Source of the DNA: Gimesia aquarii | GTDB taxonomy: Bacteria; Planctomycetota; Planctomycetia; Planctomycetales; Planctomycetaceae | Assembly: GCF_007748195.1 (NCBI RefSeq) | Contig: NZ_CP037920.1 | Location: 1,221,536-1,285,535 of the forward strand | Length of the DNA stretch: 64,000 bases | Direction: 5' to 3' | In this document: positions 1-64,000 of the stretch, one piece after another | Layout of the letters: the number at the start of each line of letters is the position of its first letter | Position numbering within the stretch: the stretch's first letter is position 1 | The notes under the pieces: generated by a model | Seen by the model: only the letters and a program-made list of their open reading frames with translations | Database searches by the model: none | Told to the model about the DNA's origin: nothing | Made by a program: the position numbers and the translations under genes

Positions 1-108
1 TGGCTCCGATTTTTCTACGGCAAATATTGGAGTAGAATGGTCTATTCGGCTCCCTGTCAGCACTATTAAAACTCCACAGAACACAATCAGCGTCAAGTTT
101 TTCATCAT
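1..108 (-). CDS. 5' end of a secreted protein (partial)
   Basis: An ATG at 108 (a second follows at 105) opens a frame that runs off the left edge. The 36 visible residues start MMKNLTLIVFCGVLIVLTGS, a short basic start followed by a hydrophobic stretch, which is typical of a signal peptide. The rest of the protein lies outside the window, so no function can be given. The gene lies downstream of the cupin gene on the same strand. Confidence 0.55.
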   Translation of the reverse strand, partial: MMKNLTLIVFCGVLIVLTGSRIDHSTPIFAVEKSEP

Positions 109-206
109 TGGCTCCTCAAACTATATCTTAAAAATTGGACGATCGTTTTTAATTCTTAATTTCAGTGACTCTCGATTTGTTCCTTATCAGGCTAGGGGAT
201 CACTGG

Positions 207-575
207 TCAAGACTCCTCAGACGTTTCATCAATTACCGGATCTTTTGGGGGTGTACGAACAATTGTGAGTAACAGTGCAGCTGACTCCAGGCTTTCGACA
301 GCATGGGGCTCGGCATGGGGCAGATATAAAAACTGTCCGGGGGTGAGTTTATGGGTTTCCCCCAGACATTGAAAAAGGACGCGTCCCTCAAGACATTGAA
401 CAATTAAGATTCCAGGTGCGATGTGGTTTGGTAGTGATTTGCCAGACTTCAAAATCAAACGAATGATTTCCAGGTGATCTGTTTTCACCAGCGTCGTGGT
501 CTTCGTTGATTCCAACTCAGAACCGAGCGGCTCTACACTTACCACTTCACCTGCCCTTGCATGTGACAGAGCCAT
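207..575 (-). CDS. Small single-domain cupin protein
   Basis: The 122-residue protein is a single cupin beta-barrel. His51 with the following PGILIVQCLEG stretch gives the first cupin motif, and PGQFLYLPHAEPHAV with His87 and His91 gives the second. The His residues suit a bound metal ion. Such small cupins bind or sense small molecules or act as isomerases or dioxygenases, and the substrate cannot be read from sequence. The ATG at 575 is preceded by AGAAGG. It is the first of a run of minus-strand genes that extends to the PIG-L deacetylase, although a 172-bp gap separates it from the oxidoreductase upstream. Confidence 0.75.
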   Translation of the reverse strand: MALSHARAGEVVSVEPLGSELESTKTTTLVKTDHLEIIRLILKSGKSLPNHIAPGILIVQCLEGRVLFQCLGETHKLTPGQFLYLPHAEPHAVESLESAALLLTIVRTPPKDPVIDETSEES

Positions 576-747
576 AATGTCAATCCTTCTGTGAAAATAA
601 CGCGTGCATCAGTGTCTTTATTTTAAGACTCTGCAGTAAGACATGAAAGGCTTGGTTGAGTCTTGTTTTATTTGAATGACGTACTTATTACACATCTGAC
701 AGTCATAGGCGAATGCTGACTTTCATATTATAACCAGTAATTCATTC

Positions 748-1755
748 TTAACTTTCTTTTATTTGCTGTATTCCAGTTTCTAAAATGCGTTGCGCTTCGA
801 GCCCAAATCTGGGGTTACAGAGTAACCAGGGTTCTTCGCCTGTTCGGATGCAATTTGCGAAATGTTCGGTGGCCGTTTGCAGATAAAGCAATGGACATTG
901 GACTTTGATTTCTTCTCCCGCTGGTTGTTCATCGGTTGCTAACATTAAAGGCCCTTTTTTTTGCGGCTCAACCATCAACGTTCCTTTAGTGCCATAAATG
1001 GCTGTTGTGTAAGCAGTCAGTGTTCCTATTTGTGACCATGAGCCTTCTGCCGTCGCGATAGCTTTTGGATATTGCATGACGATCATGGCATTATCTTCGA
1101 CACCTAGAGGTTCTGGTCGATATTGCCCGGCAATACCAGTGATCGATTCCGGCACGCCTAGTAAAACACTAGCGAGAACACAGCCATAGCAACAGTAATC
1201 CATCATGGCGCCCGCTCCATTTAATTCCGGATTAAACAGCCAGTCACAGAAGTAATCGCTACAGCCCAGCTCTTTAGGGCCGGCATGCGCAGCACGATAC
1301 TTGACCTGCCAGATGTCTCCAATGTCTCCTGCCTTAGCCATTGTGATCGCGTGTTGCATTTGTGGCCACCAGGCAAAGGGCCAATTCACCATCAGGCAGA
1401 CATTCTCTTCGTTGGCAGCTGTCAACAAGGCTTCTGCCTGTGAGAGATTCGCCGCCATGGGCTTTTCAATCATCACAGCCAGTCCATGCTCGATGGCCAA
1501 AAGTGCAAGCTGTGCTCCTTCATGATTACTGCTGAAAATATAAACGCCATCCAATTCGTGGTTTGCAAATAGCTCCTCAGGGGAAGCATAAGTCGGGCAG
1601 TCATATTCGGCATGGATCCGATCACGTAGTTCTTGATTCCTGTCAAAAGCAGCAATCAGTGTGGCATTTTCGGAATGTTGTAATTGCGGCAAATGGTCCC
1701 AGGCATGATCGTGAATCAGACCCAGGATACCGATACGTAATGGTTGATTTTTCAT
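748..1755 (-). CDS. Gfo/Idh/MocA family oxidoreductase
   Basis: The 335-residue protein has an N-terminal Rossmann fold beginning RIGILGLIHDHAW, with the glycine motif slightly degenerate (GLIHDH instead of GxGxxG). The EKP motif around residues 97-99 carries the lysine that is catalytic in this family. A C-terminal alpha/beta substrate domain follows. These enzymes oxidise or reduce sugars and related polyols with NAD(P). There is no signal peptide, so it is cytoplasmic, unlike the Tat-type Gfo protein at 5452. The substrate is unknown. The HIT-domain gene lies 35 bp upstream on the same strand and may be co-transcribed. Confidence 0.88.
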   Translation of the reverse strand: MKNQPLRIGILGLIHDHAWDHLPQLQHSENATLIAAFDRNQELRDRIHAEYDCPTYASPEELFANHELDGVYIFSSNHEGAQLALLAIEHGLAVMIEKPMAANLSQAEALLTAANEENVCLMVNWPFAWWPQMQHAITMAKAGDIGDIWQVKYRAAHAGPKELGCSDYFCDWLFNPELNGAGAMMDYCCYGCVLASVLLGVPESITGIAGQYRPEPLGVEDNAMIVMQYPKAIATAEGSWSQIGTLTAYTTAIYGTKGTLMVEPQKKGPLMLATDEQPAGEEIKVQCPLLYLQTATEHFANCIRTGEEPWLLCNPRFGLEAQRILETGIQQIKES

Positions 1756-1790
1756 GGTTTTGCTCTATCGATTAGAGAAGCCTCATTGAT

Positions 1791-2204
1791 TTATGTCTCG
1801 CTACGTTCAGCCGCATAAAATGATTTAAAGTTTTTTTTGATAGTGTTTACTTCTTCATCCGAATAAGTTTGAGTTTGGGAATGTCCCCATACAGGAGCGG
1901 GCCAATAGGGATCATTGTGTTTCCTGCCGATGATATGCACATGTAATTGACTGACGACATTGCCCAGAGCTGCAATATTCATTTTGTCAGGGAGAAATGA
2001 CTGTTGAATAAATCGAGATACCAGATTGATTTCTTTCAGAATTGCGGTTTGCTGATCAAAGGGTAAATTCGTTAGCTCAATTTCATCACAATGAGGTACT
2101 AAGATAAACCAGCTTACCAGCGAATTATTCATCAACAGAAGCGTTGATTCTTCAATCTCATATAGAAGGTGACAGTCTGCCTGTAAGCGATCATCGAGTT
2201 TCAT
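1791..2204 (-). CDS. HIT-domain nucleotide hydrolase
   Basis: The 137-residue protein carries the histidine triad signature QLHVHIIGR (His88 and His90), followed by the HNDPYWPAPVWG segment common in bacterial HIT proteins of this length. HIT enzymes hydrolyse or transfer nucleotides from substrates such as diadenosine polyphosphates or nucleoside phosphoramidates. It sits between the globin and the Gfo oxidoreductase with short gaps, suggesting a loose operon. The substrate is not predictable. The ATG at 2204 gives the family's usual length. Confidence 0.85.
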   Translation of the reverse strand: MKLDDRLQADCHLLYEIEESTLLLMNNSLVSWFILVPHCDEIELTNLPFDQQTAILKEINLVSRFIQQSFLPDKMNIAALGNVVSQLHVHIIGRKHNDPYWPAPVWGHSQTQTYSDEEVNTIKKNFKSFYAAERSET

Positions 2205-2241
2205 GTTTGAGTCCGATTAACGAATAAAAGAAAATGAGTTC

Positions 2242-2628
2242 TCATCCCGCTCGATTGATCAAAAAAGTTGCCATCTGATCGAAGAACGATTTCAGTATTT
2301 CAGCTGCCTCTGTTGGTAAGTCGACTTCAAGCATAGCTTGATTCATTAATTCGATCCACCGATCCCGGGCACTTTGGTCTATGGCAAAGGGAGCGTGTCG
2401 CATTCGCAATGCAGGGTGCCCGCGCTCTTCGAGATAGCGTTGTGGACCTCCCAATCGATAAACCAGAAATTCCTTCAATCGATATTCTGCTCCTGAGAAG
2501 TCATCGGCAGGATACATGGGTCTCAGGATGTCATCCGATTTTACTCTGGAATAAAACGCAGCGATCAGTCGTTGCAGTTGATCTTCACCTAAGTGCTCAT
2601 AAAGTTCTTCTACACTCATTTGACTCAT
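2242..2628 (-). CDS. Truncated haemoglobin, group II (trHbO-like)
   Basis: The 128-residue 2-on-2 globin has Tyr26 in helix B, the RMRHAPF segment with proximal His78, and Trp91 at the G8 position. Together these point to group II (GlbO/YjbI type). Members bind O2 or NO at a haem and are linked to oxidative or nitrosative stress and oxygen delivery. The start could be either of two in-frame ATGs (2628 or 2619); neither has a strong ribosome site. It is flanked by HIT and DinB genes on the same strand. Confidence 0.9.
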   Translation of the reverse strand: MSQMSVEELYEHLGEDQLQRLIAAFYSRVKSDDILRPMYPADDFSGAEYRLKEFLVYRLGGPQRYLEERGHPALRMRHAPFAIDQSARDRWIELMNQAMLEVDLPTEAAEILKSFFDQMATFLINRAG

Positions 2629-2714
2629 TTTTATTGTACTTTACTCAGGCTAGCTCATTGTATTCGCAGACGAATGTGACATGGTATTTGAATTCTAATA
2701 AACAGTCATTCGTA

Positions 2715-3206
2715 TCAGTATAATGGAGGTTTTCCTAAATTACGCCGAATGACTGCCCATTGTCCGGCATGCATCATCCAATGAGTGGCCTCTCCAGCAA
2801 AGACGCAACCAATGGTTGGTCCCAGATAGCGAACTGTTTCAGGTGATGGATTTTGCAATTCTTCATCACTGAGGCCAGAAAGGACATTCAACGTTCCCTG
2901 ACGTTGCTCCTGTATCAGTTGAATGTATTCTGCTTTTGAATGAAAATCAGCGGGATTGTCACTGGCTGCCGTTTCTGTGGTGTACCGTTCTTTAAATCCA
3001 GAAGGGAGTTCCGGCATAGTACCTGGATAAACCGCGGTTACATGAAAATGCTCGCTATGAATCAAGTGTCCCAGTTGCCAGGCGAGATGATTCATCTTCT
3101 CAGCAGGGCGGACAAAGAGATCGTCATTCGTTAGATCTTCGAGATAACCATTAACGATAAATGTGGGAAGCTCCAAAGATGCTTTGATATGCAACGCCAG
3201 ACTCAT
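2715..3206 (-). CDS. DinB-family (four-helix) protein
   Basis: From the ATG at 3206 the product is 163 residues with the DinB/YfiT-like histidine pattern: HLAWQLGHLIHSEHF in the first half and GEATHWMMHAGQW near the end. These positions bind a metal ion in the family. Known relatives are thiol S-transferases (bacillithiol or mycothiol dependent) or damage-inducible proteins of unclear activity. The open frame extends upstream to 3362, but that extension overlaps the PIG-L gene; the internal ATG has an AAGGG ribosome site 6 bp upstream and begins at the normal domain edge. Confidence 0.8.
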   Translation of the reverse strand: MSLALHIKASLELPTFIVNGYLEDLTNDDLFVRPAEKMNHLAWQLGHLIHSEHFHVTAVYPGTMPELPSGFKERYTTETAASDNPADFHSKAEYIQLIQEQRQGTLNVLSGLSDEELQNPSPETVRYLGPTIGCVFAGEATHWMMHAGQWAVIRRNLGKPPLY

Positions 3207-3285
3207 CAGAATCCCTTCAGGAATTAAATTTTCGGGATAACATTTTTTACGGGACAGGTTACTTTCGTTGCCTATACCGCAATGC

Positions 3286-3984
3286 TCAATTAAAAATTTC
3301 CACGGGTTGCTTACGGGGAGCCCAGAGTGCCTCTGCATATTTGACACGGCATGTTTGACCACGATATCGGGCTAATGTTTCTTTGCCCTGTAAGGCTCCA
3401 TGGGCCTGTGTGGGATCATAGTCAACGTTCCTCTGCAAAGCCATATAACGGCCGAGCCATTCCATTGATTTATTCCAGTAATCTGTCACATCGACAAACG
3501 TGTCTGGTTCAAAACCAACCGTATGCCCCGGGCCATTATCATAATGATAAATCGTGCGTGGGTTTTTGAACCGATCTTGATTGAGCACTCGCCCTCCATG
3601 ATTGAGAGCAATTTTACTAAGCTGAGATGCTACAGTATGATCGTGATGGTGATCGTATTCCCACATTTGCAGGGCAATGTCCGGTTTGATCTCGTGAACA
3701 GCGGCAGCCACTTTTTGCTTGGTTTTTTCGTTTGTATCATATTGATGGGATGCGAAATCAAGAAATCGGGTTTCAACACCAAAATTATGAGCAATACTGA
3801 TCACAGATTTTCTAAATGCCTCTTCGCGCCCTTTAGTGGGAGGCCAGTTGCTGTAGTTGCCAATCAGAATGAGTTGGACCACTCGATAGTTTTTCGCAAC
3901 TGCTTTTAACATGACCCCAGGCACACCATACACGCAATCATCAAAATGAGCACCAATTGCCAGTAATGTCTTTTGATCAGCCAT
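3286..3984 (-). CDS. PIG-L (LmbE) family deacetylase
   Basis: The 232-residue protein has the family's zinc motif as AHFDD (residues 12-16; usually AHPDD) and the second motif DHHHDH at about 111-116. PIG-L enzymes remove N-acetyl groups from GlcNAc-type sugars, including those of bacillithiol or mycothiol precursors. A DinB-family thiol-transferase-like gene lies directly downstream, so a link to thiol chemistry is possible, but this is inference only. The ATG at 3984 is chosen because it starts just before the first beta-strand; the frame is open to 4020. Confidence 0.85.
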   Translation of the reverse strand: MADQKTLLAIGAHFDDCVYGVPGVMLKAVAKNYRVVQLILIGNYSNWPPTKGREEAFRKSVISIAHNFGVETRFLDFASHQYDTNEKTKQKVAAAVHEIKPDIALQMWEYDHHHDHTVASQLSKIALNHGGRVLNQDRFKNPRTIYHYDNGPGHTVGFEPDTFVDVTDYWNKSMEWLGRYMALQRNVDYDPTQAHGALQGKETLARYRGQTCRVKYAEALWAPRKQPVEIFN

Positions 3985-4155
3985 AGTAGAATTTCTCTTA
4001 AGAAGTAGGAACGATATCACAAATTTTTTACAGGAAAAATATTTAGATTCTCCCTTTACTGATGATAATCAGCTTATATGCAGACTGCTATCAATAATGC
4101 ATGATTTGCAATAAAGAGAGGCTCAAAAAAGAAGGTAAGGAGGTGGGGAAGGTAA

Positions 4156-4195
4156 ATAAAAAACCAACCAAACCTGTACGTATTGGTTTGGTTGG
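4156..4195 (-). terminator. Intrinsic terminator of the receiver gene
   Basis: Read on the minus strand, an 11-bp stem CCAACCAAACC / GGTTTGGTTGG with a 10-nt loop is followed by a run of Ts. It lies about 30 bp past the stop codon of the receiver-domain gene at 4227. Confidence 0.8.
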
Positions 4196-4226
4196 CGTTA
4201 TATGGTCTGAGCAGTATTATTGAGAA

Positions 4227-4826
4227 TTATGCCAACTCGGCTCTCTTCTGTGAACTGGTAATGAAAAATTCCAGGTATTCAGATTGAGCGATGATAAGAT
4301 TATAAAATTCTTCTGCAGCTTCGAGGTTCTTTGCTTCAATGATGTCTTTGACGACTTCACATAGTGTTTCGGCTGGCGTACAAATATCGATCGGAGCGGC
4401 CTCTGAAAGTTCTCCTAACGTTGTTCGTAAAGTTTCCGAGAATACTGTTTTGAGTTCTTCTCGATCGCGAGATTTATAAATTACGCCCGTAATTCCCAGC
4501 TTTTTGGCAAGTTCCAGCCTTTCGACGAGTCGAGTTTGTGATTTATCGGCAGGTTGTAGAGTGGTCATGACAAAAAACATAGGTGCTTCCAATTGACCAT
4601 CATCTGTGTAGTGTTCTTGTTTTTGAACCTTAAGGAATAAGTCGAGTCCATCAAGTTCTCTCATCACTAACTCAGAGAAAACAATTCTGATTTCGCTGTC
4701 TTGTTCCAAAATGGTCAATGCTTCAAACCCAGATGAGGCACACACAACTTCATAACCAAGCTCTTCTAGGAGCCGGGTATGTACATAGCATGTGTATCCA
4801 ACTTCATCAACAACAAGGACTCTCAT
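4227..4826 (-). CDS. Receiver-domain protein with Asp-to-Glu at the phospho-site
   Basis: The 199-residue protein has a CheY-like domain (about 1-125) plus a helical C-terminal extension and no DNA-binding output domain. It is a clear paralogue of the protein at 18182: both have VDxVGYTC at residues 6-13, MDG/LDG at 58-60 and a conserved Lys in the YKS/FKP segment. Where the paralogue has the phospho-accepting Asp52 (VTDLMM), this one has Glu52 (FSELVM, codon GAG at 4671-4673), and the acidic pocket reads DE instead of DD. It may be locked on or insensitive to phosphorylation. A strong AAAAGGAGG precedes the ATG. It has its own terminator and looks monocistronic. Confidence 0.85.
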   Translation of the reverse strand: MRVLVVDEVGYTCYVHTRLLEELGYEVVCASSGFEALTILEQDSEIRIVFSELVMRELDGLDLFLKVQKQEHYTDDGQLEAPMFFVMTTLQPADKSQTRLVERLELAKKLGITGVIYKSRDREELKTVFSETLRTTLGELSEAAPIDICTPAETLCEVVKDIIEAKNLEAAEEFYNLIIAQSEYLEFFITSSQKRAELA

Positions 4827-5451
4827 ATGCCTCCTTTTCGAAAGTAGGTAACTTCAATAATTATCATTCACTTTAGAACGGAATGGTTTCTAATGGTCAC
4901 TGACAAACTGTTACAAATATAAAAAAAGCCCGTTCCTCAAAATGAGAAGCGAGCGTTAAATTATCGAATGTAGATTCTGCTACAGTGAAAATTTCAGCAG
5001 TTCGAAAAATGATTCCTAATGTGTGTGAATTTTTATTCATGATGTGTCTCTGAAAAAAGTATAACACACTTTTATTCAGAGTTTGAAATATTTCAACAAA
5101 GCAGATTTATTTGTTGTCACGTATCAACATGAGATATGTGCTATTTCCCAAAATGTTTGTAGATCTAAAGCAACAACTTGAGATGAAATAGTAGGTAAAT
5201 GTGAAAAATTTGCTTCTAATCAACAACTTAACGCCCTTGTACAAAATGATGCAAAAAAGAAACGACTCTGTATTTTTCGAGTATGATTTCGTAAAAGAAA
5301 TTTCCGTTGAAGTTATTCAGGCGGAAGATGTTACATTGTCTGGACTTTGCATGTAATGCTGATTACGATTGTATCGGGGTTCCGTTTGTCTCAAATCAAA
5401 AGCTTTTTTGTAAGTAAAATCAATTAAGTAAGTATCAGTAAAGGATGAGTT
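4827..5451. other. Intergenic region between divergent genes
   Basis: This AT-rich 625-bp gap separates the receiver gene from the Tat-type oxidoreductase and should contain both promoters. Apart from the orphan hairpin at 4921-4957 and a weak 47-codon frame around it, I see no supported gene. Confidence 0.5.
4921..4957 (-). terminator. Orphan terminator-like hairpin
   Basis: On the minus strand, GCTCGCTTCTCA and TGAGGAACGGGC form a 12-position stem (one C-A mismatch, two G-T pairs) around a TTT loop, followed by seven Ts. No annotated minus-strand gene ends upstream of it, so it implies an unannotated short transcript, or it is attenuator-like in the leader of the receiver gene, which starts about 95 bp further on. 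Confidence 0.45.
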
Positions 5452-6750
5452 ATGAGTGAGGTCACGAGACGTAGTTTTCTTCAAACCAGTGCTGGTGCTG
5501 TTGCGGCCACTTCATTACTGAATAATACAGCCCGGGCTGACATCAATGGGAAAATTCGTGTAGCTGTATTAGGAGTGAACGGCCGCGGTAGAACGCATAT
5601 CAAGGCTGTCGGCAATATTGAAGGTGCTGACGTTGTGTTGCTCTGTGATCCGGATAAACAAGTTCTCGAAAAACGTGCTGCCGAATTTGAGAAGAAGTAT
5701 GGTCGCAAGGTCGAAACTGAGACCGATATGCGTAAAGTATTTGACCGGGATGACATTGATGTTGTTACAGTAGCTACTCCAAATCACTGGCATTCATTGG
5801 CGACGATTTGGGCATGCCAGGCTGGAAAAGATGTTTATGTTGAAAAACCAGGTTCACACAATTTATTCGAAGGTCGCAAAATGATGGAAGCGGCTGATAA
5901 GTATAAACGCATTGTGCAACACGGCGTACAACTTCGCAGCCAACCTGCAATTCAGGAAGCAGTCGAGCATCTTCGCAAAGGGACCATTGGTAAAGTTTAT
6001 ATGGCTCGTGGTCTCGTCTTCCGCTGGCGTCCTTCAATCGGAAAAAAGCCTGTTGAAAAAGTACCCTCCTATCTCGATTGGAACCTTTGGCAGGGACCTG
6101 CTCAGGAAACTGACTTTTCACGGCGTCTGGTGCACTATAATTGGCACTGGACCTGGGATTACGGCAATGGTGACGTAGGCAACCAGGGGGTTCACGAGAC
6201 TGATATGTGCCTCTGGGGCTTGGATGTCAAACTACCTTCGCAAATTAACGCCATGGGAGGTAAGTTCCTGTGGGATGACGATAAAGAGACACCGGAACTT
6301 CTTACAACGAACTATTTTTATCCTGAAGAAAACAGAATGATTCAGTTTGAAGTACGTCCCTGGAATACGAATACCGAAGACGGAGCGACTGTGGGTAACA
6401 TATTCTACGGATCGGAGGGTTATATGGTTGTTAAGGGATATAAATCTTATGAGACCTATCTGGGACGAAAACGGGAACCCGGGCCGAAGAAGAGCGGAGC
6501 TGATCCCGTCGAAGCACACTTCACCAATTTCCTGGATGCTGTCCGATCACGGAAGGCTGAGACTTTGAATGGCCCTGTCGAAACAGCTCATACCAGTTCC
6601 GGCCTTGCTCATTTGGGTAACATTGCCTTTCGTCTGGGACGCCAACTGAACTTCGATCCCAAAACAGAACAGTTTGTAGACGATCCAGAAGCAGACAAAT
6701 ATTTAACTCGCCAGTATCGTAAGCCATTCGTGGTTCCCAACGAAGTCTAA
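5452..6750 (+). CDS. Tat-exported Gfo/Idh/MocA oxidoreductase
   Basis: The 432-residue protein starts with a Tat signal (TRRSFLQTSAGAVAATS) with a likely cleavage after ARA near residue 29. A Rossmann motif VAVLGVNGRGRTH and an EKPGSHN catalytic-lysine segment follow, then the substrate-binding domain with the WHWTWDYGNGDVGNQGVHE stretch typical of the exported planctomycete Gfo group. This group probably acts on sugars in the periplasm with a tightly held nicotinamide cofactor; the substrate is unknown. AAAGGATG precedes the ATG. A terminator follows, and the gene appears to stand alone. Confidence 0.92.
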   Translation: MSEVTRRSFLQTSAGAVAATSLLNNTARADINGKIRVAVLGVNGRGRTHIKAVGNIEGADVVLLCDPDKQVLEKRAAEFEKKYGRKVETETDMRKVFDRDDIDVVTVATPNHWHSLATIWACQAGKDVYVEKPGSHNLFEGRKMMEAADKYKRIVQHGVQLRSQPAIQEAVEHLRKGTIGKVYMARGLVFRWRPSIGKKPVEKVPSYLDWNLWQGPAQETDFSRRLVHYNWHWTWDYGNGDVGNQGVHETDMCLWGLDVKLPSQINAMGGKFLWDDDKETPELLTTNYFYPEENRMIQFEVRPWNTNTEDGATVGNIFYGSEGYMVVKGYKSYETYLGRKREPGPKKSGADPVEAHFTNFLDAVRSRKAETLNGPVETAHTSSGLAHLGNIAFRLGRQLNFDPKTEQFVDDPEADKYLTRQYRKPFVVPNEV

Positions 6751-6794
6751 GCGATTGTGGTACGATCTATCGAATGAGATCAAAAAGACAAAAA

Positions 6795-6826
6795 GAGCAT
6801 CGGAATGAATTTCCGGTGCTCTTTTT
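6795..6826. terminator. Strong bidirectional terminator
   Basis: GAGCATCGGAA / TTCCGGTGCTC forms an 11-bp stem with a 5-nt loop and TTTTT after it on the plus strand; A-rich flanks make it usable in the other direction. It closes the oxidoreductase transcript. Confidence 0.9.
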
Positions 6827-6837
6827 CTTGATACTTC

Positions 6838-6872
6838 AAAAAAAGGCTGACCCACAGTGATGCAGGTCAGCC
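6838..6872 (-). terminator. Intrinsic terminator of the minus-strand RNA
   Basis: On the minus strand GGCTGACC and GGTCAGCC pair perfectly across a 12-nt loop and are followed by seven Ts. The only thing it can terminate is transcription coming from the gene-free stretch upstream (6873-7332) or read-through from ppk. Confidence 0.85.
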
Positions 6873-6944
6873 CCGTTCAAATTTCGTTAGGATCGAGGTG
6901 ATCCTCACGAGTGGTGGTTGTCTATGACAACCCGCCAGAAGTCG

Positions 6945-7028
6945 CTAAGTACAACCACCTTTCTGGCTACAACAATAACTGTCCACTCAATCACCTCCTT
7001 TTCTTAGATAAACTCCCTGTTTCATCAT
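6945..7028 (-). other. Two abutting 13-codon ORFs inside the RNA
   Basis: ORF1 (7028-6987) starts ATGATG and encodes MMKQGVYLRKGGD. ORF2 (6986-6945) starts at the GTG immediately after ORF1's stop (TGAGTG) and encodes a Cys-rich peptide, VDSYCCSQKGGCT with the GTG read as Met. The strong AAGGAGG lies inside the end of ORF1, about 7 bp before the GTG of ORF2. ORF2 runs through the 5' arm of an inner hairpin, as leader peptides do in attenuators. Their translation is unproven. Confidence 0.3.
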
Positions 7029-7332
7029 CGGTTTGTAGCTCCAATCTTGAATACAGGCTCTAGTCCTATCGCACTGCGTGGGTGCGATACATGATCTATC
7101 CCTATTTTTGCAAATCCCAAATTTGAGGCAATACCTTTTTAGTTCGAATCAGCTGAAATCCAGAGGGCCAGCAATAATCAAAAATCGTAACTTATTATAG
7201 AGATGTAGGATAAGACTTTAGTGAGTCCCTCAATTTTTATAGGCAATCGTAGTGTTTTCTATCAGGTTTCAGATTTGACCTGATTTCTTGTGTACTGAAA
7301 TTGTCATAAATAAAACATCGTGTATTCAGTGA

Positions 7333-9450
7333 CTACTGATCCTCGGGAGCCATATGCGGTTCGAAAATGGTACGCCCGGCTTTTTCTGCCTGCTTCACGG
7401 CTGAAACCGCTTCTTCGTATAAAGCCTGCTGACAGCGAACACGTTTTTTATCTTTGCCTGGACTGATGCGCTCGTAAACTCCATCCCCATTTAATACCCG
7501 ACCTTTGGCATTGTCGGCAAAATAGCTGTTCAAAATTTTCACCAACTTTCGCTGACTTTTTTCTTCCTCAATCGGCACCAGCAATTCGACCCGCCGATCT
7601 AAATTCCGGGGCATCCAATCGGCACTGGAGATCAAAACTCGTTCATCACCACCATGATAAAAATACAGAATCCGGGCATGCTCCAGGAACCGATCGATAA
7701 TACTGACGACTTCAATATTTTTGCTTAACTTGGAGACACCAGGGCGCAGACAGCAGATCCCACGAATATTTAGTTTGATTTTAACTCCGGCTTCTGAAGC
7801 TTGATACAATGCATCAATAATTTCTGGATCCACTAGTGAATTGACTTTTGCTATAATTCTTGCCTTCTGCCCTTGTTTCTTGCGTTCTGTTTCATGGTGG
7901 ATCAGGTCAAGAATTTTGTCTCTCAAACCGATGGGGGCTGCTTCCAGTTTTTGATATTTCTGTGGCAGAGAATATCCTGTGATCGAATTAAAGAAGTTAA
8001 TTGCATCAGATGCTAAAACTTCGTCACAGGTGAAGTAACTGATATCGCTATAAATTTTCGCAGTCGCATCGTTATAGTTGCCTGTGCCAAAATGGATATA
8101 ACGCTGAATTCCTTGCGGTTCACGGCGGATAATGCAGCAGATCTTCGCATGTGTTTTAAGTCCTTTTACACCATAAATGACTTGTACTCCGGCATGCTCC
8201 AGATTCTTGGCCCATTCAATATTTCGTGCTTCATCAAAACGGGCTTTTAGTTCAACAATAGCGGTCACATGTTTGCCTTGCTCAGCCGCACGTATCAATG
8301 CCGCTACGATCGGGCTGTGTTTACTGGTTCGATAGAGAATCTGTTTGATGGCCAACACATCTGGATCAACGGCAGCTTCTTCAATCAGTCTGACGATTGG
8401 CTCAAAGCTTTCGTAAGGATGGCATAGCAAGATATCCTGCCGTGAAATATTCTTGAACATGCTGAGACGAGGGTTCACATCTGGAGAAGGTTGAGGTGGC
8501 CAGGCTTGATCTTTCTGTGCCTCAAATCCGGAGATGTCCGTCAGTCTCATAAAAGCGGTCAGATCCAGGGGCCCGGGGATGCGGTAGACATTCTCATCAA
8601 GTACATTCAAACCCCGTTCCAAAAATTCCAGAGTCTCTACAGAAACGTTTTCAGCGACTTCCAGACGGATACAATCTCCCTGCTTTCGCTGATCCAGCAT
8701 ATCTTCCATCTGGTGTAACAGATCAGAGGCAAATTCATCTTGCAGGCTGACATCTGCGTTTTTTGTGACACGAAAGGGAATACTCTCCAGAACGTGCTCA
8801 CCCTGAAAATACTGTTCAATAAATAGACTGACTGCGTCTTCCATAGGTAAATATTGATATCCACCCTCGGAAGGGAGCGTAATAAATCGAAACTCTGTTC
8901 TACCAAAAGGAATGATGGCAAATCGATTTTGCTTGTTCTCACTATTTTCAGCCGGTGCCAGGCGAACAATAATATTCAGCGTATGATTTACCAGATAAGG
9001 AAACTCCATTTCTGGCGTCACTGCCATAGGGGTGAGCACGGGATAAATTTCATCTCGAAAGACATGTTCGACAATTCGCCGTTGTGAGTCAGTTAATTCC
9101 AGAGGATTAGCTCTTTGAAATCCGGCTTCCGAGAGAGGTGGCTCAATTTCATTCAATAAACATTGATACTGCTCAACCATCATGTGATGAGCGCGTAAAC
9201 TGATCGCTTTCAGAGTTTCACTGGGAGTCATTCCTGATGGATCAGGAGTTGTGTTACCACTTGCCTGCAATAAATGGAGACCACCCACGCGGACCATAAA
9301 AAATTCGTCGAGGTTCGAACTGGTAATCGCCAGAAATTTTAACCGTTCCAGTAAAGGGATTGAGGGATCATGGGCTTCATCCAGCACTCGTTGATTAAAT
9401 TCAAGCCAGCTTAATTCCCGGTTAAGATATTTTGATGCTTTAGAAGCCAT
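7333..9450 (-). CDS. ppk1: Polyphosphate kinase 1
   Basis: The 705-residue enzyme, of normal family length, makes inorganic polyphosphate reversibly from ATP. The N-terminal domain begins YLNRELSWLEFNQRVLDEA. The body contains AIKQILYRTS, the GLKTHAKICC segment with the histidine that is autophosphorylated in the family, FGTGNYND, and the second conserved His region EHARILYFYHGGDE followed by SSADWMPRNLDRRVE. The ATG at 9450 has AGG at a suitable distance; a TTG two codons upstream is less likely. It is last in a minus-strand series after the ROK kinase and Ppx genes, with a 70-bp gap from ppx. Confidence 0.96.
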   Translation of the reverse strand: MASKASKYLNRELSWLEFNQRVLDEAHDPSIPLLERLKFLAITSSNLDEFFMVRVGGLHLLQASGNTTPDPSGMTPSETLKAISLRAHHMMVEQYQCLLNEIEPPLSEAGFQRANPLELTDSQRRIVEHVFRDEIYPVLTPMAVTPEMEFPYLVNHTLNIIVRLAPAENSENKQNRFAIIPFGRTEFRFITLPSEGGYQYLPMEDAVSLFIEQYFQGEHVLESIPFRVTKNADVSLQDEFASDLLHQMEDMLDQRKQGDCIRLEVAENVSVETLEFLERGLNVLDENVYRIPGPLDLTAFMRLTDISGFEAQKDQAWPPQPSPDVNPRLSMFKNISRQDILLCHPYESFEPIVRLIEEAAVDPDVLAIKQILYRTSKHSPIVAALIRAAEQGKHVTAIVELKARFDEARNIEWAKNLEHAGVQVIYGVKGLKTHAKICCIIRREPQGIQRYIHFGTGNYNDATAKIYSDISYFTCDEVLASDAINFFNSITGYSLPQKYQKLEAAPIGLRDKILDLIHHETERKKQGQKARIIAKVNSLVDPEIIDALYQASEAGVKIKLNIRGICCLRPGVSKLSKNIEVVSIIDRFLEHARILYFYHGGDERVLISSADWMPRNLDRRVELLVPIEEEKSQRKLVKILNSYFADNAKGRVLNGDGVYERISPGKDKKRVRCQQALYEEAVSAVKQAEKAGRTIFEPHMAPEDQ

Positions 9451-9520
9451 GTGCAACCTGTTGAAAAATCGAGTTGTAGATTTGCATTTTACGACTAAGC
9501 AGCCGCGAGAAACATTTCGT

Positions 9521-11140
9521 CTATTTCTTCTTCCTCAAGTGGACTTTGAGTCCAAAAACTTCTTCAAATAATGGGCCTTTTTCCACTAATGCAATTTGTT
9601 CCAGAGAAACATCTTCAACGTGCGGTATAGAAATAATCAACTGTCCTTCTACGATTTCACATTCAATTTCCTGGACGCGTTGACTATAAGAGTAATCCAG
9701 TGCGTCGGCTACCCGCAAGATTGCAGCCATTTTTGCGATCGCTATCCGGCTGACTCGATCTAAGGTCGAATATCCTGGATGAGTCGCTTTAGGGGAAGCA
9801 CGCCGATGATAGCGGGCGATTAATGAGACGAGTAACAAATCTGACTTTCCCAAACCAAACAAATTACCGTTACTGATTAAATACATCGAGTGTTTATGGT
9901 AGCCACGTTGGTCTACATACATTCCAATCTCATGCAGTAGAGCGGCTGTATAAAGTAAAAGCCGATTTCTCAAATCAAGCTTATGCTCATTCTGTAGTGA
10001 TTGGAAAAGAGTATCAGCCAAAAAAGCAACGTGTCGGGCATGTGTTTCATCAAAGTCAAAGCGTTTGCCAAAGTCTACCGTCGAACGAATCACTTGTCTG
10101 TTAAATTCGTCCGACCAGTTATTTTGATCTGCCATTTCTTTCAAAAGGCCATCACGAAAATTGGCTTTTGTTACATAAATATGTTTCAGTTGATAAGCTT
10201 CTGCCAGTTTTGTATATGCTAATAACGCAGGTCCCAGTGTTTCTGCATCTGTAAATGAAAGATGGTAATTTTGAACCAACTGGTCTTCATCTTTTTGTAA
10301 AATTTTGTTTGTGAACTTACTTAGTTCAGAAACTTTGAGCCGATCTAGTTCATCGGCTGAATCATTGGGGTCAGGAATTTCGTCTTCCGGCCGTAATTGC
10401 GATAGTGCAAATCGAACATCACCGCCAAGCACCACGAGTTTGATCGATTTATCACCAGGGACTTCATGAACAATTTGTTCGATCACACGCTCAATCTGAT
10501 TCTCCATAATCGTACGTTCTTTGGACAAGGGTACTCGATACCCTTTCAACATCTCGCGCAGTCGTAGTGCTCCGAGTCGATAATTTTTGGAGAACAGTAC
10601 GTCTCCATGTTGGACCAGTAAAAGTTCGGTTGTTCCTCCCCCGATTTCGGTAACGATGGTTCGCGCTTCGTCCAAATTAGGTTTTGCGGTCAGGTAAGGT
10701 CGAATTCCCTGGTAGGTAATCCGGTTCACTTCAGCTTCATCCAGAGGTGCGACTTCAAAACCGGTCGCGATAAAAATTCGGTCGGTAAATGCAAGTCGAT
10801 TGTCGGCTTCCCGAACGGCACTCGTAGCGACAACACGAATTTGATCATCGCGAGTAATCTGATATTCGTCCAATCTGCGTCGATAGCTCTTGAGAATTCG
10901 TACACACTCTTCCATTGTCGATTTTTGAATATTACGAGTCTGAAAGGTGTCTTCACCCAGTGTTACTGCTTGAGAAAGCCTCTCCAGTGTGTTGACGTTG
11001 CCGTCTTCTTTAATTTCTGCGATTGCCATGCGAATGGCACCCGTACCGATATCGATCACAGCAATCAATCGATTGGGAGCCGAATCTGGACGATTAGAAC
11101 CGGCAGTCGTTTCGGCGAGTGGTGAATCTTTTGTGTTCAT
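9521..11140 (-). CDS. ppx: Ppx/GppA phosphatase with C-terminal HD domain
   Basis: The 539-residue protein has an actin-like N-terminal part (AVIDIGTGAIRMAIAEI, TEIGGGTTELLLV) typical of exopolyphosphatase/pppGpp phosphatase, and a C-terminal HD-type part (LLHEIGMYVDQRGYHKHS). It hydrolyses terminal phosphates of polyphosphate, and in some members converts pppGpp to ppGpp. The ATG overlaps the upstream ROK stop codon by 4 bp (ATGA), so the two are translationally coupled. With ppk1 just downstream, polyphosphate synthesis and breakdown are encoded together. Confidence 0.93.
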   Translation of the reverse strand: MNTKDSPLAETTAGSNRPDSAPNRLIAVIDIGTGAIRMAIAEIKEDGNVNTLERLSQAVTLGEDTFQTRNIQKSTMEECVRILKSYRRRLDEYQITRDDQIRVVATSAVREADNRLAFTDRIFIATGFEVAPLDEAEVNRITYQGIRPYLTAKPNLDEARTIVTEIGGGTTELLLVQHGDVLFSKNYRLGALRLREMLKGYRVPLSKERTIMENQIERVIEQIVHEVPGDKSIKLVVLGGDVRFALSQLRPEDEIPDPNDSADELDRLKVSELSKFTNKILQKDEDQLVQNYHLSFTDAETLGPALLAYTKLAEAYQLKHIYVTKANFRDGLLKEMADQNNWSDEFNRQVIRSTVDFGKRFDFDETHARHVAFLADTLFQSLQNEHKLDLRNRLLLYTAALLHEIGMYVDQRGYHKHSMYLISNGNLFGLGKSDLLLVSLIARYHRRASPKATHPGYSTLDRVSRIAIAKMAAILRVADALDYSYSQRVQEIECEIVEGQLIISIPHVEDVSLEQIALVEKGPLFEEVFGLKVHLRKKK

Positions 11141-12159
11141 ACTTTCGTTTCAATTCTCAACGATGGAGATTCTTGAATCACTTTTTGTGCCCAGGCCGCG
11201 GCTCCCAAGACAGTGGAGTCATCCCCTAATTGGGCGGCTACGACTTTAAACGAATCTTTAAATGTTGGCATCACGTTCTCACGAGTGGCTTCAGCGACTG
11301 CTGGTACTATCAGATCCGGCATGGCTTCGATCAATCCCCCTCCCAGAACAATTACTTCAGGCGAGAATGTATGCACCATATTCCCGGCAGCGATTCCGAT
11401 ATATTTTGCTGCACGTAAAATAATTTTTTTAACGCTTTCATCTCCTCCCTGAACTGCAGCAGCCAGGATTCCACTCCTGATATCAGAGAGATCGGTTCCT
11501 GCCAGCTCACGTAACTTAGGTGCATCACCGCGATAAGCAGCCTGTGCCGCACCTGCTGATATTGCCAGACGACTGGCAAACACTTCCAGACATCCATGCT
11601 GACCGCAGCCACATTCGGGGCCACTGGGTAAAACTTTAGTATGGCCAATTTCCATGCAGGAGCTTTTACTCCCCTGGACCAGTTGACCACGATAAACGGC
11701 CCCTCCTCCGATCCCCGTTCCGGGGAAGATACCCATTGAAGAAGTAGAATCTTTGGCCGCTCCAAAACGGTATTCACCGAAAACACCAGCATCGACATCG
11801 TTGCAAATGACAACGGGACAACCAAACTCTTTTTCCAGTACTTCTTTGACGGGAGCATCATACCAACCCAAATTAGGGGCTTCGAAGATAACCCCTTTTT
11901 TTAAATCCAGTGGACCCGGGCAGCCCACGCCAATACCCGCCAACATGTCAGGCGTTAGATTGGCTTCTTCCAGAGCCTGATGGATTGTTTGCGCTATACG
12001 CTCCAAGCCAGATTCCACGCCTGAATGACCTTTGGTCTTTCTCCGTTTTCTGCCCAAAGTTTGGTATTCAGAATCGAAGATTTTTGCGAGCATTTTGGTC
12101 CCGCCCAAATCAAAACCAGCCCAATGTTGTTTTACGGTGTCAATTGAATCAGTAGACAT
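11137..12159 (-). CDS. ROK-family sugar kinase (glucokinase-like)
   Basis: The 340-residue protein has the phosphate-binding FDLGGTK motif at the N terminus, NDVDAGVFGE with the likely catalytic Asp, the GTGIGGG motif, and the ROK zinc site CGCGQHGCLE. There is no N-terminal helix-turn-helix, so it is an enzyme and not a NagC-type repressor. The usual reaction is phosphorylation of glucose or another hexose. Because it overlaps ppx by 4 bp and precedes ppk1, polyphosphate as a phosphate donor is a testable idea: some actinobacterial ROK kinases use it. Sequence alone does not decide this. Confidence 0.9.
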   Translation of the reverse strand: MSTDSIDTVKQHWAGFDLGGTKMLAKIFDSEYQTLGRKRRKTKGHSGVESGLERIAQTIHQALEEANLTPDMLAGIGVGCPGPLDLKKGVIFEAPNLGWYDAPVKEVLEKEFGCPVVICNDVDAGVFGEYRFGAAKDSTSSMGIFPGTGIGGGAVYRGQLVQGSKSSCMEIGHTKVLPSGPECGCGQHGCLEVFASRLAISAGAAQAAYRGDAPKLRELAGTDLSDIRSGILAAAVQGGDESVKKIILRAAKYIGIAAGNMVHTFSPEVIVLGGGLIEAMPDLIVPAVAEATRENVMPTFKDSFKVVAAQLGDDSTVLGAAAWAQKVIQESPSLRIETKV

Positions 12160-12553
12160 GTATTACTTTTTCTATGTTAAGGATTTTGTCTTCACTCGAA
12201 TCAAATTAACGACATGGCTTTGTTCGTGTGTATGATGTGTCTTCGAGCTACCTCTAGTATACAGTAAAGCTCATATGTCGTGTATTCTGATGAATTTAGA
12301 ACTTAATAAACAAATCCGGACTACAGTTTTTTATATTAGTCCCAATAATGAAGATTTGTATTGGAAATTGTCATGTAGAAAATCGTATTCTCTAATAATT
12401 CAGCTCTTTCGGTAGTTTAAGCGAATGCAGCACGCTGTTGACTTTTTAGACAGCCGCCGCTTGGATAAACTGTCTTTTTGCGAGCTTTCGCAATCGAGAA
12501 TTAAAAAACATCCCATACTATACATCAACTTACTACACCCCGGGATTCCTTCC
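12160..12553. other. Divergent promoter region
   Basis: This 394-bp AT-rich gap separates the ROK operon (leftward) from the TolQ-like operon (rightward). An open frame extends from 12425 into the gene, but the protein's zinc-ribbon domain begins at 12554, so I treat 12425-12553 as leader. I see no clear operator or RNA gene. Confidence 0.5.
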
Positions 12554-14053
12554 ATGTATTTCCAGTTTCCCTGTGAAAAATGTTCCAAAAAACTCAAAGT
12601 TCGTGACGAAAATATAGGCAAAAAGGTCCGATGTCCGTACTGCCATCACGCAATGTTAGTGAAACGACCGGAAACTCCGATAATCGACACTTCCGTTGAT
12701 ATCTCCACTTCAAGTTCTCCCTCCTCTTCTTCAAGGACTTCAAGCAGTCGAGGAACTAAGAAAGCCGCGTCCAGCGGTTGGGCTGACGGAACTGAGGTCA
12801 GCCTTTCGAAGAGTGCCACAATTGCGCTTGTGACTTCAATCCTTTTTTACGTATTAGTTTTTCCGATTCGGGGTTATTATCTGGGTGAACTCTTTCTAGA
12901 CCGCGGATGGGTTCCGTTTGTACTTGTTTTTCTGATGAGCTGGTCCGGTGCGATTTTGTTTCTAAAGTCTCGCAAGTTAGCCAAGCAAAAGGACTCAATG
13001 CTCTTTGATACACTGCCGACTGATATTTCAGAAGAGATTTCTGAAAAGACGGTCTCGAAATTTATTGAACATGTGAATGCTCTTCCCGTCGATCCTCGTG
13101 AAAGCTTTTTGATCAATCGGGTCTTGAGAGGTTTAGAGCATTTTAGTGTATTGGGGAGTAGCTCCGAAGTCTCCAGCCGATTACAGTCACAATCAGAAAT
13201 TGATGCAACAGCCATTGATTCCAGTTATACCATGCTCAAAGTCTTTATTTGGGCCATTCCTATCCTGGGATTCATTGGTACTGTGATGGGGATCAGTGAG
13301 TCTGTGGGAAGCTTCTCCGGATCTATGGATGCGGCTCAAGATATTTCTGTCTTAAAGGATTCTCTGAACGGCGTGACCGGTGGTTTATCAACTGCCTTCG
13401 ATACCACGTTGGTTGCGCTGGTGATGAGTATGCTCGTCATGTTTCCCAGTAGTTCGATGCAAAAGTCGGAAGAAGATTTATTAAATTGGGTTGATGAGTA
13501 CTGCAACGAAAATTTGTTAAAGCGGCTTAAAGAAAGTGATCAAGCCACAAGTGGCTCTGAGAAAGATCATCGACGCTTGATTCAGCGGACGATAGATAAA
13601 GCAATGGCCGACCATCATGCAGAACTGCAAACGTGGACACAGAAACTTGAGGGTATTGGCAGTACCCTGTCTCAGCAAGTTATGAAGTCCTGGGGCAAAA
13701 TAGATGATAAAATTCGTACCCAGCAGGAAGAACAACTCAATAAAACCCAACAGGTCATTGATAAGTTAACTGCAGAGCACAATTCTGTTATGGAACAAAT
13801 GGAGGCAGTGCAATTAAAAATGACAGAACTTCAGTCCGAACAAGTCACGCAAATGGAAAAAATGAATGGCGAGACAAGTGAGGTGGTGGAAGCTGCAGAA
13901 GTTCTTTCTCAGTCCTTCAATGGTGTGCAACAGGGATTAAACGGGCTCAACACGGTTTTATCTGACCTGGGAGAAAAGCAGGTGCTCATTCAGCAAGTAG
14001 AAGCACCTCGCAAAAAATGGGGACTCTTCGGCAGTTCAAGGAAAGTACGATAA
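12554..14053 (+). CDS. Zinc-ribbon MotA/TolQ/ExbB-type proton channel
   Basis: The 499-residue protein starts with a four-cysteine zinc ribbon (Cys7, Cys10, Cys27, Cys30: CEKC and CPYC) and a Ser-rich linker. Two membrane segments follow, then the conserved MotA/TolQ/ExbB core (FIWAIPILGFIGTVMGISES and GLSTAFDTTLVALVMSMLVM). A long predicted coiled coil (about 330-470) completes it. Family members use proton flow to energise envelope or outer-membrane processes. The ATG at 12554 gives the domain a natural start. The next gene begins 2 bp after the stop and supplies the partner subunit. Confidence 0.85.
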   Translation: MYFQFPCEKCSKKLKVRDENIGKKVRCPYCHHAMLVKRPETPIIDTSVDISTSSSPSSSSRTSSSRGTKKAASSGWADGTEVSLSKSATIALVTSILFYVLVFPIRGYYLGELFLDRGWVPFVLVFLMSWSGAILFLKSRKLAKQKDSMLFDTLPTDISEEISEKTVSKFIEHVNALPVDPRESFLINRVLRGLEHFSVLGSSSEVSSRLQSQSEIDATAIDSSYTMLKVFIWAIPILGFIGTVMGISESVGSFSGSMDAAQDISVLKDSLNGVTGGLSTAFDTTLVALVMSMLVMFPSSSMQKSEEDLLNWVDEYCNENLLKRLKESDQATSGSEKDHRRLIQRTIDKAMADHHAELQTWTQKLEGIGSTLSQQVMKSWGKIDDKIRTQQEEQLNKTQQVIDKLTAEHNSVMEQMEAVQLKMTELQSEQVTQMEKMNGETSEVVEAAEVLSQSFNGVQQGLNGLNTVLSDLGEKQVLIQQVEAPRKKWGLFGSSRKVR

Positions 14054-14054
14054 C

Positions 14055-14849
14055 GTGGCTAAGAAGAAGAAAAACAATGAAGACGCGGTTTCATTGTTTC
14101 CGTTTCTGAGTATTCTGGCATGCGTGATCGGTGTATTGACACTCATGATCACAGCGCTCGCCTTAAGTCAGATGGATAATCAGGACGATACCTGGAAACG
14201 TGCCGAAGAATTTGAACAACAACAGAAAAAAATTGAAGCGAAACAAGAAGAAATCGATCAGGTTAAAGACCAGATCGAAGACCTTTCAAAGTTGAATCGT
14301 GATTTGATTTTAGCCTTGGAAGAGTTAAAGAAACTCAAACAGGAAAAAAACAAAATTCCGAATGACATTAGCCCGGAGGAAAAAATTAGACTACTGGCAG
14401 AGGCCAATCGTCTTCAAAAACGCATTGAAGAGATCAAAGACGATCCTATGGAGCTGCAACAGGAGATCGATAAACTTAAAAAAGAATTAAACAAACGGGA
14501 AAATCCTGTGGCAGCTGAGGTGAGAATTCAACCAGGTGGTACAGGAGTGGACCTGAAGCCAACGTTTATTGAATGTACAAAAAATGGAATCGTTGTCCTG
14601 GACGGTCCGGCAAAGACCTTACGAGTCCGCAGAGATGACCTTCGGAAAAGTCTGCCGTTTGTTGAGCTGCTCGATAAAATCGGTGCGCAAAAGAAAGGAA
14701 CTGTGATTTTTCTGGTTCGCCAGGATGCAGTTTACACTTATAATATTGCTTCAAGTGTAGCCCGTTCCCGTTATTGCCCTAATGGTAAATTGCCAGTAGA
14801 AGGGAATGGAAAAATTGATTTGAGCAGGTTTAAAAATACGGCTGGTTAA
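14055..14849 (+). CDS. TolR/MotB-like partner with coiled coil
   Basis: The 264-residue protein starts at a GTG 2 bp after the TolQ-like gene. It has a basic N terminus, one membrane helix (SLFPFLSILACVIGVLTLMI), a charged coiled coil of about 90 residues rich in Glu and Lys, and a C-terminal globular domain. The single-helix design immediately behind a MotA/TolQ-type channel fits the ExbD/TolR/MotB role of coupling proton flow to the periplasm. The helix lacks an obvious mid-membrane Asp as in TolR, so the mechanism may differ. A terminator follows. Confidence 0.65.
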   Translation: MAKKKKNNEDAVSLFPFLSILACVIGVLTLMITALALSQMDNQDDTWKRAEEFEQQQKKIEAKQEEIDQVKDQIEDLSKLNRDLILALEELKKLKQEKNKIPNDISPEEKIRLLAEANRLQKRIEEIKDDPMELQQEIDKLKKELNKRENPVAAEVRIQPGGTGVDLKPTFIECTKNGIVVLDGPAKTLRVRRDDLRKSLPFVELLDKIGAQKKGTVIFLVRQDAVYTYNIASSVARSRYCPNGKLPVEGNGKIDLSRFKNTAG

Positions 14850-14863
14850 AGTATCAGTTCAAC

Positions 14864-14900
14864 AAAAAATCCCTGTCGATCAAGTTCGACAGGGATTTTC
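14864..14900. terminator. Bidirectional terminator between convergent genes
   Basis: AAAATCCCTGTCGA and TCGACAGGGATTTT form a perfect 14-bp stem over a 6-nt loop between the TolR-like gene (rightward) and the PQQ-propeller gene (leftward), serving both. Confidence 0.9.
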
Positions 14901-14926
14901 TATTTCACTCGACTTCAAATTTGTGT

Positions 14927-16231
14927 CTATTTTTTCAGATCATAGCACATTAACACACCCTGCTCTCGCAGATAAAGTTTCCCACCACAAATGACAGGTT
15001 GTGCCCAGGCTTTGCCCAGGACTTGGTCTGCCTTGAAGCTGCCCTTCAAGATATATTCTTTCGGAGTCGCTTCAATTAATGCTAAGTCTCCACTTTCATA
15101 GCGGAAGATCAAATTTCCGTCTGCAAAAGAAATTGCAGCGGAACCTGAACCTTCACCACGTATCCTTCCGCCCCAGACCACTTTGCCCGATTTTAAATTG
15201 ATGCAGATCGGAAACCCTTTTCCGTGTCCATGTCCGCAATAAATATGACCATCGTGCAGAATCATGCCTCCATGATGGTTTTGCAACGTTTTGGCGTTCA
15301 GAAAATAAACTTCTTCTGCCTTGATGCCGTCTCCGTCTTTGGACAGTTTTACCAGAGCACTGCCGGTTCCATATCCAGTTGAACAAAAAACATAATCTCC
15401 AGAGACGATCGGAGTTGGAATATTGGCAACTTTATTTGCAACAGGATTATAATTCCAAAGCAGTTTACCATCACTGGCACGCACGCCAATCAAACCTCTA
15501 CCGGTGAGTTGGACATATTGTTTTACTCCGCCAGCATTGGAAATCACGATTGAGGAATAGCCGGCTCCATCTTTCCCTTTTTCTCCCAGGTCTGATACTG
15601 AAGTTTTCCAAACTTCTTTTCCTGTTGTTTTATCCAGGGCAACAATCATGGCATCTTCCCCGCCGGGAGTACACAAAACCAGATCGCCGTCTACCAGGGG
15701 AGATTCTGAAAACCCCCAGCCAGACATCATTTTTCCATCCCACTCTTCTTCAAAGGTTTTCGTCCAGATGATTTCTCCATCGGCAACACTGAGGCAGGAG
15801 ATCGCACCATTAGTGGAAATCGCATACAACCGATCTCCATCAATAGAAGGAGTGCAACGCGCACCGGGATAGCCGTGTTTGGGATTTGAATCAATCAGAT
15901 TTGTTTTCCATAAAATTTTGCCATCATCCGTGTTGACTGCGATCACGGCCTGACCTTCTGGAAGATTCCCGGTTGTAAATAAACGGTTATCCTTAATCGA
16001 AACGCTGGCATAACCTTTACCCAAACCAGTGGCTGTCCAGACTAGCTTGGGGGGATTTTCATTCCAATCCTGAATGAGTCCTGTATCAGTGGAATGATTC
16101 TGACGGTCTGGTCCTCTCCATTGTTTCCAGGACTTTGAGAGTTGAGTACGCTCAGCAGATTGGGATGACAGTGTGAGTCCACTAACCAGCAAGGCTGCCA
16201 AAAGCAGGCGAACGGGCATCGAGTCAGTCAT
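14927..16231 (-). CDS. Secreted PQQ-type beta-propeller protein
   Basis: The 434-residue protein has an N-terminal signal peptide (VRLLLAALLVSGLTLSSQSA), the WRGPDRQNHS segment typical of planctomycete PQQ-like proteins, and repeated blades such as GKVVWGG, GEIIWTK, GKILWKT and GKEVWKT. The repeats follow the AxDxxTGKxxW-like pattern of the PQQ-binding propeller. No dehydrogenase cytochrome domain is present, so it is more likely a scaffold or BamB-like protein than a PQQ enzyme. The ATG at 16231 has AAAAGGA upstream. It appears to be a single-gene unit. Confidence 0.85.
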   Translation of the reverse strand: MTDSMPVRLLLAALLVSGLTLSSQSAERTQLSKSWKQWRGPDRQNHSTDTGLIQDWNENPPKLVWTATGLGKGYASVSIKDNRLFTTGNLPEGQAVIAVNTDDGKILWKTNLIDSNPKHGYPGARCTPSIDGDRLYAISTNGAISCLSVADGEIIWTKTFEEEWDGKMMSGWGFSESPLVDGDLVLCTPGGEDAMIVALDKTTGKEVWKTSVSDLGEKGKDGAGYSSIVISNAGGVKQYVQLTGRGLIGVRASDGKLLWNYNPVANKVANIPTPIVSGDYVFCSTGYGTGSALVKLSKDGDGIKAEEVYFLNAKTLQNHHGGMILHDGHIYCGHGHGKGFPICINLKSGKVVWGGRIRGEGSGSAAISFADGNLIFRYESGDLALIEATPKEYILKGSFKADQVLGKAWAQPVICGGKLYLREQGVLMCYDLKK

Positions 16232-16519
16232 GGCGAATTAATCCTTTTGTGAAATCTTGAAGATCGGGTGGGTTGTAAAATCTGAAACCAATGCTGCTCG
16301 TTTCAGCATGTGGAAGCTGAGCTATGGTCTCTTGAGGAATGACACAGTTTCAATTCATTGTCGATAATTATATGCGTCCACACAAGTGGCTGCAATCAAT
16401 GACTTAAAATTCCTGTACAAGAAGCCAATGATCGAAGATCAGTCTGGGAAACTCAAATAGAGCGAAGCAGTGCGTAAAATCAGTTTTTGGGGTCTTTTGT
16501 GAACCAGCAAAGCTATTAG

Positions 16520-16705
16520 CTATTCCGAATGATTCAGAGTCTCTGCTATCTTGCTCTGTAATTCCTCCTGTGAAATTTCCATGATACGAAAGACTTTAAG
16601 AGAAGTCGTTTTCCCTTTATATAGCTCGATTTGCGATCGTTTCAGATTGAGTCCTTCTTGAATGACTTTAAGCAAGGCTTTTTTTGCTTTGCCCTTCTTA
16701 TTAGT
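16520..16705 (-). pseudogene. N-terminally truncated DUF167 (YggU-like) remnant
   Basis: The minus frame 16705-16520 reads 61 residues containing KGKAKKALLKVIQEGLNLKR and SQIELYKGKTTSLKVF. These match the C-terminal half of DUF167/YggU proteins (KGKANKAL then LKRSQIEL then SGxTSRxK). An in-frame TGA at 16706-16708 precedes it and no good start codon exists before the conserved block, so the first 35 or so residues are missing. It lies directly downstream of yggS, where DUF167 genes often sit. It is either a decayed gene or uses a rare start such as the internal TTG. Confidence 0.6.
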
Positions 16706-17402
16706 TCAAGCCCTCATAGAGTGCACTACCTATGCGTACGAGAGTCGCGCCCTCTTCTATCGCGACTTCAAAATCTCCACTCATTCCCATCGAGAGCTCC
16801 TTCAATTGTATCTCTGCAGGTGAGATTGCCTGAAGTTGACTTCGCAATTCTGATAGTTCATGGAAAACAGGTCGTGCTAATTCTGGATCTTGATGATGAG
16901 GCGCCATTGTCATCAGGCCGTCTATACAGACATGTGATGCGGTATAAATCGATGCCCAATTAGCAAGGAGATCTGCTTTGCTAAAGCCTTTTTTATTCTC
17001 TTCACCGGCAAGATTCACTTCGATTAGAACATGTGGCTGTAATCCACATTCGGCGGCAATGCGATCGATGGTTGACAGCAACTTCAAAGAATCAACAGAG
17101 TGAATAAGGCTACTCTTCAGAATTGTGCGTCTGACCTTATTGCGTTGCAGGGGGCCAATAAAATGCCAATGCAGATCATCTGGCAGCATGGCGGCACGCT
17201 CATTAAGTTGCTGAGTTCGGCTTTCACCTAAATGGATGCATCCCAATTCAAGCAATATTTTCACCCATTCCATTTGGGCATATTTTGTAACGGCCACTAA
17301 TGTTACCGATTCTGAATTGCGCTGGCAGCGTAAGCAGGCCGCTTTGATTCGACTTTGGATTTTTGAGTAGTTATTTTGAATGATGCCGTTCAGGCCTTCC
17401 AT
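16701..17402 (-). CDS. yggS: YggS-type pyridoxal phosphate homeostasis protein
   Basis: The 233-residue protein is a PLP-binding TIM barrel of the YggS/PROSC family. Lys40 in TLVAVTK is the cofactor lysine. HFIGPLQRNKVR, ALIEVNLAGEENKKGF-like and LSMGMSGDFEVAIEEGATLVRIG segments follow the family order. It stores or buffers free PLP and has no known catalytic reaction. I use the ATG at 17402 (GGAAAG upstream); a GTG five codons earlier is possible. The truncated DUF167 remnant begins where this gene ends. Confidence 0.93.
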   Translation of the reverse strand: MEGLNGIIQNNYSKIQSRIKAACLRCQRNSESVTLVAVTKYAQMEWVKILLELGCIHLGESRTQQLNERAAMLPDDLHWHFIGPLQRNKVRRTILKSSLIHSVDSLKLLSTIDRIAAECGLQPHVLIEVNLAGEENKKGFSKADLLANWASIYTASHVCIDGLMTMAPHHQDPELARPVFHELSELRSQLQAISPAEIQLKELSMGMSGDFEVAIEEGATLVRIGSALYEGLN

Positions 17403-17532
17403 TCCCGGGCTTTCCACTACTTAGGTTAAGACGTAACGTCTCATGAAGAGGTAGAAGTATTACTTAAAAAACTGACAACCAGGTAAGACAATTCTGGTCG
17501 ATTTCAACTAAGAACACGAGCAATGAAGCGGA

Positions 17533-17988
17533 TTAAATAACCACTTTTCCAAGAAACTTGACTCCATACTCCCAGAACTTTTCTTCTTCAATTTCCTTCC
17601 GTCTCACAATTTCTGAACGAAACCAGGTCACTTGATCATCGGTTACAGGAACTCCCACAAGAATTTCGGTCTGATGTATTGGAAAGGGATAGACGAATGA
17701 AAGACCGGATTGAGAAATTGACCGAGACCAGACATTGACGGTATTGACACTACACTCATCAAAAGGGGCATTGTTGGAACTTAAAATAGGGTCGTCGTTT
17801 GGAATTGAAATCATCACAATCCCACGAAAGTCCTTGCGTTCATGGACCCGTTTTTCTGAATAGTGGACGCTCATTCGCTTTTCCAAATGGTCCAGTGAGT
17901 CCAGAACGCGCGATAATGCACGATTCTGTTTTTCAGAATACTGATCCAGATTGAGAAGGCACATTAGCCGCGTGTTTAAAGGGCACAT
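17533..17988 (-). CDS. PilZ-like domain protein
   Basis: The 151-residue protein has a helical N-terminal part, then ERKDFRG (matching the RxxxR half of a PilZ c-di-GMP site) and SRSISQSGLSFVYPF (matching the D/NxSxxG half, though the acidic/Asn residue is replaced by Ser). A beta-rich C terminus ends EYGVKFLG. PilZ proteins bind c-di-GMP and control motility, adhesion or exopolysaccharide. The second motif is degenerate, so binding is uncertain. It precedes the HPt/receiver pair region but is not clearly in an operon. Confidence 0.6.
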   Translation of the reverse strand: MCPLNTRLMCLLNLDQYSEKQNRALSRVLDSLDHLEKRMSVHYSEKRVHERKDFRGIVMISIPNDDPILSSNNAPFDECSVNTVNVWSRSISQSGLSFVYPFPIHQTEILVGVPVTDDQVTWFRSEIVRRKEIEEEKFWEYGVKFLGKVVI

Positions 17989-18181
17989 TGGCCAGCATCC
18001 ACCTAAAAAATGAGAAATTGAAAACGATTAAATTTGAGTTGATTTAAACGAAGGTATGATTTGTATATCTCTGCATACAAAAAATATAGTTCGTATCAGA
18101 GTACAGTCAAATCCCTCCTTATACGAATTATTAAACAATCATCATTTATTGCATTAAGTAATTTATTTTAAATGCTGAATT

Positions 18182-18763
18182 TTAAACAGTTTCCAGCGTA
18201 CTCAAAAACTTTTTCAGGCTGTCGACTTCTTCAGTTAAACATTCAACAAATTGTTCAGCAGCCCCCGCATTTCCAGAATCAATAATCTCTTTTACAGCGT
18301 CTTTCAAACTTTGTGTGGGAGTATATAAATCTAATGATTTTCCAGCAGCAGTGGGGGCTCCCATTGCCATATCTTTTAATGTTTGTTCGAGTTCATCCTG
18401 GTCTAATGGCTTGAACATAATCTTGCCGACACCTAGTTCTTTCGCCAGCTTAAGTCGTTGAACATCTTTATCTTGAGAATTTTTTTGCATTCTCAAAGCA
18501 GTCATCAGAACAAACTGGGGAGGATCTAGTTCTCCTTCATCGGTAAATCGTTCCAGATTCTGTGCTTCTTGAAACAAGTCCACGCCATCCATACCACGCA
18601 TCATCAAATCAGTCACGACAATGCTGATATCATTATCTGTTTTCAGGTAATTCAATGCTTCATATCCGGAAGTCGCCGAACAAGCGGAATAACCAAATTT
18701 TTCTATAAGTCGTGTATGGAAATGACAAGTATATCCAACATCATCAACTACTAAAATTTTCAT
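18182..18763 (-). CDS. Receiver-domain response regulator
   Basis: The 193-residue protein has a canonical CheY-like domain: acidic pocket DD (7-8), phospho-acceptor Asp52 in VVTDLMM, a Thr in LMTALR, and a conserved Lys in FKPLD. A helical C-terminal extension replaces an output domain. It is paralogous over its full length to the protein at 4227, which has Glu at position 52. It starts 17 bp after an HPt-domain gene, so phosphotransfer from that HPt protein is the obvious inference. The frame is open further upstream, but the ATG at 18763 begins the domain exactly. Confidence 0.9.
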   Translation of the reverse strand: MKILVVDDVGYTCHFHTRLIEKFGYSACSATSGYEALNYLKTDNDISIVVTDLMMRGMDGVDLFQEAQNLERFTDEGELDPPQFVLMTALRMQKNSQDKDVQRLKLAKELGVGKIMFKPLDQDELEQTLKDMAMGAPTAAGKSLDLYTPTQSLKDAVKEIIDSGNAGAAEQFVECLTEEVDSLKKFLSTLETV

Positions 18764-18780
18764 AAGAGTTGCCTTTGGGT

Positions 18781-19194
18781 TTATTCTACATGCTGATGAG
18801 AAGCTGGAACGTTGTAACACTCTTGAGCCATCAATGCTTTTATTTCTAAAATCAATTGAGTGATTTCTTTTTCCAGTAAACAATATTTGCCTTGGGATTC
18901 TTCAATGTGATTGGATTTCCCATCATTTTCCAGTGATTGTAAAAGTAAATAGGGCTCCAGTTTTGTATAATTCCCCACCGTTCCTTTACACGCGTGAGCT
19001 GCCTCAGCTATAGCTTCAGCATCATTTTCTTCAATGGCCTGCTTAATTTCCTGCATTTGCTTAGAGACACAGCCCAAAAAAAGTTCGATCAATTCCGAGA
19101 GAAATTCAGTATCCCCCATTGCCATATCGAGTACTTGCTCCCGATTAATCAATCGCCAGCGCGCTCCTGTGAGTGATGGAGTTAAACTTGACAT
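18781..19194 (-). CDS. HPt phosphotransfer protein
   Basis: The 137-residue four-helix protein carries the phosphotransfer signature AAHACKGTVGN with the phospho-accepting His67. HPt proteins relay phosphate between hybrid histidine kinases and response regulators. No histidine kinase is present in this window, so the upstream kinase must be elsewhere. It is directly followed by the receiver gene at 18182, forming a two-gene phosphorelay unit. Confidence 0.87.
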   Translation of the reverse strand: MSSLTPSLTGARWRLINREQVLDMAMGDTEFLSELIELFLGCVSKQMQEIKQAIEENDAEAIAEAAHACKGTVGNYTKLEPYLLLQSLENDGKSNHIEESQGKYCLLEKEITQLILEIKALMAQECYNVPASHQHVE

Positions 19195-19530
19195 GTTTTA
19201 AAAGTCCTTTTGTAAATAAGCGTATCACTAAACCAAGGCCCAAAGCCGTCGAACGGACAGCGCTCCTAGTGAGCAGAGAAATAGAATGCAGGCCTGTTAT
19301 TAAGATTAGTTTCTAATTTTGATGAAGGATTAAGATCATCGATAACTAATCCAGAAGGAGGGATGTACTGGTATCGATTGTGTGGACATTACAGATTGAT
19401 GCAAATATGAGGAGGTCTGAAGCGAAGAAATCTTGTATGGTAACTAGAATTAATACAGCTATGATAGCACACAATTAGAGTTGAATATCCGATTAGATCA
19501 TACATGAATATACAGTGACAACGCCGTGAC
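19195..19530. other. Intergenic region, nothing recognised
   Basis: This 336-bp gap between aroB (ending at 19531) and the HPt gene presumably holds the HPt promoter. I see no convincing hairpin terminator, RNA gene or small ORF. Confidence 0.5.
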
Positions 19531-20709
19531 TTAAATCTGAAAATCATCGGAGGAAACCGAGCGTTTCAGTTCATCAAGGACTTCTCGAACTTGTGCTTCC
19601 GGGATCTCTTTGAACACTTCGACGCGACCCAGACAAGTTGGAAGTACAAATCTTAGTTGCCCCCCTACTGTTTTCTTATCCAACTTCATACGATCGATAA
19701 TATCGTCATTATTGAGCTGAGTTCCTTCGGGCAATAGCGTTGGCAAACCCAATGCCTGCAAAAGATGAACTTGACGTTCTGTTTCCTGATGGGAAATCAA
19801 GTTCAGTTTTTCTGCCAGACAGCTGGCATAGATCATGCCAATGGAGACCGCTTCGCCATGCATTAGTTCTCCATAACCACAGAGGGCTTCAAAAGCGTGT
19901 GCAAAAGTATGACCATAATTAAGTATGGCCCGTAGTCCTGTTCGCTCATGCTCATCCTGCTCTACAACTTCTGCTTTGAGTTCACAACTACGGGCAATTA
20001 CCTTACGAAGCACCTCCGCAGAGCGTTGATTCAGTCCATCGATATTCTGTTCAAGATACTGAAAAAACCGTGAATCAAGAATCACACCATATTTTACAAC
20101 TTCTGCCAAACCGCTACGATAATCACGATCTGGAAGTGTTTCGAGTGTTGAGGTATCGATGAAGACTCCCAACGGCTGGTAGAAGGCGCCGATCAGGTTT
20201 TTTGCCTGAGGATGATTGACCCCCACTTTCCCACCTACAGAACTATCGACATGCGCTAACAGTGAAGTTGGGACTTGGACAAAAGGTAGCCCACGGACAT
20301 AGGTTGCTGCTACAAATCCGGCTGCATCACCTATCACTCCACCACCAACGGCAATCACGATTGTTTGCCGATCAGCCTTTATGGCTACCAGTCGATCATA
20401 CAGGTCAGATATGACAGCCAGTGATTTGGATTTCTCTCCTGGTTCAATAACCGCAGTTTCCCATTTCCAGCCACGCGTTTCCAGACTCTTTTCAACTTTA
20501 GAAGCATGCAATGTTGCAAGATTTTCGTCTGTTATGATCAGTGCCGACTTGTTTCCTTCTGCAACTGTATTTCGAAAAGCAGGATTATGATTCAACCAAC
20601 TTTCCAGGGTTTCAGCGAACTGATCAAACCTGTCACTGACTACCGAAATATGGTAACTCCGTGGTCCCAAAGCAACATTAACATCAAAACAATCAGAATT
20701 ATCAGGCAC
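19531..20709 (-). CDS. aroB: 3-dehydroquinate synthase
   Basis: The 392-residue enzyme converts DAHP to 3-dehydroquinate in the shikimate pathway using NAD and a divalent metal. It has IAVGGGVIGDAAGFVAATYV, the VPTSLLAHVDSSVGGKVGVN block, ILNYGHTFAHAFE with metal-binding histidines, and LMHGEAVSIGM. The length is normal. The start is GTG at 20709 with AAGGA six bp upstream. It is divergent from mfd, with a 208-bp shared upstream region. Confidence 0.96.
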   Translation of the reverse strand: MPDNSDCFDVNVALGPRSYHISVVSDRFDQFAETLESWLNHNPAFRNTVAEGNKSALIITDENLATLHASKVEKSLETRGWKWETAVIEPGEKSKSLAVISDLYDRLVAIKADRQTIVIAVGGGVIGDAAGFVAATYVRGLPFVQVPTSLLAHVDSSVGGKVGVNHPQAKNLIGAFYQPLGVFIDTSTLETLPDRDYRSGLAEVVKYGVILDSRFFQYLEQNIDGLNQRSAEVLRKVIARSCELKAEVVEQDEHERTGLRAILNYGHTFAHAFEALCGYGELMHGEAVSIGMIYASCLAEKLNLISHQETERQVHLLQALGLPTLLPEGTQLNNDDIIDRMKLDKKTVGGQLRFVLPTCLGRVEVFKEIPEAQVREVLDELKRSVSSDDFQI

Positions 20710-20917
20710 TATGTATCCTTCAGCGTTACAAAATCGGGGAAGTCAGTAGGATAAAGACGCAATCACTGTTTTTTCATTCCAGTGAATCGTCAATTCTCTA
20801 TCGTATCTTTGCAATGCTCTGAAGTCACGTCGGAAGATCCTGAAAACGACCTCCCAACCAGGTTTTTCATGGTGAGCGCGTGACAATTTTAATTCGATTG
20901 CTAAAATTATTCTGAAC

Positions 20918-23900
20918 ATGACCAAACCAATCGACAGTCAGATTGAGTCGATGCAGGATCTGGTTCCCGTTTTAAGCCAAAGCGAAGGATTCGCAGCAGT
21001 TGTTGCAGCCCTCCAATCAGGTCAGAGTGGGACGATTGACGGAGCCTGGGGAGGATCGTGCGCGCTGACTGCTGCGGCAATCGCCAAATCTTTAAAATCA
21101 CCCTTACTAATCGTACTTCCCCGATTGGGAGAAATTGATGAATTTGCGGGTGACTTTGCCAGTTTTCTGGGAAGAATCCCTGAATTATTTCCGGCCTGGG
21201 AGACCTTACCGGGCGAGTATGACGTAGCCGATTCGGTCTTTGGAGGTCGCCTGCGCGTACTCAATCAGTTGGGACAGGCAGATACCCATACGGTCCAAAA
21301 CCCGCTTGTGATGGTGTCTTCCTTCCCTGCTCTGTTACAACCGGTTCCTAGCCAAAGTGAACGGCGCGAAGCCACCCGTACTATCAAGGTCGGAGACGAA
21401 ATTGATACCGATGCTTTTATGAGCTGGCTCATTGAACGCGGTTTCGAACGAACCACTGCAATCGAACTCCCTGGGGAATTCAGTATGCATGGGGGGATTC
21501 TCGATATTTTTTCTCCTGATGCCACACTTCCCATTCGTATCGAATTTTTTGGTGATGAAGTTGAATCGATCAGACGGTTTGATGTAGAAACGCAGCGAAC
21601 AGTTGAAACCTGCCAACAAGTCGATCTCATTCTGGTTTCACCCGTTTCATCTGATCAGAAACGTTCACAGCATCGGACAGTGGTGGCTCAGAGTGAAGAA
21701 GAACCGGTAACAGAAAGCCTGTTGGATAACTTGCCTGCCGATACTTGCATTGTGTTAATTGAACTTCCCGAACTGATCGAAGAAGGCAAACGTTATCTGG
21801 AACGTCTTGAAAATCCGCGTGGACTATTCAGTGTACCAGCGACTTTGTCACGCTGTACTGATTTTCCTTCTGTGACAATTGCTCCGATTTCGGCTGAATC
21901 GACTGAGGTATCTTGCCATTTGCAGATTGAATCGATCGAACGGTTTACACGCGCCAAGTCCGAAATGATCGAAGAGTTGGATTCGATAACCGGAGTTCAG
22001 GACCGAATTCTCATTTGTTGTCATAATCAGGGCGAAGAAGATCGTCTGCAGGAGATACTTGGTGAGTCCGATTTTGATATCACTGATCGCATTACGACTT
22101 GTATTGGAAATCTGGCTTTAGGTTTTCGGATCGTACCCGAGCATCTAGTTGTTCTCAGTGACCATGAGCTTTTCGGACGAGCTGACATCAGACATAAGCC
22201 CAGAAAGCGAAAAGTCGAAAGTCGGGCGATCGACAGCTTCCTGGATTTAAACGTGGGAGACTTTGTTGTTCATTTGTCACATGGTATTGCGCGTTTCAAA
22301 GGACTTGAACTGCTTGAAAAAGAGGGACATCGCGAAGAACATCTTTCTTTAGAATTTCGTGACAAAGTGCAGATGTATGTTCCCGTGTCTCTGGTTCATT
22401 TGGTGCAAAAATATATTGGTGGTGGAAAACATATACCACAGCTTTCGAAACTAGGAACCAAAGGCTGGGCTAATAAAAAAGAAAAAGCAGCGCAAGCCGT
22501 TCGAGATATGGCCAGCGACATGTTGCGATTGCAGGCAATGCGGTCTGCACAACCAGGGCTGGCGTATCCCCTCGATAGTCATTGGCAAAAAGAGTTTGAG
22601 GCTTCGTTTCCCTACACGGAAACAGAAGACCAATTGCATGCGATCAATGATGTTCGACTCGATATGGAACGGCCTCAGCCCATGGATCGTCTCATCTGTG
22701 GTGATGTCGGTTATGGCAAAACAGAAGTTGCTATTCGGGCCGCCTTTAAAGCCATCGATGCAGGTAAGCAAGTCGCTGTTCTGGTTCCTACGACGGTTTT
22801 AGCCGAACAGCATACCCGCACTTTCAGTGAGCGCATGGCCGATTATCCGATCACAATTGAAGGCCTGTCTCGTTTCAAAACCAAAAAAGAACAGAGAATC
22901 ATTCTTGAAGGGATGGCCTCCGGTAGTGTTGACCTGGTTATTGGAACTCATCGCTTAATTCAGAAGGATATTAAGTTTAAAGATTTGGGATTGTTGATCA
23001 TTGATGAAGAACAACGCTTTGGTGTAGAGGCGAAGGAAATGCTGAAACACCTTAGATTGCAAATTGAAGTGCTGACTCTTAGTGCGACACCGGTACCTCG
23101 TACACTACATATGTCTTTATTAGGGATACGTGATATTTCTAATCTGACGACAGCCCCCCGTGATCGCGTTCCCATCGAAACCAGAATCACACGCTTCGAT
23201 CCCGAACTGATTCGGCATGCGATGGTCCGTGAATTGAATCGAAATGGGCAGGTTTACTTTGTGCACAACCGTGTTCATGATCTTAAGACTTACGCAGATC
23301 GAATCCAGCAGATTGTTCCCGAAGCAAACATTGGCATTGGTCATGGGCAAATGAAAGAATCAGAGCTTGAAACGGCAATGCTTGACTTTGTTTCCGGAAA
23401 AAACGATATATTCGTTTGCACGACCATCGTAGAGAGTGGGCTTGATATTCCAAATGCGAATACGATTTTCATTCACGATGCCGGGAATTATGGACTATCT
23501 GATCTACATCAGTTAAGAGGACGCGTTGGTCGATCACATCATCGGGCTTATTGTTATCTCTTGCTCCGCGATGGTCAGATACTGACTCCGGTTGCCGCTA
23601 AGCGGCTCAAAGCGATTGAGGAATACAGCGAACTTGGTGCCGGATTCAAAATTGCCATGCGTGATCTGGAGATTCGAGGAGCCGGTAACATTTTGGGGAC
23701 GGAGCAGAGTGGGCACATCGCCGCTGTTGGCTATGAACTTTATTGTCAACTTTTAGAGAATGCTTGCAAAAAACTGAAAAATGAGCCCATTCGGGAACAT
23801 CACCATGTCTCCATAGATTTACCTTGTACTGCTTTCCTCCCCTCAGATTTCATTCCTCCTGGCCGCATAAAAATTGAAATTTACCGAAAATTGTCTGCGG

Positions 23901-24262
23901 TTCGCTCACTTGAAGAACTTTCCGAGCTGGAAGAGGAAATCCAGGACCGATTTGGGAATATTCCCAATCCTGCCTGTAACTTAATTCTTTTAAAGGAATT
24001 ACAGATCCTGGCGCAACTCTGGCAAGTTGACAGTATTCGGCTGGAAGATAATTTTGCGGTTTTGGGTTATCGGGATAAAAATCATATACTCGCTTTGGTA
24101 AAAAGTAATCAAAATCGAATACCTATTCGCATCGTCGATCATAAGTCGGCATATATTCCACTACCAAGTTCTGCCGTAAATGTTGAAGTGGTCATGCAAG
24201 AGCTCAAATCGGTATTGCAACAAAGTTTTGATCTGGCCTATAATCCCGCACCATCGCCCTGA
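20918..24262 (+). CDS. mfd: Transcription-repair coupling factor
   Basis: The 1114-residue protein has the full Mfd layout: a UvrB-like N-terminal part, the RNA-polymerase-interacting CarD-like domain (NVGDFVVHLSHGIARFKGL near 440), and the RecG-like helicase with Walker A GDVGYGKTEVAIRAAF, DEEQ box IIDEEQRFGVE, LSATPVPRTLHM, and VVESGLDIPNANT with QLRGRVGRS. A C-terminal TRCF domain follows. It removes stalled RNA polymerase from DNA damage and recruits UvrA. Its length is close to E. coli Mfd. Confidence 0.97.
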   Translation: MTKPIDSQIESMQDLVPVLSQSEGFAAVVAALQSGQSGTIDGAWGGSCALTAAAIAKSLKSPLLIVLPRLGEIDEFAGDFASFLGRIPELFPAWETLPGEYDVADSVFGGRLRVLNQLGQADTHTVQNPLVMVSSFPALLQPVPSQSERREATRTIKVGDEIDTDAFMSWLIERGFERTTAIELPGEFSMHGGILDIFSPDATLPIRIEFFGDEVESIRRFDVETQRTVETCQQVDLILVSPVSSDQKRSQHRTVVAQSEEEPVTESLLDNLPADTCIVLIELPELIEEGKRYLERLENPRGLFSVPATLSRCTDFPSVTIAPISAESTEVSCHLQIESIERFTRAKSEMIEELDSITGVQDRILICCHNQGEEDRLQEILGESDFDITDRITTCIGNLALGFRIVPEHLVVLSDHELFGRADIRHKPRKRKVESRAIDSFLDLNVGDFVVHLSHGIARFKGLELLEKEGHREEHLSLEFRDKVQMYVPVSLVHLVQKYIGGGKHIPQLSKLGTKGWANKKEKAAQAVRDMASDMLRLQAMRSAQPGLAYPLDSHWQKEFEASFPYTETEDQLHAINDVRLDMERPQPMDRLICGDVGYGKTEVAIRAAFKAIDAGKQVAVLVPTTVLAEQHTRTFSERMADYPITIEGLSRFKTKKEQRIILEGMASGSVDLVIGTHRLIQKDIKFKDLGLLIIDEEQRFGVEAKEMLKHLRLQIEVLTLSATPVPRTLHMSLLGIRDISNLTTAPRDRVPIETRITRFDPELIRHAMVRELNRNGQVYFVHNRVHDLKTYADRIQQIVPEANIGIGHGQMKESELETAMLDFVSGKNDIFVCTTIVESGLDIPNANTIFIHDAGNYGLSDLHQLRGRVGRSHHRAYCYLLLRDGQILTPVAAKRLKAIEEYSELGAGFKIAMRDLEIRGAGNILGTEQSGHIAAVGYELYCQLLENACKKLKNEPIREHHHVSIDLPCTAFLPSDFIPPGRIKIEIYRKLSAVRSLEELSELEEEIQDRFGNIPNPACNLILLKELQILAQLWQVDSIRLEDNFAVLGYRDKNHILALVKSNQNRIPIRIVDHKSAYIPLPSSAVNVEVVMQELKSVLQQSFDLAYNPAPSP

Positions 24263-24441
24263 TAGGTCGAAAAAACGAGTTTTTAAGTCGTTTACTTCCT
24301 GGATGGATGATATCGATTTAGTAATGATTTGTTTCCCTCCCTTACAATTCCTTTGTAATTTGACTCATTACTGAATCTTATTTTTAAAGTCTCTCAAATT
24401 CCCGGAAAATTAATTCGTTCATCGACTGCAGGATGCTATTA

Positions 24442-25707
24442 ATGCGCTACGCGCAATTATATTTTTTGTTTGTTGTTTCATTGAGCATAGTAGGTTGTGA
24501 GACTACCCCCAAGGTAGACAACCCTGTGCTGGGTCCGCCCCCTCCACGTCTGGAATCTGCTCTCAAGCAACAAAAGCTAAAGCAGTCCGAGTATGCTAAT
24601 AGAACTCCCGATAGAAAAAATCTCCTGACAGGAGACTTTGAAGACTCAGAAAATCCCTTTGAAACTCGTATCATTACAGCCTCAACGACCTCATCTCGTA
24701 TCTCCTCCGAGAGTTCGCCTGAAGATTCTGAAGAGCCTCTGACTGACAGCACAGTGGTTGCCATGGTCAATGGAGCCCCCCTTTTTGTGTCAGATGTCAT
24801 TGGAGTTTATGACTTTCAACTCCAGCAGGCTGAACAGAGAATGCCTCCTGAAGAATATCAAAAATTACGACGTGCCCTGATTAAACGAGACCTGAAAGGG
24901 CATATTGAGCGTCAATTATTGATCCATGAAATGAAAAGTACTCTTAAAAAAGAACAGTTGGATATGCTTCAGGAACACTTGGAAACCGCATTTGAAGAAG
25001 AGCGAATTCCTGAACTACAAAAACAATTAAAAGTAAATTCTCCTCAGGAGTTGGAAGAAATATTGAACAATCAAGGTCGTTCAATTTATTCTGAAAAAGA
25101 ACTTTTTATGAAGCAACAGTCGGCTATCCAGTATATGGCGGTCACTGCAAAAGCAACTAACGATTTCAGTCGTGAAGAAGTTCTCGCTCGCTATAGGGCA
25201 AATATTGAAGATTATGCAGTACCATCCAAAGTCCGTTGGCAACGTATTCGAATTTCATTCAAAAAGCACGGCGGTAAGGAAAAAGCGGTTGCTGTACTGC
25301 ATGAGGTGATCCATAAGCATCAGGCAGGTGAAGATTTTGGTGAATTGGCCAAAAAGTATTCAGATGGAACACGCGCTGAAAAGAACGGTCAATGGGGATG
25401 GACTCGTAGTGGGAGCCTGGCCGAACCGGACATTGAAAAGGCGCTATTCGAACTACCTGCCGGACAAGTCAGCCAGGTATTTGAAACACCGGATTCATTT
25501 CAAATTGTAAAAGTAAACGGTCGTAAAGAGGCTGGCTATACCCCTTTTGCTGATGTGCAGGGGAAACTAGAACAAACGATGATTACAGAAGCGCGTACGA
25601 AAGCGACAAAGGAAATTTTGGATGCTTTATATGCGAAAGCCGTGATCGAAACGAAATTTAAAATCGAAGATGAAAATGTAAAACCTACAAATAGTGAAGC
25701 TCATTGA
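24442..25707 (+). CDS. SurA/PpiC-like lipoprotein peptidyl-prolyl isomerase
   Basis: The 421-residue protein begins with a lipoprotein signal (LFVVSLSIVGC, Cys in the lipobox). A Pro/Ser-rich linker follows, then a SurA_N-like helical domain and a parvulin-type rotamase domain (KKYSDGTRAEKNGQWGWTR, LFELPAGQVSQVFETPDSF, IVKV). It probably assists outer-membrane or secreted protein folding. The ATG at 24442 is spaced 9 bp from AGGA; an ATG at 24433 overlaps that ribosome site. It lies 179 bp after mfd and upstream of the giant secretin, for which a periplasmic foldase is a plausible helper. Confidence 0.85.
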   Translation: MRYAQLYFLFVVSLSIVGCETTPKVDNPVLGPPPPRLESALKQQKLKQSEYANRTPDRKNLLTGDFEDSENPFETRIITASTTSSRISSESSPEDSEEPLTDSTVVAMVNGAPLFVSDVIGVYDFQLQQAEQRMPPEEYQKLRRALIKRDLKGHIERQLLIHEMKSTLKKEQLDMLQEHLETAFEEERIPELQKQLKVNSPQELEEILNNQGRSIYSEKELFMKQQSAIQYMAVTAKATNDFSREEVLARYRANIEDYAVPSKVRWQRIRISFKKHGGKEKAVAVLHEVIHKHQAGEDFGELAKKYSDGTRAEKNGQWGWTRSGSLAEPDIEKALFELPAGQVSQVFETPDSFQIVKVNGRKEAGYTPFADVQGKLEQTMITEARTKATKEILDALYAKAVIETKFKIEDENVKPTNSEAH

Positions 25708-26042
25708 AACAGAAACGTGAGCACAAGTTTAAGATTTACTTTATGAATGACAGCCTGAAAAAATAATTTGAAAACTATGCAAATTTTTTTGAAATATTTG
25801 TCATAACCATATTGACCTGATTAGCACAAATCAATTATTACCCGCACACACTTCTCTCAATTCTAAAATACAATTCAACTACTCATATCTCTCACTACCA
25901 TTTGTTAGTTCTGTCAACTGACAAATATTAATAAGACATTTCGTATTTCTAAAATCCTAATAGGCTGTACAAAATTCGTATGGTGCTAAATTGGGATTTC
26001 GGATTAAAATTCCTACCCACACTAGATAGCGAATTGGAAGTC
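25708..26042. other. Leader region of the secretin gene
   Basis: This 335-bp AT-rich gap contains no clear terminator after the lipoprotein gene. An in-frame extension of the secretin begins at 25980, but its residues do not look like a signal sequence. The stretch is likely promoter and leader. Confidence 0.4.
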
Positions 26043-29000
26043 ATGATGACTCCTCAAAAAAAACATAATCAAAGTTGGTGTTCTGGCTTGAAGGAGGGAC
26101 CTACATTGGGCAAGGCATTTGGAGTACTAGCCTGTACGACGCTGGTCGCAGCGTCAATGTGGCTGGCCAATCTCGGCAACACGACCAGGAAGGTCGCTGC
26201 TGACGTTGAGAAGAATGGTCAACCGGTTTCTGGGCGTCAACAACGCTCAGCTCGTTACTATTTGAGTCTAGGGACTCAATATTACGAGAGAGGACAATTC
26301 GCTGAAGCAGTAGAAGTGCTGGAAAAAGCTTCTGTTTCTCCAGGACGATTGTCATCTGCAGAATTTCGCAAGATGAACGATTACCTTGGTCGTGCTCGTC
26401 AGCGAGCTGCAGCTCCTCATAAGAAACAGATTGTACGAGCACAGTCGCCTACGTCTGATACACGATTTTCTACCAACATTTCTAATCGAGATGGTAAGTC
26501 TCCTGAAGAGATGAAGCAGCTTGCCCGGCAATTGCTGCAGTCTGCTCGGGAAGACATAAAGCTGAATGAATTTGCCAAGGCTCGCCAAAAAGCAGGTCAG
26601 GTTGTATCCATGCGTTTGGAGTATGGTCCTTTTGATGAACGCCCTGAACAAGTTCTGGCCGATATTGCACGTGCAGAACAACGTAATCAAAAAGACTCAC
26701 CCATTCAACAGGCTGGTGGATTTTCAGGACAGACTTCACGAATTGTTCAAGTCGCAAATAACGAATCTACAAACAGCAATCCTTTTGGAAATCCCTTTGA
26801 TGGAAGTCAAACTCAAAATTTGACAGAAAAGCAACAGGCAACAGTGCTCTTGAAGCAGGCCAGACAGGCATTAAACGCAGGTCACTATGATGATGCCCGC
26901 ACACTTGCGATCCAGGCTCAGGACTATGATGTTGCTTATAAACTGTTCGATGAACGGCCTCAACACATTCTGGCTGAAATAGAACGAAAAACCGGTGCCA
27001 AAATTTTTGCAGGCCAGTCTAAACGGTCAATGCCGGTCGCTCAAACTTCACCGAACGGTTCTGACAAAGAACAGGCAGCTCAATTACTAAAGCAGTCACG
27101 TGCTGAGCTGCAAGCAGGTCGCTATGGCTCTGCTCGTGAATTAGCACTTCAAGCAAGTCAACTTGAAGTCGCCTATCGATTATTTGATGATCGACCAGAG
27201 TTAGTACTCGATGAGATCAAGCGTGCCCAGGCAGGTAGTGGTTCGTTGGCAGCAGCCAATACTGGCCGCTCTACAGTTACTGTTCCTCAAGGCTCACCTA
27301 AAGCACAGGCAACAGAACTACTGCGGCTTGCGCGACTGGATATTAAAAAACGTAACTTTGATAGTGCACGTCAGAAAGTGAGTCAGGTACAGCAAATGCA
27401 AGTCTCTTACGACTTGTTTGATGACCGGCCAGAATTGGTACTTGCCGCTATCGATCGAATTTCTGATGAAGCAGCCACTAGTTCCGGCATCAAAGGTTTG
27501 CAACAAAATCAAGACGCGGTACGTCCTCGTATCAATCGTTTGATGGAACGGGCACAGGTTGCCTTACAACAAGGAAATAAAGATGAAGCGCTAATGTTAG
27601 CCTCATCGGCTCAAAAACTCGCTCAGACGCTCAAGGTAAAATTTTCACCTGACCGTGAATCTCCAGCTGAATTCATCCAACGTGTTGGTATCAGCTCTGA
27701 GACTAGATTGAATCCGGGAACCACTCAATCTGCCAAAGGTAATTCCAACCCCGAGTATGCACGACAATTGATTGCAGCAGCTCGCGAGGATCTTGCCAAA
27801 AACAGAGTGGAAGAAGCACGACAAAAAGCGGAAGCTGCACAAAAGATTGATACTGCTTATACGCTGTTTGAAGATCGTCCGGAACAGGTTCTGGCAGACA
27901 TTCGCAAGATGGCAGGTCAACCGGGTGGGCTTTCTCGTGATCAGCTTTATGCTGCGGAGAAAGAACGCAAGAAACAGTTTTCACAAAAACTGATCGCTCA
28001 GGCTAGAACTGATATTAAAGCAGGACGTTATGAATCTGCTCGTGTTAATGCTCAGGAAGCATTGAATGTCGGGGCGGAATTCAAACCCGGCGAAGACAGT
28101 CCTCAAGCTATCCTGAGAGATCTGGAGCGTAACACCAGTACACAATCTGCTCAGGTCGCTCAAATGAAAAATAATGATTCGAGTGAAATCGCCGTGATTC
28201 ACCCAGGTGCTTCAGCTTTAGAGCTTTATAACCTGGGAATGCAGCGGTTGGCTGAAGGGAATCGTAGCAGTGCTTATCAGGCATTTCTAGCTGCTTATCA
28301 GTCTGGTGAAAAGCTCGATACTCACCGTGCACAGCAGCTTCAAGACGCTGTTCGTGAGTTGGCTCCCTCTCGTGCTGAGAATATTCGACTGGTTAAGAGT
28401 CAGACGTCAGCGGTTGACCCAACTGGCACGAAAGAACCAAGTACAATTGATCTGGTGCAACAGAAACAGGCTATTCAATTCAGTCGTCTGCGATCTGAAG
28501 TTCTCAATGCGATTTTCAAAGCAGAAAGAATGCGTGAATCTGCTCCTACGGAAGCTTTGGGAGTGATTGACGAGACGATGTCCAAAGTGGAAAGTTCCAA
28601 CCTCGATAAAAAATCGATGACGACACTCATTGGTTCTTTACAACGGACTCGTGAATCGATTGATTCTTTCCGCAAGCAAGTTGCTCCTCTGGAAGAGTTG
28701 AAAAAACGTAACCAGGAAGTGAAAGATCATTACAATAAAGAAATCAAAACCAGAATTCGTGTCGAACAAGAAGTTGCTGACTTGGTTCAGAAGTTTAATG
28801 AATTGATCGACCAGCGACGTTATGCAGAAGCTGAAGTCGTTGCCAAACAGGCCAAAGATCTTGATCCACAAAATCCTGTTACAGTAACAATGGAGTGGAA
28901 AGCACGATTCATTCGACGTGAAGAATCAAATAACGCGATGCGTGAACGCAAAGAGCAGAACGTTTGGAATCAGCTCAATGATGTAGAAGAGGCATTAGCC

Positions 29001-31091
29001 GACGCCTATACACCTGACATCAAATTTGGTCATGATGCCAAGGAATGGGCAGAACTAACCAAACGTCGCGATAAATATCATGCGAAAAATCATACCCAGA
29101 AAACCGAAAAAGAACTCCAGATTGAAGAAAGCCTGGATCGCCCTGTGAATCTTCAATTTGAAAGTGAATCTCTGGCAGAGGTGATGAACAAGATTCAGAC
29201 GTTAACCGGAATCAATATCTTCCTCGACTCTCAGGGATTAGAAGAAGAGGGTGTCACAACTGATGCTCCCGTTACCATTAACGTAAATGGGATCAAGTTG
29301 AGAAGTGCACTCAATCTGCTTCTGGAACCATTGAACCTCTCATACACAATTGACAATGAAGTTCTGAAAATTACCAGCCGAATTCGGCAGCAGGGAACAC
29401 TGAAGACAGAAACTTATCCAGTAGCAGACCTTGTGGTTCCGATTCCCAATTTTGCTTCAAATGGAAGTATGGCAAGTAACCCATACAGCCAGATGGGGGC
29501 AGTAAGTTATGGATCAGGCTTCGGAGGAAATCAAGCGGCACCTGGGAACTTCCAGGTAGCCGACCCCGTCATGGGTGGAATCCCCGGTGGCCCTAATCCT
29601 TGGAATAACAACGGATCTACCGCTCAGGTAGCCGGTGGTGGTTCAAATATTGACTTTGATTCTCTTACGGAATTGATTGTCTCCACTGTAGAACCCGATT
29701 CCTGGGAAGAAATTGGTGGTGCCGGTAGTGTGCGACCTTTTGAAACAACTTTAAGTTTGGTGATTCGTCAAACGCAAAAAGTTCATGACGAAATTGCCAA
29801 CCTGCTTGAACAGTTAAGAAGATTACAAGATCTGCAAGTCACGATTGAAGTTCGATTCGTTACCGTCTCCGATCGATTCTTCGAGCGTATTGGTGTCGAT
29901 TTTGACTTTAATGTCCAGGATACTGTCGGAGGTCCTACCATTGATGACAACGGAAACGCTGTCCCCGCCTTCGGTCAAGTAGATCTTTTAGGAAATGCAA
30001 ACCAGGGCGGACAGAATCAACAAGGTGGCCAACAAGCACAACAAGGTCAAACGACGACGGGCCAGACGGGCGGACCGGGAGTTGCTCCCTTTAGTAATCC
30101 GCCCACACGAACGCTGCTCAACTTTGATACCTGGCCTAAAAAAGGTACAATTGCCGGGTTGAGTTCACCAGAATCATTTACACCAGACCTGGACGTTCAA
30201 TTCCGACAGGGATCATTTGAAATCGGTGTGCCGGAATTTGGTAGCTTCAATGCGAACGCAGGTGTGAATGTTGGTTTGGCAATTCTGAGTGACATCGAAG
30301 CCTTCTTCTTCATCAATGCCGCTCAGGCAGATGAACGGTCAAACCTGTTGTTTGCTCCCAAAGTGACACTGTTTAATGGTCAGGTTGCCTTTGTGACTAG
30401 TAACGTATCACGTCCGTTTGTGATCAGTCTGGTTCCAACCGTAGGTGACTTTGCTGTCGGATTCACACCTATAATTGCAAACATTCCTGAAGGGGTTTCT
30501 CTGACAGTCTCAGCTGTGATCTCAGCAGATAGGCGATATGTACGACTTTCTGTTAATCCGAACTTTACCAATGTTACAGACGTCTTCACCTTCTCCTTCC
30601 AGGGAGGCACAGGCGGCATTGGTCAGCAAGGTCAACAAGGTCAGCAAGGACAACAAGGTGGCCAGCTTGGTCAACAAGGTGGCGGTAACTTTGGTAATGG
30701 TGTCGGTGCAGGTCTTGGTGGTATTGGTGGTGTCGGAGGCCAAGGTGGCCAGCAAGGCCAGCAAGGCCAGCAAGGTCAGCAGGGACAACAAGGTCAGCAA
30801 GGCCAAGGTGGTGGCTTAGGTACAACCACAATTCAGCAGCCCGTTGTTGAACAGGTTACTGTAACTACAACTGTTAGTGTGCCCGATGGTGGTACTGTGC
30901 TTCTCGGTGGTGTGAAACGACTCCGTGAAGGTCGCAGCATGGCGGGTGTACCAATTCTGAACAAGCTTCCTTACATCAGTCGTCTGTTTAAGAACACAGG
31001 TGTCGGACGTGAAACGGAAAGTTTGATGATGATGGTCACCCCCAGAATCATCATTCAGGAAGAAGAGGAGGAAGCACTCCTCGGATACTAA
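26043..31091 (+). CDS. Giant secretin with N-terminal repeat modules
   Basis: The 1682-residue protein is of the type II/III secretion outer-membrane pore family, about 2.5 times the usual GspD length. A membrane or signal segment (GVLACTTLVAASMWLANLG) comes first, then a TPR-like stretch, seven degenerate modules of about 55 residues, and a coiled coil. Next come a secretin N0/STN-like domain (LQFESESLAEVMNKIQTLTG) and an N1-like domain, and finally the secretin beta-domain ending VPDGGTVLLGGVKRLREGRS with GVPILNKLPYISRLFKNTG. Gln/Gly-rich insertions interrupt the last part. It probably forms an outer-membrane channel; no GspC/E/F genes are nearby. The ATG at 26043 follows GGAAG. Confidence 0.88.
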   Translation: MMTPQKKHNQSWCSGLKEGPTLGKAFGVLACTTLVAASMWLANLGNTTRKVAADVEKNGQPVSGRQQRSARYYLSLGTQYYERGQFAEAVEVLEKASVSPGRLSSAEFRKMNDYLGRARQRAAAPHKKQIVRAQSPTSDTRFSTNISNRDGKSPEEMKQLARQLLQSAREDIKLNEFAKARQKAGQVVSMRLEYGPFDERPEQVLADIARAEQRNQKDSPIQQAGGFSGQTSRIVQVANNESTNSNPFGNPFDGSQTQNLTEKQQATVLLKQARQALNAGHYDDARTLAIQAQDYDVAYKLFDERPQHILAEIERKTGAKIFAGQSKRSMPVAQTSPNGSDKEQAAQLLKQSRAELQAGRYGSARELALQASQLEVAYRLFDDRPELVLDEIKRAQAGSGSLAAANTGRSTVTVPQGSPKAQATELLRLARLDIKKRNFDSARQKVSQVQQMQVSYDLFDDRPELVLAAIDRISDEAATSSGIKGLQQNQDAVRPRINRLMERAQVALQQGNKDEALMLASSAQKLAQTLKVKFSPDRESPAEFIQRVGISSETRLNPGTTQSAKGNSNPEYARQLIAAAREDLAKNRVEEARQKAEAAQKIDTAYTLFEDRPEQVLADIRKMAGQPGGLSRDQLYAAEKERKKQFSQKLIAQARTDIKAGRYESARVNAQEALNVGAEFKPGEDSPQAILRDLERNTSTQSAQVAQMKNNDSSEIAVIHPGASALELYNLGMQRLAEGNRSSAYQAFLAAYQSGEKLDTHRAQQLQDAVRELAPSRAENIRLVKSQTSAVDPTGTKEPSTIDLVQQKQAIQFSRLRSEVLNAIFKAERMRESAPTEALGVIDETMSKVESSNLDKKSMTTLIGSLQRTRESIDSFRKQVAPLEELKKRNQEVKDHYNKEIKTRIRVEQEVADLVQKFNELIDQRRYAEAEVVAKQAKDLDPQNPVTVTMEWKARFIRREESNNAMRERKEQNVWNQLNDVEEALADAYTPDIKFGHDAKEWAELTKRRDKYHAKNHTQKTEKELQIEESLDRPVNLQFESESLAEVMNKIQTLTGINIFLDSQGLEEEGVTTDAPVTINVNGIKLRSALNLLLEPLNLSYTIDNEVLKITSRIRQQGTLKTETYPVADLVVPIPNFASNGSMASNPYSQMGAVSYGSGFGGNQAAPGNFQVADPVMGGIPGGPNPWNNNGSTAQVAGGGSNIDFDSLTELIVSTVEPDSWEEIGGAGSVRPFETTLSLVIRQTQKVHDEIANLLEQLRRLQDLQVTIEVRFVTVSDRFFERIGVDFDFNVQDTVGGPTIDDNGNAVPAFGQVDLLGNANQGGQNQQGGQQAQQGQTTTGQTGGPGVAPFSNPPTRTLLNFDTWPKKGTIAGLSSPESFTPDLDVQFRQGSFEIGVPEFGSFNANAGVNVGLAILSDIEAFFFINAAQADERSNLLFAPKVTLFNGQVAFVTSNVSRPFVISLVPTVGDFAVGFTPIIANIPEGVSLTVSAVISADRRYVRLSVNPNFTNVTDVFTFSFQGGTGGIGQQGQQGQQGQQGGQLGQQGGGNFGNGVGAGLGGIGGVGGQGGQQGQQGQQGQQGQQGQQGQGGGLGTTTIQQPVVEQVTVTTTVSVPDGGTVLLGGVKRLREGRSMAGVPILNKLPYISRLFKNTGVGRETESLMMMVTPRIIIQEEEEEALLGY
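26497..28140 (+). repeat. Seven tandem modules inside the secretin
   Basis: Modules start near 26497, 26821, 27061, 27297, 27516, 27748 and 27966. Each has the pattern LL..AR.(D/A)(I/L)..G.Y..AR..A.......Y.LF(D/E)(D/E)RPE.VL..I. Module 5 is the most diverged. An eighth, weaker helix pair follows near 28210. Spacing is about 220-320 bp. They look like paired helices of TPR type, probably a periplasmic arm or peptidoglycan-spanning region. Confidence 0.8.
30003..30075 (+). repeat. First Gln/Gly-rich tract in the secretin
   Basis: A short low-complexity tract (QGGQNQQGGQQAQQGQ then TTGQTGG) interrupts the secretin domain after the LGNAN segment. It is built on CAA/CAG and GGN codons. Confidence 0.8.
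30614..30822 (+). repeat. Second Gln/Gly-rich minisatellite tract
   Basis: About 70 residues of GQQ units with a central Gly/Val-rich part, encoded by near-repeats of a 9-bp CAAGGTCAG-type unit. It sits just before the conserved C-terminal secretin signature, so it probably forms an exposed or lumenal loop. Slipped-strand length variation between strains is likely. Confidence 0.85.
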
Positions 31092-31097
31092 ATAATA

Positions 31098-31227
31098 AGA
31101 ATCATCTCAATTTTGAGATGATTCTATAAAATTGCAGATCGCGGGATCTGCAGAGGGGCTGATCGTCAGCAGCCCCGGGCTCTGGCCGTCGCGAATTCTC
31201 CCCCCCTTGATTCGCGGCGGCTTTTTT
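31098..31227 (+). terminator. Cluster of four hairpins, the last a terminator
   Basis: Four hairpins follow the secretin stop: 31098-31125 (perfect 13 bp), 31133-31152 (8 bp, TGCAGATC/GATCTGCA), 31155-31176 (7 bp, GGGGCTG/CAGCCCC) and 31185-31221 (12 bp, one G-T pair). Only the fourth is followed by six Ts and forms a standard intrinsic terminator. Confidence 0.85.
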
Positions 31228-31367
31228 ATGCTTTGAAGCCAATACCTCAATTCATCTTGCTTCCTGTTTCGGGAAATCCAAATCTCTATTGTTACGACTA
31301 CCTGAAATCAACTAGACTTCAGTCAGTGTCGATTACATTCCAGTTCGATGTTTAACAATAGGAATTA

Positions 31368-32003
31368 ATGGTGTTTTCAAAAACGGCTTTTATGATTACG
31401 GCTAGTGCTTTAGTTTCTACCATGCTCATGAGCTTTCAAACAGAAGTATATGCGAAGGCTCCTGAAACATACCGTGTAAAAATGGAAACGACCAAAGGTA
31501 CTTTCTACATTGATGTCACGCGTAGTTGGTGTCCTATTGGAGCTGATCAATTTTATAATCTGGTGAATTCCGGATTCTATAATGATTGTGCATTTTTTAG
31601 AGTGATCGAGGGCTTCATGGCGCAAGTGGGTATCAATGGTAATCCGGAAGTTCAAAAAAAATGGCGTGATCAGACAATTCAAGATGATCCCGTTTCAAAG
31701 TCCAACCTTCGAGGTTATGTTTCCTTTGCTAAAACAGGAGCGCCCCATTCAAGAACAACTCAAATTTTCATCAACTTCGGGGACAACCGCCGACTGGATA
31801 AATATGGTTTTGCTCCCTTCGGTTATATCTCAGCTCAAGGAATGAAAGTTGTCGATGCTTTATACTCGGGTTATGGTGAAGGAGCACCTGCCGGGCGCGG
31901 CCCCTCACAGGGACGGATCCATGAAGAAGGTAATCCATATCTAAAACGGGATTTTCCCCGTCTTGATTACATTACCAAAGCGACGATTGTGAAAAATAAA
32001 TAG
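31368..32003 (+). CDS. Secreted cyclophilin-type peptidyl-prolyl isomerase
   Basis: The 211-residue protein has a signal peptide (FMITASALVSTMLMSFQTEVYA) and a cyclophilin core: FFRVIEGFMAQVG with the catalytic Arg, SRTTQIFINFGDN (variant of the usual GSQFFI) and GFAPFGYI. It catalyses cis-trans isomerisation of proline bonds in the cell envelope. The substitution pattern is that of the divergent bacterial cyclophilins. AGGA precedes the ATG. Its stop codon lies within a hairpin shared with the convergent GNAT gene. Confidence 0.9.
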   Translation: MVFSKTAFMITASALVSTMLMSFQTEVYAKAPETYRVKMETTKGTFYIDVTRSWCPIGADQFYNLVNSGFYNDCAFFRVIEGFMAQVGINGNPEVQKKWRDQTIQDDPVSKSNLRGYVSFAKTGAPHSRTTQIFINFGDNRRLDKYGFAPFGYISAQGMKVVDALYSGYGEGAPAGRGPSQGRIHEEGNPYLKRDFPRLDYITKATIVKNK

Positions 32004-32025
32004 CAACATTGAGTTGCTATTTCTC
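31997..32025. terminator. Hairpin spanning the cyclophilin stop, convergent genes
   Basis: AATAGCAAC and GTTGCTATT form a 9-bp stem over ATTGA, followed by T-rich sequence. The stem contains the cyclophilin stop TAG (32001-32003) on one arm and overlaps the GNAT stop (32017-32019) on the other. Confidence 0.7.
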
Positions 32026-32436
32026 TATATGAGGCTGAATAAAGAGTGCCTTCTTTTCACCTGGCAGTGTGAAGTCAAATCCGCAGCTTTGAAAAAATAG
32101 ATCGGAAGAAGTGACCACCATGACTTCCAAAATACTTCTTTGACGCGCTCGCTCAACACAAGCAGCAACCAGCTTTTTGCCGATACCACTTCCCTGTCGA
32201 TGTTCAGCAACAACGAGGCTCCGAATTTCAGCCATTTTTCGAGAGTAGATTTCCAGCGAGGCAAATCCGATGATTTCCTCATCTTCTACAGCTACGAAGC
32301 CCGTTTGCACCAATTCCTCTAATTCATCTGAGGTACGGGGTAGAATTTTCTCCTGTTCCACAAAAGGGATAATAAATTCGGCAAGGTTCTTAATATCTTC
32401 CTGTTTCGTAGTACGTATGTGAATATGATCTGTCAT
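32017..32436 (-). CDS. GNAT-family N-acetyltransferase
   Basis: The 139-residue protein is a single GNAT domain. SLVVAEHRQGSGIGKKLV is the acetyl-CoA-binding motif A, and a conserved SCGFDF segment lies near the C terminus. The overall layout (IRTTKQEDIKNLAEFIIPF and FVAVEDEEIIGFASLEIY) resembles the acetyltransferase domain of N-acetylglutamate synthase (short ArgA type), so a role in arginine synthesis is possible, but small-molecule or protein acetylation cannot be excluded. It converges on the cyclophilin gene. Confidence 0.85.
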   Translation of the reverse strand: MTDHIHIRTTKQEDIKNLAEFIIPFVEQEKILPRTSDELEELVQTGFVAVEDEEIIGFASLEIYSRKMAEIRSLVVAEHRQGSGIGKKLVAACVERARQRSILEVMVVTSSDLFFQSCGFDFTLPGEKKALFIQPHIEK

Positions 32437-32615
32437 TTCGGAAGTTCTTTATCTAAGACGTAAATACTTGAACTGCATGACCATTTTTCAAATCTGCCAA
32501 ATTAAACCTTAAATCATGGATTCCAGAGAACTTCTGAATGATATCGCTCTATAAAGATATTATCGGCCTGAGTCATTCACTCTTTTTCTGAAGTCATAAA
32601 AAGGAGGACATCTTG

Positions 32616-32687
32616 ATGATGCAAGCTGAAGATCGATTAGTTATGGTATCCGTCAGGCCCATTCCTGTGAATAGGACCGCAGTATAG
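32616..32687 (+). CDS. Possible 23-residue peptide with strong ribosome site
   Basis: AAAGGAGG lies 8 bp before a double ATG (32616, 32619) that opens a 23-codon frame encoding MMQAEDRLVMVSVRPIPVN plus RTAV. It lies 30 bp upstream of the FKBP gene, so it may be a leader peptide or a short gene. Only the ribosome site and the frame support it. Confidence 0.3.
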   Translation: MMQAEDRLVMVSVRPIPVNRTAV

Positions 32688-32717
32688 TTAATTGCCCATG
32701 CATAAGGTAATATTCTA

Positions 32718-33230
32718 ATGAAAAAATCTCAGTTTTTAATTCTATGCGGTGTGGTTTGCCTCACTTTTTCTGGTTGTGGTGGCTATTTAAAGCCAGACGC
32801 GCAAACAGATACGATTGTAGCGGATCCCCAAACCACTTCCTCTGAATCCAGTCAAAAAGAAATGGATAGTAATATGAATGACGAAAGTGAACCTGGATAC
32901 TCAACAACTCCCTCTGGATTGAAATATCGTATTGTTAGAGAGGGCAACGATAAAAAACCCGGACCTCAGGATACTGTGACTGTTCATTATCGTGGCACTC
33001 GCGAAGATGGATTCGAATTTGACAGCTCTTATAAACGAGGAGAAACGATTTCGTTTCCTTTAGGAGGTGTTATTAAAGGTTGGACGGAAGGGCTGCAACT
33101 TATTGGTGAAGGTGGTGAAATCGAATTAATCATCCCACCAGATCTGGGATATGGGGCTGCTGGTGCTGGTCCTGATATTCCAGGAGGCGCGACGCTGCAC
33201 TTTAAAGTAGAACTGTTTAAAGTCAATTAG
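32718..33230 (+). CDS. FKBP-type peptidyl-prolyl isomerase lipoprotein
   Basis: The 170-residue protein has a lipoprotein signal ending LTFSGC, a Ser/Asp-rich linker, and an FKBP domain (GPQDTVTVHYRGTREDGFEF, FPLGGVIKGWTEGLQLIGEG, IPPDLGYGAAGAG, IPGGATLHFKVEL) with the aromatic pocket residues in place. It acts on folding proteins in the periplasm, anchored by lipid. The pyrophosphatase gene starts 64 bp later on the same strand. Confidence 0.93.
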   Translation: MKKSQFLILCGVVCLTFSGCGGYLKPDAQTDTIVADPQTTSSESSQKEMDSNMNDESEPGYSTTPSGLKYRIVREGNDKKPGPQDTVTVHYRGTREDGFEFDSSYKRGETISFPLGGVIKGWTEGLQLIGEGGEIELIIPPDLGYGAAGAGPDIPGGATLHFKVELFKVN

Positions 33231-33294
33231 CTGACATCGCTCAAATTCAGTCAGTTATTCTATTTAATTTAGCTAAAAAAATCAGGAGAGTATA

Positions 33295-33837
33295 GTGACT
33301 CACTGCTGGCACGATGTGACTCCCGGGCAAAACCTGCCTCGCGATTTCACTGCCGTGATTGAAATCCCTACTTTTTCCAAAGTGAAGTATGAATTAGACA
33401 AAACGACTGGTCTTCTAAGACTGGATCGTATGCTTTATTCGGCAGTTCACTATCCCGCCAACTATGGATTTATTCCACAGACTCTGGCTGAAGACGATGA
33501 CCCGCTGGATGTGTTGGTTCTTTGTCAGGAGCCCGTCGATCCTTTGACTATCCTTGATGCACGTGCCATTGGTGTGATGACTATGATCGATAGCGGCAAA
33601 CCTGACCATAAAATTCTGGCTGTTGCCGTGAATGATCCAGAATATAATCCGTTTACGGAAGCATCAGAATTACCACCCCATCGATTGGCGATGCTGAGAC
33701 GCTTCTTTCAGGATTATAAAATGCTGGAAGGGAAAAGCGTAGAAGTCGAAGAGTTTCAAGCTGCTGCCGCTGCGTTTCCCATCATCGAAGATTCGCTGCA
33801 AAGATATAGCAGTCAACGCCGTCGTGGTTTTTTATAA
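33295..33837 (+). CDS. ppa: Inorganic pyrophosphatase (family I)
   Basis: The 180-residue enzyme hydrolyses pyrophosphate to phosphate. It has the family I motifs: EIPTFSKVKYELDKTTG (substrate-binding Lys), AVHYPANYGFIPQTL, and the DDDPLDVLVL signature with the three metal-binding Asps. The start is GTG at 33295, preceded by AGGAGAG. The FKBP gene is immediately upstream. A strong terminator follows. Confidence 0.96.
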   Translation: MTHCWHDVTPGQNLPRDFTAVIEIPTFSKVKYELDKTTGLLRLDRMLYSAVHYPANYGFIPQTLAEDDDPLDVLVLCQEPVDPLTILDARAIGVMTMIDSGKPDHKILAVAVNDPEYNPFTEASELPPHRLAMLRRFFQDYKMLEGKSVEVEEFQAAAAAFPIIEDSLQRYSSQRRRGFL

Positions 33838-33864
33838 GACTTCGAGTTGATTAATAGAGATAAC

Positions 33865-33906
33865 AAAAAAGCAGCGATTTCAAAAATTTGATATCGCTGC
33901 TTTTTT
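33865..33906. terminator. Bidirectional terminator after ppa
   Basis: AAAAAAGCAGCGAT and ATCGCTGCTTTTTT form a 14-bp stem over a 14-nt loop between convergent genes, with T runs in both directions. Confidence 0.9.
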
Positions 33907-33933
33907 ATCAATATTTGGTTCTGCGACTCAAGT

Positions 33934-35127
33934 CTAAATCGGGTTGTCAACTCGTACGTGAGCTGTAGGAATTCGAATTCTTTGAAGGGTGGCTCGAATC
34001 TTTTCCTGGATGGCGGGTGAGAGTTGTTTTAATTCGTGTGTGAAAACTTGATTACCCAGGATTTGATTTACGTTTAATGAGGGACGATTCCCAATATGGT
34101 GATCCAATTCCACCATCCGCACAGACTTTTCTTTCGTGGAACGACTCAAAAAGACGCGAATGAAACGATTGTTACCCTGCATATGTGGCTTAATTTGCAA
34201 GCGGAAGCTGGCTTTTCCTCGCAACGCCATTTTTAACTCTTTCAACCGTTCATTGATCATCATCTGCACGTGATCTGGCATGTCAATCATCTGCTCACTG
34301 ATCTCGTTCAGGTTTCCTTTGAAATGGTGCGTTTGCAGTGTGTCACTCTCATCCTGATAACTGACTTCAACAGAATATCCATCCTTAACACTACCCACGA
34401 ATAAAAGACTAAGATTGTGAGTCTTAGAGACCGGAATATGACTGAGCCCTAAAGGCATCTTACGTCCTCCCAAAGGATCTGACTCAGTCGAACGGGAAGC
34501 AATTGGGCCATCCTGAGGTGGGTGTGTATTTTTTGTTTTTGGTGGTTCCTGATTTTGACCAACGGGCCTGACTGAGAACTGATAATGTCGATAGAGTTTT
34601 TCTATTAATGTCACTTCGATGGTCTGATGCTTTGAGGCGCGAATCACACCCAATTTGACTTTGCTGTCTTTGTCGGCTTCCATGACAAATTTACGCAGCA
34701 CATCAGAAGAAGTGATGGCCTTGCCATTAAAGGTAGTCAAGACATCGAACATTTTGATGCCGGATTGCTGAGCTGGAGAATCAGGGAGAACAAGCTTTAC
34801 ACCTACGCCCTGGCCAGCCTGCACCATTTCATTTAATTGTGCGGCTAAGGCTGCAGGTACAGGTTCGGTCACAATTCCCACGAAATTTCGCATTTCGGTT
34901 TCGCCAGTCGGGCGACTCGTCACGCGAAACGTCGTCTGCTTTTTAGTCGTTCCGGAATTCGTGTTTTTTGCAGGAGCTCTCTTTGGTTGAGTTGAATTCT
35001 TCGACTTTGATTTCGTTTGGCCGGGCTTCTTTGCCTGTAAAGGATGTTCATCGGCAAAAGTAAGTTGAACCGTCAACAGAGAAAAAATGACTCCGCTTAA
35101 AAAGAACCATCGTTGCTGTTTCTTCAT
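33934..35127 (-). CDS. Secreted PDZ-domain protein
   Basis: The 397-residue protein has a signal peptide (FFLSGVIFSLLTVQLTFA), a Lys/Thr-rich linker, and one PDZ domain (GVGVKLVLPDSPAQQSGIKM, FDVLTTFNGKAITSSDVL). A long C-terminal region of no recognised family follows. There is no protease catalytic domain, so it is not a complete HtrA; it may bind peptides or regulate a protease. The ATG at 35127 has AAGG upstream; the frame is open to 35151. It lies downstream of the ECF sigma/membrane-partner pair. Confidence 0.75.
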   Translation of the reverse strand: MKKQQRWFFLSGVIFSLLTVQLTFADEHPLQAKKPGQTKSKSKNSTQPKRAPAKNTNSGTTKKQTTFRVTSRPTGETEMRNFVGIVTEPVPAALAAQLNEMVQAGQGVGVKLVLPDSPAQQSGIKMFDVLTTFNGKAITSSDVLRKFVMEADKDSKVKLGVIRASKHQTIEVTLIEKLYRHYQFSVRPVGQNQEPPKTKNTHPPQDGPIASRSTESDPLGGRKMPLGLSHIPVSKTHNLSLLFVGSVKDGYSVEVSYQDESDTLQTHHFKGNLNEISEQMIDMPDHVQMMINERLKELKMALRGKASFRLQIKPHMQGNNRFIRVFLSRSTKEKSVRMVELDHHIGNRPSLNVNQILGNQVFTHELKQLSPAIQEKIRATLQRIRIPTAHVRVDNPI

Positions 35128-35279
35128 TGTACTGCCTTGGAAATGATTCAAAAAAGGCGTTACTTCCTCCCGCGATCACAATTCGATCAGGAATTGGAAA
35201 CTCCCTTTTTGTGGCCCGTATTATAAATTCCTACTTATCCGCTAATCACAAACTTATCTTGTCTCAAAGTGAATCGACT

Positions 35280-35930
35280 CTACTGTTCGTTTCCACCTTC
35301 ATCATTAATTAAAGAGATTCTGGCTTTACTCACAGGAACAAAATCAATGGTCAATTCTGGCATCGACATCTCTACGTTCGTTCCTGTTTCAGGATTCTGA
35401 AAAGTGATATTTGTCCAGAGAAGTTCTGTTTTCTGTTCAATCGGACCGAATTCTGTATTGTAGAGTGTAATATCAATTGATTCGTGTACGCTTTTGTTAA
35501 TATCCGGCGTCATTTCTTTTGGAACATTTCCGTGGTCAACAACCACTGTTTCTGAATTGACCGTCTTGGAGTGATCAGAGACGTTATCGGTCTTCGATAA
35601 ATGAGTTGGGGCATTAATGGGACGATTCACCACAGGAATGTTCTCTACCGGTCTTATACGGGTGAAAACCACAACGGCCACAATCAAACAGGCACAAACA
35701 CCGGTCATTAGCATACTTAATTTGAATTGCCGACGAGGTTTCTTCCCGAAACTATTGGGAAGCTCGTTTCCCAGCTTGCTGACCTGCTTGGCTTGTTTTT
35801 CATACTCTTCATCAGAAATGTCGGATAGTTCTTGCAACTCGAGAGGCATCTCTTGCTGAAAATATTCGCGCAAAACACTCTCCAGCTCATCGTCATTCTC
35901 GAGCATTCCTGAAGTGTCAAACGGTTTCAT
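35280..35930 (-). CDS. Membrane protein, putative anti-sigma partner
   Basis: The 216-residue protein has a cytoplasmic N-terminal part of about 70 residues, one membrane helix (LSMLMTGVCACLIVAVVVF) and a periplasmic C-terminal part. Its start overlaps the ECF sigma gene by 14 bp, so the two are coupled. This arrangement is the usual one for an anti-sigma factor, but no zinc-binding HxxxCxxC motif is visible, so the role is inferred only from context. Confidence 0.55.
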   Translation of the reverse strand: MKPFDTSGMLENDDELESVLREYFQQEMPLELQELSDISDEEYEKQAKQVSKLGNELPNSFGKKPRRQFKLSMLMTGVCACLIVAVVVFTRIRPVENIPVVNRPINAPTHLSKTDNVSDHSKTVNSETVVVDHGNVPKEMTPDINKSVHESIDITLYNTEFGPIEQKTELLWTNITFQNPETGTNVEMSMPELTIDFVPVSKARISLINDEGGNEQ

Positions 35931-36447
35931 GATCAATCCCCACTTTCTCCAACTCTTCACAAAGACGCTTTCTCGCACGAGAAAGCCTCATATCAATAGC
36001 TGATGTAGATGTGTTGAGCGCTATTGACATTCGCTTTGATGACCATCCTAGTGCATAACGAAGGACGAGAACCTCTCGATCCTCGGCTCGAAGTTGTCGA
36101 AGTGACTGCCGAATCTGGCAGTGTTTCTCTTTATTCTCCAGATCATCTGTTGGGTCTGAAGGTTTGCCTACAATATTATCTAAAAAATCTGCGGGCCTAG
36201 CTGCGTGGTTCTGCCGACGGGCATAATCTCGCAACCAATTTTGAGCAACAGTCAAAACCCAGGCCCGGATATTTCGAATTGACTGAACTTCTTGAGTTTG
36301 TAAACGTACGAATGCCTCCTGGAGCGCGTCATAAGCACGATCAGAATCAGAGCATTGAGCATAAAGCAATGCCCAAATTTCTCGACCTTCTCGTAAATAT
36401 ACCGCCTCAATTTCTGCCGACCACCGCTTGGCCTGCTTATCAGGCAT
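35917..36447 (-). CDS. ECF-type RNA polymerase sigma factor
   Basis: The 176-residue protein has sigma region 2 (WALLYAQCSDSDRAYDALQE, AFVRLQ, WVLTVAQNWLRDYAR) and region 4 (LRQLRAEDREVLVLRYALGW with the helix-turn-helix through STSAIDMRLSRARKRL). It directs RNA polymerase to a specific regulon, probably in response to an envelope signal via the overlapping membrane protein. Its own promoter target cannot be read here. Confidence 0.93.
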   Translation of the reverse strand: MPDKQAKRWSAEIEAVYLREGREIWALLYAQCSDSDRAYDALQEAFVRLQTQEVQSIRNIRAWVLTVAQNWLRDYARRQNHAARPADFLDNIVGKPSDPTDDLENKEKHCQIRQSLRQLRAEDREVLVLRYALGWSSKRMSIALNTSTSAIDMRLSRARKRLCEELEKVGIDHETV

Positions 36448-36844
36448 GCAAATTCCAATACATTAGAAGAGGGATAATCTAAGTCTATTGGAGAGTGTTA
36501 ACGGCCTTTCATTATTTGCCAGCTTAACAACACTCGTCTAACTCACATGCACTAGAATAGACGGAAAGTCGATCAGAATCTAACGTCGATTCAACATTAT
36601 TTCCGTTTCCTCTTAGATTCGATCCCCCCTCATCACTAGACTTTAACAGCCCCCATTCCCAATTGGAACAGTTACGAGATTGTATCATATTGCGAAATAA
36701 AGACTTATGGTAAATTGCCCACGTTGCCTATAGTGTTGGCTGAACATGAGTAATTTTCCACTCCGCGCTAAAAAACAAATTCGAATACATGGTATGCCAG
36801 TTGGTTTATGAGATCAGTCTGAATCGGCAGGGTTAACTTTGAGA
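36448..36844. other. Intergenic region, nothing recognised
   Basis: This 397-bp gap separates the sigma factor from the NIPSNAP gene end. No convincing gene, repeat or terminator is visible. It should contain the sigma-factor promoter. Confidence 0.5.
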
Positions 36845-37642
36845 CTATTGAATCGTAGAAAACGGTAAAGGCTCCAGATATTTGTTCCTGATCTTGGAAA
36901 CCGTTCCCTTGTATTTATCCATTTTTTTCATGCGATTCCAGTCGGGATGAGCACGAAATCCGTCCCAGTGTTTTTCGTGGGCGGCACCGTCTGGCGCAGA
37001 AAGCATATAAGTTAAATTGGGCACATCATCTCCGATTAACATCTCACCGAAAAAAACGGGACCGAGTTTGACATCTCGCATAATGTCAATTTCTCCATTA
37101 TTGAACATATCCACTTTCAAGCGTGCCAACTTCTCATTGGAACTTTCATAGGTCCGCAACTCAAACAGATGAGGGGCTTTGCCCTTGGGAATTTCTAAGA
37201 CGGGCATCCCTTGAAATGCTTTCATGAAGCGACTTTCAATCCGAGAATAGGCGGGCGACTTTTTCGGTTGATTAAAGTATTCTTTAGCCGCACTTTGGTA
37301 AGCTGCATCCACTTCCAGTATATCATTCAAACGTGAGAACTGTTCCAGCGAAGAAAAGGGGATGAGTACATACAACGAGTAGTCCCCTTTCGCTTCTTTC
37401 TCTTTGAAGACACCCACACGGTTGATGCCCATCCGTTTCAATGCTGGCAGCAGTGCTTTCTCCAGATAGTGGCTGACAATCTTTTGTTTGGCTGCATCAT
37501 CAATTCGATAGGTTCGCAGTTCGTAATACTCCTGTGCTTTTTTCTCATCTGCCGAGTGTGCAACTTGGCCAATACCAAACGCCACTGCAGCACCCACAGT
37601 GCTTGTTAAAAACTGTCTTCGGTCTGTTCTATTATGATTCAT
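36845..37642 (-). CDS. Tat-exported NIPSNAP-family protein
   Basis: The 265-residue protein starts with a Tat signal (TDRRQFLTSTVGAAVAFGIG). Two ferredoxin-like NIPSNAP domains follow (YYELRTYRIDD near 43 and LFELRTYESSNEKL near 155), each with the ELRTY signature. The family's chemistry is unknown. The ATG at 37642 has GAGGA six bp upstream. It lies 63 bp downstream of the CocE-type hydrolase on the same strand, so co-transcription is likely. Confidence 0.87.
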   Translation of the reverse strand: MNHNRTDRRQFLTSTVGAAVAFGIGQVAHSADEKKAQEYYELRTYRIDDAAKQKIVSHYLEKALLPALKRMGINRVGVFKEKEAKGDYSLYVLIPFSSLEQFSRLNDILEVDAAYQSAAKEYFNQPKKSPAYSRIESRFMKAFQGMPVLEIPKGKAPHLFELRTYESSNEKLARLKVDMFNNGEIDIMRDVKLGPVFFGEMLIGDDVPNLTYMLSAPDGAAHEKHWDGFRAHPDWNRMKKMDKYKGTVSKIRNKYLEPLPFSTIQ

Positions 37643-37705
37643 GATATTCCTCATTCTGAATTTGTATTTCCAATGTGATGATTAACGGATAGCTGCAAAA
37701 CCACT

Positions 37706-39373
37706 TTATGGATTGACTGGCGCCAAGATCCGTGATGCATGCTTTCCACTATGATGAATTTTATTGTTCGCCACAACGACTTTTTCAGGGAACTCAATCG
37801 TAATTGGCTCACCTGTATTCGGATTTGGTTCATAAAAAGGGGCTCCCGTTGAAGCCACGGTCACGCGAATTCGATGTCCTTTGTTAAACACCTGACTCAA
37901 CCAGCCTACGTTAAAGGCGACTTTGTAAACCTTGCCGGGCTCCATAAACTTCTGTTGCTCAAATCCATCGCGATAGCGGCCTCGTCGAATCATATCGATG
38001 ATTAAAATCGAGCGCCCATCAGGATACACGTCTGTCACACGTACAATGAAGTCGGTATCTTTCGCTGAAGAAGAAACCAGTAGTTCCGCTTTCACATTTC
38101 CCGTCCATTCTACTGGTTCGGTCAGTGGGTCCGTCGTGAATGTCAACACGTTTTCCTGTTCTTCAACGACGCGCGCGTCGCGCGCTCCGGGAAAAGCGCG
38201 TCCCAGAATTTTTGCAGGATTCAGTGGATCAGCAACGATTTTGCTAAAACTCCCCTGCTCTGTTGGTTTTGACAGAGATAATTTCGCCTCCGGTTGTAAA
38301 TAGTAAGAAGTCTCCACAGTTTTCAAAGGCCAGTCATCCTGTGCTCGCCATTCATTTCCGGGGGCATCGGTTTCGCCCACGGCTCCCATTGCATAGTAGC
38401 GCACGTTAGGATCGTCATCGATGCCATTATCAACGCCTTTCAAGTAATGGTCGAACCAGCGAATCATCTCGGCCATCATGTCGAAATTGGCATTGTTGGG
38501 GTATACCATTTCCCCAACTTTGTTGACCTTATTAAAGCGACCATGTAACCAGGGACCCACATACAATTTCTGCTGACCTCGTGAGTTCGGACCTCCTTTA
38601 TACTGACGTCCGATGAAACTCTGCACCGAACCGACGCACATGTAGTCGTACCAGCTACCAACGGTAAAACAAGGCACGTTCATTTTATCAAAATGCAATG
38701 TGCAATCTTCCGCTTTCCAGTAGTCGTCATAATCAGGATGGGAAAACCATTCTTTCATTAACGCCCGGTTGTGCGCGGGCACGCGGCAGACTGCATCCAT
38801 GCCCTTAAAGCGATCTGGTTTCGCAGCACCGCCAATAAAATAGCCTTCATGGTACAAACTCAAGCCGGTATCGATCATAAACTGACAGACCAGGTGTGGT
38901 GGTTGTGTGATCGCCAGATAGTTTTGTGCATATCCTGCCTGGGAACTCCCAAAGGTTCCGATCTTTCCGGTCGACCAGGGCTGCTTGGCCAGCCACTCGA
39001 CGACATCGTATCCATCCTGTTTCTCATCCCATTGCAGAGCGCGATAGCCCACCCAGGTTCCCTCCGACTTTTGCGAACCGCGAAAGTTGACGGCACAGAC
39101 AACATAACCATGTGATGCCATTTCCGCAAAAGAGAGCCGGGAGCCTTTTCCACGCAGGCTGGCATAACGTTGCTCCATCAACACCGGCCAGGGACCATTC
39201 CCCTTGGGAAAATAAAGGTAGGCTGACAACTTGATACCGTCCCGCATGGGAATCATCACACGTTTTTCCGTCACACCCTTTTCGAAATCGAGAGGCTTAT
39301 CTTGAGCAAAAAGAGAAATGGGAAACACAAGTAGCAAAACAAAGATCAGGCAGGCGTGGGCCAGTTTATACAT
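37706..39373 (-). CDS. Secreted CocE/NonD-type hydrolase (S15 family)
   Basis: The 555-residue protein has a signal peptide (ACLIFVLLLVFPISLFA), an alpha/beta-hydrolase core with GTFGSSQAGYAQNYLA (nucleophile Ser) and RDGIKLSAYLYFPKG at the start, a cap region, and the C-terminal jelly-roll domain typical of X-Pro dipeptidyl-peptidases and cocaine esterase (KGHRIRVTVASTGAP). It hydrolyses esters, amides or peptides outside the cytoplasm. CGGAG precedes the ATG by about 8 bp. The substrate is unknown. Confidence 0.9.
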   Translation of the reverse strand: MYKLAHACLIFVLLLVFPISLFAQDKPLDFEKGVTEKRVMIPMRDGIKLSAYLYFPKGNGPWPVLMEQRYASLRGKGSRLSFAEMASHGYVVCAVNFRGSQKSEGTWVGYRALQWDEKQDGYDVVEWLAKQPWSTGKIGTFGSSQAGYAQNYLAITQPPHLVCQFMIDTGLSLYHEGYFIGGAAKPDRFKGMDAVCRVPAHNRALMKEWFSHPDYDDYWKAEDCTLHFDKMNVPCFTVGSWYDYMCVGSVQSFIGRQYKGGPNSRGQQKLYVGPWLHGRFNKVNKVGEMVYPNNANFDMMAEMIRWFDHYLKGVDNGIDDDPNVRYYAMGAVGETDAPGNEWRAQDDWPLKTVETSYYLQPEAKLSLSKPTEQGSFSKIVADPLNPAKILGRAFPGARDARVVEEQENVLTFTTDPLTEPVEWTGNVKAELLVSSSAKDTDFIVRVTDVYPDGRSILIIDMIRRGRYRDGFEQQKFMEPGKVYKVAFNVGWLSQVFNKGHRIRVTVASTGAPFYEPNPNTGEPITIEFPEKVVVANNKIHHSGKHASRILAPVNP

Positions 39374-39750
39374 AGGTTGTCTCCGGCTGGAATATCAGGG
39401 CGGGAATCGGTTTCCTTCGATTGTGGCGAACCTCGTCCCATTCAGCAAGCATAAACAACGGCTGTTCAAAAGACTGTCCGCCAATGACACAACAGGGACA
39501 GCCACTATGATTCAGTAATGGGTGCTGTTTTTTGATCGACTCTCTCCCTGAATGAGGCTCTGAATTCACTTGTAAAATCATGTTTTCAGACGTGAAAAAG
39601 GGACCGTATCCTTTCGAAAGTAACTAAAAACGAGTATGCTACCGCAAGGTTTAATCTCTGAATTTTCATCTCAATAACTTCACAACCGGTTCCAGCGATG
39701 CGAACCGAAGTCTCAGTTATTGAGTCATCATTCCAATAAGTGGAATCAAA
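39374..39750. other. Intergenic region upstream of tRNA-Thr
   Basis: This 377-bp gap contains frames on both strands that look like chance ORFs, and no recognisable terminator. The tRNA promoter should lie at its right end. Confidence 0.45.
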
Positions 39751-39823
39751 GCCGCCGTAGCTCAGTTGGCAGAGCGACGCATTCGTAATGCGTAGGTCAG
39801 GAGTTCGACTCTCCTCGGCGGCT
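39751..39823 (+). tRNA. tRNA-Thr (anticodon CGU)
   Basis: A 73-nt cloverleaf. The acceptor stem GCCGCCG/CGGCGGC is perfect, the D arm begins GCTCAGTTGGCAGAGC, the anticodon stem ACGCA/TGCGT holds loop TTCGTAA (anticodon CGT, reads ACG), and the T arm AGGAG/CTCCT has TTCGACT. CCA is not encoded. It marks the left border of the accessory region. Confidence 0.97.
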
Positions 39824-40558
39824 CTCTTAATCTTTGTTTCATTTCACTCTCCAGTATTCTTCGCTTTGTTCATCAGTCATTGTTTTGGGAATAGAGGATT
39901 TCTCTTGACAAGTTCGAGTCTTTTCCAGATCCGTAGAATCCTATTATTGCTGCTCATATCTGCAGCTTGACACAGCCGCGCCGTTCCCGAAACTCCGGGA
40001 TCTGTCTCGCGCGCGAGGCAACGTTTTTCTGTGAGTAAATTTATTATCACCTGCCGAAGAGAGCACTACAAAACCCACTAGTAATAGACGACTTTTACAG
40101 ACCGACGGCAAAACCACTTCGCTATGTGCAGTCTTGTTGACCCCTTTTCGGATCATTTTCAAAACAAAACGGAGCATTTTTGATTGTCGTTTTGCCATAT
40201 CTGAGACAAAACCGCGCAAATAACTTCGCTTGACCGGTGTACGCCCCTGGCGATGATGGTGCGAAGTCACAAGGTACTTCTTTGAGATGTTAAGGCAATA
40301 CACATACCAGAATATCATAAATAACAGTCTCCAGTGACATGCAAGCAATTCAGGACCACCAGGCAGAAAGAAAGAGCCGATTGCATGCGAGTATTCTCTC
40401 GCCCGTAATCTCACATTCTACCTGATCTCAAAGATCAATTCAGAGATGAAAATCCTGCAGTAGAATGACCGGGGCGACATGATAGTAAAGACAGAAAAGG
40501 AGGTAGACTTGGCATCTTTTTCTTCCCGCTAGCAAACCGCAAGCAAGCTGCCTAATTA
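39824..40558. other. Gap after tRNA-Thr, no supported gene
   Basis: This 735-bp stretch holds a 156-codon minus frame (39944-40414) with no recognisable domain and basic, low-complexity composition; I do not accept it as a gene. It also contains a 12-bp palindrome CTCGCGCGCGAG near 40005 and AAAAGGAGG near 40496 with only a 7-codon frame after it. It may be remnant DNA next to a tRNA insertion site. Confidence 0.4.
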
Positions 40559-41596
40559 TCACAGTAATTGTAATTCACCAGTGATGGCATCGATTTTCTC
40601 GGCATCATCAGGACCGATTGCCAGACAGGTTTGCGTCGGCTCTCCATGGAATTCGGTCTTGCCACTGTCTGTGATGAGATGAACTTCCAGGTTAGCTTCG
40701 ACGGCGCTGTCGTGAATGGCTATCAATTCTTCCTTGCTGTTCACCCGGCAGCAAACTTTTGCGAAGGATCCATTCAGCCAGCTTTGTTCAACCTCTGAGA
40801 AATCATCCATCGAGAATGAGTCGCGCTGCTGTAGTCGATGACAAATAAACGACATCGAAGCGTGCGAACCTTGGGCAATCTGTTTGCCTCGACGCATCTT
40901 CAAGTCGTGCCGCATGACGAGGACCTGTTTGATTCGTCCAGATCGTTTCGCCGTCTGATGGTGACTAGGATACGTCTTGTGCCCCGACAGTAGTGCAAGC
41001 TCTCGCCACTTCCAATTGCAATCCACGTCTTCAAAGCCAATCTCTTTCAGCCATCGTAATTGTGTTTCTACATCCAATAGTTTATTCGACGGGTCTTCGT
41101 CCTCGGGTGTCATACCCATCTCTTGGATGAATCGGTCGTGAACTCGCTGGGTCGGGGAAGAGACGTGTTCGAGGTTGCAAAATACGCCTCCTCCTTCTAG
41201 CAAAGAAAAGGCCTCGGTATATAGCTCCCGTTTCCGTTGATGCGAGCAGTGGTGGATGGCGAAACTCGAAACAATGCAGTCGAATTCTTCGAGATCAAGT
41301 AGCTGGTTGTCCATGTTGTGCTCGACAAGCATGACTCGATCACTATTCCCGAAGCGTTGTCGAGCCTGCTCCAACATCGCCGTTGAAAAGTCAAGGCCAA
41401 CGCCGATTGCGTTCGGACAACGAGAGAGGATTAACGACATCAAATGACCGTCTCCACAGCCGAGGTCTAGTACTCGCTTCGTCTCCTTGGGGATTTCTGA
41501 GAGCAATGTTGCCTCTCCTTCGGTTCGATGGGGTATGCACTTCATATGGGCCAGATATGCTTCAACGTATTCTGGCTTTGTCCATTCGTTGGTCAT
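40559..41596 (-). CDS. Methyltransferase fused to peptidyl-tRNA hydrolase 2
   Basis: The 345-residue protein has two domains. Residues 1-207 are a class I SAM methyltransferase: motif I VLDLGCGDGH (42-51), acidic loop GLDFS, and IVSSFAIHHC. Residues 223-345 match Pth2: VLVMRHDLKMRRGKQIAQ, SHASMSF, WLNGSFAKVCCRV, LITDSGKTEFHGEP and CLAIGPDDAEKID. Pth2 frees peptide from peptidyl-tRNA in archaea and eukaryotes and is patchy in bacteria. The methylation target is unknown. The frame is continuous across the junction (about 208-222). It is the first gene of the accessory stretch after the tRNA. Confidence 0.8.
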   Translation of the reverse strand: MTNEWTKPEYVEAYLAHMKCIPHRTEGEATLLSEIPKETKRVLDLGCGDGHLMSLILSRCPNAIGVGLDFSTAMLEQARQRFGNSDRVMLVEHNMDNQLLDLEEFDCIVSSFAIHHCSHQRKRELYTEAFSLLEGGGVFCNLEHVSSPTQRVHDRFIQEMGMTPEDEDPSNKLLDVETQLRWLKEIGFEDVDCNWKWRELALLSGHKTYPSHHQTAKRSGRIKQVLVMRHDLKMRRGKQIAQGSHASMSFICHRLQQRDSFSMDDFSEVEQSWLNGSFAKVCCRVNSKEELIAIHDSAVEANLEVHLITDSGKTEFHGEPTQTCLAIGPDDAEKIDAITGELQLL

Positions 41597-41786
41597 ATGT
41601 GCTCATCCCTTCAATTTCTGCTAAAAGATCCCACCCGGTTGTACTGGCGAAAATACTTCATGAGGTGTTTGCCGGATCCATATGGACAGGCACTTCCTCT
41701 CAATACTAGATTACCGATCCAACGAGTTGACACTGGGACGATCATAAGGTTCATTTACTTACTTTTGCTACGTCTTGAATAAACAG

Positions 41787-41808
41787 AGCCGCCCTAATTA
41801 GGGTGGCT
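41787..41808. terminator. Weak hairpin between two accessory genes
   Basis: AGCCGCCCT and AGGGTGGCT form a 9-bp stem over AATT (G-T pair on the plus strand, mismatch on the minus strand). It lies just past the stop of the alpha/beta hydrolase, with only a weak T-rich tail. Confidence 0.35.
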
Positions 41809-41832
41809 TATCTAGTAGATACCCAAGACTGA

Positions 41833-42606
41833 TCAACTTTCTTTGACATCAATCATCCAGTTTGCACAGATCTCCGCGATCTTCTTCCATTTGGGTTCTA
41901 GAGTCAGATAATGGCCAAAATCCTCGGCCTCATAGAAGGTTGCCCGCGAACCATGTCGTTCGGCAATGAGGCGAGCGGTTGAGGGAGGAATTGCCAAGTC
42001 ATCAGAGCCGGACACCATCAAGACAGGACAAGTAACTCCGTCGTAATCAATCTTTGTGGTCTGATTCTCATCGAACATCCAAAAGAATAGCTCGAACATT
42101 ACGCGGCCTGATTCCGGTATCAAGCGATCGAAAACCCGTCGTTGCTCGGTCGAATCCAGCTTGTTGAGACCAAATTTGGCCATGGTATCGAAATCGGGCA
42201 GCAAAGTGTCTTCCCAGAATGAGCCCGCCGATATAAACGTCTTGCCAAGTTCGCGCTCCTGCCTGGTCGTTGGAAGAACACCCCAATTAACGCTGCCATT
42301 CAGCAGCACTATGGCGCGGGCAAGGCCGATGGCCGCCAACTTTTGTGCGATCAATCCTCCTAGTGAATGCCCGACTAGGATCGGTGTCGTGTTCAAAGTC
42401 TTCACGAATCCAATAATGTCTTCAACATAATCCGCTATGCTCGTTCCGGCGAGAATCGCTGAGGAATCGTCCGAATGTGGTCTATCGTGATGGCGGTAAG
42501 CCGGGCTATGGCAACGAAATCCTCTTTGCTCGAAATATTCAGAGAAAGTCGACATTGTCCAAGGCCCTGCGTTGGTGCCGTGAATCAGAACAATATGCTT
42601 TTCGAT
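41833..42606 (-). CDS. Alpha/beta hydrolase starting at ATC or broken
   Basis: A complete alpha/beta hydrolase of 257 residues is readable only if translation begins at ATC (42604-42606): EKHIVLIHGTNAGPWTMSTF holds the first strand and oxyanion HG. Next come VGHSLGG with the nucleophile Ser, SGSDDLAIP with the Asp, and EDFGHYLTL with the His. AGGAG lies exactly 7 bp before the ATC, but no ATG, GTG or TTG exists between the in-frame TGA and the core. The first ATG (42555) would remove the HG motif. The gene either uses a non-standard start or has lost its ATG. The substrate is unknown. Confidence 0.65.
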   Translation of the reverse strand: MEKHIVLIHGTNAGPWTMSTFSEYFEQRGFRCHSPAYRHHDRPHSDDSSAILAGTSIADYVEDIIGFVKTLNTTPILVGHSLGGLIAQKLAAIGLARAIVLLNGSVNWGVLPTTRQERELGKTFISAGSFWEDTLLPDFDTMAKFGLNKLDSTEQRRVFDRLIPESGRVMFELFFWMFDENQTTKIDYDGVTCPVLMVSGSDDLAIPPSTARLIAERHGSRATFYEAEDFGHYLTLEPKWKKIAEICANWMIDVKES

Positions 42607-42675
42607 GATAGATCTCCTAACTCAAATGAAATTCGTGAAGTGTGGTAGCAAAGCCACTAACACTGGCGTTCTTAT

Positions 42676-42711
42676 TTACCCCAACTCAATCGCACGCTTT
42701 CCCAGTCGAAT
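42676..42711 (-). repeat. Tail repeat, copy 1 (shortest)
   Basis: Directly after the stop of the 89-residue gene, the same frame continues IRLGKRAIELG and stops. This matches the end of the longer tail copies at 43011, 44838 and (partially) 47917. Confidence 0.6.
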
Positions 42712-42981
42712 CTACCTCCCATAGTTCTGCACTGCATCTGTAAAGAGTGCTTCGATTACAGCTTTGCATTTTGATTGTATGCCTGCAAAGGGTTTATTAT
42801 CTTCTGGTCCTACCAAATACCAAAGCCCATTCGAATTTTGGAGTTTATATTTTTCTGCGAAATCGGAGCCATCGCCTGCATACGATTTATTCAGCACAGC
42901 TTCAATAAATCCTGGCCTATGAGACAGGTACTCACTTCGTTCTTCTTTTGACAATCGGTTGAAAGTTCCAGAATCTACCAT
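42712..42981 (-). CDS. Hypothetical 89-residue cytoplasmic protein
   Basis: A small protein with no recognised family. It is charged and soluble, with a helical N-terminal half (RLSKEERSEYLSHRPG) and a WYLVGPEDNKPF segment. GAGGGACTC places a good ribosome site before the ATG at 42981. The stop codon is followed in frame by a copy of the accessory-region tail repeat, which suggests that a once longer C terminus was cut short, or that the gene recombined onto the tail. Confidence 0.55.
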   Translation of the reverse strand: MVDSGTFNRLSKEERSEYLSHRPGFIEAVLNKSYAGDGSDFAEKYKLQNSNGLWYLVGPEDNKPFAGIQSKCKAVIEALFTDAVQNYGR

Positions 42982-43010
42982 GAGTCCCTCTGTGATCTCG
43001 CTTAACCCTA

Positions 43011-43238
43011 TTAGCCTATTCCATAACGTAATTCAATCGCCCGCTTCCCCAGCACTGTGGCTACTAGCTTAGCCTGTTCTGTGGTTGGGTCCTTGGCAGT
43101 GGCTAGAAACTTGTGGACTGGTGAGTCTGATGAACTTGAACGAGCATTCTGTTTCGTTACAGAAAATTTGGATCAAGATATCTTTTCGTTGCTGATAAAG
43201 GGATCCCAGACCCGCTCAAAAGCCGCTTGTGACTTCAT
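43011..43238 (-). pseudogene. Tail repeat copy 2: gene with internal TGA
   Basis: An ATG at 43238, overlapping the end of the DUF1559 gene, starts a frame MKSQAAFERVWDPFISNEKI that meets TGA at 43173-43175. The same frame then continues SKFSVTKQNARSSSSDSPVH and KFLATAKDPTTEQAKLVATV to LGKRAIELRYGIG and a TAA. The frame is otherwise intact on both sides, so one nonsense change (perhaps from TGG) may separate two halves of one 75-codon gene. No family is recognised. It is the longest copy of the repeated tail. Confidence 0.55.
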
Positions 43239-44184
43239 TATCATTTCGAACGCAAAGGTAGCCAAGAATTTCTTCATCTATAGATGTAGATAGAGCGTGG
43301 ACACTGCCGTCTGCAAAGCCGAATTGACAGACACCGGGGTGCCAGCTTCCGAAGCTGTAAAGTCTGGTGTCGACATAATCCTTATTGGGAGCTAGTGGAA
43401 CGTGGACACCTCCAATGCGTGTGCTGAAACTGAAATGCCATCCGCTATAAATTGTGCCATCATCAGGCGCTTGGTTAATTTTTTGAGCGTTGACGTGCAT
43501 TTCGCCTGCGAGAATCGTATTACTAGACCCATCCGTGATGTCCCGATTGCGAATTTTATCAATCCAGTCTCGTGGTTGACCGGCCACACAGAAGGAACGG
43601 CTGCTGATGATTACGCCGTTTCCGTTTCCACCCCAATAAAAATCCGAAGTGAACCCAATGGCACCCGGAGAAAGGTCACCATGGTTGCCGCCGTAGTCTC
43701 CGGTTGCACCACTGAAAAATGTTTGCGGCCCCGAACAACCGCAAGAAGCTGTGAATTCGACCGTGACAGTGGGAATCTTTGCGGTGGAAGCAGATCTGCG
43801 GGAGGGGCAAAGATACGTGGAAATCGCCCTGGTGCGAACTTCTTCGGGGTGATCTTGAAAATTTTCTCGCATATCCCAATCGTCTGCGAAGTTTCCCTGC
43901 TCAAGATAGGGGAGAATGCGCACAAGCCAACTGGGGGTATCTCGACCACAAGATAATTCCTGTGGATCACCTGGTCTGGGAATGATTCGTCCCGGAGGAA
44001 AGCTCCCAATGTTATCATGAAACTGAATCGTCGCGAGTGCGATTTGTTTGAGGTTGTTCTTGCATTGGGTGCGTCTGGCAGCCTCACGAGCTTGTTGTAC
44101 GGCCGGGAGAATCAACGCCATCAAAACGCTGATAATTGCGATTGTGACGAGCAGTTCGATAGTCGTAAAACCTCGGCGAGGCAT
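43216..44184 (-). CDS. DUF1559 pilin-like protein
   Basis: The 322-residue protein starts with a type IV pilin-like methylation signal (PRRGFTTIELLVTIAIISVL, cleavage before Phe). It continues AVQQAREAARRTQCKNNLKQ and has the large DUF1559 beta-rich domain, ending with an FADGSVHAL segment. DUF1559 proteins occur in tens of copies in planctomycetes; their role is unknown, possibly surface fibres or exported scaffold. The ATG at 44184 is chosen at the signal; the frame is open to 44325. Its 3' end overlaps the tail-repeat pseudogene. Confidence 0.92.
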   Translation of the reverse strand: MPRRGFTTIELLVTIAIISVLMALILPAVQQAREAARRTQCKNNLKQIALATIQFHDNIGSFPPGRIIPRPGDPQELSCGRDTPSWLVRILPYLEQGNFADDWDMRENFQDHPEEVRTRAISTYLCPSRRSASTAKIPTVTVEFTASCGCSGPQTFFSGATGDYGGNHGDLSPGAIGFTSDFYWGGNGNGVIISSRSFCVAGQPRDWIDKIRNRDITDGSSNTILAGEMHVNAQKINQAPDDGTIYSGWHFSFSTRIGGVHVPLAPNKDYVDTRLYSFGSWHPGVCQFGFADGSVHALSTSIDEEILGYLCVRNDNEVTSGF

Positions 44185-44507
44185 GAGTGATTTCCTAAAT
44201 AAGTGAATATGTTTGCCCTCTTTAAGGTACGATTCAGACATAGAAGTGGCAAGCAGAAATTTTTGAGAATTCAAACAAGCGATAGGATTCCATGACCAAA
44301 CATTGATATTTTTTGCAGTAGGCACAGAGGCCGGTCAATCAGAATTGAAATTATTCAAATGTATAGTATTAAGGTCATTCTTATAAAAAAACTACTTCAT
44401 CCGAGAATTCCCATATGGATCAGCCTGGAACCGCTCCACTCATGGATTGTAACCACTACGATCCCCCATGAGGAACAGCGTTTTCTAGTATTTGATCCAC
44501 TGCAGCT
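44185..44507. other. Intergenic region upstream of the DUF1559 gene
   Basis: This 323-bp gap separates the small membrane gene from the DUF1559 start. A 22-codon minus frame with the residues VVLGHEAAVDQILENAVPHG follows the small membrane gene in another frame and may be a decayed fragment; otherwise nothing is recognised. Confidence 0.35.
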
Positions 44508-44825
44508 TCATGACCCAGTACCACTGACGTTTTTTATTGTGACCTGCCCCTTAATATGGAAGGCAGAATAATAGAAAGTAGGGACATAAAGCAGCGTAAT
44601 GACACCCACTGCTAATCCGTAGATCGCGAACCGATTTTTATGCTTGTAATAATCGTATAGTGAGAGAAGAGCGCACGACACCGAGACCAAAAAAGTTGAA
44701 ACACAGTGGAGTCGAGCCAGAAAAATGTAGGTTGGTGCGTCAACTATGGACGGCAACACGAGACAGAAGATGCATAATATTGCAAGAACCAGCCAGCACT
44801 TTGTTACTCTTCTATAACCGGACAA
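44508..44825 (-). CDS. Small four-helix membrane protein
   Basis: The 105-residue protein has about three to four hydrophobic helices (CWLVLAILCIFCLVLPSIVD, FLARLHCVSTFLVSVSCALL, AIYGLAVGVITLLYVPTFYY). No family is recognised. The start is TTG at 44825 with AAAGG 7 bp upstream; an ATG alternative would lose the first helix. It begins 12 bp after the stop of a tail-repeat copy and follows another small membrane gene, so it belongs to the run of minus-strand accessory cassettes. Confidence 0.55.
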   Translation of the reverse strand: MSGYRRVTKCWLVLAILCIFCLVLPSIVDAPTYIFLARLHCVSTFLVSVSCALLSLYDYYKHKNRFAIYGLAVGVITLLYVPTFYYSAFHIKGQVTIKNVSGTGS

Positions 44826-44837
44826 AACAGAGCCTTT

Positions 44838-44909
44838 CTACCCCAACTCAAAGTGCAAATCAATCGTCCGCTTACCCAGCACTGTAGCTACTAGCTTAGC
44901 CTGTTTTGT
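44838..44909 (-). repeat. Tail repeat, copy 3
   Basis: In a frame different from the upstream gene, the residues KQAKLVATVLGKRTIDL are followed by HFELG and a stop. This matches copy 2 over QAKLVATVLGKR. The upstream 93-residue gene ends inside this copy, so the two overlap in different frames. Confidence 0.65.
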
Positions 44910-45177
44910 TCGAATAAAGGTCACGTATTTTTTTTCGGCGACGAGAACTATCAGCCCGGTTGAGAATTAACGTCGTGGAGAACAGCAGCACGCATACAAT
45001 TAGCAACAACCCCTTTAAACTAAGTGCATAATGAGACTGAAGTGCATCCCACAATAAATACAACATACAACCAAGCGATAAGGTAGTTAACACCATCACT
45101 ACACGAAGTCGCCTGAGTTGCTTGTGCAAAATTTGTATTTTAGCATCTGGATCTAGATTATCTGACATAACATTCAC
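44896..45177 (-). CDS. Small two-helix membrane protein
   Basis: The 93-residue protein has a short acidic start, an Arg-rich helix, and two membrane helices (VVMVLTTLSLGCMLYLLWDA, LSLKGLLLIVCVLLFSTTLI) followed by a basic tail. The family is unknown. A GTG start at 45177 overlaps the upstream stop codon by 4 bp (GTGA); an ATG at 45168 is the alternative. Its 3' end runs into tail-repeat copy 3 in another frame, which suggests that its own C terminus was replaced. Confidence 0.55.
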   Translation of the reverse strand: MNVMSDNLDPDAKIQILHKQLRRLRVVMVLTTLSLGCMLYLLWDALQSHYALSLKGLLLIVCVLLFSTTLILNRADSSRRRKKIRDLYSNKTG

Positions 45178-46172
45178 GGTCCTGTTCTGCGGACTTGATT
45201 GTTAATAATGCGTTCCGCTGCTTTAAGATGTTTTTCAAACTTATCCTGGTCACGGTTCTTTTCCGTACGAGCATCCTTTAGCATCGGATAAAGATAGTCT
45301 CTACTTGCCCATAGTAAATGTTGCAAATGAGGGTAGTCAGAGCTTGAAAATGCTTCCAGATTTCTGATGTCAGAGTCTATTTCAGTGTGGACTTTTTTCT
45401 CGAAGCGAGCCCATTCCGTGTCACCCGCTTTCTTTTCTTGTAGAACAAGAAACTGTTTATGTATTGCCTTCATCTTTTTTAGTTCCTTGTGACCTAGCAT
45501 AACCTTTAATCGAATATACTTAACCCCCGGTCCTAATCGCTTAAGATTATCCCGCAAGTCATGATCTTCCCCAAGCACAATTACAACAACCCCGCTACCC
45601 TTCAAAAGGTTCCTTACAATTGCATCTTCACGCCTCTCGTCGGCTTCTTTGTCAAAGACAATTTTTCCATCATCCCGTACTGGATTAGCCGCTTCCATTG
45701 CTTCTAAATCCTCAGCGGGCAGCAATGTTTCAAGCTCTCCATTCACAACCAACTGACCAGCTGCACCAAGTTCAAGTAAATCGAGTCTGTTCTGTGCTGC
45801 TACCAATTTGTCGAAGCTACTTTCAGGCGGTGTCTTGTACTTTTCATAATTCTTAAGTGTTTCTATAAAACGCATTGTGCCTTTATAGTTCTTCTCAGTC
45901 AGCCCCTCGATATAGACTGATTTCAACTTGCGTCTTTTGATTAAGCGTCTGAGCAGCTTTACCTGCTCTTTCTGAAGCGATCCCCCTCTTTTCAGGAATT
46001 CAAAGTACTGCTTGTCAATTTGCTCCTGGGTAATCGTGCTGTCCTGGTCTTTTAAGTCAGCTGCGAAGACTTCAGGTGTGACGTAATGATAATTCAGAAT
46101 GTGGATTATCGTTGTGGGTTCTGCGTATAGAGGAGCAGGAAGTAGTGCGAATAGAATTAGTAATCGACTCAT
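45174..46172 (-). CDS. Secreted protein, possibly TraB/ChaN-like
   Basis: The 332-residue protein has a short signal peptide (RLLILFALLPAPLYA). The N terminus TIIHILNYHYVT and the later VVIVLGEDHDLRDNLKR resemble the paired strand-histidine motifs of the TraB/ChaN/GumN fold, which can act as metalloprotease-like or haem-binding domains. The match is weak and the name is tentative. The C-terminal half is helical and highly charged. It is coupled by a 4-bp overlap to the small membrane gene downstream. Confidence 0.45.
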   Translation of the reverse strand: MSRLLILFALLPAPLYAEPTTIIHILNYHYVTPEVFAADLKDQDSTITQEQIDKQYFEFLKRGGSLQKEQVKLLRRLIKRRKLKSVYIEGLTEKNYKGTMRFIETLKNYEKYKTPPESSFDKLVAAQNRLDLLELGAAGQLVVNGELETLLPAEDLEAMEAANPVRDDGKIVFDKEADERREDAIVRNLLKGSGVVVIVLGEDHDLRDNLKRLGPGVKYIRLKVMLGHKELKKMKAIHKQFLVLQEKKAGDTEWARFEKKVHTEIDSDIRNLEAFSSSDYPHLQHLLWASRDYLYPMLKDARTEKNRDQDKFEKHLKAAERIINNQVRRTGP

Positions 46173-46189
46173 TTTGTATTCCTTCTGCG

Positions 46190-46206
46190 GTATACATCCC
46201 AGTTGG
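46190..46206. repeat. Junction repeat, copy A
   Basis: GTATACATCCCAGTTGG lies between the 132-residue-frame gene and the gene at 45174. It matches 50043-50059 with one mismatch. Confidence 0.6.
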
Positions 46207-46214
46207 TCGACGAA

Positions 46215-46592
46215 CTAAAATTCGCCGTGAAATTGAAAATGTTGTATTTCTTGATGTGAACTGATGTAGTCAATTAACCCATCGACTACACTCAGAAATG
46301 GATCACTCATTTTATTCGCTGGATTTTTAACCAACTTGCGTCTGCACTGCTTGAGTTTCTTGAACTCCTCCCATGTGAGGATTAAGGCATCCCCGATAAT
46401 ATCTACATTTTGTTGCGGATGCTTGACATCAATCAGCTCGAATGAATCATCATCCGGTGAAACTGAACTGACCAGATAATACTTTCCAATACCAAAAGAG
46501 GCATGGATTTCCTGGAGTACTGATGGTGCGTAGTTACACATCACATGTTCGAAACAACCATCTTGTGTGTAGCAGTAAATAGCTCTACTCAT
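46215..46592 (-). CDS. Hypothetical 125-residue protein
   Basis: From the ATG at 46592 (GGGAG 7 bp upstream) a soluble protein is encoded with no recognised domain. It begins SRAIYCYTQDGCFEHVMCNY, has a beta-rich first half and a helical, Lys-rich middle (TWEEFKKLKQCRRKL). Upstream frame to 46613 would need a TTG start. It is flanked by junction repeats on both sides (46190 and 46638), supporting the idea of a mobile or shuffled cassette. Confidence 0.5.
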   Translation of the reverse strand: MSRAIYCYTQDGCFEHVMCNYAPSVLQEIHASFGIGKYYLVSSVSPDDDSFELIDVKHPQQNVDIIGDALILTWEEFKKLKQCRRKLVKNPANKMSDPFLSVVDGLIDYISSHQEIQHFQFHGEF

Positions 46593-46637
46593 CGCCGAAC
46601 TCCCGCTCGCCAATAAAAACTACAGGCAATAGACTTG

Positions 46638-46650
46638 CCAGTTGGGTTCA
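46638..46650. repeat. Junction repeat, copy B
   Basis: CCAGTTGGGTTCA, identical to 50053-50065, sits just past the stop of the small membrane gene at 46652. The preceding ATAGACTTGC is shared with the remnant at about 47409. Confidence 0.55.
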
Positions 46651-46651
46651 G

Positions 46652-46861
46652 TCATCCGAAAATTAGCCAATAAACAAAAACAAAGATAGCCACTAATGTA
46701 AATGAGACAACAAATCTTACCCAGAGTTTTTCGGTCTTCAGAAGTGTAAGATATGTACGTGCTACCGTATTTAGCGAAGCTTTGCCTGCACGTTCAATTA
46801 TTAAACCTAATGCTATACACATCAAAAAAGCAAGAAACCCAAACACCCAGAAGTTAATCAC
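46652..46861 (-). CDS. Small membrane protein with shared start leader
   Basis: Starting at GTG 46861, the 69-residue protein has two membrane helices (FGFLAFLMCIALGLIIERAG, FVVSFTLVAIFVFVYWLIFG) joined by a basic loop. The upstream in-frame extension to 47032 overlaps the previous gene and is rejected. The start lies in the leader GGTGGAGTGGTGTC-GTG-ATTAAC, which is also present before the genes at 46894 and 47433. The family is unknown. Confidence 0.55.
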   Translation of the reverse strand: MINFWVFGFLAFLMCIALGLIIERAGKASLNTVARTYLTLLKTEKLWVRFVVSFTLVAIFVFVYWLIFG

Positions 46862-47000
46862 GACACCACTCCACCAAACTTCGTAAAAACCATCTATTCG
46901 TCTTTTGGCTTTCTCCAAGTGATACACGACTTGTACTTTTCTGGGAGTGCACAACGGGTAAGCCATAAATAAATTGCCGCAAATAATGAGACAGAGAGAC
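46862..47000. repeat. Direct repeat R1 (about 140 bp)
   Basis: Roughly two-thirds identical by eye to 47622-47760. It covers the shared start leader and the 3' end of the gene at 46894, encoding the related C-terminal residues PEKYKSCITWRKPKDE. Confidence 0.65.
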
Positions 47001-47334
47001 ATGACCCAATTTGATATGTCACCCTTTGCCAAGTATGTAAATCAATATCTGATCTTAACGGAGCGATTTCAGCAAATATATAGTCACTCTCTGTTCCACC
47101 TGTTCTCCAGATACTGAAATTTGTTACTCCAATATATTGATTAATGAAGAATGTCGCTATTAATATACAAACCACAAGATCCCCAATTGAAATATTTAAT
47201 TGCCGTTCCTCGTCTTGCCCTTTTTTAAAAGTCGCCTTTTTGTAATGGATTTCACATGCATTAATAAGTATGTAAAAGCCAATCATGAAATTTACAAAAA
47301 GAAACACAGCTCCTAGGGTCCATAAGTTAATCAC
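46894..47334 (-). CDS. Membrane protein, paralogue of the 47654 product
   Basis: The 146-residue protein has about four membrane helices (LGAVFLFVNFMIGFYILI, GDLVVCILIATFFI, ISCLSVSLFAAIYLWL-like) and ends PEKYKSCITWRKPKDE. The start is GTG at 47334 in the same leader as two neighbours. It shares its C terminus and repeat position with the protein at 47654. No family is recognised. Confidence 0.55.
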   Translation of the reverse strand: MINLWTLGAVFLFVNFMIGFYILINACEIHYKKATFKKGQDEERQLNISIGDLVVCILIATFFINQYIGVTNFSIWRTGGTESDYIFAEIAPLRSDIDLHTWQRVTYQIGSCLSVSLFAAIYLWLTRCALPEKYKSCITWRKPKDE

Positions 47335-47432
47335 GACACCACTCCACTAAACTGTATTCGAAGATTGTCAATCATATCTGCTCACCCCAAAACACAGGCT
47401 CCAAGTGATAGACTTGCTAGTTTGCTTGTGAG

Positions 47433-47621
47433 TTAGAAGATGTTTACCGCGTACCAAGTACCACAAATGATAAAGAGGATCAATCCACCATAAATCAAGT
47501 AATTTAACCAGAGTGGCTTTACTGCTTGAAGCATTTCATCAGCTAAACCTGCAAAAATAGTCGCGCCAATATATAGCAAGACAGCAACAGTACCCAATGC
47601 GATATATTGCCAAGTTGTCAC
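47433..47621 (-). CDS. 62-residue two-helix membrane protein
   Basis: Begins TTWQYIALGTVAVLLYIGA after a GTG start at 47621, with a second helix LIYGGLILFIICGTWYAV near the C terminus. The start lies in the shared leader GGTGGAGTGGTGAC-GTG-ACAACT. No family is recognised; its size and topology resemble single-function membrane peptides such as immunity proteins or small transport partners, which is speculation. Confidence 0.5.
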   Translation of the reverse strand: MTTWQYIALGTVAVLLYIGATIFAGLADEMLQAVKPLWLNYLIYGGLILFIICGTWYAVNIF

Positions 47622-47760
47622 GTCACCACTCCACCAATCTTCGTCTTAACCATTTATTCGTCCTCTGGCTTTAACCAAGGTGTGCACAATTTATACTTTT
47701 TGGGTAGCATTCTTCGAATGAGCCACACATACAATACACCAAATAATGAGACCGAAACAC
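47622..47760. repeat. Direct repeat R2 (about 140 bp)
   Basis: Partner of R1 at 46862-47000. It contains the shared start leader and the 3' end of the gene at 47654, whose product ends PKKYKLCTPWLKPEDE. Confidence 0.65.
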
Positions 47761-47914
47761 TTGGTACAATAAAACTAACAAGACCGCCGATGGTTCTTCC
47801 TACAGACCAACCAAACCAATCAACCCAAAATGGGTATTCAAGGATTTTTGTTAAGCCTAAATTATCTGAAAGACCAGGAACTGAAGGACTAAGGAAAGTA
47901 ATTAGCAATGACAT
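47654..47914 (-). CDS. Membrane protein, paralogue of the 46894 product
   Basis: The 86-residue protein starts SLLITFLSPSVPG and has two membrane segments, the second (SVSVSLFGVLYVWLI) aligning with the 46894 protein, and the related C terminus PKKYKLCTPWLKPEDE. The open frame continues upstream without a start codon through LSLGAGVAIVLLN, which aligns with the paralogue's first helix, so this copy has probably lost its N terminus. Its ATG is 2 bp after the stop of tail copy 4. Confidence 0.5.
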   Translation of the reverse strand: MSLLITFLSPSVPGLSDNLGLTKILEYPFWVDWFGWSVGRTIGGLVSFIVPSVSVSLFGVLYVWLIRRMLPKKYKLCTPWLKPEDE

Positions 47915-47916
47915 GT

Positions 47917-48162
47917 TTAACAGAACAATTGCAACACCGGCTCCAAGTGATAGCCCATCATAACTTGATAATAATGTGACGCAGGCTCTAATAGCAAATC
48001 AATGTATAGATTCTCGTTCTGATCACGTACGACAACGCCACGTATCCCTTCTGGCACCTGATACCAAACAACGCGCTCTATTGCGAATGTTGCGAGCGCT
48101 TCAGCCGGTTCTGCAGTGGGGGCTTTGGTGGTGGATAGAATCTTGTGGACTGGTGAATCTGA
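47917..48162 (-). pseudogene. Tail repeat copy 4, N-terminally truncated ORF
   Basis: After a TAG at 48163-48165 an 81-codon frame with no early start codon reads SDSPVHKILSTTKAPTAEPA then EALATFAIERVVWYQVPEGI and continues with VVVRDQNENLYIDLLLEPAS. The first 20 or so residues match copy 2 (SDSPVHKFLATAKDPTTE). The rest differs, so copy 4 preserves a longer, different ending. It stops 2 bp before the next gene's ATG. Confidence 0.5.
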
Positions 48163-48210
48163 CTAAATGTTCTAACAATTCGCTCAGCGAAAATCGATTT
48201 CCATTTGGAG

Positions 48211-49728
48211 CTAGTCGGTAAACACTTCGATGCCAAGTTGTTTTGCATCTCGTTTGGCTTGGCGACGATCAATCTTATACTTTCGGGGAGCATTAATTTC
48301 TAGCTCAGTGCGATTAACGGAGAATTGGCAGTTTATTGCCTGTTGATGGACCCATTTCAATGCACGCTCGATACCCTCCGGATAACCTCGGAACGTTTTT
48401 TCGACCTCATCGCCACCACGAAACTTTCCCCAAGCCGCGGTGATACCCGCGGCGAGCGTTTCCTTCTTGCCGCTTCGACTGGTGAACTCCTGCGGAGGAT
48501 GAATACAGATAGCACCAAGGAACAAAGCTCCCTTTCGGTCAAATAGAAATGCAAGCGTCCACGAATCGGCCATTTCCAGCTGATTGACAAAACCACCCAA
48601 CAACTTCTTATCAATTTGAAACTTCTTGGTAACAGCAGAACTCTTGTTCGCTTTTTTGCTAGACGACTTCGCGTCAACGGGTTCCATGTCAGTCAGTTCA
48701 AGCACTGCGGCAGCTTGGAGGCCAGGTTTCAGTTCTAATGGATTCTTTCGTGATTCTTTAATGATTTCAACGAAGACATGGTCGCCAGCCACCCTCGTAT
48801 GAGCAAGATTATCCACTTTTCGTTTCAGTCGATCAATGCCAGGCCAAGTCTTTGGGTCAAATCCTTTTTCTGGTGCAATGATCACGTGCAAACTCTGCCG
48901 GGTCTTGCCTTCACCAATTGTCAAAACCGTAACTCGGCCTTCTTCGAAACCAAAACGTTTTCGATCCTTTGGTTTCATCATGATTTGCAGCATGCCAATT
49001 GAATCGACGTAGTTGATGGTCGTCTCGCAATGCCCTTGTTTCACCTTGAAACTTGGCTTCTGATCAGGAGGATCTGGCACGCCATGGATTCTCCGCTTCA
49101 GCTTTGCTAAATCCTGTTCAGGCGGATGAATGGGAACCGTCGTCGCCGTCGGCCGAAACGGGTGCTGCAACAACTCTGACTTCGTCATATAGATGGCCAG
49201 ATCGGGAATCTCCATTTTCTCGCCACCGGGAAACGCAGAATCAAAAACACGTGTGAACACCGAAAGTTTGTAAAACCCTGGCAAAAATCTGAGGCACTCT
49301 GTCTCGCCAAGCTCACCGCGCGCAAAAATCGTTTCGTCGTACGCGACACAAAGCTTTCCACTTGGCAGCGACACAACAGCTTCGATGGGGTCATACCAAA
49401 AGCCGTCCTTTGGAGGCTTCTTTCGCAAAGATCGACAGGTGACAAAATCGACGCCCGGTACTCCGTCCGAGTCAACAATTTCGGGTTCGTGATCAATACC
49501 CACTAACCAACCTTTTGATGCAAGCGTCGTCAACTGCTTTTTGCTTGTATGTTGATTTGGATCTCTAAGAAACTTTTCGATATGCTCACCGTGAGGTTGA
49601 AGCATCTCAAAATAGGATTCATCAAAAAGCCAAGTTTTGATTCCTGGCTCCATCGAGCGGATACTCTTCGCTTTCGGGTCGACTGCCGCAATCCGGATCT
49701 TCTGTTGTTTGGGGGTTAGGTTTTTCAT
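48211..49728 (-). CDS. Hypothetical 505-residue protein
   Basis: A large soluble protein with no signal peptide and no domain I recognise. The sequence is clearly coding: compositionally even, with globular segments such as GIKTWLFDESYFEMLQPHGE, VTVLTIGEGKTRQSLHVIIA and a Lys/Arg-rich C terminus. A Ser/Lys-rich linker near residue 360 (AKSSSKKANKSS) separates two parts. The ATG at 49728 is followed by MKNLTPKQQKIR. It is the largest gene of the accessory run, with a small membrane gene 19 bp upstream, so it could be an effector or enzyme of that unit; this is speculation. Confidence 0.6.
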   Translation of the reverse strand: MKNLTPKQQKIRIAAVDPKAKSIRSMEPGIKTWLFDESYFEMLQPHGEHIEKFLRDPNQHTSKKQLTTLASKGWLVGIDHEPEIVDSDGVPGVDFVTCRSLRKKPPKDGFWYDPIEAVVSLPSGKLCVAYDETIFARGELGETECLRFLPGFYKLSVFTRVFDSAFPGGEKMEIPDLAIYMTKSELLQHPFRPTATTVPIHPPEQDLAKLKRRIHGVPDPPDQKPSFKVKQGHCETTINYVDSIGMLQIMMKPKDRKRFGFEEGRVTVLTIGEGKTRQSLHVIIAPEKGFDPKTWPGIDRLKRKVDNLAHTRVAGDHVFVEIIKESRKNPLELKPGLQAAAVLELTDMEPVDAKSSSKKANKSSAVTKKFQIDKKLLGGFVNQLEMADSWTLAFLFDRKGALFLGAICIHPPQEFTSRSGKKETLAAGITAAWGKFRGGDEVEKTFRGYPEGIERALKWVHQQAINCQFSVNRTELEINAPRKYKIDRRQAKRDAKQLGIEVFTD

Positions 49729-49747
49729 TATTGGTCTCGCCTAGAAT

Positions 49748-49969
49748 TCATATGTGAGGAAAGCCATCTATGATCACATAAAGCAATGGTGAGATGCCGA
49801 CCGCAAACCAAAAAAGACCTAACATAAAATATATAACACGCGCAAAACCTCGCCCATAGAGAATTATAAAAATTGATGTTGCTGGGCTCTTCATAATGAA
49901 ATCCCATTTCAGGCAAGCACACAGCATGAGGTGTATTCCAATACAACAAAATATAAGTGTAAATTGCAT
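49748..49969 (-). CDS. 73-residue membrane protein
   Basis: Two to three hydrophobic helices (TLIFCCIGIHLMLCACL, ILYGRGFARVIYFMLGLFWF, AVGISPLLYVIID) make this frame more credible than the overlapping 84-codon frame 49728-49982. The ATG at 49969 has only a weak GAAGA upstream. The gene ends 19 bp before the 505-residue gene. The family is unknown. Confidence 0.5.
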   Translation of the reverse strand: MQFTLIFCCIGIHLMLCACLKWDFIMKSPATSIFIILYGRGFARVIYFMLGLFWFAVGISPLLYVIIDGFPHI

Positions 49970-50042
49970 TTATCGTCTTCACTACTGTGATTTAAATTTG
50001 TGCTTCGATTGCCATTGATTCATGATACCAACCAATAAAAAA

Positions 50043-50065
50043 GTATACGTCCCAGTTGGGTTCAA
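50043..50065. repeat. Junction repeat, copy E
   Basis: GTATACGTCCCAGTTGG followed by GTTCA joins the features of copies A (46190) and B (46638): it matches A over 17 bp with one mismatch and B over 13 bp exactly. Confidence 0.6.
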
Positions 50066-50155
50066 TGGTGCTCGTAGGCGAGATACTAGGAACCATAAAT
50101 GTCATTACTATAGCGCATCACATTTTAGTATATCGTGACTCAATCTAACATACTC

Positions 50156-50202
50156 GGTCCAGATGGTCTTGGAGACGCTACAGTAAACCTGGACACAGGC
50201 TA
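50156..50202 (+). repeat. Dispersed 47-bp structured repeat, copy 1
   Basis: Forty of 47 positions match 62151-62197. Two small hairpins are preserved: GTC-N5-GAC and CCTG-GASA-CAGG (S = C or G). No gene contains either copy. Confidence 0.7.
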
Positions 50203-50562
50203 GTATAATTGTGCAAGGATTATTAATAAGTAGTTAGTCAAAGAGAAGCCGATGTTATTGTTGAGTCTTCAATTAATGATTGTGATTCATACGTTGAACA
50301 AGATTCATCGATAGAAATAATCTCAATAGAAAAAGCTTTCATTATAAATACAGCGTATCCATGCCTGACTTCACTCGAAAACTGAAAATCTTTAGTTGCG
50401 TGCTCTTGCCTGGGGTCTGATACTGGAAAGCGGTTTCCGGTTTGGTTAGAGGGGCGGATGCGTCTATGGTTTCGATGGGGGAAGCAGCGATGAGTTCGGC
50501 GTTCTCGCATAAATGAGTGGTCGCCACACCCATTCAGAATATGCGGACTTCAAAACGATGCC

Positions 50563-50577
50563 TGACCCCTTTTTGTT
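50563..50577. repeat. TGACCCCTT motif, left copy
   Basis: TGACCCCTTTTTGTT matches TGACCCCTTATTCTT at 51306-51320 with two mismatches. The pair brackets the 205-residue gene in the same orientation. Confidence 0.45.
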
Positions 50578-50584
50578 CGGCTTG

Positions 50585-51202
50585 TTATTTCTTACTGACG
50601 TTCGAATCCTCTTCAATAATACCTGAAAACTGGAGTTGAATTGCTTTTTTCGTGATCGCGATATTCTTTTTGACGAGTGCATCCCGCTCTTGTGACACAT
50701 TCTCAATCTCGATTCCTTCCAAAGGGCGAACTGTATAGTCTTTCTTTGTCTCATCCTTGTACTGTTTCATTACTCTCAAAGCTTTGTGTAATGCTTTTCT
50801 CTGCGCTTCTGCTTGTTGGATTTCACTCTCTATCGCATCTCCAAATACTGCCCTCATACGTGCAAGCTGTAGATTATACGAATTCACAAACTCTTCTTCA
50901 TAAGAATGATAATCAGCTGGTCTTGCGTGTTCGGCTACTACATTAACATGTTTTGTGTATGCATCGCTCTTAACGATAAAGTCGTCGAGAATACCAACAC
51001 GTTGTTCGAACATCTTGCCTTTGATTTGATTACCAAGTTCGAGCTCTAACTGTTTTATAGAATCTTGCAACTCATGTGGTTTAAAAATATAGAGGGTAGC
51101 CAGTGCGATGAAACTCCAGAAAACCACAGAGCGAAGAGACTCCCATTTAAACTTGTGATTGAAAACGCGAATATCTTCATCGGCTCTTTCTTTCTCCGAC
51201 AT
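50585..51202 (-). CDS. Single-helix membrane protein of unknown function
   Basis: From the ATG at 51202 (AGGAG 8 bp upstream) the 205-residue protein has a charged N terminus, one membrane helix (SLRSVVFWSFIALATLYIF), and a long, charged helical C-terminal part with probable coiled coil (AEAQRKALHKALRVMKQYKD). No family is recognised. It is bracketed by TGACCCCTT motifs, which may mark insertion of the unit. The frame is open to 51229. Confidence 0.6.
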   Translation of the reverse strand: MSEKERADEDIRVFNHKFKWESLRSVVFWSFIALATLYIFKPHELQDSIKQLELELGNQIKGKMFEQRVGILDDFIVKSDAYTKHVNVVAEHARPADYHSYEEEFVNSYNLQLARMRAVFGDAIESEIQQAEAQRKALHKALRVMKQYKDETKKDYTVRPLEGIEIENVSQERDALVKKNIAITKKAIQLQFSGIIEEDSNVSKK

Positions 51203-51305
51203 GTTTCTTACTCCTGGTGATTGAAGCAAAGTGATAAGCTTAAACTGGTATTTAACGTATCAAGATTCGATTTTTCCAGGTCTGGCCTTTTCTCCATGTC
51301 ATACT

Positions 51306-51320
51306 TGACCCCTTATTCTT
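51306..51320. repeat. TGACCCCTT motif, right copy
   Basis: Right-hand partner of 50563-50577, located upstream of the 205-residue gene. Confidence 0.45.
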
Positions 51321-51341
51321 TACAAGAGACATGAAAGAGGA

Positions 51342-52259
51342 TTATTTCACGACTGGAAACTGCTTCATCAGATGAGAGGCTGCTTTTTTTGTTTCTTTCC
51401 AATCGCCCGTTTCGTTGGGGACTGCTTTTACTATTACTGTGAAGTCAAGCTTCTCGCCCTTTTTGAAAGACTGTCCGCTGTTATGGCGGAGATAGTATTT
51501 GTGATAACGATCAAGGTCCCAAATGTGGCTGGCACTACGGTTACCTGCGATGACTTTGGGAGTATAACATAAAAGACCGAGTTGATTTTCCGGATCGAAT
51601 TGAGCAACCCAACTTGTGTTTTTGCTGACTGCCATTTTCTTTGAATGTGACAACTCCCCTGCTTCGAATGATCCATCCGGGAGTTGAGCAATCCAGTTTG
51701 TTGTCGAGGGAGGGAAGCAGTGCATAAAATAGTAAAGTAAATCTGTCTTACAATTTTCCAGGGCTTCCATCTCCGTCTGTTCTTCAACAAAGTCATTTGT
51801 AAGAATCACTTTGGCACGGACTTTAAATTTCCAGATGGTCGATTCTTTGATGAATTGAATCCGTTTACCAGTAATGGTCTCTCCCGTTTTTGTGATGGGA
51901 ACATCCTGGCCATCCACAATCAGTTTTAAGCGATGGACGACTTCTCGTCCCCCTTCTTTGTGTCCTGTACCCCACCACTGCCCCTCCTGGGGTTTCAATA
52001 CGGTTCCGTAATGACCGTTATTCAGACTAAATAGATGACCGCGATAGAACATCTTCTCAATGGTCCAACCGCTGGCAGCATCTATGGGAACCGTGTAGTT
52101 CTTTGTTTCGAGAGTCAGAAAACCGCTCTCTGGCACACCAGCATCGTACAGACGCTGTGCAGTCTTTTTTTTGTTTGTGACTTCAGGATTGGCAGCGAGT
52201 CCTGCGTTTGCAGAAAAAAACACAACAGCAAGCCAACTGGCAAGAATAAGTTTGGTCAT
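51342..52259 (-). CDS. Secreted hypothetical protein
   Basis: The 305-residue protein begins with a signal peptide (TKLILASWLAVVFFSANAGLA, cleavage likely after AGLA or AANP). The mature part is beta-rich and contains aromatic motifs such as QWWGTGHKEGGREV and YYFMHCFPPSTTNW, which resemble sugar-binding or PmoA-like folds in general composition; I cannot assign a family. The ATG at 52259 is chosen because it starts the signal peptide; the frame is open to 52391. Confidence 0.65.
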   Translation of the reverse strand: MTKLILASWLAVVFFSANAGLAANPEVTNKKKTAQRLYDAGVPESGFLTLETKNYTVPIDAASGWTIEKMFYRGHLFSLNNGHYGTVLKPQEGQWWGTGHKEGGREVVHRLKLIVDGQDVPITKTGETITGKRIQFIKESTIWKFKVRAKVILTNDFVEEQTEMEALENCKTDLLYYFMHCFPPSTTNWIAQLPDGSFEAGELSHSKKMAVSKNTSWVAQFDPENQLGLLCYTPKVIAGNRSASHIWDLDRYHKYYLRHNSGQSFKKGEKLDFTVIVKAVPNETGDWKETKKAASHLMKQFPVVK

Positions 52260-52359
52260 CGTCTGGAAATGGTTTCTGTTATGAATGGAGATGTTGGATA
52301 TTAAAAGTGACAGAATTTTAAAATCATAGGAATTTGATGGCTTAAAACGACCAGTGAAT

Positions 52360-52584
52360 TTACTCGTCGGGATTGCCTTGTTGAATTCCAATATAGTGAT
52401 ATTTTCCCTCTTTGTGTTTATACATATCCCAGCCTCTCAAACCCATTGTGTCTCGGATCATTTTTTCTCCTGGCTTGAAAATATGCTCAGCCAGACCAAT
52501 GACAGGAACATAGACTTGCTGCCCGACAAATGTTTTAATGTTCCCATCCAATGGACCGCCGATACACTCAATTTGTTCTTCCAT
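52360..52584 (-). CDS. 74-residue small protein (IGGPLDG motif)
   Basis: A small soluble protein that begins EEQIECIGGPLDGNIKTFVG and ends with YKHKEGKYHYIGIQQ. The GGPLDG start followed by a Tyr-rich, beta-like end recurs in small phage and planctomycete proteins of unknown role. The ATG at 52584 is preceded by GTGAG. It lies upstream of the secreted protein on the same strand. Confidence 0.6.
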   Translation of the reverse strand: MEEQIECIGGPLDGNIKTFVGQQVYVPVIGLAEHIFKPGEKMIRDTMGLRGWDMYKHKEGKYHYIGIQQGNPDE

Positions 52585-52662
52585 CGGCTCACTTTTTTAA
52601 CAAATACTTAAAGGATGAGAAAGTATCAATAACTGCTACATCATAGTTTACACAGAAAACCC

Positions 52663-55218
52663 TTAGAAACGAGGAGCTTTTTGGAGCGTTTTAATTTTGG
52701 TAAGTGCATCCTTGATCTCTTGGTCTTCTGGCATTGTTTTTTGGAGCGTGAGATAGTTTGCTTCTGCTTCAGGGACCTGGTTGTAGAAGAGCTGGTACTT
52801 TGCCAGTAACTTTAATACCTCCAAATTATCGGGAGCCAATTCATGTGCTTGAGTCAACAGTTTCAGTGCCTTTCCGGGCACACCCTCTGCTTGATAAATA
52901 GAAACTAATTGAAAGAGGGAATCAAGTTGTCTCTGGTCTAGCAGTTGGCCTTTTTCAAACAGAGAGGCAATCATTTTTTCGAGTTTGACCATATCGAGTA
53001 ATCTGTTTACCTCTTGATTCTCTGCGGATTGGATTCGATTTAGCTCTTCCAGTGCCTGTGCCGTACGCCCATTGATTAAATGAAGTCGAGCCATTAAGAG
53101 ATGCGCTTTTTCAATTTCTGCTTTGCTTGCTTTATCTGAATCTAAAACTTTTTGTGTATATTCATGTGTCTTATCGAAGTGTGCCAGCTTCCAATACTCT
53201 TCTGCAATTCGCAGATTGTTCTTGGGAGTTTCTGATGGTGCTAATTCACCAGAACCATTTTTGTCAGCCAGCCGTTTTTCTGAGAGCATCATTCCACGCC
53301 GGATAGATTGACTAATTAATTTTTGTCCTGGCATACGTGTCGCTTTGGTAAACTCTTGTAGAGCTTGTTTAAATTGGCGTTTACCGACATAAGCCCATCC
53401 CAGAAAATTGACGATTCGGACATCACTAACTTCGGGCAGTTCCTTAACAAATGAAATGGCTGCGTCATATTTTTCCGCCTGCAGTAACTGTTGAAGATAG
53501 TTTACCTGTGACGAAAGTCGATTGGGAAATTTGTCGAACGCTTTCCTGGCAATGTCCATTGGTTCGTCTTTCTGCCAGTATTGATGACGGATTGTTCCTT
53601 CATAATTCGGTTGTATTTCAATGATTACGACTCCTTTTTTTTCGTAAACCGGAGTCAGGCGGTAGACAAGATCATGATCCAGTAAGTGCCATGGGAACGC
53701 GCCTACTGTTGTTTTATCAAAGCTCACCAGATATTGCGGTGCGAATGTTTGAATTGCTGTACGCAACTCGTTTGGTCTTTTTTGTTCAAAGTGAATCTGT
53801 TTCTGGAATCGATGGCCGGTCGTGGCAACATCGTTTCGGCGTGTGAGAACTCGTACATTCGCAGCAGTATTATTTTTGATCCAATTACCCGCAGTTACAA
53901 AATCGCTGTAGTGATTTGAAGGGAATTCGGTTTGATAAAATTCATCACCTTGGAAAATGAGCTTCTGATTTGCGTAAATCATACTGTAGTCTGTTTTAGC
54001 CTGTGAGACGAATAGTCCGATCCCGAGTAGCACCACGAGACCCATCATGACCTTTTTTGCTGTTTCGTTTTGTTTAGAAAGACGATTAACAATACACACA
54101 AATCCTACGGGGAGAAAAGCCAGAAAGACTGGTAACAGCGGGAAGATATAGCGCGCTTGCATCCAAGGCCATATAGAGAGAATACCGAATGTAATGCACA
54201 CATAGAGAAAACTGACCGCACCTCCTCGATTCCAGCATTTCAGCATACCATAAATGGCGATCGAAATAATGAAGATGCTGCAAAGATAATAGATGAATTG
54301 AGGCCCTGGTAAAACATGATTGCCATCTAACACAAATCGTTCATAACTGGGGATCACTCCTGGCATATTGGGAAACAATTTTTGACACAAGCTTTCAAAG
54401 TGAATGAGTGATCGATTCAGCATGGAGAGAAACGTACCGAGAACACCCATCGATTTCATTTCTCCCATTGTTGCCGCAGAATAAACATCAGATTTGAAAG
54501 AGTTGTTTCGCAGCATCCATAAGCCAGTTGCTGCGAATGAACAGACTACACTTATCAGATAAGGCCAACGTTTCCGCTTCACAATGGCCCACATCCCCAG
54601 GGCCAGAACTAAGGCAACACCAATTGTACGAATCAATGGGAGGAACATTAATAAGCAGGTTAAGAGAACAAGCTTTCGTTTGTTGACCTGTTCTTCATCA
54701 TGAGAAATGAGATACAGAATGGCGATGGTAAAAGCCATAAAAGGGATTTCACTCATGATGAGTGTGGAAAAGAGTAAAATATAAGGGTTAGTCGCTAGAA
54801 GTAGAATGATAAACAAGGCTGGCCAGTGGAGAGATTGCTTTGGTTTGGGAGACGCTTCGCCTGCAAAATTCTGCAGTTGACACATAAATAGATAAAGCAA
54901 AGTCAGCATGATAATGGAGGTGAAAATGACTGTCACCTTAGCAAGGATTGCATTGTAAGGGGCAATCAAAGCAGCCGGGATGAGTAGGAGGGACATTCCC
55001 GGAGGCCGCACTGTGAAATAAGGCTCTCCAGGAAAATCGAATTGGCGATACTCGAAGCTGGTACTAAGCCCTCGTGCCATTAAGATATAGTCACCACTAT
55101 CTGGAGAGACAAGATAAATATGATTTAATCGTGCACCAGTAAGAATGGCGAAACAAATCAAAATTGCAATCAGCAAGGTCCGTGCATGATGATTGTTTGA
55201 TTGCAAAGCTTCGTTCAT
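52663..55218 (-). CDS. Membrane glycosyltransferase (GT39/PMT-like) with TPR tail
   Basis: The 851-residue protein has an N-terminal part with about 12 membrane helices in the GT-C fold of lipid-linked sugar transferases (first loop LVSPDSGDYILMARGLSTSF and the RPPGMSLLLIPA motif). The C-terminal third (about 560-850) contains TPR-like repeats (AWVGKRQFKQALQEFTKATR-like, AKYQLFYNQVPEAEANYLTL). It probably transfers sugars from a lipid carrier to proteins or glycans at the cell surface, with the TPR part binding partners. ATG 55218 is preferred over 55224 for ribosome-site spacing. Confidence 0.8.
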   Translation of the reverse strand: MNEALQSNNHHARTLLIAILICFAILTGARLNHIYLVSPDSGDYILMARGLSTSFEYRQFDFPGEPYFTVRPPGMSLLLIPAALIAPYNAILAKVTVIFTSIIMLTLLYLFMCQLQNFAGEASPKPKQSLHWPALFIILLLATNPYILLFSTLIMSEIPFMAFTIAILYLISHDEEQVNKRKLVLLTCLLMFLPLIRTIGVALVLALGMWAIVKRKRWPYLISVVCSFAATGLWMLRNNSFKSDVYSAATMGEMKSMGVLGTFLSMLNRSLIHFESLCQKLFPNMPGVIPSYERFVLDGNHVLPGPQFIYYLCSIFIISIAIYGMLKCWNRGGAVSFLYVCITFGILSIWPWMQARYIFPLLPVFLAFLPVGFVCIVNRLSKQNETAKKVMMGLVVLLGIGLFVSQAKTDYSMIYANQKLIFQGDEFYQTEFPSNHYSDFVTAGNWIKNNTAANVRVLTRRNDVATTGHRFQKQIHFEQKRPNELRTAIQTFAPQYLVSFDKTTVGAFPWHLLDHDLVYRLTPVYEKKGVVIIEIQPNYEGTIRHQYWQKDEPMDIARKAFDKFPNRLSSQVNYLQQLLQAEKYDAAISFVKELPEVSDVRIVNFLGWAYVGKRQFKQALQEFTKATRMPGQKLISQSIRRGMMLSEKRLADKNGSGELAPSETPKNNLRIAEEYWKLAHFDKTHEYTQKVLDSDKASKAEIEKAHLLMARLHLINGRTAQALEELNRIQSAENQEVNRLLDMVKLEKMIASLFEKGQLLDQRQLDSLFQLVSIYQAEGVPGKALKLLTQAHELAPDNLEVLKLLAKYQLFYNQVPEAEANYLTLQKTMPEDQEIKDALTKIKTLQKAPRF

Positions 55219-55224
55219 GATCAT

Positions 55225-55750
55225 TCCAGATTCAATGACTGTGGTTTTGGTTCGTTGCTTAAACGAGTCTAAAATCAGCGATTTTGATGTAGATTCTCAA
55301 GAATGGATCATAAAAGAGAACTATAGTCGCTCGCGAAGCTTTTTCCTTAGATTCTTGCCAATGATCCGATTCTTGAATCAGAGATATACGGTTTTGCAGG
55401 TTATAAAGAAGTTATGCTTCGCAAAATGAACATATTGACGCAGTGTCAATTGAATTTGCCCCACGATAACCTCGGGAACAAATGGGCTTTGGATTCATCT
55501 GAGTGGAATGAAAATAGTGCTCCCATCAAACGTCGATTGTCTATCTGGTATTTAGTATTTGGTCGGCTGTCAATGTGAGGGTTGCTTTGCCTGTTCTTAT
55601 TAACGATTGTTGATAATATCAAAATTAATGTTATCAACGTGTCGCAAAAGACAATAAAATGACGAGTTCTTGATAACAACTCTGTTTTTCTATGCATTTG
55701 CAACAAATTGGTCAGATTTTTTTGTTTGTTTTTCATCCTGGAATCCATTT
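55225..55750. other. Divergent intergenic region
   Basis: This 526-bp AT-rich gap separates the glycosyltransferase (leftward) from the DUF1592 protein (rightward). It should hold two promoters; no gene, repeat or terminator is convincing. Confidence 0.5.
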
Positions 55751-58339
55751 ATGAAGTGGCTTTCTAAGCAATTGGTTTATGTTGGCAGCACTTTGTTTCT
55801 GAGTGTGTGTTTAGCCGATGTCGCCCAGGGACAATCAGTTAAGAATTGGCGTCCGGATTCTGTTGGTTATCAAAAAACTGTGGCCCCTTTTTTAAAGCGG
55901 TATTGTCTGAGGTGCCATCGAAAAGGAATCGAGGACAATGAATTTCGTGTGGATTCCAGTCTCGAAAACAATTTTTTAAAACCTGTTGCAAAAGGGAAAT
56001 GGGGAGAGATCGTGAACGTTCTCAACGGGCACGAAATGCCGCCTGATGGAGAACGAAAGCCGACGACAACAGAAGTTGCAAAAGTGGTTGACTGGATCAC
56101 CAGTCAAATGGTCAAAGCCGAGTTGGCCAATCGCGATTCGGCGATTGTGCTGCGTCGTCTGAATCGAGCCGAATATCGAAATACGATTCGCGATTTGATC
56201 GGGCTGGATTTTGATACCTCCGGTTTCCCACAGGATCCGCCAGCGGGAGGCTTTGACAATAACGGGGGGGCCTTGACGCTTTCTCCGCTGCATCTGGAAC
56301 TTTATCTGGATGCCGCGCGTAAGATTTTGGATAAAGCACTGGTTGAAACAAACGCACCACCGACTTTGAAATGGCGTATTCAACCCGATTCAGGAGATTC
56401 CGATCGAAATCGAGTTGTCTACGATGGGCAACGAATGATTGTGAATGGGGGGAAAAACAAAGTTGAAAATGGTTTTAAAGTGATCCATCACGCTAATTGG
56501 GATAAAAAACTGAATGCGCGGGACTTTCGTATGCCTCATGCGGGTAACTATATCATACGAATTCGCGCAGCGGGCAAAGTGCCGGCAAGAGCAGCCGTCG
56601 TCGCATCTGCCAAGCTGGCACTTCAGCACAGAATGGATCGGCAGAACCGTAAGAATCCTCGAGGAGCAAAATGGACGAAACAACAGTTTGAACGAGATCT
56701 CAAACATTTTCAAACCGATTCGATGTATGACTACGGGTTTCCTCGTTTGAAGTTCACCCAACATCTGGGAGGACAACCCAAAGTCCTGGCAGAACTCGAC
56801 ATTGATGCTCCGCTCTCTAAGCCTCAAATTTATGAGTTCCAGGGATTTTTCTCGACACAAAAAGCGGGAATCACCGTTGAATATGCTTATGATATTCCCC
56901 GTGTTCTGGAAAATTTCTGGATGCAGACGGGAGACCAGTTTGCGCGTCCCGAACTCTATGTGGACTGGATCGAACTGGAAGGACCCTACTATGAGTCCTG
57001 GCCTCCCCCCAGTCATAAACTGATTATGGGTAGTATTAAAGCGAACCCACATAACGAGCGTCAGGCTGCCACGGAAATTATTTCCCGAATGATGAGTCGC
57101 GCCTATCGTCGTCCCGTTACACAAGAGGAGATTGACAGCAAGCTAAAGCTGTTTCGTCAGGTGCGTAAGGATGCCTCTTCTTTTATAGAAGCCATCAAAA
57201 CTCCTTTGACAGCGATTCTGGTTTCACCTCATTTTCTTTATCTTACCGAAGCCCCTCGCATAACAACGATTCGTTCCAGTAGTCAATCAACCTCGCGAAA
57301 ATTGGATGACTATGAACTCGCTTCACGACTGTCATACTTTATCTGGTCCAGTATGCCCGATGAAGAACTCATGGAAGCCGCGAAAAATAGAAAATTAAGC
57401 CAGTTATCGGAACTCATGAAACAAGTTGACCGCATGTTGGTCGATCCCAAAGCCGGCGCCTTAACGAAAAATTTTGCCGGCCAATGGCTCGGGTTACGTG
57501 AAGTGGGTGCCAACCCACCCGCGGCCGATTTATATCCCCGATATGATCGACATCTGGAAATTTCAATGATCAAAGAATCTGAAGCGTTCTTTGCAGAAAT
57601 TTTGCAGAATGACTTAAATGTGATGAATCTGGTGAAATCTGATTTCGTGGTCATTAACGAACGTTTGGCTCGCTTTTATGGAATTTCGGCAGTGAAAGGC
57701 GACCATTTCAGAAAAGTGGATGTTCCCGCTGGTGTACATCGTGGTGGGATTGTGACCCAGGCTTCTGTTCTCACAATCACATCCAATGGGACCCGGACTT
57801 CACCCGTAAAACGAGGGACATGGGTGATGAAAAATCTGCTGGGTATCGACCCCGGATTGCCCGTCGCCAATGTTGGTGACATTGCACCAAAGGTTCCCGG
57901 TATCGATAAAGCGACGGTCCGAAAGCGATTAGAAATTCATCGGGAATTACCTCAGTGTGCACGTTGTCATAATAAAATCGATCCCCTTGGGTTTGCACTG
58001 GAAAACTTTAATGCTGCTGGAGAATGGCGCGTACAGGAAGGATTTGGCTATAAAGGCCGTATTGGTCCCAACGATCCGAAAATCGATGCTTCTGCCAGCA
58101 TGCCAGACGGAACGCGGTTCACCGGTGCGGATGGTCTGCGTAATTCCATGATGAAACAGGAAACGCTGTTTCTGAAATGCCTCAGCGGTAAAATGCTCAC
58201 TTATGCATTAGGGCGGGAATTGGGCATCGCCGATAATCCGACCATTGACCTGGCCGTCACAGAAATGAAGAAAAACAATTATACATTGAGATCACTGATT
58301 AAATTTGTTGTGCTCTCAGAGCCGTTTCAATCAAAATAA
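55751..58339 (+). CDS. DUF1592-type secreted cytochrome-like protein
   Basis: The 862-residue exported protein starts with a signal peptide (LVYVGSTLFLSVCLADVAQG). An N-terminal planctomycete cytochrome-like domain has haem motif CLRCH, followed by DUF1587, DUF1595, DUF1592 (LDDYELASRLSYFIWSSMPD), DUF1588 (GGIVTQASVLTITSNGTRTS and CARCH, LDPLG-like IDPLGFALENFNAAGEW) and DUF1585 at the end. This domain series is characteristic of planctomycetes; it is thought to be a c-type electron-transfer protein of the periplasm. The DUF1552 gene follows 38 bp later, as is usual. Confidence 0.93.
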   Translation: MKWLSKQLVYVGSTLFLSVCLADVAQGQSVKNWRPDSVGYQKTVAPFLKRYCLRCHRKGIEDNEFRVDSSLENNFLKPVAKGKWGEIVNVLNGHEMPPDGERKPTTTEVAKVVDWITSQMVKAELANRDSAIVLRRLNRAEYRNTIRDLIGLDFDTSGFPQDPPAGGFDNNGGALTLSPLHLELYLDAARKILDKALVETNAPPTLKWRIQPDSGDSDRNRVVYDGQRMIVNGGKNKVENGFKVIHHANWDKKLNARDFRMPHAGNYIIRIRAAGKVPARAAVVASAKLALQHRMDRQNRKNPRGAKWTKQQFERDLKHFQTDSMYDYGFPRLKFTQHLGGQPKVLAELDIDAPLSKPQIYEFQGFFSTQKAGITVEYAYDIPRVLENFWMQTGDQFARPELYVDWIELEGPYYESWPPPSHKLIMGSIKANPHNERQAATEIISRMMSRAYRRPVTQEEIDSKLKLFRQVRKDASSFIEAIKTPLTAILVSPHFLYLTEAPRITTIRSSSQSTSRKLDDYELASRLSYFIWSSMPDEELMEAAKNRKLSQLSELMKQVDRMLVDPKAGALTKNFAGQWLGLREVGANPPAADLYPRYDRHLEISMIKESEAFFAEILQNDLNVMNLVKSDFVVINERLARFYGISAVKGDHFRKVDVPAGVHRGGIVTQASVLTITSNGTRTSPVKRGTWVMKNLLGIDPGLPVANVGDIAPKVPGIDKATVRKRLEIHRELPQCARCHNKIDPLGFALENFNAAGEWRVQEGFGYKGRIGPNDPKIDASASMPDGTRFTGADGLRNSMMKQETLFLKCLSGKMLTYALGRELGIADNPTIDLAVTEMKKNNYTLRSLIKFVVLSEPFQSK

Positions 58340-58377
58340 AATAACAACACAGTTGATCAAACCATAGAGGTGCTGTG

Positions 58378-59721
58378 ATGACTTCCTTTCCGAAACAACC
58401 ACTCTCTCGCAGACACATGCTCAAAGGGCTTGGTGTCTGTCTCAGTTTGCCTATGCTGGAGGCAATGATTCCTTCTGCTTTGGCCCGACCTTCGACATTT
58501 AAAGCCTGGAATCGCTCGGTCGGTCAGCATCCCCGCATGATTTGCTGTTATGTTCCTAATGGCATGAATATTTTAGAGTGGGTTCCCCAAACCACAGGAA
58601 AGTCATATCAACTGTCAAAGACACTTGCGGCGCTCAAAGCACATCAACAGGATTTTACAGTTGTTTCCGGAATCGGACATCCTGCTTCCAAAGGAGGTCA
58701 CTCGGGGGCTGATACCTGGTTAACGGGCGCAGATTTATCGGCAGTTCCGGGAAGCGACTATGCAAATACGATTTCTGCCGATCAGATTGTCGCCGAATAT
58801 CATGGCAAAAAGACACGGTTCCCTTCTCTGCAAATCTCTGATTCTTCGGGTACAGGAGGTGCGGGGCATAGCCATACTCTCTCATTTGACCGCAGTGGTA
58901 CTCCCATTCCTGCTGAAAGTTCCCCACAACGACTGTTTGAGCGGTTGTTTGTACCTGAAACGAAAGCAGGAAAACAAGCGACATTAAAACGCTATGCAGA
59001 AAGAAAGTCGATTCTTGACAGTGTGCTGCAGGATGCAACGACTCTGAATAAAAAACTGGGAAAGAAAGATCAACAAAAATTAGATGAATACCTAAACTCC
59101 GTCAGAGAAACCGAGCAACGTGTAACACGTCTGGAATCATGGATTGACGTTCCCAAACCAAAAGTAGATCCTATAGGGTTACAACTGGCAAGCCAACCAC
59201 ACAACGCGCATGATCGACCGATGTGGATCGATGTGATGCTGGAAATTTCTTATCTGGCGTTTGCGACCGACGCCACGCGTGTCATCACGTTTGAATGGTC
59301 ACGAGAAGCGGGAGGCTTTGGTGGAGGAGGTGAAAATCATCACGAACTTTCGCATCATGGGGGCGATGCCGGTATGTTGAAAAAATTAGCAGTCATAGAT
59401 CGTTTTCACCTCTCCAGGCTTGCACGATTTATGGATATGCTTAAATCGACCACAGAGGAGAGTGGCAACATGCTCGACCACACGATTGTGTTATATGGTT
59501 CGGGTATGAACTCAGGAAAGGGAGGAGAACATTCTCCCAAAAACCTGCCGACGCTGATTGCAGGCGGACACAAACTAGGTTTGAAACAGGGGCAACACCT
59601 CGCATTTGATGTTGAGAAGCATCCACCACTCAGTAACTTATTATTGTCAATCATTCAGGCGATGGGAGTGGAAGCTCCCGGGTTTCAGGATTCATCTTCG
59701 ACATTAACGGGCCTTGTTTAA
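58378..59721 (+). CDS. DUF1552 family protein (Tat-type signal)
   Basis: The 447-residue protein has a Tat-like start (SRRHMLKGLGVCLSLPMLEA) and the DUF1552 body (CYVPNGMNILEWVP, GHPASKGGHSGADTWLTGAD, ISADQIVAEYHGKKTRFPSL, EWSREAGGFGGGGENHHELS, YGSGMNSGKGGEHSPKNLP). The fold is related to alkaline phosphatase/sulfatase-like DUF1501 proteins. It is the usual partner of DUF1592 proteins; the function is unknown. AGAGG lies 7 bp before the ATG; a GTG one codon earlier is possible. Confidence 0.93.
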   Translation: MTSFPKQPLSRRHMLKGLGVCLSLPMLEAMIPSALARPSTFKAWNRSVGQHPRMICCYVPNGMNILEWVPQTTGKSYQLSKTLAALKAHQQDFTVVSGIGHPASKGGHSGADTWLTGADLSAVPGSDYANTISADQIVAEYHGKKTRFPSLQISDSSGTGGAGHSHTLSFDRSGTPIPAESSPQRLFERLFVPETKAGKQATLKRYAERKSILDSVLQDATTLNKKLGKKDQQKLDEYLNSVRETEQRVTRLESWIDVPKPKVDPIGLQLASQPHNAHDRPMWIDVMLEISYLAFATDATRVITFEWSREAGGFGGGGENHHELSHHGGDAGMLKKLAVIDRFHLSRLARFMDMLKSTTEESGNMLDHTIVLYGSGMNSGKGGEHSPKNLPTLIAGGHKLGLKQGQHLAFDVEKHPPLSNLLLSIIQAMGVEAPGFQDSSSTLTGLV

Positions 59722-59793
59722 CTGCGCTTTATTAAAATCTACTGAAGTGATGGTCGAGGCATAGGTCGCGTTCAGCTCTAGTAAGTGTGGCTC

Positions 59794-60675
59794 TTAAAGT
59801 GAAAGACCATCTATGATCTTAAAGAGATACTGGCCGTAATTTGTATTACGCATTAGCTCAGCCTGTTTTGCCAGTTGCCCTTTCGAGATCCAGCCTTGTT
59901 GAAATGAGATCTCTTCCAGACAGGCAATCTTAAGTCCCTGTCGTTTTTCTACCGTTTGAAAAAAGTGACTTGCTTCTTGAAGGCTCTCATGGGTTCCCGT
60001 ATCAAACCAGGCATGCCCTCGTCCGAGAAGCTCCACGTTCAAATCTCCGCGTTCTAAATAGACATTATTGACTGTAGTGATTTCAAGCTCACCACGAGCA
60101 GAAGGTTTGACTTCTTTCGCAATTTCAATCACATCATTGTCGTAAAAGTAAAGACCTGTGACCGCGTAAGTCGATTTGGGTTTTGCTGGCTTCTCTTCAA
60201 TGGAAATCGCGTGTTTTTCATCATCAAACTCAACCACACCAAAACGTTCAGGATCATTGACTTGATAACCAAAAACAGTGGCTCCGGATTCTTGATTGTA
60301 AGCCGTTTGTAAGCTTTCCGTTAATCCATGGCCATAGAAAATATTATCACCCAGGATCAAACAAACCGGATCATTACCGATGAATTCTTCACCAATCAAG
60401 AACGCTTGAGCCAGGCCATCGGGAGAAGGTTGAACCGCATACTCAAATTTGATTCCCCATTGATCTCCGCTTTCCAGCAGGTCTTGAAACAGGGGAAGAT
60501 CATGAGGGGTCGAAATGATCAAAATTTCTTTGATTCCGGCGAGCATCAACGATGATAGCGGATAATAAATCATTGGTTTATCATAAATCGGCAGTAGTTG
60601 TTTCGAAACAACTTTTGTGACCGGATGCAGGCGTGAACCCGAACCACCTGCTAAAATAATACCTTTTCTCGACAT
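59794..60675 (-). CDS. rfbA: Glucose-1-phosphate thymidylyltransferase
   Basis: The 293-residue enzyme, of standard length, converts glucose-1-phosphate and dTTP to dTDP-glucose, the first step of dTDP-rhamnose and related sugar synthesis. It starts [20 protein letters not shown] (nucleotide-binding motif) and has [42 protein letters not shown] and [14 protein letters not shown]. No rfbB/C/D genes are nearby in the window. The frame is open upstream to 60780, but the ATG at 60675 begins the domain and has AGGA upstream. Confidence 0.96.
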
Positions 60676-60967
60676 TATGTTTTCCTGAAGTTTTGTAACC
60701 GTTACGAGAATGATGATAATGGGGAAGTTGGTGATTCGTATGACATTAATAGAACCGTCTCGAAAGAACTCTAGCAGCAAAAAAAGACTGCATTTTGAAA
60801 TTATAATGGATCGTGACTGCTTTTTATGAAATTACTAGAGAAAATCAAAGTGAGTCTGATATTTTCTCGTCTTCTTGATGCCACGTTCGTATCATCAAGG
60901 GGAAAATGATCAGTGTTAGGCTCGAAAGTAGAATACATTACCAAATCTCATTTGAACTGGAAAGAAT

Positions 60968-61924
60968 ATGCAACTGACTTCTGTTGTCACTCCGTTCACA
61001 GATGAAAACCTGCAATTACTCTCTCAGATTGGAGTGACTCACGTCACGATTCGATATCCGGGAGAGGACCAAGATCGGCTGGAATCCATCAAAAAACAGG
61101 CACAAATATTTGGTTTGGAGATAGCAGCGATCGAAGGAAATCTTCCAATCGAAAACATTAAGCTGGGAAATCAGCATTTCGATGCAGAGATTCTTGAAAT
61201 GAAACAATTGCTACAGAATATGAACAGGGTCGGCATCCCGTTCCTCTGTTATAACTTCATGGCAGGAACCGATTGGGTACGTACGAAACTGGATGAACGC
61301 GAACGGGGTGGTGCTTTAGTGACTCGATTTGATGTCGATCAGGCAGAACAGGCCGTATCCCTTTCTGAAACCACTCTGCAGCAAGATTCCACGACGATTT
61401 CAAGTGAGCAACTTTGGGTAAATCTGGAACGGTTCCTTAATGAATTGGTTCCCGTAGCAGAAAAGTGTGATGTGACGTTGGCGATGCACCCCGATGATCC
61501 ACCTCTCGATACCTTTATGGGAAAAGCACGAATCATGAACTCTGTGGAGAGTTTTGAAAAGCTGGTCAAACTTGTGCCTAGTCCAGCGAATGCGATCTGT
61601 TTTTGCCAGGGAACCTTTGCTGAAATGGGTGTTGATATCCCGGCAACGATTCATCAATTGGGACAGCATATTAAATATGTACACTTCCGTGATATCAAAG
61701 GCACGCGCGAACATTTTGTAGAAACGTTTCACGATAATGGGGCAACCGATATGTACGCTGCAATCAAAGCGTATCGGAAAATTGGTTTTAAAGGGCCTAT
61801 TCGCCCAGACCATGTTCCTCAGCTTGTGGGAGAAGTAGCAGGAGAGCCTGGTTATACCATGTTGGGTCGGTTACATGCTTTTGGATTTATGCAGGGGCTC
61901 ATGCAAGCCGCCAGTCATGAATGA
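60968..61924 (+). CDS. Mannonate dehydratase-like enzyme
   Basis: The 318-residue TIM-barrel protein matches the UxuA pattern: GTDWVRT, RFDVDQAEQA, LAMHPDDPPLDTFMG, AICFCQGTFAEMG, YVHFRDIKGTREHFVETFHD, NGATDMY and GPIRPDHVP. UxuA removes water from mannonate in hexuronate degradation. It is shorter than E. coli UxuA (394 residues), as are several homologues, and lacks some of the loops. No other uronate gene is in the window, so the physiological role is open. It is divergent from rfbA. Confidence 0.85.
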   Translation: MQLTSVVTPFTDENLQLLSQIGVTHVTIRYPGEDQDRLESIKKQAQIFGLEIAAIEGNLPIENIKLGNQHFDAEILEMKQLLQNMNRVGIPFLCYNFMAGTDWVRTKLDERERGGALVTRFDVDQAEQAVSLSETTLQQDSTTISSEQLWVNLERFLNELVPVAEKCDVTLAMHPDDPPLDTFMGKARIMNSVESFEKLVKLVPSPANAICFCQGTFAEMGVDIPATIHQLGQHIKYVHFRDIKGTREHFVETFHDNGATDMYAAIKAYRKIGFKGPIRPDHVPQLVGEVAGEPGYTMLGRLHAFGFMQGLMQAASHE

Positions 61925-62423
61925 GATGTCAAACGATCCGAAGAGAATGAGCAAAAGAGAGGTTCCAACCCCTCTAGGACATCTTGAACTGAGCATTCAT
62001 GATGACTTGTTGATTTGTTTCTGGATCAAATCAATTTTAGTCAGAGTGGAGCCAACATAATGGACTTGATTCAAAGGACCCTGGCATTTTGGCTTCAGAC
62101 TACTATAGCTCATCAAACTCAATCATTGCGGCTTCAAAGCGATGATATCAGGTCCAAACAGTCCTGCAGACGCTACAATAAACCTGGAGACAGGCTAAAA
62201 AACTTGAACTAGCTGGTAGAAGTAGGGCATATTCCTTGTATAATCGTTATTATCGGTACAACTTACCCAAGTGAATATTGTAACTGGTGACTCGCAGGGA
62301 AGTCGAAATCAGCGCCGCGCTGATCATTGAGCAGGATGTGTTACTTGAGGTTGAGTTGGACTGAAGAGGGTCTTTGACTCTCTTTTACCCAAATCGATTT
62401 CCCTCTCTTAAGGAGTCTGTTTC
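61925..62423. other. Gene-poor stretch with the dispersed repeat
   Basis: This 499-bp region holds repeat copy 2 at 62151-62197 and a small hairpin AGAGGTT...CCCCTCT near 61960. No gene is supported. The leader of the next gene lies at the right end. Confidence 0.45.
62151..62197 (+). repeat. Dispersed 47-bp structured repeat, copy 2
   Basis: Partner of 50156-50202. The seven differences leave the two small stems intact (GTC-N5-GAC; CCTG-GAGA-CAGG). Confidence 0.7.
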
Positions 62424-62783
62424 ATGCGTATCCGAATAATGTTAGCCGGGGTAGCCGTTGTCGCTAGCCTGCTCCTGATGACCAATGTTTCCGAAGCAGG
62501 AGGCCGCGTAGTCTACCGTGCTCCATTTCCTTATGTGGGGCCTGCACCAGTTTATGCCGTGCCTGCTCCCGTAACCACAACGATGTATTACGCACCAGCC
62601 TATGTGCCTGCCCCTGTAGTGACTCCGGTTTACTATCAGCCAGCACCTGTCGTTGTGCAGCCAGTCACAACCTACTATGCTCCAGTGACACCCTATTATT
62701 ATTCTCCTCGCAGGGTCGTTTATAAAACACGGGGACCAGGACTGTTTTCCCCCTATTATCGATCTGTCGTCAGATATCGGTAA
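62424..62783 (+). CDS. Small secreted Pro/Tyr/Val-rich protein
   Basis: The 119-residue protein has a signal peptide (MLAGVAVVASLLLMTNVSEA) and a low-complexity mature part of PAPV and YYAP-type units ending RSVVRYR. Such small exported repeat proteins are widespread in planctomycetes and may belong to the cell envelope; the function is unknown. AAGGAG lies 8 bp before the ATG and a strong terminator follows, so it is an efficiently expressed single gene by sequence. Confidence 0.75.
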   Translation: MRIRIMLAGVAVVASLLLMTNVSEAGGRVVYRAPFPYVGPAPVYAVPAPVTTTMYYAPAYVPAPVVTPVYYQPAPVVVQPVTTYYAPVTPYYYSPRRVVYKTRGPGLFSPYYRSVVRYR

Positions 62784-62798
62784 TGAATCCGAAACAGA

Positions 62799-62843
62799 AA
62801 CAGCCTGCTGAATCTAACAGACAGAGTTCAGCAGGCTGTTTTT
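62799..62843. terminator. Strong terminator after the Pro/Tyr-rich gene
   Basis: AACAGCCTGCTGAA and TTCAGCAGGCTGTT form a 14-bp stem over a 14-nt loop, followed by Ts. It lies between this gene and the convergent Gfo gene. Confidence 0.9.
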
Positions 62844-62876
62844 ATTTGTCGAGAAGCAACTTTCTCTAATGTTCTT

Positions 62877-64000
62877 TTAGAGAGTCCAGCCTTTACGGTA
62901 TTCGCGTTTGACGTACTGAGCCGCTTCAGGAACGTTGGTCACTTTGAGGTTTTTTGCGTCCCATTCGAGTTTCTTTTGTCCTACTCGATAAGAGACATTG
63001 CCCAGGAGCACTGTTTCGGTGAGAGGACCGGCGTATCCAAAGTTACTGCCTGTCGGTGTTCCATTTCTGATCGCGTCCAGCCATTCAATGTGGTGGCTTT
63101 TGGGTCGCGTCAGGAACGGTTTAACAGGATTCGCATCTTTGCCGGCTTCCATAAACAATTTATTTGTACCGTAATCAGCCAGTAAGCGACCATCGTCACC
63201 TTCAAACAAAACGGCACTCCCTTTTTCATAAACTTCTGCCCCTTTGGGCTTCCAGCCACCGTGGTACCAGGTCATATGCACGGGCGGCAGGTCCTCGCGC
63301 GCTCCGAATTCGTAATCAACACGCATCTGACTGGGGCAATCATTCTCGCCAGCATGTCCCTTCTGACCGACGGCAACCACTGTTTTGGGATATTTCAGTT
63401 TCAATGCCCAGAAGGGAAGGTCCATATAATGACAACCAAAGTCACCTAACTGGCCATTTCCAAAATCCCACCAGTAACGCCAATTGAAATGGAAGTGAGA
63501 AGGATCATACGGACGGAAAGGAGCGGGGCCGATCCATTGATCATAGTTGACGTGCGCGGGAGGATGATTTTCCTTTGCCCTCTTGCCTTCAATACGAACT
63601 CCACCGCCCAACCAGACATGCACCCGTCGAACAGGGCCGATCACACCAGACTGCACTGTTTCAACTACCGTACGGTAGTTATCTGTGGCATGAATCTGAT
63701 TCCCCATCTGAGTCGCAACACCAGCTTTGGCAGCCAGGTCGGTCAGCACACGTGCTTCATACACAGAGTGCGTTAGTGGTTTTTCACAATAGACGGGCAA
63801 GCCTTTTCGCAGAGCCGCTGCGACAGCCGGAGCGTGCATATGATCGGGCGTGCTCACCAACACGGCATCCAGATCGTTTCGATCGAAGACTTTCCGATAG
63901 TCATCATAGGTATCTGCATGAGGAAACTCTTGAGCCGCTTTTTCGAGACGTTTTGAATCAATGTCGCATAAGGCCACAAAATTTTCTGATTTTGTCCCTT
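62877..64000 (-). CDS. Gfo/Idh/MocA oxidoreductase (5' end missing)
   Basis: At least 373 residues are visible; the frame continues past the right edge (KSENFVALCDIDSKRLEKAA at the margin), so the start lies outside. The Rossmann domain continues with DYRKVFDRNDLDAVLVSTPD and the catalytic EKPLTHS. The planctomycete exported-type segment FHFNWRYWWDFGNGQLGDF and VHMTWYHGGWKPKGAE follow. It belongs to the same group as the protein at 5452 and probably also has a Tat signal in the missing part. Confidence 0.9.
   Translation of the reverse strand, partial: GTKSENFVALCDIDSKRLEKAAQEFPHADTYDDYRKVFDRNDLDAVLVSTPDHMHAPAVAAALRKGLPVYCEKPLTHSVYEARVLTDLAAKAGVATQMGNQIHATDNYRTVVETVQSGVIGPVRRVHVWLGGGVRIEGKRAKENHPPAHVNYDQWIGPAPFRPYDPSHFHFNWRYWWDFGNGQLGDFGCHYMDLPFWALKLKYPKTVVAVGQKGHAGENDCPSQMRVDYEFGAREDLPPVHMTWYHGGWKPKGAEVYEKGSAVLFEGDDGRLLADYGTNKLFMEAGKDANPVKPFLTRPKSHHIEWLDAIRNGTPTGSNFGYAGPLTETVLLGNVSYRVGQKKLEWDAKNLKVTNVPEAAQYVKREYRKGWTL

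Follow-up and report, generated by a model that had tools for sequence, protein, structure and literature searches.

The DNA analysed here, referred to as the window, is a stretch of 64,000 nucleotides from the genome of Gimesia aquarii. At positions 7096-6838, on the minus strand, it contains an intergenic element, located between the genes for polyphosphate kinase 1 (ppk1, 7333-9456, minus strand) and for a GFO/IDH/MocA oxidoreductase (5452-6750, plus strand); the latter is the next gene downstream and is convergent with the element. Directly upstream, ppk1 and the gene for a Ppx/GppA phosphatase with an HD domain form a head-to-tail polyphosphate pair (7333-11140, minus strand). Among the loci compared, the element adjoins ppk1 only in those of the genus Gimesia.

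An earlier note, based on the letters of the window, had described this region as a candidate riboregulator, in which a Shine-Dalgarno sequence would be paired with a mimic of the 16S tail. All the coordinates it reported are exact when the minus strand is read, and every element is found at its place. The folding of the minus strand, proposed there as a check, was also performed: the putative transcript, 7096-6838, reaches -97.7 kcal/mol (z = -5.3), and none of 200 dinucleotide shuffles folded as well. The earlier description of a structured RNA related to the ribosome, closed by a terminator of its own and able to adopt foldings that exclude each other, was retained, whereas an ORF had been overlooked, and both hairpin I and the Shine-Dalgarno/mimic pairing turned out not to be general.

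Distribution among genomes

A DNA search identified one copy of the element per genome in all 17 members of the genus examined, and weak matches in two other planctomycetes. By using a covariance model built from the genus sequences, one full-length copy was found in 166 of 298 genomes of the class. The model was rebuilt on 60, and then on 65 sequences, before searching the phylum, where 177 of 394 genomes were positive at E <= 0.001, with one copy each and a single exception. In a control set of 96 genomes from another class, 4 matches were obtained at E <= 0.01, none of them below 0.002. Many genomes have no match, including those of some genera and families (e.g. g52, f7 and f9), as a result of either true loss or limited sensitivity.

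An independent exact pattern, combining the 16S-tail complement and the conserved loop described below, was searched in 84,980 species and produced 44 loci, 41 of which are titled Planctomycetota or one of its subgroups (Phycisphaerae, Planctomycetia, Gemmataceae and others). The remaining three are a MAG titled Cyanobacteria and two apparent chance matches. The RNA of the former (CYA N2_1, locus L181) is nearly identical to that of a Phycisphaerales locus (L193), and the MAG is probably misnamed or misbinned. As for the other two, L175 coincides with the beginning of a longer open frame, whereas the planctomycete architecture is lacking in L210, from an alphaproteobacterial MAG; both were discarded as homologues. 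In L210, a 22-codon ORF (starting VSHCHSVKGARNW) and a hairpin resembling a terminator come after a 16S-tail complement, and the locus could be an independent leader. Viral contigs gave no match to the pattern. Taken as a comparison of sequences, these results make it virtually certain that the RNA, with its ORF, exists and is conserved.

No relevant family match was obtained at the element in Rfam, at either gathering or relaxed thresholds. Housekeeping RNAs, such as tmRNA, 6S, SRP RNA or RNase P RNA, are likewise single-copy and phylum-wide, and the element might be a diverged member of one of these families; the lack of a match even at the relaxed threshold, and the presence in the genome of a separate tmRNA scoring above cut-off, the one of the four located in this way, make this barely credible. 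Identification with tmRNA (RF00023), which is similarly structured, occurs phylum-wide and also has a short ORF inside it, was rejected: the family model does not match the element, the ORF of the element has its own ribosome site, and the true tmRNA gene lies elsewhere. To our knowledge, only few RNAs are conserved throughout a phylum as one copy per genome, and tmRNA is the only one among them known to contain an internal ORF.

In the open-access literature searched, no description of the RNA was found; one may exist elsewhere. The Rhodopirellula-1 motif, probably cis-regulatory and shared with Proteobacteria (PMC2864571), was judged, from its description, to be a different RNA. The RNA, being unannotated, without an Rfam family and without a description in the literature searched, appears to be previously undescribed.

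Gene boundaries and neighbours

On the minus strand, alignment of the genus members shows two conserved promoter-like boxes, TTGCC (7131-7127) and CAAAAATA (7110-7103), which would place the start of transcription at about 7096. The pair does not correspond to a consensus sigma-70 promoter. In the class, a TTGYC box occurs within the 90 nt upstream in 62 of 100 homologues (15.7 expected), and 49 of the boxes are located at 65-74 nt upstream. The TATAAT at 7199-7194, listed in the earlier note, is present at that position, but only 2 of the 17 genus members retain it, and the conserved boxes are nearer to the RNA. At the other end, the unit is closed, as already proposed, by an intrinsic terminator (6872-6838, minus strand); downstream terminators were found in 72 of 98 homologues, compared to 3 of 98 shuffled sequences.

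In a set of 71 representatives, the gene that follows the RNA has the same orientation in 47 and the opposite one in 22, mostly with no shared family. No neighbour gene conserved across families was found. The possibility that the RNA is a leader-peptide attenuator, or a translational leader, of a downstream gene has to be considered here, because all the parts of an attenuator are present (ribosome site, short ORF, competing hairpins, terminator), and because a gene of the DAHP synthase family (F0) is located 3' of the RNA in 11 loci of the class. A co-transcribed downstream gene to be controlled is nevertheless missing in the window, where the next gene is convergent; considering also the mixed orientations, the terminators following the RNA in most loci and the lack of a conserved neighbour, a leader is very unlikely, and the switchable leader proposed earlier does not hold for the window.

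The DAHP synthase genes are found on the same strand, at 28 to about 630 nt (loci L096, L104, L110, L112, L114, L116, L117, L118, L128, L130 and L132), and some of the peptides encoded at these loci contain Trp (NQRWLL, NQRWLP); the association is probably local synteny, regulation of these genes being a less likely reading. The absence of a neighbour conserved across families argues for the RNA being a gene of its own, rather than a leader. This stand-alone gene would be about 260 nt long, and is presumably transcribed from its own promoter-like box up to its own terminator.

Ribosome site, short ORF and covarying helices

The ribosome site is an extended Shine-Dalgarno sequence, GAAAAGGAGGTGATTG (6987-7002, minus strand), with a 7-nt spacer following GGAGG, and includes the core 11-mer AAGGAGGTGAT (7000-6990), which occurs 5 times in the whole 7.4-Mb genome. 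Complementarity was evaluated against the 16S tail, which we take to have its universal sequence in this genome as well. The copy in the window may pair with 13 nt of the tail, including G-U (12 Watson-Crick pairs), and in 36 of 71 representatives 15 contiguous nucleotides are pairable, G-U being counted. As the models used to collect the homologues centred on GGAGGTG, conservation of the core of the site is in part ascertained. Two GGATCACCTCCTT sites in the genome were checked as possible rRNA and found not to be rRNA. Another long 16S-tail complement (GAAAGGAGGTGATCC) was noticed at L227 (G000:C1, about 971,496) and L228 (about 4,036,104). These loci are copies of one 1.43-kb stretch, with 97.5% identity, and both also carry a minus-strand cobalamin riboswitch on the same strand as the complement.

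The earlier statement that no protein-coding gene explains the region was not confirmed. Directly after the extended Shine-Dalgarno, a 13-codon ORF is present at 6986-6945 (GTG GAC AGT TAT TGT TGT AGC CAG AAA GGT GGT TGT ACT TAG), potentially encoding VDSYCCSQKGGCT, with the initial V read as M. Its start and stop are similarly placed in 100 of 100 homologues of the class, and the same layout was found outside the class. In these 100 homologues, the start codon (80 GTG, 18 TTG, 2 ATG) is located 6-9 nt after GGAGG (7 nt in 90 of them), the length ranges between 10 and 18 codons, and the stop codon (TAG 36, TGA 36, TAA 28), measured from its first base, precedes the conserved CNGRCGGG loop by 6-13 nt, with 9 nt in 52 cases. 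All the 71 dereplicated sequences have the first in-frame stop within this pre-loop interval, compared to 3 and 0 for frames +1 and +2, respectively, and to 7.8% of shuffles.

The peptides strongly diverge (VEYVCCNSQRGGSA, VCSDNQRRLA, VKNCDCTRGLRR), and fall into types ending in ...QRGGxA, NQRRLA or CDCT(R/K)GL(R/H)x. An Arg or Lys is found at position -5 from the stop in 65 of 90 unique ORFs of the class, and in 62 of 75 from a second set, mostly outside the class; it is encoded by CGA, CGG, AGA, AGG, AAA or AAG, and is usually followed by Gly at -4. The use of several codons points to some selection also on the peptide, or on the nascent chain, and the peptide itself, with its conserved Arg/Lys-Gly, could be the product. 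In such a case, the RNA would be a small mRNA, in the style of type I toxin mRNAs or of microprotein genes, and its structure would only tune translation and stability. The constancy of start, stop and frame in all the 100 class loci agrees with this reading, as does the residue at -5. The pairings persist despite the divergence of the peptides, however, and the conserved Gly codons are in part an arm of a helix (helix A, see below). In addition, the peptides (10-18 residues) are, by inspection, polar and contain Cys, Arg and Gly, with no hydrophobic stretch of the kind found in the membrane peptides of type I toxins, and have no match in NCBIfam. On the whole, a peptide as sole product is rather improbable.

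The ability of the RNA to form specific helices was analyzed by a swap test, in which each segment is paired with its own partner and with partners from other sequences, by using the 71 representatives; the resulting statistics ignore kinship. Both-side changes were also counted in alignments, two of which (A4 and A6) were partly fitted to models already holding some of the tested helices. The search for compensatory changes with a covariance model, suggested earlier, revealed covariation for several helices, both in the class and in the phylum. At the phylum level, all 27 modelled pairs show both-side changes, in 451 cells compared to 130 after shuffling, and the covariation score is 0.61, compared to 0.17. 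Segment pairs for which no helix is proposed were not significant in swap tests.

At the 5' end, hairpin P0 (TATCGCAC/GTGCGATA, 7089-7067, minus strand) recurs in homologues, with compensatory variants. It is followed by a domain (7057-7016) in which P1 (CCTGT/ACAGG) encloses P2 (ATTGG, 7045-7041, with CCGAT, 7031-7027); all four pairs of P1 and all five of P2 show both-side changes in the class alignment, which leans towards these helices. The loop of P2, GCTACAA (7039-7033), is complementary to TTGTAGC within the ORF (6972-6966), and may form a pseudoknot with it. Own partners perform better than swapped ones when the test is restricted to the loop (permutation p = 5e-5), and are not significantly better when the wider 5' domain is used. 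Compensatory variants include GCTACA/TGTAGC, GCTGGTA/TACCAGC, CCTGGC/GCCAGG and GTTGGC/GCCAAC.

The end of the ORF takes part in helix A, in which GGTGGTTGT (6959-6951, codons GGT GGT TGT) is paired with ACAACCACC (6921-6913), containing CCACC. This is the 9-bp competing pairing of the earlier note, and it is upheld by the swap test (p = 3e-7) and by compensatory types in class and phylum. Three short segments may form two alternative hairpins (6945-6916): B, in which s1 (6945-6941) is paired with s2 (6931-6927), and II, in which s2 (6932-6926, GGTTGTC) is paired with s3 (6922-6916, GACAACC). Both covary (swap tests: p = 3e-9 for B and 5e-9 for II), and pair counts also favour hairpin II, which had been proposed before. 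Since they share s2, B and II exclude each other, as expected of an attenuator; helix A is compatible with B and overlaps II. Pairing of the ORF end with s1 gave a weak signal (p = 0.002). The class alignment shows both-side changes at 4 of 5 pairs of B and at 3 of 6 of A.

The conserved loop CTGGCGGG (CNGRCGGG, 6938-6931), whose motif is kept across the phylum, begins 9 nt downstream of the T of the TAG stop. It includes a stretch complementary to CCCGUC, the universal sequence of the 16S decoding region; the match could be due to chance and is given no weight here. Hairpin I (GCCAGAA, 6967-6961, with TTCTGGC, 6940-6934) is genus-specific, its central pair being formed in 15 of 60 class sequences.

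Hairpin III (TCGT-GA-GGATC-ACCTC-GATCC-TA-ACGA, 6910-6884) shows both-side changes at every pair in the class alignment, with covariation at all five inner pairs, and folds better than shuffles (p = 9e-8). Its apical part contains the 16S-tail mimic GGATCACCTC, with ATCACCTC at 6902-6895, which would be able to pair with the Shine-Dalgarno instead. The mimic is found, as GGATCACC, in many members of the class, and is absent outside it, by inspection. In the genus of the window, the predicted fold contains the Shine-Dalgarno/mimic pairing together with hairpins I and II, and not A and B; the pairing, the central claim of the earlier note, was thus recovered at this level, but at class level it shows no covariation (swap p = 0.18), the longest helix being 7.27 with own partners, 7.06 with swapped ones and 6.28 after shuffling. 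Pairing of the Shine-Dalgarno with the mimic of hairpin III is regarded as a predicted, genus-level extra layer.

The 16S-tail complement, up to 15 nt long, and the mimic, present in many class members, might also suggest a decoy acting in trans, by capturing 30S subunits through the former or by binding messages through the latter. A pure decoy would require neither a kept ORF nor a conserved placement of its stop; considering also that genomes beyond the class have not kept the mimic, and that the pairing with it does not covary, such a function is quite unlikely.

A possible translation-operated switch

The arrangement of these elements is best accommodated by an RNA that would change its fold when its own tiny ORF is translated, similar to an attenuator with no downstream gene; on balance, this explanation is probable. 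Among the options originally listed (switchable leader, trans-acting decoy, self-regulating small mRNA), the last comes nearest to it. On the grounds of the gene, the ORF signals and the helices, all established by comparison, the following course, from transcription and translation to switching, is proposed. A structured transcript of about 260 nt would carry an embedded ORF of 10-18 codons, with a ribosome site complementary to nearly as much of the 16S 3' tail as is possible, and a start codon that is usually the weaker GTG or TTG. In the absence of a ribosome, the 5' loop would be held on the ORF by the pseudoknot, and the ORF end on CCACC by helix A, while s1 and s2 would close hairpin B, displaying CNGRCGGG in its loop. 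A translating ribosome would break both the pseudoknot and helix A; once at the stop codon, it would cover s1, with the conserved loop at its edge, and leave s2 free to pair with s3 in hairpin II. The fold would thereby report whether the ORF is being translated, and the output would be the RNA itself, or a partner reading it.

The two states were simulated by folding 68 sequences with specific sites blocked. With the start site blocked, helix A was formed in 53 and B in 50 of them. With the stop region blocked, hairpin II was formed in 48, compared to 25 in free folding; as this setting rules out A and B from the outset, only the rise of II is informative. These results suggest that A, B and the pseudoknot would be adopted by the untranslated RNA, and that pairing of s2 with s3 would be driven by a ribosome located at the stop codon. 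The fold predicted for the genus of the window, which has II but neither A nor B, speaks against this scheme.

Partial similarities were found with known systems. Attenuators of the trp type also have a short ORF with its ribosome site, strands with two partners, an intrinsic terminator and a stop codon just before the switching strand; the RNA described here differs in being stand-alone, with no conserved downstream gene, in being kept phylum-wide and in having no run of regulatory codons. The leader peptide peTrpL of Sinorhizobium, encoded by a transcription attenuator, acts in trans (PMC7298713), indicating that a short leader peptide can act away from its operon; here there is no operon. 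In toxin mRNAs of the AapA/hok type, controlled by antisense antitoxins, the Shine-Dalgarno can be masked by anti-Shine-Dalgarno stretches and metastable folds (PMC6733600). These are also small mRNAs with a maskable Shine-Dalgarno and coding bases constrained by RNA structure, and the genus-level pairing with the mimic resembles the self-sequestration of AapA-type mRNAs, whereas the planctomycete peptide is shorter and polar, and is specified by a gene present phylum-wide in single copy. In Staphylococcus aureus, extended Shine-Dalgarno sites with small leader ORFs started by GUG were described, among them rbfL, an arginine-sensing leader (PMC13009471). Long complementarity to the 16S tail, tiny ORFs and GUG starts are shared features, but rbfL and the start site of its target overlap, and no structured stand-alone RNA is involved.

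As to what is monitored, sensing of ribosome supply, or of termination of the nascent peptide, is the likeliest guess. Tentatively, and with less confidence than the switch itself, the RNA may be seen as a phylum-wide orphan switch operated by ribosomes, which would report ribosome supply, or termination on its ORF, and act in trans in the global control of translation. If real in cells, it would offer a compact and testable system to study how translating a dozen codons can determine the folding of an RNA. The phylum concerned is unusual in its cell biology, and very little is known of how it uses RNA for regulation; a covariance-based annotation is ready for hundreds of its genomes.
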